DNA of 64,000 nucleotides from the NCBI GenBank assembly GCA_002189035.1, contig NEEC01000027.1:496001-560000 (forward strand). Direction: 5' to 3'. The position numbers and the translations under genes are program-made. Source of the DNA: Utricularia gibba. Taxonomy: Eukaryota; Streptophyta; Magnoliopsida; Lamiales; Lentibulariaceae. Below the pieces are notes generated by a model. It saw only the letters and a list, made by a program, of their open reading frames with translations, searched no databases and was not told where the DNA came from. Shown one piece after another: positions 1-64,000 of this stretch (positions are counted from its first letter, which is position 1; every line of letters starts with the position of its first letter).

Positions 1-71
1 ATGATCACATTTTCCAAGAAGAAAGTCATAGTCACTATAAGGAGGTGTATACGTAATTTGTTTGAGCTTAC

Positions 72-1285
72 ACTCGATCTAATCTTCCATTTGCAGCACA
101 TGCATTAAGTAGACAGATGTAAGTTTGGCTAGTAGGTTTGACTTCAGATTTCTTCATTTCCTCCAGAAGCTTCAGTTCAGCGAAAGAAACAAATGGTCTC
201 AAAAAAAAAAGGGGGGGGGGGGGGGGTCATACAAAAAAAAAAAAAGGTTTAGTTATATCTATCTTGAAGGATTTAGAGTCTTTTTGATGTAACTCCATCT
301 TCAATAAAATTACTTCTAGAAGTGATTCTTGAATAAAACACATGTTGCTTCTATTCCATATAAAACTAAAACAATAAAGTGCTTCAATTTTTTAAGAAGC
401 TGAAGGATCCCTACTCCAATAAAAACTGAAATGTTTTTTATATATAAAAATTCACTTTTTTTAAAATTATTTTTTGAAGCTATACCAAAGAGATCCTTAA
501 ACTCAGAAGTAAAATATATTCAATACCCAAATGGCTTGCTCAGAATTCTTGCACTTCCCACATGTAGATATCAAGTAGTTGTACAACGCAACCTGATGAT
601 AATAAACAGAGACAGTGATGATTTCTTCACAGTAAAAACAAAGATAGTCCAGATTTCCTAATTGTAGTCTGAAAACTAAAAGGGCAATGCAAATAATGAT
701 TGACTTGAATATCACCCGGGAACTATAAAATGATCCCAAATTATCAAAAGGCAGGTGAGGCAACAACGTACATCAGGAACCGCACCCATGGATCTCATTT
801 CATCGCGAAAAAAGAACGCATCTTGCATTCGACTCCCCTCATCGTCCCCAGAATAAGTGCGTGAAATGTATCCCTATCTGGCTTCACTCCATCAAGCATC
901 ATATCATCATACACGTCTCTCAATAAATAATGCCTAAAGAAAATTTAGACTCGGCTCACTCAAAAACAATGAAAAACTTGAGATGTCTAAAAGCATCTTC
1001 TCATCAAATTAAAGGGCACGCGAACCTTCTTTGAGATGTAATTGAGCTGATAACAGTGTTGTATTCAGCCTCATTGTTGGCATAATTCCTCTTCAAATAT
1101 TCCTCTGAGTGAGCACTGAAATTCATGTGCTGCATTGCTCGGTAATGAGCTCGGCGACTCGCCAATTCTACAAACAAAAAAAAAGCACGAACCTAGAAAA
1201 AATGGCCCTCGCAATCACATAGTACATACACATTATTTTCATTGGCTCAGCAAGAAGTACCAGCGAATTTACGAATAAGCTTCAT
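72..1285 (-). CDS. Pentatricopeptide-repeat protein, mitochondrial At4g35850-like (partial, frame break)
   Basis: PPR proteins bind organellar RNA through repeated helical pairs; this one resembles the mitochondrial At4g35850 type. Coding exons that join in phase on the minus strand are 1285-1261 (a 25-nt start exon beginning MKLIRKFA), 1167-1026, 933-772 and 592-527. A further PPR exon, 197-72, contains LLEEMKKSEVKPTSQTY; how it links to 592-527 is unresolved. Visible repeat segments include YDDMMLDGVKPDRDTFHALI, FFRDEM and LYNYLISTCGKCKNSEQAIW. The gene runs off the left edge of the window. In exon 933-772 the frame changes between LILGTMRG and SRMQDAFFFRDEM, at a run of four C (835-838) where five are needed to read through. 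Everything else is conserved, so an assembly error or a very recent mutation is likely. A TATAAAAA box lies about 120 bp upstream of the start. The family identification is from memory of the Arabidopsis protein. Confidence 0.75.
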
Positions 1286-1926
1286 AGTCGCGTCTTTCCT
1301 CAGAAAAAAACCTCAAGAGGACTCCTTGATCAGCCCCCTCGGGCGAGCTGGAGCAGGACGATGCACCGGCGCGTGAGGAAAGCACGTATACCGCCACAGG
1401 GTTTTTATACCTTGCAATTGGGCTCCTATATCCCAAATTCTCTTCCCCAGTCCCCGAGCTGGGCTCGGGTCCAACCCGGTCGACCCGAGCAGACTTGATA
1501 GTAATAATATTGAATAAACCAGAGTGGCAACAAATTGAAATAAATGTTTAAATTTGGAAAATAATTTTGGATTTCGAATTTGACTAAAAAACGAAATTTA
1601 ATTTGAAAAATATTTCATTTATAAAAAATATATATGAAGAATTTCATTGAAATTTCGTCGAAATTTAAAAATTTAATGTGAATCTATTCCTGCGAGCGAG
1701 ACACAGACGGCTTGAGTCCTCTGAATTTGTAGATGAAGGCGTTGCTCCTGCTCCGTACAATCCTCCAGTTCGTCTTTTCCTTTTGGACCTCCTCTTCCTC
1801 GTTGTCAGTTGGATTGTAAACTGGGGTTGCTTGGTTGCAGGTCCTACCCGCTCCTCCAATCCGATTGAGTCGCCTCAGCTTCTCCTCTTTTAGCGATTCC
1901 TGAATTTCCCCGACCCAGGATCTGTA
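1286..1926. other. Divergent intergenic region, PPR / trihelix
   Basis: This 641-bp stretch separates two divergent start codons (PPR on minus, trihelix on plus). It carries the PPR TATA box and an AT-rich block at about 1500-1680. GC-rich 5' leader sequence of the trihelix gene follows. I see no gene in it. Confidence 0.6.
1402..1409 (-). promoter_or_regulatory. TATA box of the PPR gene
   Basis: The minus strand reads TATAAAAA, about 120 bp upstream of the inferred PPR start codon at 1285. Position and sequence fit a core promoter; no transcript evidence is available. Confidence 0.45.
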
Positions 1927-2862
1927 ATGGAACCTGAAGCTTCACCCCCTCCCAGCGGAAGGACCCTCGCCGGCTATGCCGCCCACCAGTCTTCGTGTTC
2001 GGTCACCTTAGCGCTCCCCACCCAGAAGCAGAAGAGCGCCGGCTCCGGATTTGGTGGCGGCAGAGAGGATTGCTGGACAGAAGAAGCTACTGCTCTTCTT
2101 ATCGATGCCTGGGGCGAACGCTACATGGAATTGAGCCGGGGGAATCTGAAGCAGAAGCATTGGAAGGATGTGGCTGAAATTGTAAACACCCAGGAAGGCT
2201 TCAGTAAAACCCCTAAAACTGATGTCCAATGCAAGAACCGGATCGACACTGTCAAGAAGAAGTACAAGACAGAGAAAGCCAAGGTCGTCTCTGGTTGTGG
2301 ACCTAGCAAGTGGAGATTTTTCGATAGGCTTGATGAATTGCTTGTTCCCACAGGGAAGATTAGCTCGGGGTCCCTTCCCTCTGATCCTGATCGACTGACT
2401 CGATCTTCTTCTGCAACGAATGGAAAATTTCAGTACCAGCAGAAGCGTAGCCGCCGTAGGGCCCCTGTGCAGTCCTGCGATGACTCTGAATCGGAAAATT
2501 CTGTTGATTCATCTGATGGGTTTTCTCCTCGGATTTGCAAGAGGCCAAGGTCGACAACTGCTAACTATGCTCCTTCATTGAGGCCTTGTGCAATGAATAA
2601 TAAAGCAGTTGATTCTGCTAGAGGAAATGCAATGGAGCCAAATTCATGGGCCAGCTGCATTCAGGGATTGACACAGACTATCTTGAGATTTGGTGAGGCT
2701 TATGAACAAGTGGAGACTGAGAAATTGCAGCAACTGATGGACATGGAGAAGCAGAGGATGAAACTTACCAAAGAGCTCGAGTTACAGAGGATGCGATGCT
2801 TGATGGAAACTCAGATGGAGCTCTCACAGCTGAAGAACAGGAGGCCCGCGAACAAAGATTAA
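1927..2862 (+). CDS. Trihelix (GT/ASIL-type) transcription factor
   Basis: Single-exon gene of 311 residues. Residues about 49-139 form a trihelix (MYB/SANT-like) DNA-binding domain with the expected tryptophan/aromatic spacing: DCWTEEATALLIDAWGERY, then KHWKDVAEIVN, then CKNRIDTVKKKYKTEKAK and KWRFFDRLDELL. A basic nuclear-localisation run (KRSRRR) lies near residue 173. The C-terminal 50 residues, rich in E, L, M, Q and K, form the coiled coil typical of the SIP1/ASIL clade. Members of this clade bind GT elements and, in Arabidopsis ASIL1/2, repress seed-maturation genes in seedlings. The start is the first ATG of the open frame and leaves a low-complexity Ser/Pro N-terminus. The exact orthologue is uncertain; the family call is firm. 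Confidence 0.88.
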   Translation: MEPEASPPPSGRTLAGYAAHQSSCSVTLALPTQKQKSAGSGFGGGREDCWTEEATALLIDAWGERYMELSRGNLKQKHWKDVAEIVNTQEGFSKTPKTDVQCKNRIDTVKKKYKTEKAKVVSGCGPSKWRFFDRLDELLVPTGKISSGSLPSDPDRLTRSSSATNGKFQYQQKRSRRRAPVQSCDDSESENSVDSSDGFSPRICKRPRSTTANYAPSLRPCAMNNKAVDSARGNAMEPNSWASCIQGLTQTILRFGEAYEQVETEKLQQLMDMEKQRMKLTKELELQRMRCLMETQMELSQLKNRRPANKD

Positions 2863-3347
2863 GACAAGGGGATCATAGCACTACCCTTCTTATGGGCTGA
2901 ATCATCCTCAATGATACCTTCTCAGTACCGTATACATACACTGTCCTTCAATGCTTACACGATCAACACAACTCCTTCCTCATGTGCTGGAATGCTTTAT
3001 TCTCGATTCTTGCAATGATACTCTTAGTGCTGTATAATGTGAAGGGTCTTTGGGTTGTTAAAATGAAGATGAGCATTTCCACAACACCATGAAAAGTTAG
3101 GATGAATGCATTAGCAGGAAGGGATGCAGCAGACTGGAGTTAAACGCTTCTCTGGATGGACATGGACCTTATTTTTTTTTTTTTTGACTGAACTCGTTTT
3201 TCAATGTACATCGCAGCAACCCATACCCCGTGGTTCAGAAGAGAAGCCATGGGCCAAAACATTTTTGTTGATAAGCAGCAGCCATCTTCATCCCAAAATT
3301 TCAGCCTTTTGAATACCCATTCCATGGTTTTGTGCTTTCTTGGGTGA
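2863..3347. other. Convergent 3' region, trihelix / kinase
   Basis: This 485-bp interval lies between two converging stop codons. It holds the two 3' untranslated regions and a T-run at about 3172-3185. No additional gene is visible. Confidence 0.6.
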
Positions 3348-5377
3348 TCAGTAGCACTGGCGAAAGCAGTGGAACAATCCTCTGGGCTTGTTTTCAGAAG
3401 GGGTTTTGGGCGTGTCACCACTGTCATCTCGCTTGGCCATCAATGAGCTTGTGCCTGGAGATTCTGGTGGAAAGACACCGTTCTCAGAGGTGAAGATCCG
3501 GGGCGGTACCACAGGCTCCATGGGCGAAATTGCAGACAGATAATGCAGTAGCATCTGTATTATCTGAGTGAAGTTGGGGCGGGCCTGAGGGTCCTCCTTC
3601 CAACATGAAGTCACGATTAGAGCCAAATCTGCTGGAAGATCATCAGCATTCGGCCTTGCATTCTACAACAACACCATGGACATGAAAGGGATTCTTCGCC
3701 AAAAATGTATCAACATGGAAGCGAATTTGAAGGTGCTTACTTTGAAAGCTGCAGCATAGGCTGCCTGCAAGTTCGACATGCCTTCGAAGGGTAACTTGTT
3801 ATGAACGAGCTCCCATAGCACAATTGCGAAACTGTAAGCATCAACCTTGTGATTGTAATGCTTCTTTTCTCCTTGTCTAAGAGTCACTGTGCTGTAAAGC
3901 TGGAACCAAGCAGATGAAGGAAATGGCAACAAACTACACGAAGAAGGAAAACTAAGATGAACTACCTCCGGCGCCATCCAGCGATACGTTCCAGTCTCTG
4001 CCGTCATCATCTCTGTCAATGTTTCTTCTCTAGCCAAACCAAAATCCGCTAGCTTCACAGTTCTATGGTCTGCTGTCAAGAGGAGGTTTTCTGAAGGAAA
4101 ACAAAGAATCAGGGATCATTATGCATATGATGGCAATGAACCAAGTTAGCATAATTGATTCACATGCTAACAATCGATCCTAGAACTGTAAGATCACACC
4201 ATGGATGAGACACAAGCAAGGAAATAATAGAACTTTTCCCTTGTAGACAATGAAAGTGCAATCTTTGGGGTGTATGGGATTGAAAGAGGAAGGAGTTAGA
4301 AGAGTCATTACCAGGTTTCAGATCTCGATGTATTATTCCGTGTGAGTGCAAACACTCCATGGCACGAGCAATGTCGAGAGCAAATCCTATAGCAACATGC
4401 ATCTCCAGGCACCTTGGACGAAGATTCAGCAAGTACTTCCGCAATGTCCCTCCCAGCAGGAGCTCTGTCACTATGACCATGACAGGTTCCTGGCAAGCTC
4501 CAATGAACTGTAGAAAGAGCACAGGACCTTCTGTGGTATCAAACCTCAAACACTAGCAACTAACCCAACAGCCAAGCCAAGAAAGAAAACCACTTGCTGT
4601 GAAAGTATGAGAGCCTAAACATGCCAAAAAGAGGGATCTTTGAGATAAAAAACTAATGAAGTGGAAAACAGATGACCCCAGAAGATCAGCAACACTACTT
4701 CATAATCCTTAATCACTCAGCTTCAAAGATCAGGAATGTAACTTCAGCAGGATCTCAGGGAAACGTATAAAGGAAGCGTTCAATATGAAATGGAAACCTT
4801 GACTAAGTTCTTGTGCTGTACTCGGGATAGCATGGCTACTTCTCTTCCAAATCTTGCCTCCCTCTTGGCTATCTCTTCAGGTGTCTCCCCTCTTTGGACA
4901 ATTTTGATAGCAACATTTTGATTTTTGTATCTGAAATATGGTTCCAAGATGATACTCAAATACTGACACCAAATAATACGTTGCACCAAGAACTCTGTTA
5001 TACTGTGGAGGCGTGTAATCATAGCACCGGAAAATTCAAACACAGTGTTGAGGGTGAAAATGAGCAACAAAAGATTAATGTGATTGTCATTTCTGCTGCT
5101 CATTTGAAATCATAACAACCCAGAAAGCTTTTCTTTTTTGAGAAAAGGAACAAACAAAAAGCATTGCTAAGTTTACGTGCTCAACTCGAAATCATTCCCC
5201 TTCACAGATCACAGTTCGTAAGGAAGATCGGAAAAAAAATACTTACTTTCCTTCATACACTTTAGCGTGAGCTCCTTCTCCAATCTTTGGGCCAACAAAA
5301 AGAAGATTCGGATCAACCAGCCATTTAGGGTCTAAAATTAACTCTGTTCCTGAGTAAAAACCATTAGCAGATCCCAT
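3348..5377 (-). CDS. Raf-like serine/threonine protein kinase (At5g50180-like)
   Basis: Six coding exons (5377-5247, 4930-4798, 4507-4312, 4090-3966, 3899-3741, 3662-3348) join in frame to a 352-residue protein, with all phases consistent. The kinase domain begins near residue 27. The glycine loop is [12 protein letters not shown], the ATP lysine is K53 in NVAIKIV, the catalytic loop is HRDLKPEN (148-155), the Mg-binding DFG is 169-171, and [10 protein letters not shown] marks the activation segment. The tail carries the conserved [12 protein letters not shown] signature and ends in a cysteine-rich FHCFRQCY. This is a plant-specific dual-specificity-like Raf/STY kinase, probably cytosolic. 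Its substrate is unknown. No receptor or ACT domain is present, so it is not an MAPKKK with an N-terminal regulatory region. Confidence 0.92.
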
Positions 5378-6771
5378 TTTTCACACTCGTTCTCTCTCTT
5401 GTCTTCCAGGTAAAACCGTCTACAGATGCATCAACGTCTATTTAGAAAGCACAAAAAAGTTGACTGGTTTCCCACAAATTTTCAGTAAATCCCGTAACCT
5501 AAAAGCCATTGTTGAGCATACTCCCAACCTGAACACAAAAGAAAGCCAAAATCTTCACTTGCCACCCCAAAGCCAAAGAGATCAATCAATAGTTCTTGAA
5601 TAAGTATCTTTACGCTGACAAAAGTACAGACTCCCAACCAGCTAAAGTTTTCAGATGAACGAAAGCAAGAAAAAGGGGCTTCACTGCCTAAGAAGCAGGT
5701 AACAAGAAAAAAAAAACCCGAGATTTCAAAGGAGTCCGCCGCAGACGGCTACTCCTACACCCCCCTTCAGGCCCATCTGCTTTGGTCTGCGGTTGATCCG
5801 TGCAGGGATAAACAGAAGGAATTCAGCAAGAAATTGTGGGGTCGCTTCCCTTCCCGAAATTATGTGAACAAAGCCAAGGAATCGGGTGGGGACTGGGGAG
5901 ACAATTGGAGGGTGAAATGGGAAATGCCCCGGAGATGCTACTGCATTTGGTGCATATGAATGACCATGTATTTGTCATGAAAATCTTAATCACAATTCAT
6001 TCACCCCTCTACCTACCCCAGCTGTCCGATCATCCCTGAACTCCTAATTTTAGTGCAAATCTTAATGACCCAAGTACACCAAACGTCCTCCAGATGTTGC
6101 AACTCCAATCCAAGAGCGCATCTTTCTGCCTTCAACTCCATAAAAAACCTTTCTTGAAACTGTACTGATCATGGGGTTGTCTGTTCCGCAACTACTTGGC
6201 TGTTGAGAGGGCAGGGCAGTATTGATCAAAACAATTAGCCCTTGAAAAACCAGAAGCAACTGTTGCTGATTCCTCACATGTCTGTGGGAGGGTCAGGGGG
6301 AGACCAAAATAGACTTTCTTACCGGAAAGGGAAGACCAGAATACAGATGATGATGTAGAAAAATCAGTGGGTTATGTTTGTTATGTACGACCTTTCTTTG
6401 TAATAAATCGAATATTTTTGTAAGAAGATGCTTTGAAACTTATCCATTGGGTCTTCACAGCTCAAAAAAAAAAAAAAAAAAAACTCGCGCAGACGGAAAC
6501 GTAACCCTCGTGAAGCGTGACGCCTGATAAGATTGACATTTCGAAGGTTGTTGAGTTGGGTCCGAGAATCCGATGGTGATTAGCGTTACGCGATTTCAGT
6601 TGGGAATCGGAGAAAGTGGTACTTGATGGAACCTCCTCCAACATTCTGTGCGTTGACGAGAAGTTTTGCATCATTTGCCGTGAAGTGGAACAATTTGTAC
6701 CTCCGCCTCTCCGTCTACTGATTTCAATTTTCCTCGAGTCTTCGAAGTTGCAGTCGAATTGGTTGTTTGAG
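5378..6771. other. Divergent intergenic region, kinase / BAR protein
   Basis: These 1.4 kb separate divergent start codons and must contain both promoters and leaders. A 20-bp A-run at about 6463-6482 and scattered AT-rich sequence are visible. No conserved coding block was recognised. Confidence 0.55.
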
Positions 6772-9700
6772 ATGAAATCGCCGCTCCAGAAACTCAAGAA
6801 ATTGGGGCTGCACAAGAGCGAGCCTGAGGAGAACTTGCCTCAGTTTGTTTCTTCCCACATGGATGAATTAAATCAAGCCGCCAAGGTGTGTTCATTTCTT
6901 TTTCCGCAGCTTCTTGGCTTGTTCGTAAATCTGTGATGCAATCGTGCTCCTAGGTTAAATTCAGTTGCCACAATTGTACGCCCGCTAGCTTCAAATTCAA
7001 TGTCGATGCATATTCCATCTATCTTTATGCTGCTTTCCAGAGGGGAAAGTCGCAGTGGGACTTTTTTTGTGTCGTGTTTCTGTGTGGTGCTGTTAAATCC
7101 AATCCTCGACTTATGTGTTGGTGTACGTGGAGTAGAATGAAATGAAAGAATCTCATGGAGCTTGCCTGCCTGATCTGAAACGTTATCTTCAGACGTTGAA
7201 ATGCTTGATTTCAGAAGTGTTCTTGGTTTATCTTTTATTGATATGAATCAGTCTTGGTAGAGCTGGTCATTGTGCCCTGAAAGTGCATACGTGTTGCTCT
7301 CTCCATTATTTAGCCATCTTTAATCAAGGTAGCTACTTGACTCTGGAAATTTTTGCTTTCAGGATGTAGAAGACATGAAAGCATCCTACGATGCGCTGTT
7401 TTCTTCAGCTGCTGCAACAATAAACAGTGCTTACGGTACTGATTTGTTTTTTTTAGTTTCTAAAAAAAAACTACCTTACTGAAGTGGTAGGACGCCGCCT
7501 AGTTGGCTAGATACAAGAATCTAGTTAAAGATTTGCATGTTGCATGTAACTAGTCAAATATTTTTCGTTTTGGATTACTTTCTGAAAGTCCAAACATTTG
7601 TTTTGCCCTCAGTATAGTTATATCATATAAATGCTATGCCTCTCTATTCAGAGTTTTCGGAATCATTGCAAGAGATGGGAAATTCTCTACTGGATGAAAG
7701 TGCGTTGCATGATGATGAGGAGACTGGTTAGAAAACTATTTAATGCAGTCTATCTATGCATTGTTGGGTTTTCGAAATCTGAATGAGTTTAAATTTTCTT
7801 TATTTTCGCTATGTTATGCGAAATCTTTATTTGGTGGTTTTTTGTAATCAACCAAGTTTCGAGTCTATGTCTACTAACTTGGGAATAACCTGAATTCTAC
7901 TTAAACGTTCAGAAATTCTAGGCTTGTTAACAACATGTATGACCTTGCAGGAAAAGCATTATCACAGCTGGGAAGAGTGCAGCATGATCTTCAAAAACTT
8001 TTTGATGGCTACGTTAGTATTCACTATCATTCCAAATTAAGTAATGCATGATGTTGGACCATCACATAATTTCATGCTTCGCAGAGGTCCCAAATTATCT
8101 CAACAGTATCAAATCCATCAGAGTCTTTCTTAACGGAGCTACGTAAAGTGGAGGTTGAAACACCACTAAAATACATATAAACTTCTGCATTTTCATGGAT
8201 TATGACGTGATTTTTTCTGTCTTAGGAAATGAAATTGCAATGTGATGAGAAGAGGTATAGCTTCTCTTTGATAACTATTTTTTGGTATTCCCAGAAGTTG
8301 CATTTGTGAAATAATGTTCAATCGAAACCCAGGGAATTGTTTGAACACATTGTGGGACAACTCAAAGAAAAAGGTAAAACCCGGCATGGTAAACTCACGG
8401 CACATACCTCGAATCAATTGAAGGCAGTTCATGAAGAATATGATGAGACAGCAAGGTTGTGCATTTTTCGTATACAGTCATTGAAGAAAGGGCAGTGTCG
8501 AAGCCTACTGACACTGGCAGCTCACCATCATGCTGCACAGGTTCACTGAATGTTCACAATTCATGCCCGTCTGCCTGATTTTAGATTGCAATTAACTCCT
8601 TCTTCTGAAAGCAGCTAAACTTATTCCGAAAAGGCCTCCACTCCCTTGAAGCATTAGACACACATATTAGAAGTGTTGCAGAAAGGCAGCGAATTGATTA
8701 TCAGCTGTCTACAGAGGAATGTGATGACGGAAGATACAGTGTAGAGGTTCATGGGGATGGGGACCTGAGTTTTAAATATAACCTAAACGAGGCAGAAGAA
8801 GAGGTGAGTGCCACATCAACCTTGAGAATCACCATTATTCTTATTAGAAGTTACAGAGGGAATTTTTTGGAGCCTTTATTAAGCTATTTTATATTTGGAT
8901 TACTAGATGGTTGTTTTCCATCCACAGGTATCTTGTTATCTGAAGTCCTAAGTATTTCTGTTTCTGTTTCATGCTCACAGATGTCTAGGACGAGAAATGA
9001 AGTACAAACAAGTGTAGGAAAATCCCAGGGAGAAGCAATGCTCAGTCAGGGGTACAAAGCTGTTAGTCATTCCGCTCCTCTATATTCAGAGATGCGACCA
9101 TCCGCACAAAAATCAAATACGCATGTGCTGCCCACTCCTGATGATGCCAAGGGATCATCAGTCAGTCCTGTTTCTGTGTCAACTACCATGTTGCCTCGAG
9201 GAGGAAGCTCCAAAAATCTATGGCATTCATCACCGCTGGATGTTGATGCGCAAAAGAAAGCTGCCAATGAGCCATTGCCTTCTTTCAACATTCCAAAACC
9301 ACATTTATCAGCTGAGGAGAACAGCAGCAACAAACATATGCTCCCCTTGCCCCCTCGACTGACAGAAGCAGACTCACAAGTGGTGTCTGATGGCCATAAA
9401 TTTAAAAGGCAAGCTTTCTCTGGCCCCTTGGCAAGCAAGCCCTTGGCCAACAAGCCACATGTACCAGGGAGTGGCCCTATTAGCTCTAATGAGATCTATG
9501 GCTCTGTTAGTCGTGCATCTGGTCCTCAGCCGCTGTTATCTGCAAGTATGCTTCACAGTGCTCCCCCTATTGCACCTTCACCTAAAGTGAGCGAGCTTCA
9601 TGAGCTTCCAAGGCCCCCTTCAGATACTACTACTGCATTCAACGCCAAGCCAGTGCGCGGGCACAGGCATTCTGCTCCCTTGGTCAATAGGGAGCGAGAA

Positions 9701-10024
9701 ATATCGCCCCCAAGTAGAAGTATGTTATCATCAAACGAAGGGTCTCCGCTCCCACTCCCTCATCTCACCGTTTCACGGAGCTTCTCCATCCCGTCTTCCA
9801 GTAATAGAATTATGTTTCATTCTGGCAAGCTATTTTCTTCACAAGCAACTCAACTGAGACACGGGGGTTCTTCACCCCTCTCTCCCCTGCAGAGCGGTAC
9901 AAGGTATTTATCAGCCTTTGGTCTTTTTTTTTTTTTTTTTTGTAGCAAGTGCTTGTTGTGTGGTGGAGTTGGTTGGGTTGGCATGACCGGGACGACGATG
10001 CAGGTGACAGCTGCTATAGAATAA
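6772..10024 (+). CDS. BAR-domain protein, At2g33490-like
   Basis: Ten coding exons are proposed: 6772-6885, 7363-7435, 7652-7726, 7951-8012, 8085-8153, 8226-8254, 8333-8540, 8615-8803, 8981-9903, and about 9945-10024. The protein is about 607 residues. The first ~270 residues form the coiled-coil BAR module that senses or bends membranes. Recognisable pieces are MKSPLQKLKKLGLHKSEPE, SAAAATINSAYEFSESLQEM, CRSLLTLAAHHHAAQ and LFRKGLHSLEAL. The second half is Ser/Pro-rich and disordered, with repeated SAPL motifs (HSAPLYSE, RHSAPLVN), as in this family of hydroxyproline-rich-annotated proteins. A role in membrane trafficking is inferred from the BAR fold. An upstream in-frame ATG at 6616 exists, but family homology begins at 6772. 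The last exon follows a long T-run and its C-terminus is uncertain. Confidence 0.85.
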
Positions 10025-10709
10025 CTTCGGTTTTGGGAGGTGAACATGCTGGGAAGATTTGAGCCTGGAAGACGACACCAACAATTGTAAGTACAACCCC
10101 TTAGTCCACCGGTGCGGATGCTTATCATGTGTATTCCTGGTGGGGTGCTGATGGCATCGCGGGAGTCCTACGTAGATTACTCATCAATGTGTGTCTGTTT
10201 TCATGCGCGTAATATGATGAATGAATGAATGCTCCAAGTGTGTGTATGTAGCTCCTTTTGGGGGGTCAATGTGTCTCCCTTAAAATGTTCAGTTTTGCTA
10301 CGCCGCCATGTGATGTGATCCATACGTAAGAGATCGGGTAACACGCTACACATATATACATAAATATATGTAATGCGTATATATATATATATATATGTGT
10401 GTGTATGTGTACGTATACGCATATACGTGTGTACGTATATTTGCGTGGTTTGGAAGAAGAGAACTAAAGAGTAAAGACACTTCCATTCCCAAACTACGCA
10501 GACAGATATTATCACGCATTTGATTCATGGAACCAAAAATATTTCAAATAATCAGATTAGATTCATGAGGTAACAATTTATAACTTCATAATACCCTAAG
10601 TACTACAATCAAACGTGGCATAAATACTGTCCCTAGTTCTAACAACTAAACACAATATTAAAAAATTAATCTTTTCACACCATCTTTATCTAAATCCAAA
10701 TGAATTAAA
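10025..10709. other. Convergent 3' region with TA/GT microsatellite
   Basis: These 685 bp lie between the BAR and phosphate-carrier stop codons. A (TA)n tract at about 10377-10396 is followed by GT- and ACGTATA-rich repeats to about 10440. The rest is 3' untranslated sequence. No gene is visible. Confidence 0.6.
10377..10440. repeat. TA/GT microsatellite
   Basis: About nine TA units are followed by GTGTGTATGTGTACGTATA-type variants. This is simple-sequence DNA in an intergenic 3' region. Confidence 0.8.
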
Positions 10710-12665
10710 TCATGTTAGGGGTTCGCTGGAAGTTGCAGATAAGGAGGGGGCTATGCAGAATTTACCAAGAGAATCGTGTACAGGGGCAACTGCAGTAGGA
10801 GCGACACCGCCGGTAGTTGGCCTACAAAACAAAGCACGGGGTTGCTGTTACACACCAAAAATGCAGCAAACACATCTTATGTATGACACAACGTAACATG
10901 CACACGACTTACAGCCCGATGGAAACTTTGAAGGCATCGTAAATGCCCCACTGAGCACCAGTGAGGGCTCCGATCATGACAATACGAAGGGGAAGGCCGC
11001 GTGTGAGTAAACCCCACAGCCCCAGTCTTCTAACCGCCTGTGTGGAAGGAAAACGAAGGCTTGTTGCTCTAAAACACATTCTTGAAGAAAGGAAGAAGCA
11101 AAAGAGGTGAAAACTGACATCGCCGACAGTAGCATCCTTGGCATTGTTAAGGAAAGATACGAGGTTATCAGCTGGATGGGATACAACCGCGCAAAGAACA
11201 CCAGCAATGTAGCCACCAGCAAAACTGATGGCAAGCTGTGTTGTCTTGCTGCATTCAGATTTGGGTTTGGGGACTGCATGCTTGTAGATTAGCTCCACGA
11301 TTGTCTCAAAGGAGGCAAACTTCATCATTGTATCTGCCACCATATGAGTTAACCTAAGGGAGACAAGTTTTGATACTAGAACGCTCTAAAGGCAAGAGCT
11401 AAACTAAAGGAGAAGTAGCAGAATATCACATAAAATTAGGATGAGATGCTGATAAATGAAAATTATCAACTTACATGGAATCTGACGCCCCCAAAGAGGA
11501 ATTAAGCCCTTGTACAGCCTAAACAAAGAAAGCGTAAGCAACTTCTTTCGTTGAGATAACATAGTGAGGTTGATGCAAAAGGAGACATACCCAAGAGCAC
11601 CTTCAGACTTCACAAAATTGGGGAGTCCATCAGACAATCCTCTAGCGAAACCAGGCTGGGTTTGAACACGAACCTTTACGGCTTCTAAGGGGCACAGCGC
11701 AACATCCGCAATTGCCTCAGCAGACGCCGCACCAGCAAGATAAATCAGAGTCTTGTATTTAGCAAAATTTTCTGACCCAGCCAGGTCTGCAAAATGTTTC
11801 TTTAAGAACTCATAAAATCCAAACTTGCAGGCACCCTGAGCACTATAGCCAAGTACGGTAGGTACCCATCCCTTGAAGAAGCCTTTGAATCCCTGTTCCT
11901 TGAGTAACACTTGGAAACCTGATGAAATACTCCTGAACTTCGCAGGATCAATCTGCAGGGACAAAAAACATCCGTAAAAATTTGATATATTACCCCTTAA
12001 AACGGTAAACAAACAGGTCACTAAATATGCATACGGAGAACTAACAGCAGCTTATATCTTGACGTTCAGATAAACGCTTTTCCCGAATAACGGAACAACA
12101 TCCCGATATACTGAAAAAAGGCCACACACAACACAATTCCGATGGAAAGGTGTAAACAAATTGTGGTACTGCACATAAATCCTTTACAAGAGAAAATACA
12201 ATAAGCTAGCTAGATTGATATCTATTTCTAGATTCCGAAACATGATAAATTCAACGTCTCATTTCATATGTACACCATGAAATCAAGCAAGGTACATAAA
12301 CAAGTGAACAAATCAAAGCATCTACGGAAAGCCTAATTCGTCAAGCAAGATTACAACCGAACCTGCATATTACATTTCACGAGATCAAGAGGTGTGAGCG
12401 CCATGTGAGTCAGGCCGCAACTCAATATTCCGCCGATAGTACACGCAGCGTAGTACTCAGGAGAACAGATCTCAATCCTCCTTGGCACCGCCGGAGCAGG
12501 AATCGCGAAGTCGTGGTCGGAATAAGCAACAGCAGAGGACGATAACTCCTCCCCTAGGCTACACGTCGAGTTTCCTTTCATCGCGCCCAGACTTAGATAC
12601 CTGGAACTGAACGAGGAGTAAAGATAACACGGAATAAGAGAATGACGTTCCGAAAGTAGATCCAT
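10710..12665 (-). CDS. PHT3: Mitochondrial phosphate carrier (PHT3/MPT type)
   Basis: Six coding exons (12665-12363, 11952-11591, 11518-11475, 11333-11119, 11037-10913, 10821-10710) join in phase to a 386-residue inner-membrane carrier. It moves inorganic phosphate with protons into the matrix for ATP synthesis. Three mitochondrial-carrier repeats are present, each with its signature: PLDLVKCNMQ, PLEAVKVRVQ and PADNLVSFLN. Further family blocks are GFKGFFKGWVPTVLGYSAQG, LWGRQIPYTMMKFASFE and GALTGAQWGIYDAFKV. The N-terminal ~70 residues, before SPEYYAACTIGGILSCG, are a presequence-like extension. The start codon chosen keeps the frame. A second overlapping ATG at 12768 opens a different frame and is not used. 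The adjacent polygalacturonase gene is divergent and unrelated. Confidence 0.93.
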
Positions 12666-14425
12666 GAGTTCCTCCCTTCAGCGCCGGCGATGAGAGATTA
12701 GTTCCCTCGGAAGGCGACTGAAGCGCCGAGACGCGGCTGCTGGAGGCGACGAAAGAGGGCAATTCCATTTCAATCTAAGCCACGTATATACAGACAAAAC
12801 AGCTGCGCTCAGTCGGATTCAACACGTAAGAAAAAAGAAAAAAGCTCTGTCAGTTGCATCTAGATACCTAATAGCAGTTTAAAGGAGATAATCACACCTG
12901 TAGCATTCCTGAATACTTGGATTCGTTCATCTCCTTCTTCTTCCTCAGACGGTTCCTGTTTGTTGGCATCTAAATACCAACATTGCTGCATGTTGGTGTT
13001 TCTCAACGGAGGCCAAGGCTTACTGCTGGAGGAAAAGACCGACGAACTTGTGCCTGGCATTTCACAGTTGCATCACCTTAGGGCGGGCTCGGCCCTATGT
13101 ATCGACCAGCAAGAGAGGGCGGGGCCTCTTAAAGCGAAATCCACTTCCTCGGACGGGAACACAAAGACTGCCATATTTGGTGTAATGCAGAGTTTCCAAG
13201 AGTGTGGTTGGCGGTCAGGTTGAAAGGATCCACGCTGGACTCCGTCAGACATGCCAAGGTAGGTATCTTCTTAGTGTTTGTTTTCTGGCTCCCAAAGGGC
13301 ACTCGCACCGATGGAAAGAGTTGAGCAAAAGGAAGCTGAGTCATCTGTATTAGTCACGAGAAACAACACGTAAGATGATCATTCTAGAAGCGCCACCAGA
13401 GAAGCAGATGATATAGCATGATGGCATCATACGGACTGAAAATATGATTTTGAATTCACACAACACTTTGCGAGTTTGGAAGCACTGACCTGAAAAAAGG
13501 GAGACCTAGCACCAAAAAAGCAAGTTTTAAAAAATGCAAATCGGTGTGAACCCGTGAGCAGCATCTCACAACCACAAAATGCCCTGCTACCAGACGAAGG
13601 GAGTCACGGGTTGCTGTTAGGACATTCAACCCCCCCTCCTTTTTTTTTGCTGTTACTTCTTCCATCTTGCATCACCAACCAATGGTTTTCACACACCTTG
13701 CTTCCACTTCCACCATTTTTATTTCATTGGTGGCTTTCCGTGGTATGAAAAAGCAACACCTGGAACCACGAAAGGTTATCCCCTCTTTCTTCACTACTTG
13801 TTAATCATATCTCATCATAAAGCAGAATGAATTGGAACACGAAGGCATAAACTCACATGGAGCGACGATCGGGTTCATTTCAATTTGTGGATTGTGAGCA
13901 GTTGGAGTGTGGAGAGCGTAAATATCATGGTGACAGGTGGCAGATCGTGGTGCAGGAACGCTCTCCAAGAGAACCAGGGCCATACATTTGCCGAAGGATG
14001 CTCCACCCCACATCCAGTGGCATACAGAGAATCCAAATCTTGAATCCCTGGAAGGGAGGTTTCACTAAGGGCCACAGGCATTGGAACATGCATCACAATA
14101 AACAAGCATTATAATCGAATACTGTTCAGAAGAAACAACGCCACCATTATAACCACCAGCAATATTTTTCACACTTAAACCAAATTAGAGAGAGTGATAA
14201 AATATGTTGGTCCACTAAACTCACCCCATGTGGACTGTGGAGCTTTTGACTATAAAAGGAGAGCCAGGAAAGGAGTTTGCAACTGTCAACCTCTTTCTTT
14301 CTTTCTTCATCACCCCTTCTATCCTCTTCACGAGAAGCTTCTCTAGCCATAAAACTTCCCCAGCAAAGCACATCTGCATTTTTTGTGCTTCATCATTGTT
14401 CTAGAATTTCATCACAGGAATCACA
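12666..14425. other. Divergent intergenic region, phosphate carrier / polygalacturonase
   Basis: These 1.76 kb contain both promoters. A good TATA box for the polygalacturonase is at 14251. Several short open frames on both strands lack recognisable domains. I see no further gene. Confidence 0.5.
14251..14258 (+). promoter_or_regulatory. TATA box of the polygalacturonase gene
   Basis: TATAAAAG lies about 170 bp upstream of the ATG at 14426, and a CT-rich leader follows. This is a conventional plant core promoter arrangement. Confidence 0.6.
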
Positions 14426-16361
14426 ATGTCAGATCATAGAGCGAAAAGGCGTCAAAAAAGAACCTTTACCTTCTTGTTTCTTCTCATCACCATCTCTATA
14501 TTTTTGGAGGGATGTGGTAATGTAGACGCAACCAGGAATCCTTACGGTCGGAGGAAGCAAAAGAGCAAAAGGGCAAGAATTCTAAACAAAGCATATGCCC
14601 CCAGGAGCAACGGCGCTCCTGTTCCACAAGCCTCTGCCTTTCCTCCCTTGATCTACGCACCTCCCCCAACCCAACCAGATGAGGCATCAGCAAACTCAAG
14701 CACAAACTGCATTTTCAATGTCATGGACTTTGGTGCAGTTGGTGACGGGGATACTGATGACACTGCTGCCTTTAGGTCAGCTTGGGACTCGGCATGTCAA
14801 GTGAATAATAGTGTTCTTTTGGTTCCATCAGGCAACACATTCATGATCACCTCCACCATCTTCTCCGGTCCCTGTCAGCCAGGCCTCGTTTTTCAGGTAC
14901 AAGCGAAATCAATCCTGTGCTTTCAGTAATCACACAATGTCAAAGTACTTCCAATCCTCTGTTATTCGGTAATTAGAAACTTGAGGTTCACAGGTGGATG
15001 GGATATTAATGCCTCCAGATGGACCAGACTGTTGGCCAGATTCAGATAGCCATAGGCAATGGCTCGTGTTTTACAGGCTCGATTACATGACTCTTACAGG
15101 CACAGGGACTATTGAAGGAAATGGACAGAAATGGTGGGATCTTCCATGTAAACCTCACAAGGTATGCCCCTTGATTGTCTTGATATCCGCACTTGAGTTG
15201 AGAGTGCATTACTTGCTAATCACTGCATTTTTTCTTACCATGGCACAGGGCCCAAACGGATCAACAATGTCTGGGCCATGCGACAGCCCTGCTGTAAGAA
15301 GTGCATTTTGATCAAGACAAAAACTCTGCTTATTATAAGAGAATGACTGATCTCACATTTATCTTCTTTGCAGCTCATTCGATTTTTCACGAGCAGCAAC
15401 TTAGCTGTGACTGGTTTGCGAATCCAAAACAGTCCCCAATTCCACATTAAATTTGATGATTGCCAAGGAGTACTCATAGATAAGCTATCCATCTCTTCAC
15501 CTAAGTTAAGCCCCAACACTGATGGGATCCACATTGAGAATACTAAGTCCGTCGGCATATACAATTCCATGATTGGCAATGGTATCTACCACAAGCACCC
15601 CAGCTACATATATATTCAGACTGAAACGTGAATATCATTTTTTTTTTGCTTACCAAATGCATCTGACTCAGGGATGACTGCATTTCCATCGGTCCCGGGT
15701 GCTCCAACGTAGATATAGACGGAGTCACATGCGGGCCAAGTCACGGAATCAGGTATCATCGATTTTATTTTTTTCAGTACAAACTTGAAAAAAACTGCCC
15801 ACATTTTTTTCAGTACAAGTCACGAGTGTTTTCAATCCTTGATCACATCCCTGTCAACAGTATCGGGAGCCTTGGCGTCCACAACTCCCGCGCCTGCGTT
15901 TCCAACATTACCGTACGCAACGCGGTAATCAGAAACTCGGACAATGGACTTCGAATCAAGACGTGGCAGGGCGGTACCGGTTCGGTCTCTGGCATAACCT
16001 TCGAGAACATCCAAATGGAAAACGTGAGAAACAGCGTGATAATCGATCAATACTATTGCCTGACGAAGGCGTGTAGGAACGAAACAGCGGCAGTTTACCT
16101 TACGGATGTAACATTCAGAAACATCAAAGGAACCTACGACGTCCGTAGCCCCCGATTCACTTCGCCTGTAGCGAGACGGTGGCTTGCACGAATATCACGA
16201 TGTCGGAGGTAGAGCTCCTGCCGTACGAAGGTATTTTGGTGGACGATCCTTTCTGCTGGAACGCCTACGGCGTCCAAGAAACGCTCACCATCCCACCGAT
16301 CGATTGCCTGCAAGAAGGATTCCCGGACACACTCGCCGAGAATGAGCTCTACGGCTGTTGA
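14426..16361 (+). CDS. Polygalacturonase (GH28), At1g48100 clade, with two frame breaks
   Basis: GH28 enzymes hydrolyse homogalacturonan in the cell wall. Exons are 14426-14896, 14994-15161, 15249-15293, 15374-15581, 15672-15752 and 15861-16361. The expected product is about 491 residues. An N-terminal hydrophobic signal/anchor ([17 protein letters not shown]) is followed by a basic, Pro-rich spacer. Catalytic GH28 motifs are all present: [28 protein letters not shown] and RIKTW. The frame breaks twice, each time by one missing base. One is at the acceptor of exon 5 (GGG at 15671-15673, four G expected). The other is in exon 6 (CCCCC at 16149-16153, six C expected), between GTYDVRSP and [18 protein letters not shown]. 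Adding one base at each site makes the total coding length a multiple of three. This is either a recent pseudogene or consensus error; the strong conservation after each break favours error. Confidence 0.85.
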
Positions 16362-17039
16362 AGCCCAATTGTACGGATGATTAGTTTAGATCCCATTTCA
16401 TGGGAAATGTAAATGAGCAATAATCCCAAGTTTTTTCTAAAGAAAAAATACTAATAAATAAATGTTAATTTATTTAAAAAATATTTAATGAAGTATTAAT
16501 ATTCGTCATCGGTACGAATATTTGAAATGTGGACAGGAAACGCGGGCGTGGCTCTCCCTCTTCTTCTCCGTATAGGGAACGGAAATGGCGTTTCTGTAGA
16601 TTCCAGTGGATTACAAGCATCCCACGCAACGCACAACCCAGCGAGCAGCTCTCAAGTGCAGCAGCGCAGCCGCAGCCGCAGCCAGCAAGATTTCGTTGGT
16701 CTGCGTTCGGTTCGGTATATCCTCTCTTTCTCTTTATGGCTTTAGGTTAAAACGGGTCTATTCCCATCAGAACATCATCCCGATCTTCATCAATGAGTAT
16801 GTCTGCCCATGTCGAGAGCTGATTTCAACCACCAGCCTTCTCTGTTTTCCAGCTGCTTACCGATATAGGAACCCTGAACGACTATATATCGATTGAGTTA
16901 GTTTTTTCTGCTCTGCCTTTCATTCGTGGAGTGGCGATTTCCCTTTTCCTACTGGAACTCTAAACGTTGCGATATCCCTTTGCTTGCCGTACTTCGACTG
17001 TGATTGCAGGATCCTCAGTTTCTTTAGTTTTCTGTAGGA
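16362..17039. other. Polygalacturonase 3' region and ECT 5' leader
   Basis: These 678 bp hold an AT-rich 3' region to about 16510. A GC-richer stretch then probably forms the ECT promoter and leader, with likely leader introns ending at an AG just before 17040. A short open frame at 16529-16750 has Ser/Arg/Gln-rich content but no family match and is left out. Confidence 0.5.
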
Positions 17040-19329
17040 ATGGATGGCTATGCTGCTGCAAATCAGACTCTGTATGGAATGTATATGGTACTTCTGCATT
17101 TTCATTGAGGGGCGAGTTTGTGAAATTTTTTTTTTATTCTATATTGTAATCGGTAGCTTCTCCTAGATTCAAGGTGGTGAGGTCACACCTGGGTATTTCA
17201 TTGAACAATCATTTTACAGCCCTGGCCCCTCTGGGTATGGACATGTATCTGCAGGTATAAATTAGTAAACTAGGTTCAAAGTTCTTACCTTTGGTTGTCT
17301 GTGATTATTCATTGGACTCCGTTAGTCTTTTTTTAGGTGTTGAGCCAGTCAGTGATTTTGAAGATGACCAGGAAGGCCTTGGTTTGGATGGTGATGATAT
17401 TCATTATCCTGTGAGTCACTATTATCTGGAACTTGAATTTACAAACTGGATACGAGATGTTGAAATTGATGAATCTTCTGGCAGGGTGTGACACATGAAA
17501 ATCCGTCCTATTTGTATTATGTTCCCAGCTATGTATACACTGAATCTCCATATAACCCATACAATCCTTATATTCCTGGGGCTGTGCTGGTAGAAGAGGA
17601 TGGGTCGACTTCTGCATCTTACCACTACACTGTTCTCCCCTCATGTACGGATTGTGCATCATTACCTGCACAGATGCCTGTGGTTATCCTTTCAGGTGCT
17701 GAAGTCACTAGCAATGGAACTGGAACCTCATTCACCACCAATATTCCAAGTGCTGAATGCAATTTCTATAAAGTAGGTAAATCTGCAAATACTAGATCGA
17801 GACTGCACCATCCACTCCAAACTCCTTCCGGTAGGTTTAAGCATACAGCGTCAGCTAAGGCTTCATTGGTGAGAATGCATACATGATCTTTTTTCTTCTA
17901 CTTCCCTAGATGCGACCATCTACTGAAGTGTTCGAATCTTGTATTTTAGGCCCAAAGAGCTCAAGCTCAAAAGAATGGGACGGGCAGTGATACGTTATCA
18001 TCCGATGGTAGCCAGATTAATAGCTGTCTTACGTTTTCTAATGACTCCAATTTGAGCACTCAAGGATGCACATCTATTGATGAACCCGAACCTGAGCTTC
18101 CCAAAGATGTGACAGTGTCCCCTCCTCATACATGGAATGGTTTGAGATGGACCTCGGGACCAAAGAAGCCAAAGAATGAGTTGGTGGTCAAGGCCTATAC
18201 CACAAGAGCTGGAAATTCAGATCCGCAGGGAAACATCAGAATATTCAGGGATCAATATAACCGTAATGATTTCTGTGTGGATTATGTGAATGCAAAATTC
18301 TTTGTGATCAAGTCATATAGTGAGGATGATGTTCATAAGGGTGTAAAGTACAATGTATGGTCATCTACCCCTGCTGGGAACAAGAAGCTTAATGCTGCCT
18401 ATGAGGACGCTCAGAGATTAGATCCAGAAGATGCCAAAGGGTGCCCTGTCTTTCTCTTCTTTTCGGTGAGCTATCATGTTTGGTAAAAGTTGTGGATGGC
18501 ACGAAGTAGATGCATTTAAGTTCATCATTTTACGGACATTCATCTTTCTCTCTTTTAGGTGAATGCCAGTGGGCAGTTCTGCGGGGTTGCTAGGATGATT
18601 GGCCCTGTCAACTTCAAAGCAGATATGGATTTCTGGCAGCAAGATAAATGGAGCGGCAGTTTTCCAGTGGAATGGCACTTCATAAAGGATGTTCCAAATT
18701 CCATGTTAAGGCACATCACTTTAGAGAAGAATGAGAACAAACCAGTCACAAATAGCAGAGACACGCAAGAGGTATCCATCCGTTGCCCTTGGTGATTTTC
18801 TCCTGTATGCTGTATCATTGCGCGTAAGATTGAAATCTGCTCCCTTCCATGAGTATTATTTCAGATACCCCGCAAGAAAGGTTTGGATATGCTGCGAATT
18901 TTCAAAAATCACATTTCAAAGACGTCTTTGCTTGACGACTTCATGTACTACGAAACCAGACAGCTAATCTTGCTTCAAGAGAGAGCCAAACAAAAAGGTA
19001 ACGCCACTGATGTTGCCAACCTTTGTCGAAGCACTTCCTCAGGCAGTTTGGAAGACCACTCTGTACCTGAGAAACATTATTCTGAAGAGGATACTGCCAA
19101 GAGAGGCTCGCATGCTTCAGCTGGCACAACACCACCAAAATCATTGGTCGTTCCGGAGAGGGGTGCACCAGCTCTGATTCCAAAGACACCTGAGCCAGCG
19201 TACGAGTTGCCTACAGCCTCCGTTTCTAGTACAAAGAGTTGCGCCAGCATCACGATAGGATCCTTGCCAGTATCAATAAGTGGTCCGAAAGGTGCAACAG
19301 TTCCACTTCAGCCTTGCAGAAACAGGTGA
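17040..19329 (+). CDS. YTH-domain m6A reader, ECT family
   Basis: Seven coding exons (17040-17087, 17167-17254, 17337-17410, 17485-17868, 17950-18465, 18559-18771, 18865-19329) join in frame to 595 residues. Residues ~1-310 are a low-complexity Tyr/Pro/Ser-rich region, for example [15 protein letters not shown], typical of the phase-separating N-terminus of ECT proteins. The YTH fold spans ~313-445, from [20 protein letters not shown] to [13 protein letters not shown]. The m6A-cage tryptophans are W335 (YNVWSST), W396 and W401 (FWQQDKWSG). The family binds N6-methyladenosine in cytoplasmic mRNA and affects its stability and translation. The C-terminal ~110 residues are Ser/Pro-rich. The start gives [16 protein letters not shown], a usual short first coding exon. 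Which ECT number it matches is not decided. Confidence 0.92.
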
Positions 19330-19794
19330 AATTGGGTGTTCACCAACTTGACGGGGGTTCCTGGTGCACTGCTACAGGGAATACTGTCGATGAGCCTGTG
19401 AATTTGTACTCATGTTTCTTGTTGGTTTTGCTAAGCTGGTAGTGCAACATGAACAGCCACAGTGACTTGTTTTGCTCCCCCTCAGTCATACCACACCATT
19501 CTCAGGAGATTCAGTCCACTTTTGCCCCCATACGAGAGAGACATCAGTACTTGTTTTCTATGATTATTGTAAGAATGTTGATCAACTGCTCTGTACAGGA
19601 GCCAGACAAGTGTCTCCTATCTGGGCACTGGGTAAATATTTCAGAAAAGTAGGTTCTGCGGCAGCTGCTTGCGCAACCAATACGTGGAAGAAGCATGTTC
19701 GCCGGGAAGTCTCAGCCTGCCACGTTATCTTCATGCGCTCGGTTTAAAAGCTGGGGCAGAGCACCTCCGTGTTCGTGAAGCGGTGAAGATCAAA
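19330..19794. other. ECT 3' region and peroxiredoxin promoter
   Basis: These 465 bp lie between tandem genes on the same strand. They hold the ECT 3' untranslated region and a short peroxiredoxin promoter with an ABRE-like ACGTGG about 110 bp before its ATG. Confidence 0.5.
19682..19687 (+). promoter_or_regulatory. ABRE-like ACGTGG upstream of 1-Cys peroxiredoxin
   Basis: An ACGTGG core lies ~110 bp upstream of the peroxiredoxin ATG. Plant 1-Cys peroxiredoxins are classically ABA- and desiccation-induced in seeds, so an ABRE here is sensible. A six-base match alone is weak evidence. Confidence 0.3.
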
Positions 19795-20538
19795 ATGCCG
19801 GGCCTGACGATCGGAGACACTCTCCCCGACCTGGAAGTGGAGACAACGCAAGGGAAGCTGAAGCTCCATGACTTTGTGGGGGATTCCTTCGCCATCATCT
19901 TCTCTCATCCCGGCGATTTCACGCCGGTTTGTACGACGGAGCTGGGGATGATGGCTGCCTACTCCGACAAGTTCGCCGCCAGAGGCGTGAAGCTGCTCGG
20001 TATCTCCGCGGATGATGTCAGCTCCCACCGAGAGTGGATCAAGGATGTCGAAGCCTGCAGCAACGGCCACACAGTGACCTACGCCATCGCAGCTGATCCG
20101 GAGCGGCGGATCATCAAGCAGCTCAACATGGTGGATCCCGATGAGAAGGACTCCGCAGGGAACAACGTGCCGTCGCGCGCGCTCCACATCGTCGGCCCTG
20201 ACAAAAGGGTATTTATTCTTTCGTCTACAACAAGCATTCTCTAATGGTGCTGCATTTTAGGCTGAGCTTCACATCGTGAGAGTGTGCAGATCAGGCTGAG
20301 CTTCCTGTACCCTGCATCCACCGGACGGAACATGGATGAGGTGCTGCGGGTGGTGGACTCCCTGCTGAAGGCGTCCAAGCACAGGATCGCCACTCCGGCG
20401 AACTGGAAGCCCGGGGAGCCGGTGCTGGTGGCTCCCAGCGTGTCTAACGAGGAGGCCAAGAAGCTGTTTCCGCAGGGGTACACCGTGACGGGCCTCCCTT
20501 CAGGCAAAGACTACCTGCGGTTCACCAACGTAGACTGA
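19795..20538 (+). CDS. PER1: 1-Cys peroxiredoxin (PER1 type)
   Basis: Two exons (19795-20208 and 20290-20538) encode 220 residues, the normal length of plant 1-Cys peroxiredoxins. The peroxidatic cysteine is C46 in [14 protein letters not shown]. The chain ends with the family tail [19 protein letters not shown]. There is no second resolving cysteine of the 2-Cys type. The enzyme reduces hydroperoxides; in plants it is nuclear/cytosolic and abundant in dormant or desiccating embryos and aleurone. The chosen ATG starts [20 protein letters not shown], the conserved N-terminus; an upstream in-frame ATG does not show homology. An ABRE-like element lies close upstream. GC content is clearly higher than in the neighbouring ECT gene, but codon use looks native. 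Confidence 0.95.
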
Positions 20539-21349
20539 GGAGACTACCCATCCGAAAAGCATGGATTTTGAACGTGCCGTGCTCTGTGTGAGCGTGTGGT
20601 CTGTAGACGACGTACGGGGAATCCCCCAATAACAACAGGCTGCTGCATCAGAGTCTTCGTAAATCAAAAAAACTCATAATTCATATGCGAAAACTAACGG
20701 ATGGCAAAGCGATGTTACTTACACGGCTTGGGCGCCAGAACCGAACCAGTGTCGACTGCAACGAGAGCACATCCATCGGCCATTTCATTGGCGGCGACGG
20801 CGTCAACACGAGGATCCGATTGCCGGGATAACTACCTTCACATCTGAAAAAAACAAGTAGCAAGAAGAAAGACGATACACATTTTGATGTGAAGGGGAGA
20901 CAGGTGTGTATACGTGCCCCAAGTCTATAAGTATCTTTTTTCTTCTGGAAGATATAATAAAATATCAGGTAAAGTAAGTATAAAAAAAAGATATTTTCAC
21001 ATTCTAAACATAAGATATTTGGGTTAAATATTTGGTATATAAAAAAAAAAAACTGGCAAAGGATTGGGGCCGGAGACATTGATTGCGTTTCGGAGGAATA
21101 TCATATGGGGATGCGAAGAAAAGAAAGCAAACGAATAACATCGAATGCTCCCCCTCCATCAAAACCTACTCATCCATCGGAGTGGGCCACACGGCGGCGA
21201 TGGAATTGCACGCGCAGTATTTATTGTAGCAACAAGCAGGGTGGGTGTGGGTGCGGGTGCGGCGCCTCAAGATGGAACCTACGAGTACACAGACAGACAT
21301 GTTCACCTTCACGGCTGGGTGTGTGATGCTTCTTTGAAGGGAATTGCGG
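20539..21349. other. Convergent 3' region, peroxiredoxin / RWA
   Basis: These 811 bp lie between converging stop codons. There is an AT-rich block at about 20930-21050 and otherwise unique sequence. No recognisable gene. Confidence 0.55.
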
Positions 21350-24300
21350 CTAGCTTACCACTGCTGCAGGAAGATGAAGGACAGCAAGTCCGATGCAGTA
21401 GAGAGTGGTGGCTATCACAATGGCAGCCACCAAGTTGTGGCCGAGTCGCTTGTCGTTGTTGGTGGGTACAAAGGTGGATTTCAGGGTGTTGGTGAGCTCA
21501 AAAAGCCTGTACGACACCTGCAATGTGTCCTCTCACACTGGGCCACATACACAAAATGCACACCTTGACACCTACACGAGAGCATGAGTGTGGAAGGAGT
21601 ACCGCAATGTATATGGAAGTTGTGAGCATGAAATTCAGCAATGGGTAGTTTGGAATCAATGAGAGCAGGTGCTTAGGCTGCCCATCTGGGACGCCGGACC
21701 TGGAAACAAAAGTTAGTTTCCACATTCATTTAGACGAACTCCAAGGAAGGGTTCGTTCCTCTGACAAATGGGAAATAGGAGTCATACCTCAGCCATATGT
21801 GTATCTGTGAGATGTATGTCTCGAGAGTGACTTTTCCCAGCCATCTAATCACAGAGAGAGAAGGTGAATTGTTACCATCTACAGTTGTTGCATACTCAAA
21901 AAGGGTTACTAATTTCCAGTTATGATGATAGTCATGACTACTTACGCAAAAAGCGTTAGCGTGTAGCACCGGAAATGTTGGGTCACATTTCTAATGCATA
22001 TGTATACGCTGATAAGCAAAACGGAAATTTCTAGTCAGCAAAAACAGCCGAATCAGAGGATGATGACACTTACGTGGGAACTTACGTTATAGGAATCCAA
22101 GAAGTGTAAGGATGATATTTGTTGTAAGTGATTTTCGGCAGCTTGTATACGAACTCCCACCACACGTAACCCATCTGAAACAAGACCTTGCATGCTGAAA
22201 TTGACACAAGAAAGATGAAGAATGAGATAAGGTTCGGCTCATACTGAAAGTGATGATATCAAAATTGCTGCTTTTATGATCATCCTCTGGTTAATTTCAG
22301 CTTCCTCCAATTTCTCCATCCATCTCTCCACCTTAGAAAAATGCAGTATGTCAAGAACACACAAGGGAAGAACAATTATCCGCTACGGGGTACATGTAAG
22401 GATGTGCAGCACTTGCCGTGGGATGGTAGTATGCATATATCATCCCAATTATCCAGATGTACCTATCAAGACCCGAGCGGAAATGCCATTCATGCAAGAG
22501 AGTCTGCGATGGTAAAGCCGGATCCTTGTATCCTGAAACATGATAACGTGCCATGTTTCATAGATCCATTAGCTCCAGCAAATAACCCATGTAACATAGC
22601 CAATGCTGACTAACCGAGCAAAAAGGTGAAGGGGCTCCAGACGATCTCAAAAACACCGGGAACTTCCCAAATAAGAATAACCACCAAGAAGCAGGCCAAA
22701 AATTTTACAGCTATGACAGCCCCATGCTCATTATACTTGTTGAAAATACCAAGAGCCCCATAAACCATAAGGGTGAAAAGCGTGTGCATGGGGCATATGT
22801 AATATAACATGTAACTATTGTTGAGCACGATGCAGCAGAACAGCACCAAGAAGTTAAGTCGCCACATCATCTAGAAGTTCAGTTTAGGAGCATAGGATTA
22901 GTATGTGCTCAGATGAGAGGAAATTACGCTGCAGTGGCGTAGAAATTCAACCTGAATAAACCTGGAGAGGCTAAAATCTTTGCGGATGTAATAATATGAG
23001 AAATTCCCAAAACCAGTCATCCAAACGTATCCAGCTATGAAGACTCTTATTGCATTGTAGAATTCTTTCGCAGCGAAGTAGTGGTACATGAGAAACAGCA
23101 CCTGCACATATAGTAAATATGGTTTATGAAAAATAAAATCATAACAGACTCAGATTAACAAATTTTTTCTTACAAACAACATTACAAAATTACCTGCATC
23201 CAACCTTTCCACTCCTCTGTCTGGTGCCTGTTTAAATACATTATTGACTTTCCAGAGAAGGGGGACTTGTCACTGTGTATCTTGAATGAAGTGAATGCCG
23301 AAACAATGATGAGGAGAAAATACAAAAACAAAAAAAGATCCCGATTGTAGTTCTGCAGAAAAAAAGAAATGTTAACATGAGCAAATGAACAGCTCATTCA
23401 GTTAGCAACAGTTATGCCTGAAATCCTACAACAACAATGAAACATAAACTATAAAATAAAATCGGAAATTATGCAGATCCGCACCTTTTCCGATTGACCA
23501 AAAACATTTGTACGGTCACACAAGTAAAAGTAAATTAAAAGGGCACCAAACTCCGACCTGCAAGAGAAATGGAAAAGTTGAAGATACATAAAGGATTACG
23601 AAATATGAAGTTGATGGAATAGATCAAAATAACTACGGCTGTTAAATGATTTAGAAGACATACATGGCTCTTAATGTCAATTTGTTCTCCAACAAGAACG
23701 ACTCGTCCAAAGTGAGAAATCTGAGACACTCACTATAAGCATATTAAGTTCCCACAGCACTACAAAAAGAATAAAATTTCTCCTACACCTGAAAACATAA
23801 GATGCAACAGACATATTTTTTGCCCAAGGAGAGACACGCTGAAAGCTGCCGCCTTCCAGAAGAACATCTCTATCGTTTTCTGAACCAGTTCCATCCAACT
23901 CATCCAACTTGATATCAGAGCTCCTGCCCCTGAAATCCAAAAGATGAAGTCAGTGTAACACTATAGCGCTTCTAAGTCTTATACGAATTGTAATGCAATA
24001 AAAAGGCATCGTCACTCTGGTGAACACTAATCACTTTACAGGAAGTTAACAAGTCCCGTTCATCTTAATCTACGTTTCTGTTAAATCAGGTAGTACGGAA
24101 ACTCACAGCAGCAACCATCTTTCTAGAGGGAAAACAAAACTTCCAGAATATACGGTTTTGAGAATTTTCATTGGAATTAGACCGGAAAACGTGTGAAGTG
24201 GACTCATTTCGACTTACGGCTTGGAAACAGATGAGCTTTTCTTGTGATCCAAATACTCCGAATATAGCCAAGCGCAGAATACGGGCACTATCCCGATGAA

Positions 24301-24627
24301 AAAAGCCACCTGGATCAGTCAAGTCATGTTACCGACCGACGAAACCCAACCATTAGTAAAACAAGAAAAACAAAAACAAGCCGTGATTTCACGTTCAGGC
24401 TTCAGAGAACGCATCTGCAACATCAAAGGCCTTTAGAACTAAATGCGCTAACGGTGATCTACTTCACAACTCTTCTATATTCCGAGAGTCACAACTATCG
24501 AAAACGGAACAAACAAAGCGACAATGCAACCGCAACGGAATAGAAAGCGACTCGAAATTAACCATCTGAAGTATACGTAGACAAGTGAACTCACCTGAGC
24601 AGGCGAGAATGAGCCACGGATCACCAT
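21350..24627 (-). CDS. RWA: Reduced wall acetylation protein (CAS1-domain polysaccharide O-acetylation)
   Basis: Fifteen coding exons run from 24627 down to 21350, all in phase, for 545 residues. They are 24627-24595, 24309-24218, 23929-23789, 23720-23664, 23557-23485, 23352-23194, 23101-22952, 22870-22615, 22532-22417, 22331-22245, 22174-22086, 22008-21946, 21844-21788, 21699-21603 and 21517-21350. RWA proteins are multi-span Golgi membrane proteins needed to supply acetyl groups to xylan, xyloglucan and pectin. Diagnostic stretches of the CAS1 domain are [56 protein letters not shown]-like text in exon 8, [16 protein letters not shown] and [14 protein letters not shown]. About ten hydrophobic helices are visible. 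The intron after exon 22532-22417 begins GC (GCAAGT) rather than GT; using it is required to keep phase and the conserved [13 protein letters not shown] junction. Confidence 0.95.
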
Positions 24628-25683
24628 TTTCCTCTCAGACCGAGTGCAGGAGCATTCCACACTCAGAAAAAAATCGTAAGTCAATGCCGCCGAAAATCGT
24701 TGTTTCAGGTGACGATGAACTCTACGTCGGCCGAACGCTACTGCGGCTATCTGATCCTAATGCATGCCTAGGTAACGGTAGCATTGAATGTCAATGTTGG
24801 AATAAGGAAAAGTCTGATCTTCATTCGATTCCCTCCACAATTCACATTCGCATTGTGGACCTGGTGAATGGATCAAGCTTTTTTGTCAACGGGCCCAAAC
24901 TACTACGGCGGCCAGCCGACTGCGCTCTAGGCTGCTATGGCCATTGAATCAATCCCGCAGATTCTCTCTGACCTGAACAGAGATGGCGGCGGATGGGGTG
25001 CCTCATCTCCAGCCACGCAGGCAGGCGATGGTAGAATCCTTTGCTGGAGCTGTGAAGTTTGGTCTGCTGCGTCAAGCTCGTCCACTGAGAGATTGATATG
25101 ACATGGGGTCGCCTGTTTGTGTGTGTGTGTGTGCCTCGCCTCAGGGAGCAGCCTGAAGTGGATTTCAAGCACAATGTTCAGAAGTACAGCAGCTCAGTGG
25201 TGAAGTTCGTGCGTGGATACCACACCAAGGGATCCGGCGACACACTGGGGAAAGGCCACTGCTTGTTGCCAGGAGCAATAAAACTCTTGTTGCTGGGCAT
25301 GTTTTGAAGAAGAAATTGAGATGATGACTACGGGCTCAATGCATTCCCTACTTCATCATCTCAAGGGGTGACAGGACACCACCATGGAAAAATGTTTTTT
25401 TATTGATATAAACGAAAGCAAACGCCTCATCTACTGGTATCAAGAGAGAGTATATACCATACATGCCACTTGTAGGTAGGATCAAGTAAAGCTGCAGGAA
25501 ACGGAGAGCGGTATACATACCTGAGCAGCCTATAAATCAAACCACCCAGGCACCGCGCCGTGCTGCAGCCACGTGGGCAGTGGTAGATCTCTTCCTCCGC
25601 CATGCTATTTACTGTATACTACTCCCCTCGCCATCACAAGATTATTGCTAGCAGCAAGACAGAAACGGCGTTGTAACTCCGGG
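24628..25683. other. RWA upstream region and PLD zeta 3' region
   Basis: This interval of about 1.06 kb holds the RWA promoter/leader (24628 to roughly 24900) and the PLD zeta 3' untranslated region (about 25400-25683). Between them are two unrecognised short plus-strand open frames and a (GT)n tract at about 25115-25130. Confidence 0.45.
24983..25096 (+). other. Unrecognised short open frame, 37 codons
   Basis: An ATG opens MAADGVPHLQPRRQAMVES and continues FAGAVKFGLLRQARPLRD to a stop. About 45 bases later a GT repeat ends in a good acceptor (CCTCGCCTCAG). Another open stretch follows, reading EQPEVDFKHNVQKYSS then VVKFVRGYH, to a stop near 25307. The two could be exons of a small gene, but I cannot find a convincing donor and recognise no family. 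Treat as tentative. Confidence 0.2.
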
Positions 25684-28600
25684 TCAGTGAAAAACTTGGG
25701 GGGAAGCGTAGTATTCGCTTTCTTTGAAGACAGGCCTCAAGTCTTCTTTGCACATAAAATTCAGGGGAAATGTAACAAGATGTCCCTTCACGGATGCTAG
25801 TCTTTCCATTGGGTCTGTAGCAGTGTCTTCCGACATTTCCAACTTGGGAGGAGCTATTCCCATGTCAATAGTGGTATACTCGCTTTTCTCCTTCCAAGAG
25901 TTCAAGCATTGCCGTAGTGAAGCCCTGAATGGAAGGAATCCGAGTTGATGATGCAACGTGCTTTGCAATTATTTATGTTCGGCGATACAAATACAAGCAA
26001 ATGCCAGTCATCATCATATGGAGATCATACCTTGAATGGATGAGATCGTTTGGTATGCAAGAAAATACATCTTGGTAGATCCTGGAGTTCGACTGCAAAA
26101 CAAATAAGCAAAAACATGTTGCACTTTTTGATGATGTGAGGAACATAGCTTGGTATCCTAAAAATTTTATCAGACACCTCCGCAGTGGCCATCCATATGT
26201 TCTTGTAGGTTGACTCTGCTATGGGGTCTCGAATTTGATCAACCTAAAATGGGAAGCATGACGATCAGCATTTCAGATGGTCTTTTCAATGACTTGAAAT
26301 AACTTATTTTGAGTTTATTGAAAGTTAGTGCTCAAATCGAATCCAACCTCTTTGCCACGAAGACCAAGGTGCTCAGACCATAGGGAAAGGCGTAAGCTAG
26401 ATGCAAACTTCCCAGCTTTCCAGTGCTTGCCCCTCATTGACGAATTTATGAATGCTTTGTCTTCAATAACTACCCCAATCTGAGAGGCAAGCTTATATAG
26501 TTAGAAGTGGAAATATGGGTGAAACGGTCACTCCCTCTTTTCATTTTATTCCCCTGATTCAAGTTTTACTATATCACAAGACAGGTACTATGCCAATTTG
26601 GAGAACAATGAACATCAAAATAAGCAGAATATCAAGAATCCGTTAAGACCTTGAGAATAATACCTCAGAGTCTCTAGACCCAAGCAAGCTTCTGTCATTG
26701 AGATTGGCAGAGCCAATGAGCGTGACTCGGTCATCAATAATCATAATCTTGCTATGAACATAGACCTGAAAGTCAGTGAGAAAGAAATTCAGAACCTAGG
26801 AATTGATTTCTATGATGGGAAGATAGAAGCAGGATTCTTGAATGGGAAAATGCACATTACCTGACTAGAGGCTACTGGCCCACCTTCAGAAAGTTTTCCG
26901 TATGCTCTCAAACCATAGAAGGATATATAATCATGCATATCAGGGCCAATGGAGTTGAATAAATTATGAAGTATTGAACATGGTCCCCTGCAAATTGTTC
27001 TGTACTGCCAGTGCATAATGGCTCTTACAGACGCAGCACCAGAGTCGTCCACTCCACCCTGGTGATTGAACATGGAAGTCTCAGAAAATGATGCAGAAAA
27101 TATAGATGCCCACAAAGAAATATACGCACCTGGAAACCTGGGAGAAGTGGTATTACAACAATCGCCCTGAAAGCTTTCTTCTCATTGTGAGCCTGTATGA
27201 TTCGCCTATACAATGATTCTAGGACACGATTTTGTATCACGTCATCGCCAGCGAGTCCAGAAATGAAGAACTGATTCTGGAATGGTGTAGCCCGAAACAA
27301 TTAATTCAGACGTAACTGTAGAACAGGATTAGTCATCGGGATTGAAAAGTTAATCGAGTACCAACCTCAATGTAAACATAATGTTCCGCTTTTTCTATTA
27401 GAGAGCAGTAAGCATTATGAATACTTTCTTCAGTCTGGCTTGTTCCAGCTGACCATTGAGCTACACTTCGGATAACCTGACAGAAACCGTACATTATAAT
27501 CATGCATGTGGCAGTTTTCTAAACAAAGCACATGGCATAGGCGTCTTCTGCTGCTTTGGAAAATTGGATATTTTCATGTAAGAATTGAAGCATACTGGTG
27601 ATTTGGAAATATTCTAAAATAAAAATATTTCTCTATCGATGACAGCAAAAGCTTCAGTTCTCACCTGACAATGGCATGGAACACGGGGGCCCAATTGTCC
27701 TACTTCATCAGCATTAAAAACCTGATTTCCTCTTTCCTGTGTTTCCCACCAAGCCTTTTCGGGTAATGGTGGCCCAGGCTGCATCATCACAGAAGACAAC
27801 TCCAGGGCATCGACATCATCAATGAATCCCCTCATATGCATCACCTGAGGTGCAGACTCGTCACTGGAGTGTGGAGAAGAAAAGGGGCTCCTGCTATGAT
27901 GAAGGGGATCACGAGATGCATTAAATTCAGTTGAATTGGAACCCCCATTTAGAGATACTAGCCCATCAGCCTCTTTAGGCATTAGCAAGGGTATATCTTG
28001 AAATGATGATCTAGTGGAAAGAGAGCCATCTCTCTTTATGCCACTTGTATTACTAGTGATATCAGTGTCATGATTCTCTCTTGCTTGGCTGATTCCCAAA
28101 TAATGAGGAATGACCATGTGGTGCTGAGGTAAGAGCAATGGAATTGCGTGTTCATTTGGAGCTTTATTTCTCTGAGATTACAAAAGTGCAGTAATAAGAA
28201 TAGAACAGTTATGAAACACAAGAAATGACGTCAACCAAAAAGATTATGTGACCTTAGCGTAGTTCCATCTTTGAACAAAATGCCGGGCTACATCACGGCA
28301 TGGTGGCCCCCATAGCGCACAGTGAACATCATGCCAAGGCATGCGCGGATACATTGTTCTATCTACTTCATCATTCATTGTATCCTCCCAGGAATTGGGT
28401 TCTGACTCCCTGAATTACGGAGATATTCATGTAAGCAATTCAAGGAAATCCATAAATTCATGATTTTCCATAAAAATTCCTTCTTGCTAATTTAAAACTC
28501 TAAATCAACAATTAGCAAACCTTGGATTATAGTAATCCTTTCCAGGCCATATGCAAGGCGGATGATCCCCAACACTGTGGTGGCCATTGTCATACCGGCC

Positions 28601-31439
28601 AAAGCAAAGATCCAATCCTCCAATGAAACAAACTTGATGATCCACAATGACAAGCTTTTCATGATGGGACCTATGTGACATTATTCGAATGCTCCATTTC
28701 AGAGATGCAAAGGTGGATCACATAAATCTTCAGAATTTGCACGCATAGTAAGCATACCATAGATATACGCCAGTAGAAAAATGGTCTGGATATCGAAGCA
28801 CTCTGACATTTTCATGAATTCCCAAGAGTTTTTTCTTGCTATATACACTGTTAATTTTGAGAGCTAGAGCAACCTCTTTGTACAGCAGAATATATACCTA
28901 TATTAAAATTTACGTCCAGCTCAAGAGCAACAAAGTTCTACAGTAGCAGGACAGGAGTACAGATGTTCTATTTCATTACCTGTACACCTTGTTTTGCTTT
29001 AGATTCCAGCAAAAAGTCAAGCCTAGATGATGCATGAATCTGAAAAGGGCGCCTCATGTATAATTCAGGGCATAGCCACCAACCACATATAAATATCTGC
29101 ATCGCATGTACATTCAGTGTTCTCCACAAAACAACCATAGAATCTTCCACAAATATATTCAAGGTTGGAGCTACCTCTGACTTTGCTTCCTCAATAGCCA
29201 ACGCAATAGCTTCAAATGCCGCACAACCATCAACAAACCACTGCACTTCGCTTCCATCTTCAGATAAGCCCCTGGGGGCGCAAATGATCCAAAACGATGG
29301 GGGTGACACCATCCTTCAGGTGGGCGAAGGGCAGCATCATTGATAGCTAATACCCACTCTTTAACTCTAGCATCACTCTTTGTTCTAAGCTTGATGCTCC
29401 GAGTGCCACAAGTTACCTAGAAAAAGCACTTCAAGGTTCAAGGCTCGAGGATCTGAACTCAACTTTCAGATAAATATGGGTGACATAACATGAAGTTTAA
29501 GAAATCTTAATATGATGTTGCTCAAAAAAAATGTTCAGTGAATATACCCTGAAATAATGGCGCAGTGGATTGCGATCGTTTACTTCTTTTGCCAAGTGTA
29601 CTCGGTCATCATTATCACCACCATTATATGCTGGTAGAACATCAAAAACAACAATGTCTATGGGCTTCAGATCAAAGGGATGCTTCAAAAAGGCCAGAAA
29701 TCCAGGCTTTAGAACAGCCCAAACCTGATTTTATCAAATATTTAGGTTGGAACAGTTTACATAATAATATACAATAATGAAATGCAGCTTCACAGATCAA
29801 CAAGAAAGAAAACAAACAGCAGGAGTAAAAAAGAACAAAGTGAAGAAGAATGGTTATGTAGCATCGATGGGTACACAACTAAAAAAACTGTTTAGGCTTT
29901 CATAAGGTTGGTTGTACCTTCTGCCAATTATCTCTGCAACAACTGGACCATTGAGAAAAGCAGCATCCACTCTCATCATCACCGTTGGAAATCTTTGGTA
30001 AGTGCTTCACCATTAAGTACTCTTCCTTTAGCTTAGGCCCATACTCTGGTGAAAAGGACAACTTGGAAACTTCCATAAATTTGCAGACCTACACTTTCCA
30101 GAGTTTCAAAGGCAAGAAAAAATCAAATTAATGATCAAAGTGGGCTTCAATGAGCGAAGGACCTTTTTACCCATATAACAAATTAAGCAGAAAGTCTCTG
30201 TTCAAACATCAAAATAACAGATTCCGCTCTGAGCTACTTGGATTTAGAAACAGGTTCTAACCTCTTCAGAGTTCACAATGTCCATGTTGCTGAGAAAGTG
30301 ATTCAAATATCCCTGCATGGCAACCCTAGCTTGATCCGACATAGAATTCTGCCTTCCCAGTGCTGGACGAATAATTGGAAGAGCAGCACTAGAAGGAACA
30401 TCTCTGAACAAAAAACTACCTGTAAGGTACATAAATATTAAACAGGAATATACATTATTCACATATCTTGAAATCGAATTGTATCATGCTTGCTCAAAGA
30501 AACACCTGTTCCTAGAAATCTCATCATGGCGTACAGTAACAACTTCCTCATCGACATCATCGTCATCTTGAAAAATGGTGGCATTGTCTCCTATTCCTAA
30601 GTTTTGAAGCCATTCTATAACCTTCATAAATTGGAATCGGGAGTAAATCAGGAAATTGTTAACTACTAGGGGGAATGCATACAAAATAAAGAACTATCAA
30701 TTAAAATACGTGATGTAGTTCCCAAGGATTGAGATTATTGTTGGAAAAGGTGCGGATACCTGTTCCTGTTTCTCATGCATCTCTTCAATAAACTTCCTTT
30801 TCTTCAAAGCGAAGTGCAAATAGAAAACTTGTGACGCTTTTTTCTTTAACTGCCACTTGAACTGAAGCAAAACTAATCGTCAATTAGCAGTTAGATAGTG
30901 AACATTCTGCCAATCACACTCAATAACAAAGTCTAAGTGGGTAAACGAAACCTTTCCGAAAGTTAAAAATTTTGGATCAAGAGACATGTACCCCAATCGA
31001 ATGGATTTTCTTTGAAGCCTTTTAGCCCAATTCACTACCATCTACCGTTCAGAATTCAACACATGCACGCCCGTGAGAATTAAATCTTATTCTTTGTGAG
31101 ATAATCGAGAAACAAATTACCGCATTAAACATCAAAATTCCCGAATAAGCCAAGAACACATTAATGAATAATTTCGGAAATACCAAAAAAAAAAAAAGCG
31201 ACCTGCTTGTACTGGAACTCGATCGTGTATGTGAGCAGCGCGGGGCTAATATCCCCTGCATCGGGACGAGAAACTTGAACAATCACAGCTTTCGGCAACT
31301 GATCAAATATTCGATTCGACTCCGCTTCCTCCAGCCGCTGATGGCTGGACATGATCGGCGATGAGTCTCCCGCCAACCGCGAAGCCTCAGTCCCCATGGG
31401 CAGATACTTGTGCCCCATCAAGTGCTCCACGAAGGCCAT
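25684..31439 (-). CDS. PLDZ: Phospholipase D zeta (PX-PH type), one frame break
   Basis: Twenty coding exons predict ~1105 residues. They are 31439-31203, 30861-30760, 30621-30506, 30403-30262, 30088-29918, 29724-29548, 29416-29175, 29096-28980, 28897-28758, 28670-28521, 28409-28253, 28171-27665, 27476-27366, 27276-27130, 27058-26861, 26765-26664, 26479-26348, 26243-26178, 26092-26031 and 25924-25684. The N-terminal third holds PX and PH domains instead of the C2 domain of other plant PLDs. Both catalytic HKD motifs are intact: HHEKLVIVD and HSKIMIIDD. The tail ends [14 protein letters not shown] as in the family. The enzyme hydrolyses phosphatidylcholine to phosphatidic acid without needing calcium and acts in root growth and phosphate starvation. 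Exon 29416-29175 has a one-base deletion at GGGGG (29274-29278), which splits SFAP from [17 protein letters not shown]. All other junctions hold, so error is more likely than decay. Confidence 0.93.
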
Positions 31440-31762
31440 CCTCGTTCAGGTCAGGGAGAATCCGTGGGAGATCAAATGCCGACTATTCTGTAATCAATAG
31501 CCAGGAGAAACTGCACCATACTTCTCCTCTTCTTTCCCAATTGCGTGAGGAAACGGCCAACCCTTATCACCCCTATATATATGTTTCCACGCCCCTATGT
31601 CTTCTTTACTTAGGGACCAAATATTAATTTCGTAAAAGATCAGATCCAAAATTTGAAATTTTTACCGTCAATCGCCACGTGGTAGCGGTTGAGTGAAAGG
31701 CAGCCATTAAATGCCATGAGGAAGACCCCAAGGGGCATTTACCTTCCCTTTCTTCTTCTCCG
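31440..31762. promoter_or_regulatory. Compact divergent promoter, PLD zeta / small protein
   Basis: Only 323 bp separate divergent start codons. A TATATATAT block at 31574-31582 lies 135 bp upstream of the PLD zeta ATG and ~180 bp upstream of the other ATG. It could serve either gene. Confidence 0.5.
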
Positions 31763-32261
31763 ATGGCGAATCAGGCCCCCGTCTTCTTCCCTACCTCCCA
31801 AACCTTCACAGAGTATGGATTCCAGCCTCCCCGGATCCCCTACCTGAAAAGGGTATGCTCTCTTTCTTTCTTTCCTAGTCTTCATCAAAGTAATGATCTG
31901 TCGCAAGTGACGTTTTTAGGTTCTGGGAGGAGCTGGGAGGTCCAGATCGTTCCATTTCAAGATGCAGAAGCCCGATGCCTCCAAGAAAATTGACAAGAAG
32001 AAGCGGCGATGGTGGCGCCACGTCCTTCTTCTGTTCGACTTCCCCAAGCGGAAAACGCCGCCGGCGGAGACGACCGGGAGCCGCCGCCATTTCCACGCTG
32101 GCTCAGTGTACACTGTCGACAGCTGGAGTAGCGCCCGCTCCGGCGGTTACAGGTCGGGGTCCGGGATCCCGTACATTAGCCTCAGGGAGCTGAATATGGA
32201 CAACGGCCACGTCCCCAGTTCAGCTCCTGGCAGTACCAGGCCCATATATCTGGTCACATGA
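31763..32261 (+). CDS. Small plant-specific basic protein, function unknown
   Basis: Two exons (31763-31852 and 31920-32261) encode 143 residues. The N-terminus MANQAPVFFPTSQTFTEYGF is followed by a very basic block (KKIDKKKRRWWRH) and the hydrophobic VLLLFDFP. A Ser/Gly-rich segment GSVYTVDSWSSARSGG then precedes the conserved C-terminal motif IPYISLRELNMD. Small plant proteins with an IPYxxLRELN-like tail exist, but I cannot assign a function or name. The basic/Trp block could bind membrane or nucleic acid (inference). The gene shares a short divergent promoter with PLD zeta. Confidence 0.7.
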
Positions 32262-33138
32262 TGCACTGGCAACCCAAGGACGCTCGCATTTTGTCGTTCC
32301 TCCGTCCATCGTCTTTTTCTGCTCCGATACGCCACCATCATTGTAACTTGTAACAGCAATATAGTTCCGACTAGGAAGTCGATCCAGTTACAAAATAAAG
32401 AAGCAGGCTTCCCTTTTCTTTCAGTCCCCTCCTCAGTTCTCCTGAATTTGCTAACGAATCCATCAAAATCAGTCTCCTTTCACTGTCGAAAAAGGTACCG
32501 CTGAAGTTATTGGGGCTCTCCATCGCCGCTCCTGCCCTACACTTGAGCATTTAAAATTTGCAGCCGCGTGGTCCAGGAGCGAATGGTAACTGTTAAGATG
32601 ATCAATCAAGAAGCAAGGCTAGTGTTTACTTCTTAAACCCATCATGAATGGAGGAGTCTGCTCGAAGGGCTTTTTCTCTCACACATTTCTCGTTCCCACT
32701 TCAGGAAACTCTTCTTCAAGTACCCCGGCTCCTGAGAGAAACAAGAGCAGCAATGGCTCCCCAAACTTGGCGTCGACCCCATCTTTGTTGAATGCCAGCG
32801 ACTGTCAAAAGCAGTAATACGCGACGGTGACGGTGATCATCCCCGAACGTCAAGATCACTGTTTCAAGGCCTAAGGGGTCCAAACCCATGCTTCTCAAAG
32901 TAATGAGCCACCGGCCACCGGTGCAGATCAAGACAGTGCTTTCACCGAGCCCTAACTCAGGATTGGGCCTAGAGAGCCCATGTAAAGTTTGCTATTCGAC
33001 GGCGAGCCCATGTATAAATTTCTCCGCGTCGTTTCTCAGAGACGATACCTCTCCGGGTCCGTACTTTTCAGAGGTATCTTGATTGTGGAGGCGGCAGTTC
33101 TCGGTTGCCAACGATTGAGAGCTGAGCCTTCTGCAATC
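32262..33138. other. 3' region of small protein and TCTP promoter
   Basis: The left part is 3' untranslated sequence with an AATAAAG-like signal near 32394. The right part is the TCTP promoter, with TGGGCC/AGCCCA elements and a TATA box. A weak antisense open frame in the middle has no recognisable domain. Confidence 0.5.
32964..33019 (+). promoter_or_regulatory. Site II elements and TATA box of TCTP
   Basis: TGGGCC at 32964 and AGCCCA at 32975 and 33006 are site II (TGGGCY) elements typical of growth-coupled translation genes. TATAAAT at 33013-33019 lies ~120 bp before the TCTP ATG. The cluster fits TCP-driven expression in dividing cells (inference from motif class). Confidence 0.5.
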
Positions 33139-34136
33139 ATGTTGGTTTATCAGGATTTACTCTCAGGTGATAAATCTTACGCCTTCTAGTATCAGATCAT
33201 CGAATTTCCTTCTCCTCTGTCCGATTCTTAGTAGATCTGTTCGTGAATGGGGGTCCTGTTGTATAAGATCCGTGTTTGAATTGTGATAACTGCTCTTATT
33301 TTATCTGATGTCTGGTGACAAAGATCGTTACTGGATTTCTACTCGAATGATCGTTTCTTTTTTAATCCTGGGTGTTCTTTCTCAATTATGGATTTCTTTT
33401 CGAGTAGGAACTTGGTTATACTGAGTTGTTCCAGAGTTTTCTTTCTGATTTTCGTTATGTATGGGTCATTCTTCCGTAACATGCAGGTGATGAACTCCTT
33501 TCCGACTCTTTTCCCTACAAGGAGATCGAGAATGGGGCTCTATGGGAAGTTGAGGGAAAGGTTTGTTAAATATTCTCTTTCTATGCCTTGAATTTCCCAT
33601 GTTGGATGATGTTGCCTTTACAAGTTTATTGATACCGAGCGTCTGTTGTGGAAAATAGTGGGTCGTCAAAGGAGCAGTTGATGTAGACATTGGTGCAAAC
33701 CCCTCGGCCGAAGGTGGAGAGGACGATGAAGGTGTTGATGATCAAGCCGTAAAAGTTGTTGACATCAGCGACACATTCAGGCTCCAGGTCCTTTTTCACA
33801 CAAGCCACCAACCCTTCACTGTCTTCTTTGTTGCCATCTAAAAAGCTTGTTTTTGGGCAGGAGCAACCTCCCTTTGACAAGAAGCAGTTTGTGGCCTGGA
33901 TCAAGAAGTACATCAAGCTGCTTTCTGCTAAGCTTGAACCCGAGAAGCAGGAAGAGTTCAAGAAAACGATTGAAGGGGCGACCAAGTATTTGCTTGGGAA
34001 GATAAAAGATCTTCAGTTTTTCGTTGGGGAAAGCATGCATGACGATGGCAGCCTGGTGTTTGCTTATTACAAGGATGGTGCTGTGGATCCAACTTTCTTG
34101 TACTTTGCCCACGGTCTCAAGGAGATCAAGTGTTAA
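33139..34136 (+). CDS. TCTP: Translationally controlled tumour protein homologue
   Basis: Four exons (33139-33166, 33487-33560, 33659-33787, 33861-34136) encode 168 residues, exactly the plant TCTP length. The start [20 protein letters not shown] and the signature region [20 protein letters not shown] are diagnostic. The helical hairpin [20 protein letters not shown] and the C-terminal block [21 protein letters not shown] are also present. TCTP is an abundant cytosolic protein linked to TOR signalling, cell proliferation and microtubule/calcium binding. Site II elements upstream agree with growth-coupled expression. No frame problem is seen. Confidence 0.97.
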
Positions 34137-35686
34137 TCACCTGGAGATGTCCGAGGAATGACTTTTTCTGAAGTATTTGTCTCTTCCGTATTGTGCTTTG
34201 ATTATGTGGTTACCCATTGACTTGCTGAAAACAACGATTTGGGTTTACTTTGTTGTATCCTACGACTTCGCCTGTGCCTTCTTTACCTTGGTATTTGGAC
34301 ACTTATTTCGTGCTTGACTCTGTTCTCTTCTTTTCAATGGGAGGTGAAAATGCTATAGAAACTGATGCAAATTCAACTAAGTAATCTCTTTTAAATGCTC
34401 TAGGTGCAAAACCTTCTACAGCTAATGGTGGTTTAGCCGGCCTACCCTCCATTTTTACTGATTCTCAGTAGAGTTCCTTGTGTGTTTTACCTTTCTGGGC
34501 TTTCAGGAAGACAGATTCCAAACTATGCCCCAGTTCATCATCTCCAAACACAGCCCTTTACTGAATGCTAGTAGTGTTCTTCTTTGACTGGTTGCCTGAT
34601 GTGCGCAGCTGTAGCTCAAAATTCTCAACATTTAAATGACTTTCCTATGAATCCTGTCATAGGAACAAATCAGGCAGCCGCCAAATGAGTTTACTGAGTA
34701 TATTTTGTTCTCAAGTGCTAGGCTAAATCCTTCTGCTGCATTGATGTCCAAATATGGACCCAGGGCTAATCAAGTGAGCACATTCCTCTGCTTATTCATG
34801 TCCAGGGACTTCCATTCCATTTGGGATCCGGTTGATCCTTTGCCTATCTCATTGTGTTTGTGATTCTTTTCAGTATGTCCTTGAAGAACGTTCCATTTGG
34901 ATGTCTTGTCAGGAACAAGACTCCTCTGAGTTCTCATTTCTCAAGTTCGCCACCATTATGAAAATGGGAAACATCTCGCGCCACATCCTCCCATGCAGAG
35001 CTTGGGAGCCATCTTCAATTCCCTCTACAAACCTCAACCGCAGCCTGAAACAGCTAAGACCAACAGGAAAAGGATCCCCCATGCAACAAAATCATTGGGC
35101 GGGGCCCCGTGTCTACCACAATCCTCCATTGCACCTCTAGTCCCAGAGCCCCATCATTCTCTTTCTCGCTCCGGAGGATCAAATGCTGCGTACGTGTAAC
35201 TAGGAGGCACATTCAGTTCGGATGTGGCTCTTCATTAGAATCACCATTATCGTTGCTGCTACTGTGTGATATGATGTCAGTTGAGCCTGATTTGATGGTT
35301 TTGACCCATCTGAAATGGAGAAGAAATGGAGAGAATGCTGTCGGTAAAGAGGATCTCTTTCACTTTCCAGACAAGGGCAGGCTCCACGCCATGTGCAGAA
35401 CTGGAAGTTGGGTTGAAAGAGAGGATGACGGTCTGTGGGTGTCCGCCCAGCCACAGCCACAGCCACGGCCAGAAGCCAACCCACAAGAGACAGGGTTACT
35501 ATTCATCAACTAGTCTCATACATCCTTCCCACAACAAACACAGAGCCCTCTTGTGTTTCTTTCCTTACTGTTTCGTGGCAACCTGCTAGCACTAAAACAC
35601 CCTCCAGCTGCTGCTGTTGCCTGTGCGGATTCTTGAAAAGTAGCACAGTGACACTGTTATTAATACTCCTTCCCCTGAATTTGTGG
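34137..35686. other. Intergenic region with exon-like blocks, TCTP / HD-Zip
   Basis: These 1.55 kb follow TCTP. Besides its 3' region, several open segments bordered by splice-like signals occur between about 34340 and 35200. They include a segment reading NEFTEYILFSSARLNPSAAL (about 34680-34770, followed by GTGAGC) and one reading MQSLGAIFNSLYKPQPQPE (from 34993). No family was recognised and no complete frame could be built. This may be an unassigned gene or a decayed one. Confidence 0.35.
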
Positions 35687-36555
35687 ATGGAGAGTAGCAG
35701 GAGTGGGGTGTTTCTCGGGTCAGCTCCTTCGACGAGGGAAGCAGAAGCAGAACGCCACCAGAAAAATTCCATGCCGTGCAAACTGTCGCTCCCACTGAAC
35801 CTCTTTTGTGATGCGGCTGAACATCATCAGCATCATGGACCGCGCCTTGGAGGAAACATGAACAGCCCTGTGGAGGTGGTTTTTGGTCAAAAAAGGGACA
35901 TGGAGCTGGGAACAGAGGAGGAGGATGGAGTTTCTTGGAGGAACAGCGACGAGGGTCCCAACTCCAACGTCAGCAAGAAGCTCAGGCTCACCAAAGCTCA
36001 GTCTGCGCTACTGGAGGAAAGCTTTAGGCACCATTCCACTCTCAATCCGGTAGCTCAGTAACCCCTTTCCATTTCTTCTTCTTCTAGTTGAGATGAAAGG
36101 AATTGAAGTGCGTGGGTTCTCTGATCAGAGACAAAAGCAGGAGTTGGCGAGGGATTTGAAGCTCAGGCCTCGGCAGGTGGAAGTCTGGTTCCAGAACAGA
36201 AGAGCCAGGTCCCAGTCATCAGCCATCCTCAAGCTCAAACCCCCTTCAGGCAAACCAAATCTTCATCACATGCTCTGTTTTTGTTCAGGACCAAGCTGAA
36301 ACAAACGGAAACGCACTACGAATACTTGAAGCAATACTGCGCCACTCTAACAGAGGAGAATCGATGGCTGCACAAGGAGCTACAGATCTTGAGAATGCCC
36401 AGCAACAACAGCAGCCTGTGTACATGTGCCCTTGCTGTCAAAGGATCGCCTTTGCCCCAAAGGACAAGGACAACGACGGAGACCAGCCTGGAGACCCCGC
36501 CAACGCCACCACTCTCTTTAACATCCCCCTGAAGCATCCGCAGCATAGCAACTAA
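35687..36555 (+). CDS. HD-Zip class II homeobox-leucine zipper factor, probable frame break
   Basis: Three exons (35687-36049, 36129-36208, 36289-36555) give ~236 residues once one base is restored. The homeodomain contains [37 protein letters not shown] and [20 protein letters not shown]; it is split by the two introns at the usual HD-Zip positions. The leucine zipper follows ([26 protein letters not shown]). Class II proteins normally carry a C-terminal CPSCE redox motif; here the matching text is [10 protein letters not shown]. To reach it, the frame must shift by one base near AA at 36394-36395. HD-Zip II factors repress shade-avoidance and auxin genes through CAAT(G/C)ATTG sites. The start codon is uncertain: later in-frame ATGs at 35771 and 35860 are possible. 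Confidence 0.85.
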
Positions 36556-38208
36556 TTGCATGTGGAGTCTCCTTATCAGTAGCATATGTGCACTATCCTT
36601 TGTTTGTTTGCTTGCTTGATTCTTGTTGAACGTTCAAAGGGCTTCTTAATTTGCAAGTCTGAGTCATTGAATCGGACCTAGAGAAACCATCCAGGCATTC
36701 TTACGAGTATGGCCATTTTCATGGTGCAGTACTTTCCTGTTAGTTAGGTGGCCATGTGCTGCATAGCAATTCATGATCAGAGCAACCAAAGGAAGGATGC
36801 GTGAGTGAAGTGAAAATGGCCTAACCTTGAGCCTTGAGGGAACCGGTGGGTCAATCCCACGTGATGTGGCGGTGCTCCCTCCCTCCCCCACACAAATAAT
36901 CGGCAATCAGTCATAGGCTTCATCTCTCCATTTCCCACCTTCTAAATCAGTCTTCACTCCAACAGGACGCCAACATCCCGGGCCTGATCTAATCCTCCCA
37001 AGGAAGAAAAAAGAAATAATCTTAGAATGATTCCCCAAGGAAAGAGGCAGTGGGAAGCACTCGTCGTCATGGAAAATGGGTAGTCGGCAAGCGTTTTTCC
37101 TTGTCTGTCCATGTCGATACTGGGTCAAAAGAGAAAAGGTAATCGTGCGGCTGACTCATCACATTTTCCTCTTTTGTTGAAGAAGGTGCAAGGAAACTTC
37201 CAGCATGAAGTTCCGTGAACAAGTTCTAGACTTGCCCCACTTCATGAACTCCTGAGCGTAGAATGACCAGCTGGCTGTCACTCAGTGGCCCAAGGAGCGA
37301 ATCATGTCTGCTAGTTGCACCGCAGGTGAGCCCCTCAAGATGGTCCAATTCACACGACGGCTTAACCACACTTCGATCTGGGTTTCTTTTCTGCAGAAGC
37401 GGAGCCGAATGCATTGCAGGCTTCTTGCGGATTAGACTCCTGGTCGGTCCAATTCAACACACACAGCATCATCTATTAGCTAGGTCAGGAGCGCCTCGAG
37501 GCGGAGCATAACTTACTCGAGAGATCCACCTGATCGCAGGAGAAACAGGCCTCCGATTCCCTGCCGGCTGCATCAGCATCCAAATCCATGAACAGCAGGT
37601 CACAAGGTTGATGATTATCCATGAGAATTCAACCGTCCAGACCCTGCAATGAACACAGCAACCAAAAACAGTTAGCCTCGTCTGCGCTGGTGAGGAAGGG
37701 GAATCTGGCAAGCGAGAATGTGGTGAGAGGGTGTGGAGAAGGCGATTCCATATGCAGTAAGCAGCACCAACAGGGAGAAATATCATGTATCTGCTACGGT
37801 GTGCGTGTGTTGGGTGTAATCTCGACTATGCCCTGAATATGTACGGTCATCGTCGTCCCAGGTGGAAGGGCTTCTGTATGACTCCTCATCCTTCCCAAAT
37901 GCAATTCGAGTGCACAAACATGCAGCTGGTGGCAATCATTTTGACATACAAATAACATTTTGCACAGCACAAATATGCAAGGGAATGGCATTCCAACAAG
38001 AGAGTGGCAAGGGAGGGGGGTATCAACTTAAACAAGAGTGAAGGAGGGGCATGTTCTATTCTTCAGTGTACCCAAATGCAAATTAGTGATCCCTAGCAGT
38101 CTCTAGGAGCATGGAAGAAACACAGCAACAATAGCTAAACACCATCCCCACCAAGCCATTTTAATCTATCTTATTGAATTCATTCATACTGCAGCAGCAG
38201 CAATGGGT
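36556..38208. other. Convergent 3' region, HD-Zip / PEPCK
   Basis: These 1.65 kb lie between converging stop codons. Short open frames occur on both strands, but none shows a domain or conserved splice structure. It probably holds long 3' untranslated regions and unique spacer. Confidence 0.45.
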
Positions 38209-41200
38209 TCAAAGTGCAGGTCCAGCTGCCAGAATTTTATCGGTGAGAGAGCCATCTTTCCCAATTTTGTGGGTTGCAAACACTTCGAAGTTGCTCTTGA
38301 AAAGGCCACCAAGTTTGAGCAGCGTCTCCTTGTATGCGTTCTTATTAGCCCACTGCGCAGCCATGGGCACATCACGACAGGTCCACAGTGGGTATAGAAT
38401 AGAATCTAATGGCATAGTAATAATCGCGTACCGTGTTGATGGGATCCAGGATCTCTGAAGGCACACCATCCACTTCAGTTGGAATCTCCAAACCAAAAAC
38501 TTCAGTTTTCTGGTATGCAGCATTCAACAAGCTACCTGAATGTATGGCATCTATAATCTTTCTGGTGTAAGCTAATTTGATGCGACTGCCAGAACCATAG
38601 CTGCATAGAAGGGTGGGTATTGTCGTAAAGTCAAGCCTCATCAAAATCCTGATAAATTCAAACATATTCTTACCTTCCTCCTGACCAGCCAGTGTTGACA
38701 AGCCACCCTGTGGCACCATGCTTTTCCATCTTTTCAGCTAGCATAGCCGCATACTTGGTAGGATGCATCATTATGAAGGCTGCACCAAAGCAAGCTGAGA
38801 ATGTTGCTGTTGGCTCCTTAATTCCATCTTCGGTCCCAGCAACCTGGAAAGAAAGAGAATGATTTCGGTCATAAAAGCAGAACTAAGTATTGGCATTGAT
38901 ATCCTATAAAATGGTAAAAATCCATACCAGGGCAGTATACCCACTGATAAAATGGTACATTGTCTGCGCCAGATTCAGCTTGCTTACTGGTGGAAGAACG
39001 CCAAACGCATCACAGGCCAAGAGGATGACATTCTTGGGATGGGGAGCAACACATGGAATTTTAGCATTGGGGATATATTCAATGGGATATGCCGCCCTAG
39101 TATTCTCTGCATTGAGAGTTTCAAATAACAACATATTATCAAATGGGCAAAGTATTACTCTCAGTCATTATAGAAATGGCATATCGCTTAGAAACATGTA
39201 TCACCTGTGACGGACTTGTCAGAGTAATCCACTTCCCGGGTATGCTCTTCAAACACAATATTCTCCAACACTGTGAATTACGGACAGGAAATCACACTAA
39301 GTTGCCCTACAAGGAAAAAAAAAAACAAAGTGTTCAATTTTGCTGGTACCTGTCCCAAATTTTATGGCATTCCAGATATCAGGCTCCTTTTCCCTAGAGA
39401 GATCAATACACTTCGCATAGCAGCCTCCTTCGATGTTTGACACTCCATTATCTCCCCAGCAATGTTCATCATCTCCAATAAGGTAACGATTGTGATCAGT
39501 AGACAGAGTTGTCTTTCCAGTCCCTATGATTCCCAAACAAAGAAAAACCCACCAGTTAGAAAGCAGCATCTACTTTTAAAAGCAGCAGTCACCATTCTAA
39601 ACATAAAACAACATAATCCTAAGGCTAGGGGTAGGATGCACAAGCATCATTCTGTGCGGGATATAGACCGTCATCGGGTAAACACCCGATGAACTTACCT
39701 GACAAACCAAAAAAGAGAGCAACATCTCCATCTTTGCCCATATTGCATCCAGAATGTAAGGATAAGATTTGACGCTTAGGCATGAGATAATGCATAACAC
39801 TGAATAGGCCTTTCTTCATCTCCCCGGCGTATTGAGTGCCGAGGATGACCATTTCTCTTCTAGCAAGGTTAAGATCTATGCTAGTGGATGATGTCATAGA
39901 GTGTGTGTAACGATTACATGGGAACTGTCCAGCATTGTATATAGTGAAGTCCGGAGTACCAAAGTTCTCCAGCTCCTCAGGTGTAGGACGAATACACCTG
40001 TCACCCACCCAGTTATCCACACGTACAAAGACTATACCATTTTACTAGGGAGGTTTTCTAAAGTTCCAACTCTCAATCAAACCATTTTCCCAGGAGTATC
40101 ATCAAAGGGACGTATTAGAAAAACTTATCTGGTAGGACCAGGCACATAGAACTGCAAACGAGGTTAATAAACAAGCACTCCATCACTCACATGTTATGCA
40201 TGAACAAGGAATGGTATGCCCTGGCGGAGACTATCCTGACTTTGATACGATTCTCTGGGTCCCAATTGAGGAACTGGTCATTGACAAAGACCTGAAAGCT
40301 TAGGCCAATCAGAGAAAGCCTTTTTCAATTGAAAGAACGACAAGGAGAAAAAAACAATATGTCATCGTGTTCTGTACAGTATGAATTTCCAGGTAACTTT
40401 CTTATAAGAAACCAGAAAGAAAATAAAAATCCACGGGAAAGAGAATCCAGTATAGCCAGTCAGCAAAGTACACATCCATCAACATCTCGGAAACAGGGTT
40501 ATACTCATTTCATAAAAAACCATCAAATCTACCTTTTCCAGCGAATTCAAATAATCCACAGCTCTTTCCCTGTTAACCAAAAAGGTGTGCTCATCCATTT
40601 CGATGTTCGGTGAGCCCCTGTGCATGGTTTTGAAAGAACAAACACGCAGAAACGAATTACCGGGAAGCTGTTAAACAAGTCAAGAAAGCAGAGAAATGAA
40701 AATTCTCACGCACCTTCCCCACCAAAGATCATCTTCTGTTGTCTCATCCCTTACAACGCGTTTGTCTTTTGGAGACCGGCCAGTCTTCGCCCCTGAAAGG
40801 GTCGCTAATGCACCAGTGGATGTAATAAATGACCCCTTTTCGTACATTATGGCCTGCTCATATAATTCTGCATCGATCATGCAGCAATGAGTAGTTTCAC
40901 ATACTATACCAACAATCGAGCAATCAAAGGTTAAGCATACAAGCCTGACAATAAAAAACGGCGACAAGAAATTACCTGCAGGCGAGAGGTTATAGAGGAT
41001 GTGGGTGAATTTCAAAGAGCTGTCGCTGACTTCTATGTTTGGCACAACATGGTGGTGGCCAGCTTTCGGTATCCGGGGAGTCTCAGCCCTCGCAGGGTCA
41101 CCTCTCACCAACCTCGGACCAGTTTCTCTTGTCAACGATGCCAACGATGCACTGGCGGGAAAGAAACACAAATACGCAAACACACAGTTCAGGAAGTGAA

Positions 41201-41608
41201 GAGAAAAAGCAACCCGGCATCAGCATCACATTTATTGCCAGTAACATGTTTACAAATGACCGAGCGTATAGGAGGATCAATGATGGGTGGATCGGGTCAA
41301 CAAGCGAAAGACCCACGGGAGATCCGGCTAGTACCGAATCAAAGGCGAGCAGATCGAATCCGTAACCGAGTTTACCTGATGGACTGAAGCTGCTTCCGGT
41401 TACGCTCCTCCTCCGCAGCCGCCGCAAAGGTGCCGAACGCACCGTCAAGGGGAGTCGTAGGCGCGGATTTCTTCTTCTGCAGAGAATGGAGTTCGTCGAT
41501 GGTGTGAGCCCTGACCGGCGGCGTGCTGTCATCATAGCATATCCCCTCGGCCTTCTTGTCCGTCTGGATTCTGGGCAGACCGTTGCGCCCGCTCCCGCTC
41601 GACGCCAT
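38209..41608 (-). CDS. PCK: Phosphoenolpyruvate carboxykinase (ATP)
   Basis: Twelve coding exons (41608-41376, 41151-40976, 40867-40714, 40617-40533, 40291-40191, 39997-39699, 39523-39350, 39270-39205, 39106-38928, 38843-38674, 38600-38432, 38352-38209) join in phase to 649 residues. The enzyme converts oxaloacetate and ATP to PEP, CO2 and ADP in the cytosol, feeding gluconeogenesis from lipid and organic acids. The P-loop [11 protein letters not shown] is present. It is followed by the metal/substrate region [20 protein letters not shown] and by [20 protein letters not shown]. The N-terminal ~110 residues form the plant-specific, phosphorylatable extension. TATAAAG lies 160 bp upstream. All motifs and frames are intact. 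Confidence 0.97.
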
Positions 41609-41767
41609 GATTTCACCCAACCTGCAGTGAACACAGCAGAAACCGACGCCGTCTTCGTTAACGTGGTTCACCACCTGTTCATATGTAAACGAGAGCGAGA
41701 GAGAGAGACGAACCAACCAGTGAAGCAGAGAGAGATCGACAACGCTGCGAAGGTGGCGAGGGTGCCC

Positions 41768-41774
41768 CTTTATA
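41768..41774 (-). promoter_or_regulatory. TATA box of PEPCK
   Basis: The minus strand reads TATAAAG about 160 bp upstream of the PEPCK ATG. Confidence 0.5.
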
Positions 41775-42868
41775 GGATGGTTAAACTTAACCACGGTTAG
41801 CCTAGCTGCAGTTAGGTTCAACCCAACCCCAACGGCACTCTCCCTTCCATTGACTTCACTTAACAAATAAACAATATTTTAAAAAATTAAAAAAAAATAA
41901 ATATAAAAGAAGATGATGAGGAATGGGTTAGCGTCTAAATGTATAGTAGTTGAGAATTGCACGTTAAAAAACGAACCATATGGTGAGACACACGGATCGT
42001 ATTTAAATTTAATCAATAAAAGTGGGGGTTAGTGTTTTAAAAAAAACGAGTTCAATTTATTTCTTTTTATTTCAATATCATTTTTGTTGAAATTATTAGT
42101 TTTCATCATATTTATTAAAAAAAACAAATTATTAAATCCAACTAAACTAAGCATGTGTTGAAAGAAGAGATGGAAGAGGTTTACAGATACCGAGGACCAG
42201 TACGTGATTGCGATTGCTTTGCATTGTATTGCTATCCTGCAAAAGCGATAAGATCAGATCGGGTCCATTTTTGTATTCTTTTTTTAATAGCCATCCACCT
42301 ACTCAGTGATTTTATTTTTATTTTTATTTTTCAGGTCTCTCGTGCTGTGTGCACTGCACCCATCCATATGTCATGTCCCGCCGGGAATGATATTAAACTA
42401 ATAGGGTGTGTTTTTTACATGATAAATTATACCTGAGGTAAGTTTTATTTGAAATAAAATATGTTATATAACAGTATAATTTTATTCCAATCCTTACTCT
42501 TTTATTATTTTATTCCATATTCATGAAATGAATTATTATGATTATAATTTATCTAGTTTATCAAGCATTATGTTTTTTTTCATTTAATTATTACATTTTA
42601 TAATTTCTACCAAACACACTCATAGTGTTTGAGTGAATAACCATACAAATCTAAATTTTACAAGAAATACTTTACTCGTAATAAATAAAATGTAAAATTG
42701 TAAGAATTGAGTATTCAAAATTGATGATATCATCCAAATGAAGTTGGGTAGTTAATCCATATGTATATATTTGTGTATTATGCTGAAGAGAGAAAGGGCA
42801 TGCAACTGCAATGCATTCATTGACAGCAACGGAGAACAGGTACAGAACAGTGAGTGAAAAGGAGGGGC

Positions 42869-42890
42869 AAATCAATCAATCAATCAATCA
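42869..42890. repeat. (CAAT)n microsatellite
   Basis: Five tandem CAAT units run into CAGT/GAGT variants, in the 3' flank of the fusion gene. Confidence 0.75.
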
Positions 42891-42903
42891 GTCAGTGAGT
42901 GAG

Positions 42904-45541
42904 TCAATCAGCTCCTATATCTGTTGTGTTCCAAATGCATATCTCAAGATCCAGACTTCCTGAAAAGTCCAAGAAGCCGAAGGGGATGAGCAGGAAGTCG
43001 ACGAGGGGCGGGCCTTCCACCCTCCCGGGGAAGTTGTTCGTGTACGACTTCAGTCTCAGGCAGCTGTTCCCTCGTTCTGATACGATGTCGTACAGGTACT
43101 GCTCCTTTGAGGAACCAGGGCTCACGCAGGTTATGAATACGACATGCCCCACGGCCTCGGTTCCTTTGCTCAGGAGGAAGAGCATCCCATCCTTCTCGGC
43201 TTGTAGGGTGGAAAAAGTTTCATTCTTGGCTATGCTCACGGGGAAGGGGCAGTTGTACTGAAAACGCCTGCCGGAGTCCCAATGCTTGCTGCTGAAATGC
43301 TCCGACAGCTGGTCGGATGAGCCAATGAAATGGCACTTGCTGATGGGGCAACTGCAGGGTGAAAAGGAGCAGACACCCTCGTGCTCCTTTCTCCTGGACT
43401 GGTCTCCAATGTCTGTGCATCCGTACTGTGCATTTCGACAGGGTATTGGATCAGAAATGTCGAAACCCATACTGACTCCGATGCCCTCATTGCCAATGAT
43501 GGACATGTTTCCCTGAATATGAAAAAGTTTCCCCATTGATTAACATCATCAAAGTATTGTAAGCCCATGAGAGGAGGAGAATCATCGGTTACCTCTGCCG
43601 TGAGCATGTCATCCCCATTAACTTGGCCCTGCGCTGCCTCCTGAAAAATAAGCTGAGCTGAAGTGCTTGCTAATCATGGATTCAATCACAATAAGAGTGG
43701 TTGAAATGAAGAAATCAAGGCGATCCCGATAAAATATAGTTCAATTACTAAGCCCCCCTTCCACCATTTCAACATCAAGAATTCCTGAAAGCATAAAAAG
43801 TAGCTGTCTTTCACTTAAAATCTGAACACGCCTAGACCCCTTGTGTAGAAGCTACTTTGGACGAAATAAAATGCAGACAGCCAGCAAAATGAAACACATT
43901 GAGAACACAAGGGTACCTGCTCAATAAGAGCATAGCTATCAAAATCTGATGGTATTACTGGCATTGCAAAGCTCCCTGCCAGGGCTCTACAGCTCAGCAT
44001 TCCCAACCCAAGGCCTCTTTCCTTACAAACCACCTGCAGAGAAAGAAGTGAAGAAATCATCCTCAGACACGATGACACGGGCAAGCACCATGCATGTAAC
44101 ATACCTCTCCACATCCATAACCTCCAAGTTCTCTCTCTTTCTTTTCTCGCTCACTGATCTCTTCCTCGCCCCATGAAGCCAGGCATGGAAAGACAGCCGG
44201 GGAAAGTTCAGATGGTTCTCCAACAGCAATACTCTCATAGTAAAAAAGCTGAAAAAAGTTCGGAAGTTGAAACAACAACAAGTTGTCAAAACACGGGAGT
44301 AACAAAAATGGCTAACCTGTAGAAACAAGAGACAACCACCAACAGCATGTTGCTTACCCTGGCGGTACCGTGCTACCTCTCGTACTAATCGGTCAAGTAA
44401 GAATTTGGCCCAATTATAATGATGGACAGTATCCATATTTGTCAGGAAATGAAGAAATGATGGACTAACATCAAGCCTTGCTGTAGGGCACAAGAGAGTG
44501 CCTAGCACATACAAAAGAAAAGATCTTCTAAAGTCCTCTCCTGATTCTGGAGCTGCCAATCTTTCCTCAAGGAGACGGACAGAAATTCCATGATTTGTAG
44601 CATTGTACTTCTTACGCAGTTCAGAAATTAATTCATCAGGTCCAGAATTAACAACATCCTTTCCACTAGATGCCAAGCCCATGACTAGCTCAACATCCCG
44701 AGGAGTTAGAGGTATACGCTCACCACATATCTCCAAGGTGCGCCTAACAGTGTTAAATTTGTCCAACAACCAAAGACACAAACTTCGTCGTAGTGTTCGA
44801 CATCTGAGACTAAGGATACTACCAAATCCCATGCTCTTTACAGCAGTTTTCTGGTCAGGAGTGAGGCGTTGTAACAGATTTAATAATCGACCAGGAGAGC
44901 ACCTAGTTACAAGTTTGGTCTGCACAATATGCATCATAAGTTCAAGACTCATCAGACACTCAACACATTAGATGATGAAAAGTAGCTAACACCTACCTGT
45001 CTTCTTGGCTTGGGATTCGTAGGTGTGCTGCTCAAATATCTGTCCCATACTTCACGCGCTCGATTAGTGTACTTTGCTTTCTCTTCAGGAGTCATCAGCT
45101 TCCAAGCATCTGAAGCAGCTTTTGTTGCCTGAAACAGCCATTGAGGAAAATTATGAAATTTTGTGTTTCAGAAAATGAAAGTTAACTAGGGCTTTAAGTA
45201 AATGGGATTCCATACAGCTTTCAGCCCTGAAGACTCTGGATGGGTGGCAGTATACTCCTTGATAAATTCCCGGCTACAAGAATACGCAAAATAATTAACA
45301 CAGAGATATCAAAAGAGGCCATATTTAAGTTGATGAAGTACCTAAAATGCACCCAAGAGCATGCCGGACGTGATACTCCTCCATCTTGCTTCTTCTTCCT
45401 CCTCCGTTTCTGACTGCCTTCACACTCCGCTCCCTCTGGCCCATTTCTTGTTGCCATCATCATATCCTCTTCTTCTTCTGCCATGGATAATACAGGACCA
45501 TTTAACTTGCATTCCAACAGAGTCAAATCAATTTCCGGCAT
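42904..45541 (-). CDS. HMG-box / transposon-derived / SIAH-TRAF fusion protein
   Basis: Eight exons (45541-45342, 45273-45216, 45128-44997, 44919-44317, 44248-44105, 44033-43917, 43640-43593, 43512-42904) join in phase to 636 residues. Residues ~45-125 form an HMG-like box (SRPACSWVHF, then KAASDAWKLMTPEEKAKYTN and REVWDRYL) after a Lys/Arg-rich stretch. Residues ~131-330 resemble the helical domain found in plant Ulp1/transposon-derived proteins (LRCRTLRRSLCLWLLDKFN, then ICGERIPLTPRDVELVMGL). Exon 8 encodes a SIAH-type zinc finger (PCRNAQYGC, HEGVCSFSPCSCPISKCHF, HFSSKH) and a TRAF-like fold ending LDLEICIWN. It has no RING, so it is not itself an E3 of normal type. The complete SINA-like gene just upstream is the likely source. 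Alternative: two adjacent genes, if the transcript ends after exon 6. Exon joins are inferred from GT/AG and phase only. Confidence 0.65.
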
Positions 45542-46342
45542 CAAGGCTGCAATAGAAAGCTGATTCCAGAAAAGATCAAATACGCAGGGGAATATCCAAA
45601 CATTTCATCGGTACGACGAATGGAACTCCCAGGAGTATTCCCGTTTTCTGAATGCAACAGAGCAAGAGTTGGATGGTATTCACGAGCGACGGTACCCACG
45701 CAAACCCCAATTCGCATCCCAATGATGAAAACAAAATTCGCCTCGCGAGAACAAAAACTAACTCGTAGAGAAATATAGAAGAAGAAGCTCACCAATCCCC
45801 AAGCAGTGATTTACTGTTCCGCCGTTTGGTGGGTAGCCTTTGTTCTCCCGCAGTAGTGCTCCGGTCTCTTTTTCACCTTCGTTCTTTCATTCTTTCTTCA
45901 ATTTAGTTTAATTCGGGTCTGGCCGAGCCCATTTATTCCTTTCCCGGTTGGCGCCCATGGATCGCCGTCCGGCCCGGCACATTTTCCAGGCCCAGTTTCT
46001 GAAACCACAGCATCAATTTTCTCTGTTGTTTCATTTACAATCCCTTCAAGAAACCATTTTTACCTTGAAAAGAGTTGCTGGGACGGGCATGCAGTAATAT
46101 ACAAATGAGCTAGACAGCATTACAAGCAGCAAACCCAGAGGAAACGGGCTCGAACTTGTTGCAGATGCAAGAACAAAACCAGGCACAAGAGCCAACAGAG
46201 AACTAAACGGATGAAAGAAGCAGCATGCACAAGAAGATGAGCGGCACCCCCATGTTGTAAAATGATACGACCCACTAAGCAGTGAGGTCTCACCAATCTT
46301 TGGAAGTGGATTCTTCCTGGTAAACGTCTGCTGGAACTGATG
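45542..46342. other. Region between fusion gene and SINA-like gene
   Basis: These 801 bp lie between two minus-strand genes. They hold the promoter/leader of the fusion gene (GC-rich near 45830-46000, with GCCCAT/GCCCA elements) and the 3' region of the SINA-like gene. No gene is visible. Confidence 0.5.
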
Positions 46343-47683
46343 TCATGACCATATGGTTAGCTCCCATACAGGTTCTTGATTCATAAATGTATCAGGGACA
46401 AAAAGACATTTCCCTGGCCGGTGATGCTCAGTCCACTGTGGTGTGTTCTCCATCACACCACATAGGCTAATACTACAACCATCTTCTGTATCCTTAGCAG
46501 CAAGTGCATAATTGAATGCTTCATCTGAAGCGGTAGGAGCGATGCAGGCTACATAGGCATACATCCCGTTCCTTTCAAGATGACGATTTAGAATGAAAAC
46601 AATGCCTTCATCCTCCTCTACAAAAACAACATGATTCCTACCATGATCCAGTGAAAAGTCTAGGGTGTCATCAAGGTGGATTTTCTTGTAAGATGATGGA
46701 TGCGTAGCTTCAAGATGGGAATACAAGTCCTTGTAGAAGCCAGAATGATAACATCTAGGAAAAGGGCATGAGCAAGGCGCATATTTGCATGCCTTCTCAT
46801 GATTGGATTTCTTACTGTACTTGAAGGTTTCCACACATCCATGTACCATGTTTGGACATTGGACCATAACTGATTCAATAATCTTTTCAAGAGCCCTGCA
46901 GCGGTTGTATCCGATTGGTAAACAGCAGCTTCCACATTTATTCATCATTCCCTTGCAACACAACTCGCACGCTATATGACCATTGTCGCACTGCACAAGA
47001 TCAAAAAAAAACTGCATTTTGTTAAGCACATCCAACTGATTAATAGAAATACAGAGAATCAACACCCTTGTTTTGAAACTGCACTTTCACTGGCAGAAGA
47101 TCGTGAACCCTTAAACATGAGTTTACATTGACGTAGTTTAATCAAATTCCATGATCCTTGATGGGGGACTAAGGAAAAAATGTGGCTGTTCTGAATAAAT
47201 GGAACATGAACCCGGGTGTGTGAAATTGATCAAGAAAAAGAAAACCACCTGATATACAGGCGATTTGAGAGGTTCGACACAAATAGGGCATTCCAGTGCA
47301 TCTGGTTCAAGGGTGACGACGATCCTTGCGTCTGAAGTTCTATGAGGCTTCCCCAACTTCGAAACCCCACGGCCACCGATATCAGGCGTTGAAATCTGCT
47401 GCGGTCCAGGGGTTAACGCCACGGCCCTCAATTCAACTTCTCTACCGCTTTCTTCATCTGGAGGAAGGGGAGAAGTAGGCCCGTATTCGTGCTCGCCATC
47501 CGACTCCAATTCTTCCTCAATTCGCAACGCTCCACCCAACTGAGGCTGGGAAGTGGAATCCGAAGACGAGGAGGCGTCATAGTGGGCAGAGAGCCGAATT
47601 TTTTTCCACGACGAGCTCTGGCTGCTAAATCTCCGGATCCGGCGATTCCCATCTCCGTTTCCACCTACAGAAAACCTTGCCAT
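46343..47683 (-). CDS. SINA-like RING E3 ubiquitin ligase
   Basis: Two exons (47683-47249 and 46990-46343) encode 360 residues. A disordered acidic/Ser-rich N-terminus of ~125 residues precedes a RING domain split by the intron: ECPICVEPLKSPVYQ, then CDNGHIACELCCKGM and CGSCCLPI. A SIAH zinc finger follows (CPNMVHGC, NHEKACKYAPCSCPFPRC, HLEATHP). A TRAF-like substrate-binding domain ends with PVWELTIWS. This is the architecture of Arabidopsis SINAL proteins, which ubiquitinate bound targets. An in-frame ATG 45 bases upstream also exists; MARFSVGG was chosen as the more natural start. The next gene downstream carries a RING-less copy of the SIAH/TRAF part, indicating local duplication. The promoter is shared with CLPP3 (181 bp between start codons). 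Confidence 0.93.
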
Positions 47684-47864
47684 TTTTCCCGACCACCCAT
47701 GAAAATTTAACAATTTATATTTTGCCATAAGTTACTTTTGCCCTAAGGACAATTATTTGATTGTGCGAGGGCTCGGAAGCAAATTATCTCGCCATCACCT
47801 AAACGTTACTTGTTCCCGTAGATGTTAGATCCATTCCGCTGGTGAGCGACATACCAAGGAAGAA
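47684..47864. promoter_or_regulatory. Short bidirectional promoter, SINA-like / CLPP3
   Basis: Only 181 bp separate divergent start codons, so both promoters and leaders must overlap. There is no clear TATA box in either direction. Confidence 0.6.
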
Positions 47865-49485
47865 ATGGGGTGGAGCGTTATGTCTTTTACAGCGGCCTCA
47901 TCAACACCTCATATGGCCGCCTCCGCCGGTGCTCTTCATCCCCAAGGCTTACCCTTTTCCAGAAAATCTCCAACCTTTCCTCGCCATTGCTTCGGGCTTG
48001 GTTCTTCTGGTTTGCGTGTGGGCGCTGGGTATGGCAAGGATAAATTCAGTGTTAGGGGATTTACAAGCAGCCTGACTAGCAATTGGGATGTTTCAAACTA
48101 TGCGGCTCCTTCATGGCTACCCAGGTTCGAGGAGCTTGATACCACCAACATGCTTCTGCGCCAGAGAATTATCTTCTTGGGTTCCCAGGTTTCATGTCTT
48201 TCAACTCTTTTAATTTCATCCAAAAAAAAAAGCCTTTTCTGGATATTTGATGCCCCCTTTGTGATTATAGTGCCTCTTGTGACCTATTTGAAGGAATTCT
48301 CAAACGTGTGTTAGTTATCCCATCTTTGGCTGTTGATTCAGCCCTATCTGAATGCCAGTGCTAGTAAAGTTTCAATTTTTATTGTTTCCTGCATCATCTA
48401 ATTGACTGAATAGAACGGCGAGAACACCTTCATCATTATGTTCATGGTTTTGCCGGAAAATAAAAAAGCAATCTGAACATACACACTGCGGTTCCATTAT
48501 TAATCAACTTCTTAAGACTTGATTACTGCCATTCGTTTCTTTGAAAAAAAAAGAAGTAGCTTTGAATTTTTTGTCAACAGATAGATGACATGACAGCAGA
48601 TTTTGTCATCAGTCAGCTATTGTTGCTCGATTCAGAAGACCCGAAAAAGGATATCAGATTGCTTATCAATTCTCCTGGTGGTTCTGTAACTGCAGGTTAA
48701 TCCTGTTACTTGACATAATATTCTAATTTGATGTCTGTATCCATTCCTTTTCCTTGATGTGTAGGAATGGGTATATATGATGCTATGAAATTGTGCAAGG
48801 CAGATGTGTCTACCATTTGTATGGGTCTTGCTGCTTCCATGGGGGCATTCTTGCTTGCATCAGGTAGTAAAGGAAAAAGGTTCTGCATGCCAAATTCTAG
48901 GGTGATGATCCATCAACCCCTTGGAACAGCAGGTGGAAAAGTAAGTGTTTCATGAGTTTTTGCACTATTGTTTTGAGGTGTAAACAAGGTTCACCTTTAC
49001 TCAACTCATTCACATGCTTATTGCCTTGTTGAGTTGCGAGAGTGTTTCAGAGATCTGCTCTAAATTGCTACTCTTGTTTCAGGCAACCGAGATGAGCATT
49101 CGCATCCGAGAAATGGCTTATCACAAAGTAAAGCTTAACAAGATACTATCAAGAATCACTGGGAAGCCTGAGGAGCAGGTTTGGCTGGCTATCCATCCAT
49201 ATTAACACACTGTAAATCTGGTTTTCTTTCTGGAAGTGGGCTTGATGCATATTCTACATGCAGCTTGAATTGGACACCGATAGAGATAACTTCATGAATG
49301 CGTGGGAGGCAAAGGAGTATGGATTGGTGGATGCAGTGATTGATGATGGGAAGCCTGGACTGGTTGCTCCTGTGGTGGATGCGTCTCCTCCTCCTAAAAC
49401 CCGGGTTTGGGATCTCTGGAAAGTGGAGGGAAGCAAAAAAGCCAAGAAGAATCTACCATCTGAAGAACGACTTTTGCAAATATAA
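47865..49485 (+). CDS. CLPP3: Plastid Clp protease subunit ClpP3
   Basis: Five exons (47865-48188, 48581-48695, 48765-48940, 49083-49178, 49264-49485) encode 310 residues. The first ~85 residues, rich in Ser/Ala and basic residues, look like a chloroplast transit peptide. The ClpP fold starts at [20 protein letters not shown]. The active-site serine is S171 in [14 protein letters not shown] and the histidine is H196 in [11 protein letters not shown] of [10 protein letters not shown] forms part of the oxyanion region. The C-terminal extension [18 protein letters not shown] is characteristic of ClpP3 rather than ClpP4-6. It is a subunit of the P-ring of the stromal ClpPR core. The start could also be the ATG at 47880. 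Confidence 0.93.
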
Positions 49486-49610
49486 TCAGCAGCAGGAGGA
49501 ATCTGCATCATTGTGTTAAGAGTTCTTCTTTTGTGTGTTGTTTGTAAGTTATTTTTAGGCTTTTGGTATGTTAACGACGAGAAAATTAATTTCTTTTTGA
49601 ACAGCAAACA

Positions 49611-49682
49611 GCCCCTATAGCTCAGTGGTAGAGCGTCAGTCTTGTAAACTGAAGGTCTGTAGTTCGATCCTGCATGGGGGCA
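49611..49682 (+). tRNA. tRNA-Thr (anticodon UGU), copy 1
   Basis: This 72-bp gene has a seven-pair acceptor stem (GCCCCTA with TGGGGGC plus discriminator A). The D-arm/box A is TAGCTCAGTGGTAGAGC, the anticodon loop is CTTGTAAA with UGU, and the box B T-loop is GTTCGATCC. There is no intron and no encoded CCA. A CAA element lies just upstream (AGCAAACA). No run of four T follows before the second copy. Confidence 0.95.
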
Positions 49683-49747
49683 TGAAGCTTTGTGTTGTTC
49701 AGTTGTTACAGATCTAGATTACTTGACTCAGAATCTCCCAATGTCCG

Positions 49748-49819
49748 GCCCCTATAGCTCAGTGGTAGAGCGTCAGTCTTGTAAACTGAAGGTCTGTAGT
49801 TCGATCCTGCATGGGGGCA
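49748..49819 (+). tRNA. tRNA-Thr (anticodon UGU), copy 2
   Basis: Identical over all 72 bp to copy 1, 65 bp away on the same strand. The flanks of the two copies differ, so only the tRNA itself matches. It is followed by a TTTTT terminator at about 49828. Confidence 0.95.
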
Positions 49820-50185
49820 CCATTGCCTTTTTGCGTTTTGACCTAACTCAAAAGTAGGCAGCCTCTATTCCATCCCAAGGGGTGGGCAGGTGGAGATTCA
49901 CCAGCAGCAACTTGAACCTCCGTTCCGGTCTCTTGCTCCCAACCGAAGGCTTTTCCACTCCTCGGTTTTCTGCTTTTTTATCTTCCCCACTCCCGCCGTC
50001 AAATTGTTGGACTGGCAATTAGGAAAATTCCCGTTCTCCGCCTTCCCCCTTTCCAATTCGAACGTTCCAGACGGAGTTGGGTGGAAAGCTAAAAGGGGGC
50101 TCTCCCTGTCTAGGCGTCCAATTTTGGATCCCCTTTTCCCACTGGGGGTAGCCCTGCGACTTCGTTGAAGCTACTCGAGCGAGGG
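49820..50185. other. tRNA 3' flank and ABHD17-like 5' leader
   Basis: These 366 bp hold the tRNA terminator and the promoter and leader of the next gene. The open frames here have no homology. Confidence 0.5.
49827..49832 (+). terminator. Polymerase III T-run after tRNA copy 2
   Basis: GCCTTTTTG follows copy 2 within 10 bases of its 3' end. No TTTT occurs in the 65 bp between the two tRNA genes, so this is the first strong terminator for both. Confidence 0.7.
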
Positions 50186-52286
50186 ATGGGAGTGACTGCG
50201 TCGATCGCTGCTAAGTTCGCCTTTTTCCCGCCTAACCCGCCCTCTTACACTGTTATCGAAGACGAGATGCGTGGAGGAGCACTCCGGATACCCGAGTTGC
50301 CCCCGAGAGAGGGCGTCCAAGTATTGAAGCTGAGGACGCGAAGAGGTAACGACGTCGTCGCCGTGCACATCAGGCATCCTAAATCCACTGCTACGGTACT
50401 GTACTCACATGGCAACGCCGCTGATTTGGGCCAGATGTTTGAGCTGTTCGTCGAGATTACCCGGCGTCTACGGATCAATCTGATTGGGTACTTTTTCCCG
50501 CGTGTGCCCATTCTTACTTAGGGTTAAACTTACTCCGACTTCTTGAATAATTCTGCAATGAAATTTGTGGTCTACTCAAAATGTTTAAGGATATTATAAT
50601 GCTTGTTGTCCCCTCTCTTTTAAAGAAAAGGCGATCTTGTAATGGTTAACAACAAAAATGCACATTGAAGTTAAAATTCATAGCTTGATAGCCATTAGAG
50701 ATGTGCATTGGTTGTCACCGTTCTTATGTTTAGGTGGTGGCTTTCATGTTGCTGGTTTTATTTTAGAAGTTGTGGTCTATATCTTCGAAGGAGGAGTTCG
50801 TTACTGATATTTTTCTTGTATGATTCTAATACTGATATATTCAAGTCTTGTTTTATTACTGGAAATTTGTTTACCAAGGGTTCCAACTTCAATCAGCTGA
50901 ACTTCTTTTTCTCCCAATGCTACTTCTACTTTACCAGATGGAAACTAAACATGTTTTTCTGCTGTGCATTTCAATGTGCTTTCTAACGTGTTAGTTGCTT
51001 TTGTTCCTTTCAGTTACGACTACTCAGGCTATGGACAGTCCACTGGCAAGGTGAGATTAATACTTGAATTTCTTTGCTTGTGCCTAACTTGTGTTTATCA
51101 CAGTACTTTATGCTTTTTGCACATTGGTTGTTTGATGTAGTGCTTAACAAACATTCTTTCCATTGCATCATATATCATTCAGCGCTTCATCCAGCATTGT
51201 CATGTCTCGCTTCTTGTGTCTTTCCGATGATATTTCACCTGAAGACTATAAACTTAATGTGCCGTGATCTCACTGTTTCTTTGAATGAAAAAAATTGCAT
51301 TCTTCTTGTTTCGGCTTTCTTTTGCTCTTTCCATGGATCAAATATGCAAACTTCCTACATGAATTTGTCGTGTTTTTTTTAGTTTTATGTAACGTGACAC
51401 AAGAATCCATTTCCTTTGAAACAGCCAACTGAATGTAATACATACGCAGACATTGATGCTGTATATGAGTGCTTGAAGGAGCAGTATGGTGTTAAAGATG
51501 AGCAGTTAATACTATATGGTCAATCAGTTGGTAGTGGTCCCACCATTGATTTAGCCTCACGTGTATCCAACTTGAGAGGTGTAGTTTTACACAGCCCAAT
51601 TTTATCTGGTATAAGGGTATTGTACCGGGTGAAGAGGACATTTTGGTTCGATATTTACAAGGTAATTGCCTTCATATATATTTCTATAGATTCGATTGCT
51701 CAGGTTTCCTCAAGTTTCCACATTCATGGCAGAACATAGACAAAATTGGTGCTGTGGAGTGTCCAGTTCTTGTTATTCATGTAAGTTGGCATTTCATTAT
51801 GAATGATATGGTATCATACTTCCTGTTTCCCTTTCCAGGGATGCAGTATGTATTGTGCAATAAAAAGACTGATCTAGAGACTCCCATTTCTAGGGTACTG
51901 CTGATGAAGTTGTTGATTGCTCCCATGGTAAGAAGCTCTGGGAGCTTTGCAAGGAAAAATATGAACCATTGTGGGTAACTGGAGGGGGGCATTGCAACCT
52001 CGAGCTATATCCAGAATTCATAAAACATCTGAAGAAGTTTGTACTGACTCTTGGAAGATCGAAGCCATCCATGAGTAACCCAGCGACAGTGCCTGAAGAT
52101 AGGTCTGTTGAAGTTGGAGGTACAGATGCAGTCGAGGTGGAGAATGTTGTTCCTGAATTTTCTAGGAATAGCTTGGATAGTCGCCTAGACAAGTTTAAGA
52201 AGGCTGAGAGGCCGGAGAAATCAAGAACGAGTATAGATCATCTTGACAGATTATTCAGGAGAGTGAAGGGAGGTTGCATTCCCTGA
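50186..52286 (+). CDS. ABHD17-like alpha/beta hydrolase (acyl-protein thioesterase)
   Basis: Five exons (50186-50487, 51014-51050, 51425-51661, 51733-51780, 51894-52286) encode 338 residues. The N-terminus [21 protein letters not shown] is the family signature. The oxyanion region is [11 protein letters not shown]. The catalytic triad is S147 in YGQSVGSG, D212 in GTADEVVD and H241 in [13 protein letters not shown]. Plant members of this group (ABAPT type) remove palmitate from membrane-associated proteins; that role is taken from the family. The C-terminal ~70 residues are charged and probably disordered. A more upstream in-frame ATG at 50165 is less likely because homology begins at MGVTAS. 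Confidence 0.92.
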
Positions 52287-53750
52287 TCATCCGTGGACAA
52301 TCAGTTGGTTGCTTGTTTCCCAAAAAGGGGGCTGTGTGTTAGAGAGGCGAGAAAGCATGCTTTGTGAGTTATGTGTTTGATTTGAGTTTGAAGAGTGTTG
52401 AGATGATGCTCCATACCACAAATCTGTATATCTGTACATGTTCCTGACAAAACTTTCAGCTGGAAACGACTCTGTATCATTATCATTTGCCTGGTCCCAG
52501 TTTTCACTCAGCTGGTTAAACGGTAAGTTGAACAAATACTTAACCAGACAATTGTTTAATCATTGCTTGGGCATCTTTCAAGTAGTGTGGTGCCTACATA
52601 CGAAGTATGTGCATCTGCACTCATGTGTTACGTCTTGGTCCAAGTATGGGTTGGAGTGAAGAGTGCCTGGCCTCCTATAAAAGGGTGGTATGCACTTGAG
52701 CCTGCAACAGAACTGTTCCTTCTTTGGCATTACCAGCCCAGAATGAAGATCTTCTTCTCCGGGACAGGCCTAATGGTTGCATTTCTAGGACTGCTGCTAC
52801 TACTTCTCACCCCATGTCTTGGTAACATTCTCGCCAGTATAGAGTCACTTTCCATAACCTGACTGATGCATTTCTTCTGTCTGCACACCCGGCTCCGAAC
52901 AGGGCAGCAGCAGCAGAAGCTCAGGTACTGCCATGCCCCGCCCCTGGCGAGGAGAGGCTCGTGCAGGTCGGGCCTGGACAGGAGCTGCATCTTCATCGTT
53001 CTGGGGGAGTACGCGGCAAGTGTGATGCCGAGACACATAAGATGCGTGGAGGTGGGGCGCAACCGGAGCAGATGCATCTGCGACATCGTCTGCAGATGAA
53101 TGAACAACTCCTGGGAGAAGGTCGGATTCAGGAATGGCTGCTGAATGAAGTAAGAAGGGTGATGGTATTAGCAGAAGAAGCATGATGGCGTCACATGTAA
53201 CTCTGGATCTCCCGGGCAAGGGGGACCATTCCCATGTGAGATCTACTGCACCTGCAATAAAATCAATATTCGTACATAAAGAACACACACATTTAACGCC
53301 TCCTGGGCACGCCACCGACCCAGCCGCAGTCTAAAAGTGTGAGCTGCGGTCAATCTGATCCGCTCAGCATGTCACTTCCAGTCAACCAAAACGGACACCA
53401 TGTGCCTGATGCGATCCCGGCGGTGACTGCTGTCCAAAGAAAGGCACAAACTTGTCGATGTGGCGACACAAGGCACAGACCTCTCTGACAGAGAAGAGAA
53501 GCGGAGAGGAGAAGGCAAGAGTCAGAAAACAGAACAGAAGGAGAGGGACATGTGATGCCAATCTCATCATCAAGCTCCTAACTAACGATTTGTTGGCACA
53601 ACTAAACCAAACAGCACCGCAATTCATTTCATGAAACGTCTCTCTCATCCAAGTCCAACAAGCATGTGAAGAAGAAGCAGAAAGACAAAAAAGAACACCT
53701 TGGGTGGATGGATGGATGGATGGATGGGAGGGTATGGGATTCTTCTACTT
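52287..53750. other. Convergent 3' region with GGAT repeat
   Basis: These 1.46 kb lie between converging stop codons. Open frames of up to 156 codons occur on both strands, but they lack recognisable domains and overlap each other. A (GGAT)n repeat occurs near 53705-53727. No gene is supported. Confidence 0.45.
53705..53727. repeat. (GGAT)n microsatellite
   Basis: Five tandem GGAT units lie downstream of the 53751-54500 gene. Confidence 0.8.
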
Positions 53751-54500
53751 TCAGTTCCTCCTGTTGGTCCGGGAGGGGAATATGGAACCGAGGCAGAAGA
53801 GATTGGATGGCGGAAGGACGTTGAGTACCGGCTGGAATTTCACCCCAGAGTAATAAGAACTTGCACAGGGGTAATTGCTGCTGCTGCTGCTGTTCTTGGG
53901 CTTGAATTTCCAGAGTGGCCTTGAGGAGGAGGAGGCACTAGGATTGGAATACGAAGCTGTGATGCTCCTGTCTCTCTGGTTTTTAAGAAGGTACTTGCTG
54001 TGGAGCTCAACGGAGGGCCGTTGTTGTTTCCTGGAGGCGTTGGAGCCTGTGGAGAAGCTTCTAGAGAGAAGGGGCAGCGGACACAGGCTACTCCCACTGT
54101 AACCCACTCCGCAGTTGAGACTGGAGCTTCGCCTGAACAGCCACGAAGACTTGGGCTTTTCCTCCGACCTCCTCCGATCACTAGTCTTGCGATGGGTTGG
54201 TGGCTCTTCAACTTCAACTTGGCCCGGTGGTGGGATTGGGGGAAGCTGTTTCTTGATCTTTGTCGGGAGGATCTTGCCATCCAAGAAAAGCTCGTCGGCG
54301 TAGGATGAGGATGAGGCTTCGTAGAAGTCAAGATTCTGTCTGAAAACGCAGAAATCAAACTCACAAGGGGAGGCCTGCGGCCGAACGTAGTTCTCCTCCA
54401 CAGGCACTGCTTCTGATTGGCGGTGAAGATCATGGGAGAAGGAGATACGGGGGCTGCTCATCCTCGAGATGGGGCTCTCTGGAAACGCATCAATCGCCAT
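53751..54500 (-). CDS. Plant-specific Ser-rich protein, function unknown
   Basis: Single-exon gene of 249 residues. The conserved N-terminal block ESPISRMSSPRISFSHDL and the motif YADELFLDGKILPTKIKKQL identify a plant-only family whose function I do not know. Other features are FDFCV, a basic HRKTSDRRRSEEKPKSSWLF stretch and a Ser-rich tail with many potential phosphorylation sites. The layout recalls membrane-associated kinase regulators, but that is only a resemblance. The start was placed at MAIDAF because homology begins there; an ATG 63 bases upstream is in frame. TATATAT occurs ~250 bp upstream. Confidence 0.75.
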   Translation of the reverse strand: MAIDAFPESPISRMSSPRISFSHDLHRQSEAVPVEENYVRPQASPCEFDFCVFRQNLDFYEASSSSYADELFLDGKILPTKIKKQLPPIPPPGQVEVEEPPTHRKTSDRRRSEEKPKSSWLFRRSSSLNCGVGYSGSSLCPLPLLSRSFSTGSNASRKQQRPSVELHSKYLLKNQRDRSITASYSNPSASSSSRPLWKFKPKNSSSSSNYPCASSYYSGVKFQPVLNVLPPSNLFCLGSIFPSRTNRRN

Positions 54501-56069
54501 ACTTTTCCTACCAAACACAACACCAACAGAAGAATAAGAATCCACCACACCACAACACCTCAATCTGAAAGCAAGGAAGAACAGGCATGCATTTCAGTCG
54601 TATCATAGCAGCTGGTTTAAAAAACAAATCCAGACTCCCCTCCACCATTTATTGGGAACATGTCACATGGCATGGAACAACCTCACACCTAGCAAGGCTA
54701 GCTGCCTACCCATCCATCATAAGGTTAAAGCCTAAAGGTGGAGGTGAGGATATATACACGATACAGTGGTGCTGCCTTTTCTCAACCACTGTCTCTGTGT
54801 TTTGGGGTTTTTAAGAGTATGATTTAAATCAAAAGCTGGTGGTATAGGAATAACCCAGTACCCACTTTGCGTTTTGAAAAAATGTGCACAACACATGTAA
54901 GGGAATGGAGAAGCATTACCTTCCACACAAGGCAATGTTGACTTGAATTAAGGTAAAGGTGGTGGAAAAAGGCAATGCCTTTCACTTGCCATATGAGTTT
55001 CCAGTTCTCTACGTGTGGGAGCCGGGAGGGTCATAAGAGAAACGCCAGAAGGCAGAACCGAATCTGGTTTTGCTCTGAGAAAGAAGTGAAGGTGCTGGTG
55101 ATTTCTCAAGTGGAGGCCTTGAGCCATGACCTGAGCTCGGTGGCTTCCAACGTCTCCACGGCACAATACAACCCATTTGGCGATGCCCACAACAATACAC
55201 GTGAGATGCCAAAGGAGGAGAATAAAACAGACGGCTGGCCCCAGAACATGTAGTACGAGCGATGTTGGGGTGCACAGGATTCCACTTCATGGCCACTATA
55301 CCGCTTCACCCAAGAAATGCAAAAGCTCTTTGGCCAAAGGAGTTGAAATTCGCCAGTTGGAACAACCGCCCGTTGCTACCTAAAAGGTCAACTGCTCCGG
55401 GACCTCCACATCTTGATTGTTTAATATTCAAATGCAGGAAGCAGACACATGTATATAAAAGTCAGGAGTGGGGACTCTCACGCTGTTTTCCTTTGTTCCA
55501 TTGGACTTTCATCAACTTCCTGGTTTTCTTCTTCCTCAGGGAAGTGGGACAAGCATGGACCCCAATTTGGGGAACTCAGGAGCTTCTGCGATCACGAACA
55601 AAGGGGTTTCTTATTTCCATTGGATTCATCAAGCTTGCATTTCCTGCTGTGGGTTTTGCTTGCTGCTTTTCTGTCTTTTCCTGGATTCTGTATCATTGAG
55701 ACTGAGTACACCTCACGTAGACCCATTCTTCCTCATCTCCGTATCATACTCCAACTCATTCGTGGTTGCCTGCAATGATACTGTATACAGACCTTGTTGT
55801 TCTGCACTAAAGAATTCCGGGTCCCATGAACTAACCTCTAAAGAAATCACCGCAGAATCTACTTCGGTGTAGCGTTATATTGAGCTAGCATCATCTCTAC
55901 TGTTGTTTCATCGTCATAGATGTGCTTTTTAAACAGAACGACCAAGGGCATTACTGTTTACCAATGACTTCAAAACTAGATTAAGAGGATACCAACGTCG
56001 AGCCAATGTCAAGCAGGGTGCTTCACATTCTTCTCCAAGATACTAACCTTGGGAATTACTAAACAAGTA
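54501..56069. other. Upstream region of the 53.8-kb gene and eS7 3' region
   Basis: These 1.57 kb contain the promoter of the left gene and the 3' region of eS7. Several unrelated short open frames are present. No domain or splice-consistent gene was found. Confidence 0.45.
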
Positions 56070-56991
56070 TCACGCCTCTACTACTGGGAAATCAAAGACG
56101 ACATCCTTCCCTGAAAGCCTCCTGTAGACATCGGAGAATGTTTCCAGCTTGTTCCCGGAGTCGTTCTTGGCCTTTGGATCTAAGAAAACCTGAAAATTGA
56201 ACGCCACAGAATAACTCACATCAAGAAAGCAAGATGTGGGAAATGCACAGGTGGAAAAACAAAGCAATTCGACCTTGGTGATTTTTGACCCATCTAGTCT
56301 GTGTCTGATGCGTTTTCCAATAATCTCCGCAGGATAAACAATATCTTCCAGCATAGCCTCATGCACAGCAGTCAGTGTGCGAGATCGAGGCCTTTGAACA
56401 GCAGAACCCTTTTTTGGAGGTCGCACTATCCTCCTGGTGGAAACAAGAACAACTTCCTACAAGTGCCAAAAATTCATGCATGAACAAACAAACAACCTAA
56501 AGGCGAGTGTTACGGCAAGTGAAAGGGAAGACAACAACCTTTCCACTGAACTTCTTTTCAAGTTCTCTTACAAGACGGAGATGAATCTTGCGGAATGACT
56601 TGCGCAACCGATAGGGAACATGGATAACAACAGCCTTTCTGCCTCCTGTTATATCAATCTGCCTGGAAGCGCAGATAAAGCATGATTGAAATGACCAAAA
56701 GGGGATGCAGGATAGGGAAGAAGCCCATTGAATAAATAATCCTTACAATGCAGAGTTGATAAACAGGTCCTTCAAATCACTTTTCAGATCTTGGCTCGTG
56801 TTCTCCAAGTCGAACAAGGCCTGGAGAAGCATCATGAAGGGTGCATAATGCGAGGAACCGCCAGAAACTCTATAACAACCTAGAGATATAGGTAACAGCA
56901 CGTTTCAGTAAATCACCTGAGCAACATTTTCTTCGAATTCAGTGGGCGCAGATTCCTTGTCCTTGTGAATCTTCTGCAATGCGGTATACAT
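56070..56991 (-). CDS. RPS7: Cytosolic ribosomal protein eS7
   Basis: Five coding exons (56991-56917, 56820-56747, 56662-56539, 56456-56274, 56189-56070) encode 191 residues, the standard plant eS7 length. Diagnostic text includes [60 protein letters not shown] and the tail [20 protein letters not shown]. The protein is a 40S-subunit component. Upstream are a telo-box (57312) and site II elements (57387, 57579), the usual promoter code of plant ribosomal protein genes; the distance suggests an intron in the 5' leader. Confidence 0.97.
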
Positions 56992-57861
56992 CTTCGCACA
57001 AAGAAAACAAGGAAGACACAGGGACGATTAAAAATGAGGACACCCAAGGAAAAAGTTTCTCATCAAATGGAAGCACTCCGCAGAAGGAAAGCCGTAAAAA
57101 TATCTCAGACCGAAGTAGCTACAGAGGCTTATCCCAACAAAGGAGATACAATATTTCACTCAAACAGGACCACAGACAAGCGATTACCCGAATCTGTTGA
57201 TTAACGACCGATATACCTGAACAAGAAATTTCCAAATTAACCATTTACCGTGAACGAGATATCCCCAGTGAAAACAGGTCAACGCCGGGCAGGAGAGCAG
57301 TGTCGTAGGAGAAACCCTATCTTCTACGCTGCCGGACAAATCTATAGGTTAACCCGAACCAGTGTAACGATGTGGGTTCCGGACACTGGGCCACGCCAGA
57401 AAAAGTCCATCCATATACGATCCAATAATACTAGAGACGAAACAAAAAGCCCCACCCATCGGAAGATGAAGAAAATTCCGATCAGGAAAAGGAAATGTAA
57501 CAGCAATAAAGGAAACCCACCAACTAGTGTCGCCGGGTCACTGCAAATCATCATATGGAACTTCTCCGTGTTTTCTTCGGCCCACAGTTACGAAAGCAGC
57601 AAAGGGATATGGATGGTGGTCGCTTTTTCGTCTCTGTACCTTTTTGCAGGGGGCCGCATATGTACAGAAAAAGATCAGTCTTCTATTGCTACTGTGTATC
57701 GGAGTAACAAGGTGGCGTGTTTTGCCACTAGCGGCGGCAAAGCATGATTTTCATTATAAGTAAGGTGATGAGCATAGCCAGGATCAGGATCTCGTCTCGG
57801 GCATTTCCATGAAGACAAGCATCGTGTTCGGGTTCGGTCTCATACAAACAAGGGCACAGAC
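56992..57861. other. eS7 promoter/leader and NSRP1 3' region
   Basis: These 870 bp lie between two minus-strand genes. They hold the eS7 leader and promoter motifs and, at the right, the 3' end of the NSRP1-like gene. Open frames here have no homology. Confidence 0.5.
57312..57584 (-). promoter_or_regulatory. Telo-box and site II elements of eS7
   Basis: AAACCCTA at 57312-57319 is a telo-box. TGGGCC at 57387-57392 and GGCCCA at 57579-57584 are site II elements. Telo-box plus site II is the known promoter combination of plant translation genes. They lie 320-590 bp upstream of the eS7 start. Confidence 0.55.
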
Positions 57862-59073
57862 TCACCCTTGTTGAATCTTAGCTTTCTTACGAGCCAAAAA
57901 CCTCTCCCTGGCTGCAGCTACATCATCCCCGCTTTTCCGATGATGCTCCTTGACTGCAGTTGCAGGCACCTCGGTGCTCTGGATTACATCACTGGACTCA
58001 GGTGCATGACCAGCAGATGGCTCATCAGTGGCCTTCACTTGCAAGCCTTCTTCAGCTTGATTCTCAGTTTCCGTCACTTGGTGCCTCTGAGGCTCGCGAG
58101 GCAGCTCGGAGCTCGAAGCTGCACATTCTTCATCACCCTTCTCGGGCCTTCTGGTATCAGCCTCCCCAGCTCCAAATGCCACATTTTTCGAGAGGTTGAA
58201 ATAAAAGTCAGTGAGGTCTGTCTTCTTGGTAACCTAGTGATTGAACAACGAGAAACATGTCAGACGATGTGAATCCATCTAAAATTTCACAGAAGATAAT
58301 GCAGCAACTCACATCATCTTTTTCCTCTCTGAGTTCTCGAAGCCTCTCTTCCTCGAGCCACTTCGCCTGCTCTGCCAACTTCTTCTTGTAAGCACCAGTC
58401 ACAAACCTATCCTTATCCGCGTACAGGTGTTCATCTTTAGTTCTCTCTTTCGCAAGCTTCCTCTCGTATATAATTTCACCCTCCCTTTGACGCAACTTCG
58501 CCTTGTCTATCAATACTTGAATGTATTTTGGCTGCAAATAACCATAGGCAAATACCCCAGATCAGGTTATAACTTTGCTTTCTCTAATAGATACAGCCTC
58601 GTAATCGAATCCCATAATGGCATACCACATACATAAACCAACCAGCATGCACACAAGAAAGCACTTATGTAAGAAGTCATATCAATCCGCAGTAAAATGC
58701 ATCCACTGAGTTGAGGCATACCTTTCTCTCTTGACGCTCTTGCAGGATTGGGCGAATCTGCTTCTCCTTCATCTTGTCATAAACCCCATCGTAATCGAAA
58801 ACAGAGGGGTCTTCTTCAAGAGCCTTCTTCAGCTGCTCTTCGACCTGAAGGCATTTAGAATGAAAGTTTATTGCTTTTTGTTCGTTTGTTTCCAAAAATG
58901 AAAGACAGACGACTTACATCTCTGTGGATTTTGCTCTTGTGAGCTTGCCGCAAGATTTCCTTCTCAACATTATCGTCGTCGTCATCGTCCGCAAAAATTG
59001 GGTTGGAAACAGGCGGATTTGGCTGTTTTTTCTCTTGCGGTTTAACCCTAAGTTGCAACCCGTACTTCTTCAT
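57862..59073 (-). CDS. NSRP1: Nuclear speckle splicing regulator, NSRP1/CCDC55-like
   Basis: Four exons (59073-58918, 58844-58722, 58531-58313, 58233-57862) encode 289 residues. The N-terminus MKKYGLQLRVKPQEKKQ and acidic run FADDDDDDNVEKEILRQA are typical. The conserved block EDPSVFDYDGVYDKMK, followed by RPILQERQERKPKYIQVLI and KKLAEQAKWLEEERLRELR, defines the DUF2040 coiled-coil domain. The C-terminal part (DFYFNLSKNVAFG, later AARERFLARKKAKI) is charged and disordered. The family acts in alternative splice-site choice in nuclear speckles. TGGGCC at 59417 may be a promoter element. Confidence 0.9.
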
Positions 59074-60154
59074 CTCTCCCTGCTCTCAAGAAAAATTTCA
59101 AAGCAAAAATCCAAATTCATCATCCCAATCTTCGATCTGCAACACTTAATTCGTAACCTAATGCAGCAAAATTGCAAGAATTTCAAAACATCACCTTCTT
59201 CTATCTCCCCCGAGGCGTCAAATTAGGGATTTCCAGTTCTTGTAGAGAAAAATTGGAAAACCTGACGCAACCTAGCTCCCTTTCTTGTCCGGAGGTAAAA
59301 TCCCCGACCACAAAATTAACCAACCGAAGATTACAGACTTCCGACAACCTGTTCGGAGCGACAGCCCACACTTATCCAGGCGGGCCAGGTAAAGCTGAAT
59401 TAACACGCATCAGTTTGGGCCAGGTTGGCACAGCGAGGCCCGCCGGGCTAAACTCGAGAATGTGGTCTACAAGTTCTTGATTGATTTATTGGTTTTTTTA
59501 TATCTTAAAATACTGATTTAAATTAATGTTTTAAAAATAGAATTTAATTGCAGTTTTTTAATGATAAGATGGTGATGAACATGAGCCTTCTATATGAGTA
59601 AGAGTTAATTCAAGTAATTCACGAGTTGACTCGTATAGAATGAATATGAATGGTTTGTGTTTAACTAGTAGAAATGGAGTCACATATTTTTTATCAAGTT
59701 TGATTCAAGTCAACTCATATTTTTTTAATATAAAACGATACTATATAGTATTATTGTTTTTCATAAGTTATGATAAATATCCATTTAGCATACATGGGAT
59801 ATTTGATAATCCTAGTGTCTTTTATAAATTGTGATAAATACTGATTATAGTATATGTGATTCATAAGCTATGACAAACATTGATGTAATATTTAATTCGG
59901 GTAAAATGGTATTATAAATCAAGTAACTTATGAATTATATATTTTTTCCGTAAATTTTGAATAGACGAGTGCGAAATCTTGAGTCTAACCAACGCCGGCG
60001 GTGGCGCATCAACTACAAAGGAACCGGGAAATGCGATGCAATCGATGTGCTGCGGAATGAGGAGTAGTTTTATTTATTGATCTCGAAGTGCATTGATTGA
60101 TTCGGAATTGGAAGAAGGGAGACGGAGTAGTAGAGTAGAGAGTCTGCAAGCCGC
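59074..60154. other. NSRP1 upstream region and AT-rich rbcS 3' flank
   Basis: This interval of about 1.08 kb holds the NSRP1 promoter (with TGGGCC near 59417), an AT-rich stretch from about 59480 to 59960, and the rbcS 3' region. No gene is seen. Confidence 0.55.
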
Positions 60155-60855
60155 TCAGTTGGGCTTGTAGGCGATGAAGCTGCAGATCTGGACTTGGCGG
60201 ACGTTGTCGAATCCGATGATTCTGATGTGGGCATCCGGGTGAGCCTTCTTTGCCTCCAGCACTTCGGCCAGGACCTGGGACGAGTCTGTGCACCCGAACA
60301 TGGGCAGCTTCCACATCGTCCAGTACCTGCCGTCGTAGTACCCCGGCGACCTGTGGTTCTCGCGGTACACAAACGCTTCCTGCACTCCCCACGAAAATAG
60401 TTTACGAGGGCTCAAAGAAAGCGGATTTGGGAGATATTATAACGTGGCTACTCACCCCAAGTGTGAATTCGAGGCAAGGGATGAGCTTTAAGCGGAGAAG
60501 GTAGTCGATTTGCTTCGCTAGTTGCTCGGGAGTCAGGTCGGGGAGATAGGACAGGGTTTCGAACTTCTTCAGCCCCACCGTCGGCCAAACCTGCCCACCG
60601 AAACAAACCGACGCCGACATCATCGAGGTGCATGTCGTAATAAGGGCGTTCTAATTCTACTCATAGATAGTGTACCTTCATGCATTGCACTCTTCCCCCG
60701 TTGGTAGCGACGGAGGTGATGTTGTCATTGGACTTCCTGGTGATGGGGAAACCCGCCGCGGACTTAAGGCCGGTGAAGGGGGCCACCATATTGGCCTGCC
60801 CGTGTGTGGCCACTGGGCTCGCGCTCGTTGTGGAAAACAGAGTGCTGGAGGCCAT
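60155..60855 (-). CDS. RBCS: RuBisCO small subunit
   Basis: Three exons (60855-60676, 60590-60456, 60379-60155) encode 179 residues. A Ser/Thr-rich plastid transit peptide of ~57 residues ([20 protein letters not shown] start) ends near [11 protein letters not shown]. The mature chain holds [10 protein letters not shown], the near-invariant [20 protein letters not shown] and [20 protein letters not shown]. It assembles with eight large subunits in the chloroplast stroma. The segment [15 protein letters not shown] and [12 protein letters not shown] are less like grass rbcS and more like non-grass or early-diverging forms (impression from memory). Two I-boxes lie upstream. Confidence 0.97.
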
Positions 60856-62479
60856 GTCTCTCTCTGCAACTTGGAGTGGGGGAGATGGGAATGGGGTGGT
60901 GGGGGTTATGTATGTGAAGCTGCAGGGCATCCCTCGTCCGTAGGATGGACATCATGTGGCTCCTATCACTGCGTTGCTTATCATCAACAAGCAACCATCA
61001 GCCATCCACTTGCACAGGACACCTTATCGGAAAAACCCACTAAATGGGAGGTCACAAAGCTGGTTTCTCGTACACTGATGTTACGTTCTTCTCGTCCAAA
61101 ACCAACACCCCTTTATAGCTTTCCCTGCTCCTTGTATTTTTAAAATCCTTTCTAGTACTTAGTATGTTTATGTGCACCTGAAGTGGCTAGCTTCAAAATG
61201 ATGACGTACAACCATAAGTTAATTAGATATGATGCTGGGGGCTCAATAGGACCAGGCTTCTTCCAACAAGATCTGCAGAATAATCAACCTCCTCCTAAGG
61301 GTGCTAAAGAAGACAGGAAGGGGTATGAAGGATTGTTCAGGAGCTCACTTGGTGCTTGCTTTTTATTTTGATTTCTGTAGGGGGAGTGGGGAATGGTTGG
61401 CCAAGCCCAGCTGCCCTGAGAAGAATACATGTCTATCTATGCGGGATGCCACCTGTTATCCGGCTAGGCATGTTATGACCACTGGAATACGAGGCGCTTG
61501 TCGTGAAGTTTCCTTTAATTAAAGCTATTTTTTTTATTTTCAGCCGTGCAACTTGAGTTCAGATGTGGCGGTGGAATGTCATCCACTCACTTTCCGGCAG
61601 ATGGATTCCTTTCTCCACTCACGTGTCGCATCACATGTCTCGAGCTGTGCAATGCAAACCCAGGAAGGTAAGCTTTTGGGAACCCCGTTTTCGGCCTCAG
61701 CCACCTCCCTGAAGTCTAGGGTCCCCGGGAACCAAACCAACCAACTGACTTTTGCTGATCTGGTTTTTTTTTTCCCGCACGCTCTCTTCTAATTTCACCT
61801 AGGTTGGGTTTTCGCCCTCGCCCAAAACTTCAACTTCGGGTGCTTCCTTGTCTGTCACTTTTTCAGACTTCTCATTAACTGCAACTAAGGACTCATATTC
61901 AACTGCACCCCGTCCTTTCCCTCCACTTCACTCCCCCTTTGTTTTGTTCTCTGCAGGTTAGACCTTAACTCTCCTTGTTTCACGCTTTTATTTTGTCGCT
62001 ACTACGGTGAAGTGATGCTCTTCGATGATATCTTGACATTTTCCTGTTGGGCCTTTCCCTTTTACTACAGCTTTATTTTCTTTGGATCTGTTCGCTTCTT
62101 TCTTTTGTTTAAAGTCAGTGTTTTGAATGTTGCCTTCCTCTAACGTTGTGAATCGTCCTGCTCTGTCGCCTTGTCCGTAATCTTGCTCAATGTAGGTTTA
62201 GACTGCTGTCATGTAGGCATTTTTGCTTCCGGCAAGTTTGGAGCTATTCCCCTCTTGCAATTGTTGTGAATTTTCTAACTGAGAAAATTCCTGATGAGAA
62301 GATGACATAAACCCAAATAATGATCATATTGAATTATGTTACACTATCATCCGTTTCTTCAATCCAACCAGTGGATGTGACAGACAAGATTGGTATTTGT
62401 TGTCTTCCAGAATAGAAAAGATAAAGACTTGGAACCGTAATCTCCTTTGCACAGGAAGCTGGTTGTGAAAAAAGACTTC
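60856..62479. other. Divergent region, rbcS / GBF-type bZIP
   Basis: These 1.6 kb hold the rbcS promoter and the promoter and probable intron-containing leader of the bZIP gene (pyrimidine-rich tracts and AG acceptors from about 61800 on). No coding gene was recognised. Confidence 0.5.
60977..61028 (-). promoter_or_regulatory. I-box pair of the rbcS promoter
   Basis: On the minus strand GATAAG occurs at 60977-60982 and GATAAGG at 61022-61028, about 120 and 170 bp upstream of the rbcS ATG. I-boxes are standard light-response elements of rbcS promoters. Confidence 0.55.
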
Positions 62480-64000
62480 ATGGGAATTGGGGAAGCGAGC
62501 ACACCTACAAAATCACCTAAGCCTGCATCATCAGCACCTGTACCGTGTACTTTTTGTTTATGTTTCGCCTCAGCACAGGTATAAACCTTTAATTCTTGTC
62601 GTTACAGGAAGTATCTGTGACACCTGCTATGCCTGCATATCCTGATTGGGCGAGCTCTGTTCAGGTTTTTATCTTCTATTTAGTTCTTTTTGTTCTCCAA
62701 TTTCTTTCATTGGTTGTCTTTCCACTGAAAAAAAAGTGAGAAAGATGCAGTTTTTCTCATCATTGTAGGCTCTATATGGCGCCGGAGCCACCCCTTCTTA
62801 CTTTGCCTCAGGCGTTGCTTCCCCAGCGCCGCATCCCTATTTGTGGGGCGGCCAGGTTAATACAGAATAGGACATGAACACTAGATTCATTGTTTTTTAT
62901 TAGGATTCTCTGGTACCAACATATACCGTAGCTGTGTGTTTTCATTGATTTCAGCATCCAATAATGGCACCTTATGGTACCCCAGTGCCTTATCCAGCTC
63001 TGTATCCTCATGGAGGACTGTACCCTCGTCCCAATATGGCCCTGGTAACTGAAGCAAGAGTGCTGGATCTTTTCTTGAATTGCAATAACTGACATGGGAG
63101 TCTTCTGGAGCCGGTTTATTTCACTTTTTTTGACTCGTTTTATAGACTCCTGGTGCAGTACACGGCACATCAGAGCAAGAAACCATGGCAGCTGAAGGGA
63201 AAGAACGGGCTACCAGAAAACCACCGGAGGGTTCAGTAAGCCATTCTGTTAAAACTGGGGATGCCGGCAACACTGCTTCCGGCTCTCTGAATGATATTGA
63301 TGCTCAAAGGTGCTTCAGAAAATCTAGTTTCTTAATGTATCTCTTTTGCCAGAGCGCCTTCCTTGATCTTTGTCATGGTTAACATGCTATTTGTCTAATA
63401 ATTTGTTTCTATGAAAAGTGCTGAAAGTGGGAGTGGAGGTTCATCAGATGGAAGTGAAAATCATGCAAACCAGATGGTTTCTCAGCTTAAGCTCCCCTTC
63501 TTTTCTTTTGAATGCGATGAATGTACTAAAGACACCTGATCATCATTACAGGAATATTCAGCTCCCAAGGAAAAAAGCTTCAACCAAATGCTTGCTGACG
63601 GTGTGTGGCTTCAGTGTGTACAAATTTTTTTCATCTTGTCTGAGCTGACTAGTTTTGCAGGGGCAAGTGCAGGGAATAATGGCCCGCCTAGTGATTACCA
63701 GGCACGAGTGCTCGGCAGTGCAGCAGCAGTTCCTGCGAAGAATCCTAATACTGGAACGGGTTTTCCAAATTCCGGTCCTGGTCCGGGGGTTATGGAACTG
63801 CCTTCTGGAGTTTCTCCTTCTGTTGCAAAAGAACAATGGATTCAAGTACTTCCTGTGTCCCTGGGGAATGAAAGAATTACCATTGAATCTTGTTTCTTGT
63901 TATACTTTCTGGAGAATGATGCAGGATGCTCATGGTTGCAGCATGAGCGTGAGCTGAAAAGGCAAAAGAGAAAGCAATCTAATCGTGAGTCTGCAAGGAG
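62480..64000 (+). CDS. G-box binding bZIP factor (GBF/HBP-1a type), truncated by window
   Basis: Nine exons are visible: 62480-62539, 62608-62664, 62769-62855, 62955-63044, 63146-63309, 63419-63476, 63552-63600, 63661-63845 and 63942-64000, the last cut by the window edge. The N-terminal half is the proline-rich MFMR region: PAYPDWASSVQALYGAGATP, HPYLWGGQHPIMAPYGTPVP and ALYPHGGLYPRPNMAL. A Ser/Gly-rich spacer (SAESGSGGSSDGSENHANQ) follows. The bZIP basic region starts HERELKRQKRKQSNRESARR; the zipper lies outside the window. GBFs bind CACGTG G-boxes, including those of light-regulated genes such as rbcS. Its position next to an rbcS gene is probably chance. Confidence 0.93.

What the first reader, a model, noticed from the sequence alone, without database searches (positions are those of the whole stretch)
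42904..45541. A gene joining an HMG box, a transposon-derived helical domain and a RING-less SIAH/TRAF module
Eight exons with GT/AG borders and matching phases read straight through an HMG-like box, a domain of the plant Ulp1/transposon kind, and a SIAH zinc finger plus TRAF-like fold. I know of no described plant protein with this order. If real, it would couple DNA or chromatin binding to SINA substrate recruitment or SINA dimerisation, without an E3 RING of its own. It could act as a chromatin-tethered adaptor or a dominant-negative SINA partner.
Basis: partly seen in the sequence, partly recalled or inferred. Interest (0 to 1): 0.8.

Follow-up and report, generated by a model that had tools for sequence, protein, structure and literature searches.

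The report
Conserved HMG-PMD-SINA fusion plant protein
This is one real gene, found in many broad-leaved flowering plants but with no described function that I could find, which joins a DNA-binding box, a domain shared with jumping genes and the targeting half of a ubiquitin ligase without the ligase half.

Summary

It is neither a unique fusion nor a joining error. Of 120 listed relatives, 94 carry all three domain tags by my count, and every row whose organism is shown is a eudicot. Contigs too short for introns encode the whole protein, so spliced transcripts very probably span the SINA exon in relatives. In a 55-row tree the exon-8 type is one clade (100/100); its sister is a RING-bearing avocado SINA-like protein (100/95). 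The RING was therefore probably lost when the fusion formed.

Five literature searches showed no paper on this architecture. The most likely role is a nuclear, DNA-tethered SINA adaptor attached to a PMD; this is inferred, not shown. PMD proteins MAIN and MAIL1 silence transposons, and RING-less SINAT6 protects a SINA substrate. Whether this protein recruits RING-bearing SINA ligases or shields substrates is open.

The parts
45342..45541 (-). Exon 1: N-terminus, basic run KRRRKKK (residues 45-51, 45409-45389; NLS-like by eye only) and start of the HMG box
   Evidence: donor GTACTTC
45216..45273 (-). Exon 2: HMG box, middle
44997..45128 (-). Exon 3: HMG box, end. Box residues 57-122 run from 45373 to 45021 with introns
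   Evidence: three-helix HMG part of the model of relative P0001 has pLDDT about 72-84
44317..44919 (-). Exon 4: plant mobile domain (PMD), main part; Pfam match begins at 44706
44105..44248 (-). Exon 5: end of the PMD; Pfam match ends at 44156
43917..44033 (-). Exon 6: conserved start, then variable linker
43593..43640 (-). Exon 7: short linker exon
42904..43512 (-). Exon 8: RING-less SINA module, two zinc fingers (Pfam Sina_ZnF 43446-43282) and TRAF-like fold (about 43278-42925), stop codon at 42904-42906
43270..43284 (-). HWDSG signature after zinc finger 2 (residues 511-515): W in 117, D in 117, G in 115 of 120 relatives; W at this place in 1 of 25 SINA-like rows outside the fusion (Persea)
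46343..47683 (-). Upstream neighbour, same strand, 0.8 kb away: SINA-like gene with RING (exons 47683-47249 and 46990-46343, 360 aa)
   Evidence: Sina_RING 33.9 bits (cut-off 29.3) and Sina_ZnF 46.9 bits (cut-off 32)

Best explanation
One conserved eudicot gene encodes a probably nuclear adaptor. The HMG box holds it on DNA or chromatin. The PMD, a domain shared with transposons, ties it to PMD-type regulatory complexes. The RING-less SINA module (two zinc fingers plus TRAF-like fold) binds SINA-type substrates and/or pairs with RING-bearing SINA proteins, and so brings ubiquitin-ligase specificity to chromatin. Shown here: gene structure, domains, fold of exon 8, breadth of the family, single clade, descent of the SINA part from RING-bearing SINA-like genes. 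Inferred: nuclear location, DNA binding, partners, and recruitment rather than shielding.
Against: No function was tested. Zinc finger 1 is incomplete in 29 of 120 relatives, and the SINA part is less conserved than HMG and PMD, so SINA binding may not be the main task. In the apple study MdSINA1/7 did not form homodimers (passage), so pairing cannot be taken for granted; SINA dimer and substrate-groove residues were not mapped here. PMD partners are known only for other PMD proteins.
Confidence: 0.42

Rival explanations
1. Decoy: the RING-less SINA module competes with RING-bearing SINA proteins and shields nuclear or chromatin proteins from ubiquitination.
For: RING absent while the substrate-binding fold is kept. 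RING-less Arabidopsis SINAT6 binds and protects ATG13 (section 15 of PMC10734943, read).
Against: No substrate is known; HMG and PMD are more conserved than SINA, which a pure decoy would not need.
Confidence: 0.28
2. HMG-PMD carries the function (for example gene control or transposon silencing, as for MAIN/MAIL1), and the SINA part is only a scaffold or dimer piece without a link to ubiquitin.
For: Zinc finger 1 ligands are incomplete in 29 of 120 rows, among them all 18 rows named as Asteraceae genera (family recalled). PMD fusions with phosphatase, protease or kinase domains are known (passages, PMC7156037).
Against: Zinc finger 2 is complete in 117 of 120 rows, and W, D and G of an HWDSG signature are kept in 115-117 of 120.
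Confidence: 0.25
3. Two genes joined by mistake: an HMG-PMD gene ending after exon 6 and a separate SINA exon.
For: Gene predictors do over-join in this family: P0021, P0028, P0019 and P0037 carry extra neighbouring domains. Some models stop before SINA, such as P0122 and P0126.
Against: 18 of 120 rows come from unnamed short-contig assemblies; in 16 of 18 the longest contig leaves under 415 nt outside the reading frame, against 727 nt of introns in this gene (arithmetic), and all 18 fill the HMG-PMD and TRAF columns completely.
Confidence: 0.02

Closest known systems
Unnamed eudicot HMG-PMD-SINA proteins in public databases (e.g. Salvia P0001, Olea P0015, Theobroma P0036)
   Same: Whole-length match, same three domains, same family
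   Different: Nothing basic; they are labelled uncharacterized, RING-type E3 transferase, phosphatase or MAIN-LIKE, with no functional description that I found
Genic PMD proteins MAIN, MAIL1 and MAIL3 of Arabidopsis
   Same: Plant mobile domain in a host gene; MAIL3 shows that PMDs fuse with other domains
   Different: [quoted passage not shown] the text of that paper does not mention HMG
SINA-like 10 type RING ligases
   Same: Same zinc-finger and TRAF module; the exon-8 clade lies among them with Persea P0213 as sister
   Different: They carry a RING; this protein has none and has HMG and PMD in front
RING-less SINAT6 of Arabidopsis
   Same: SINA module without RING that can bind without ubiquitinating
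   Different: Described as a SINA domain without RING, no HMG or PMD mentioned; not compared by sequence here
Plant HMG-box proteins
   Same: HMG box above the Pfam cut-off; related to solved HMG boxes such as BBX 1wz6 (E 3e-05)
   Different: HMG proteins fused to PMD and SINA are not described in papers that I found

Membership tests
Eudicot HMG-PMD-SINA family (unnamed) | HMG box, PMD and RING-less SINA module in one chain, alignable over the whole length | tested here: met
Genic PMD proteins | Pfam PMD above its curated cut-off | tested here: met
   46.9 bits against 34.9
Genic PMD proteins | PMD-C clade membership and a PP7-type phosphatase partner | not tested
   No named Arabidopsis PMD reference was fetched; partner binding needs experiment
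SINA/SIAH E3 ligases | Zinc-finger plus TRAF-like substrate-binding domain | tested here: met
   [not shown]
SINA/SIAH E3 ligases | RING finger with E3 activity | tested here: not met
   No RING match in the product; none among families matched by 43 relatives. It is therefore not filed as an E3 ligase
SINA/SIAH E3 ligases | Dimerisation through the TRAF-like part | not testable with these tools
   Single-chain models only
HMG-box proteins | HMG box above its curated cut-off | tested here: met
   39.1 bits against 25.4
HMG-box proteins | DNA binding | not testable with these tools
   Needs a binding assay

The most novel reading that the evidence does not exclude
Eudicots once fused a transposon-shared PMD and a DNA-binding HMG box to the targeting half of a SINA ligase, making a conserved chromatin adaptor that couples PMD-dependent silencing or gene control to SINA ubiquitination. 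It would be a Rosetta-stone protein: PMD complexes in other plants would be expected to meet DNA-binding proteins and SINA proteins in trans.
Probability: 0.25. Interest if true: 0.8.

Novelty: new variant of a known kind. Interest (0 to 1): 0.5.

Why it matters
[quoted passage not shown] A conserved protein that carries a PMD beside an HMG box, with a ubiquitin-targeting module behind, makes that question testable with one gene in a eudicot that has it (Solanum, Gossypium and Populus rows are). Such genes can also be missed by surveys that define SINA genes by RING plus SINA: the main text of the apple survey holds neither HMG nor PMD, while Malus rows of this family exist.

Tried and rejected
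Two-gene artefact: rejected.

SINA part copied from the present upstream neighbour: not favoured. The neighbour is the best own-genome match to exon 8 outside the gene, but in both trees it groups with other SINA-like rows and not with the fusion clade. The three neighbours seen (window, N-terminal parts of P0021 and P0028) do not form a clade; they fall in one 12-row group (88/93) and one 16-row group (94/93). Conserved adjacency is thus likely but was seen only through fused gene models of two other species.

The PMD was not searched by fold.

DUF1985 in the own genome: no match, but no control genome rang either, so absence is not shown.

Eudicot limit: no monocot, magnoliid, gymnosperm or Brassicaceae fusion protein among the listed rows, but 47 of 167 matches were not listed; one search listed 63 of 63 within lengths of about 158-502 aa. 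So the limit is likely and not shown.

No methionyl-tRNA formyltransferase match in the window, although two relatives' models contain one.

Signature caveat: the fusion rows were cut with a pattern that demanded DSG, so the invariance counted is partly by construction. It was recounted on all 120 rows, which also added the two rows the pattern had dropped.

Literature: searches showed no paper on the HMG-PMD-SINA order; the library holds no preprints and few subscription papers.

Full report
What is there. On the minus strand, eight exons (45541-45342, 45273-45216, 45128-44997, 44919-44317, 44248-44105, 44033-43917, 43640-43593, 43512-42904) have GT-AG borders, matching phases and a 636-residue product. 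Pfam assigns HMG_box to residues 57-122, PMD to 202-362 and Sina_ZnF to 457-511, each above its curated cut-off, and no RING. A basic run KRRRKKK precedes the HMG box; that it looks like a nuclear localisation signal is by eye only. The first methionine is uncertain: several relatives begin nearer residue 20.

It is a family. A protein search gave 167 matches, of which 120 were listed: 102 with a name and 18 without. By my hand count of the table, 94 of 120 carry an HMG tag, the PMD tag and the Sina_ZnF tag; 25 lack the Sina_ZnF tag and one more lacks the PMD tag. Every row whose organism is shown is a eudicot genus (classification recalled; the organism is cut off in one named row, P0052). 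The 16 best rows, all with an organism shown being Lamiales (recalled), have 74-79% identity over 96-97%; a Genlisea aurea fragment has 83% over 65%. With a genome of 100.09 Mb in 516 contigs this suggests a Lentibulariaceae genome such as Utricularia gibba; that name is recalled and untested. Scanned directly, 43 of 43 chosen relatives have HMG_box and PMD and 37 of 43 have Sina_ZnF. The genome shows one copy.

One transcript, not two genes. The 18 unnamed rows come from a source labelled lgn, which I take to be read assemblies (recalled). In 16 of 18 the longest contig leaves under 415 nt beyond the reading frame, while the introns of this gene alone total 727 nt (arithmetic). These are best read as spliced transcripts. 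All 18 fill the HMG-PMD columns and the TRAF columns completely. The other two rows (P0055, P0040) have more spare length and say nothing either way. The contigs themselves could not be viewed.

Origin. A first tree of 53 zinc-finger-plus-TRAF rows put 24 of 24 fusion rows in one clade (100/100) with Persea P0213 as sister at 91/95, below the tool's star, and its bootstrap had not settled. The rebuilt tree of 55 rows, with two dropped rows restored, put 26 of 26 in one clade (100/100) and Persea as sister at 100/95, starred; the tool warns that some long branches elsewhere meet. P0213 has Sina_RING above its cut-off (41.1 bits against 29.3). It is also the only one of 25 SINA-like rows with W after the last histidine of finger 2, where the fusion family has HWDSG (W 117, D 117, G 115 of 120; the full five letters in 102 of 120). 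The simplest reading is that a RING-bearing SINA-like gene lost its RING when joined to HMG-PMD, after the split from magnoliids. It rests on one outgroup sequence.

Neighbourhood. A RING-bearing SINA-like gene (47683-46343, 360 aa) lies 0.8 kb upstream on the same strand. Gene models of Oldenlandia (P0021) and Deinandra (P0028) have such a RING-SINA protein joined in front of HMG-PMD-SINA, so the pair seems to have stayed together in distant asterids. Duplication at this locus is a natural source for the fused exon, but the trees do not make the neighbour its sister.

The HMG-PMD part. Two Prunus proteins (P0177, P0180) match the HMG-PMD part at 28-29% identity over 88-91% and show HMG_box_2, PMD and DUF1985 matches that are all below curated cut-offs. 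HMG-PMD pairing may thus be older than the SINA fusion. The genome shows 47 PMD matches, 34 of them with stop codons inside, which fits decayed transposon copies or introns read through.

How it may work. MAIN and MAIL1 bind each other and PP7L and are needed for silencing and gene expression (passages of PMC7156037, and of PMC5418596). Whether that complex touches chromatin is stated as unknown (passage of PMC9899485). RING-less SINAT6 binds ATG13 without causing its degradation (section 15 of PMC10734943). I infer a nuclear adaptor with a DNA anchor, a PMD partner surface and a SINA substrate or dimer module. Recruitment of a RING-bearing ligase and shielding of substrates are not separated by any evidence here.

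Novelty. The order is present and domain-tagged in public databases, but five literature searches showed no paper describing it. PMD fusions are a known kind, so this is a new variant of a known kind. Interest is moderate: the gene is ordinary as an object, yet it offers a direct test of how PMD proteins meet DNA and ubiquitination.

Noticed in passing
window 46343-47683 (minus): SINA-like gene with RING directly upstream on the same strand; Oldenlandia P0021 and Deinandra P0028 models fuse such a gene to HMG-PMD-SINA, hinting at conserved adjacency.
   Followed up: partly
window 39625-41219 (minus) and 48566-48955 (plus): Flanking genes: pieces of an ATP-type PEP carboxykinase downstream and of a Clp protease upstream of the pair.
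   Followed up: no
window 49611-49682 and 49748-49819 (plus): Two tRNA genes in tandem with the same Rfam score.
   Followed up: no
P0075 (unnamed relative, 755 aa): Carries an extra N-terminal stretch tagged GYF (PF02213) before HMG-PMD-SINA, on a 2.6 kb contig.
   Followed up: partly
P0177, P0180 (Prunus): HMG-like plus PMD/DUF1985-like proteins of about 410 aa without SINA, weak scores; a possible older HMG-PMD lineage.
   Followed up: partly
Asteraceae relatives, e.g. P0028, P0081, P0103: All 18 rows named as Asteraceae genera lack the ligand set of SINA zinc finger 1 but keep finger 2.
   Followed up: partly
window 8609-10024 (plus): A 471-residue open frame with no Pfam match at E 0.001.
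   Followed up: no
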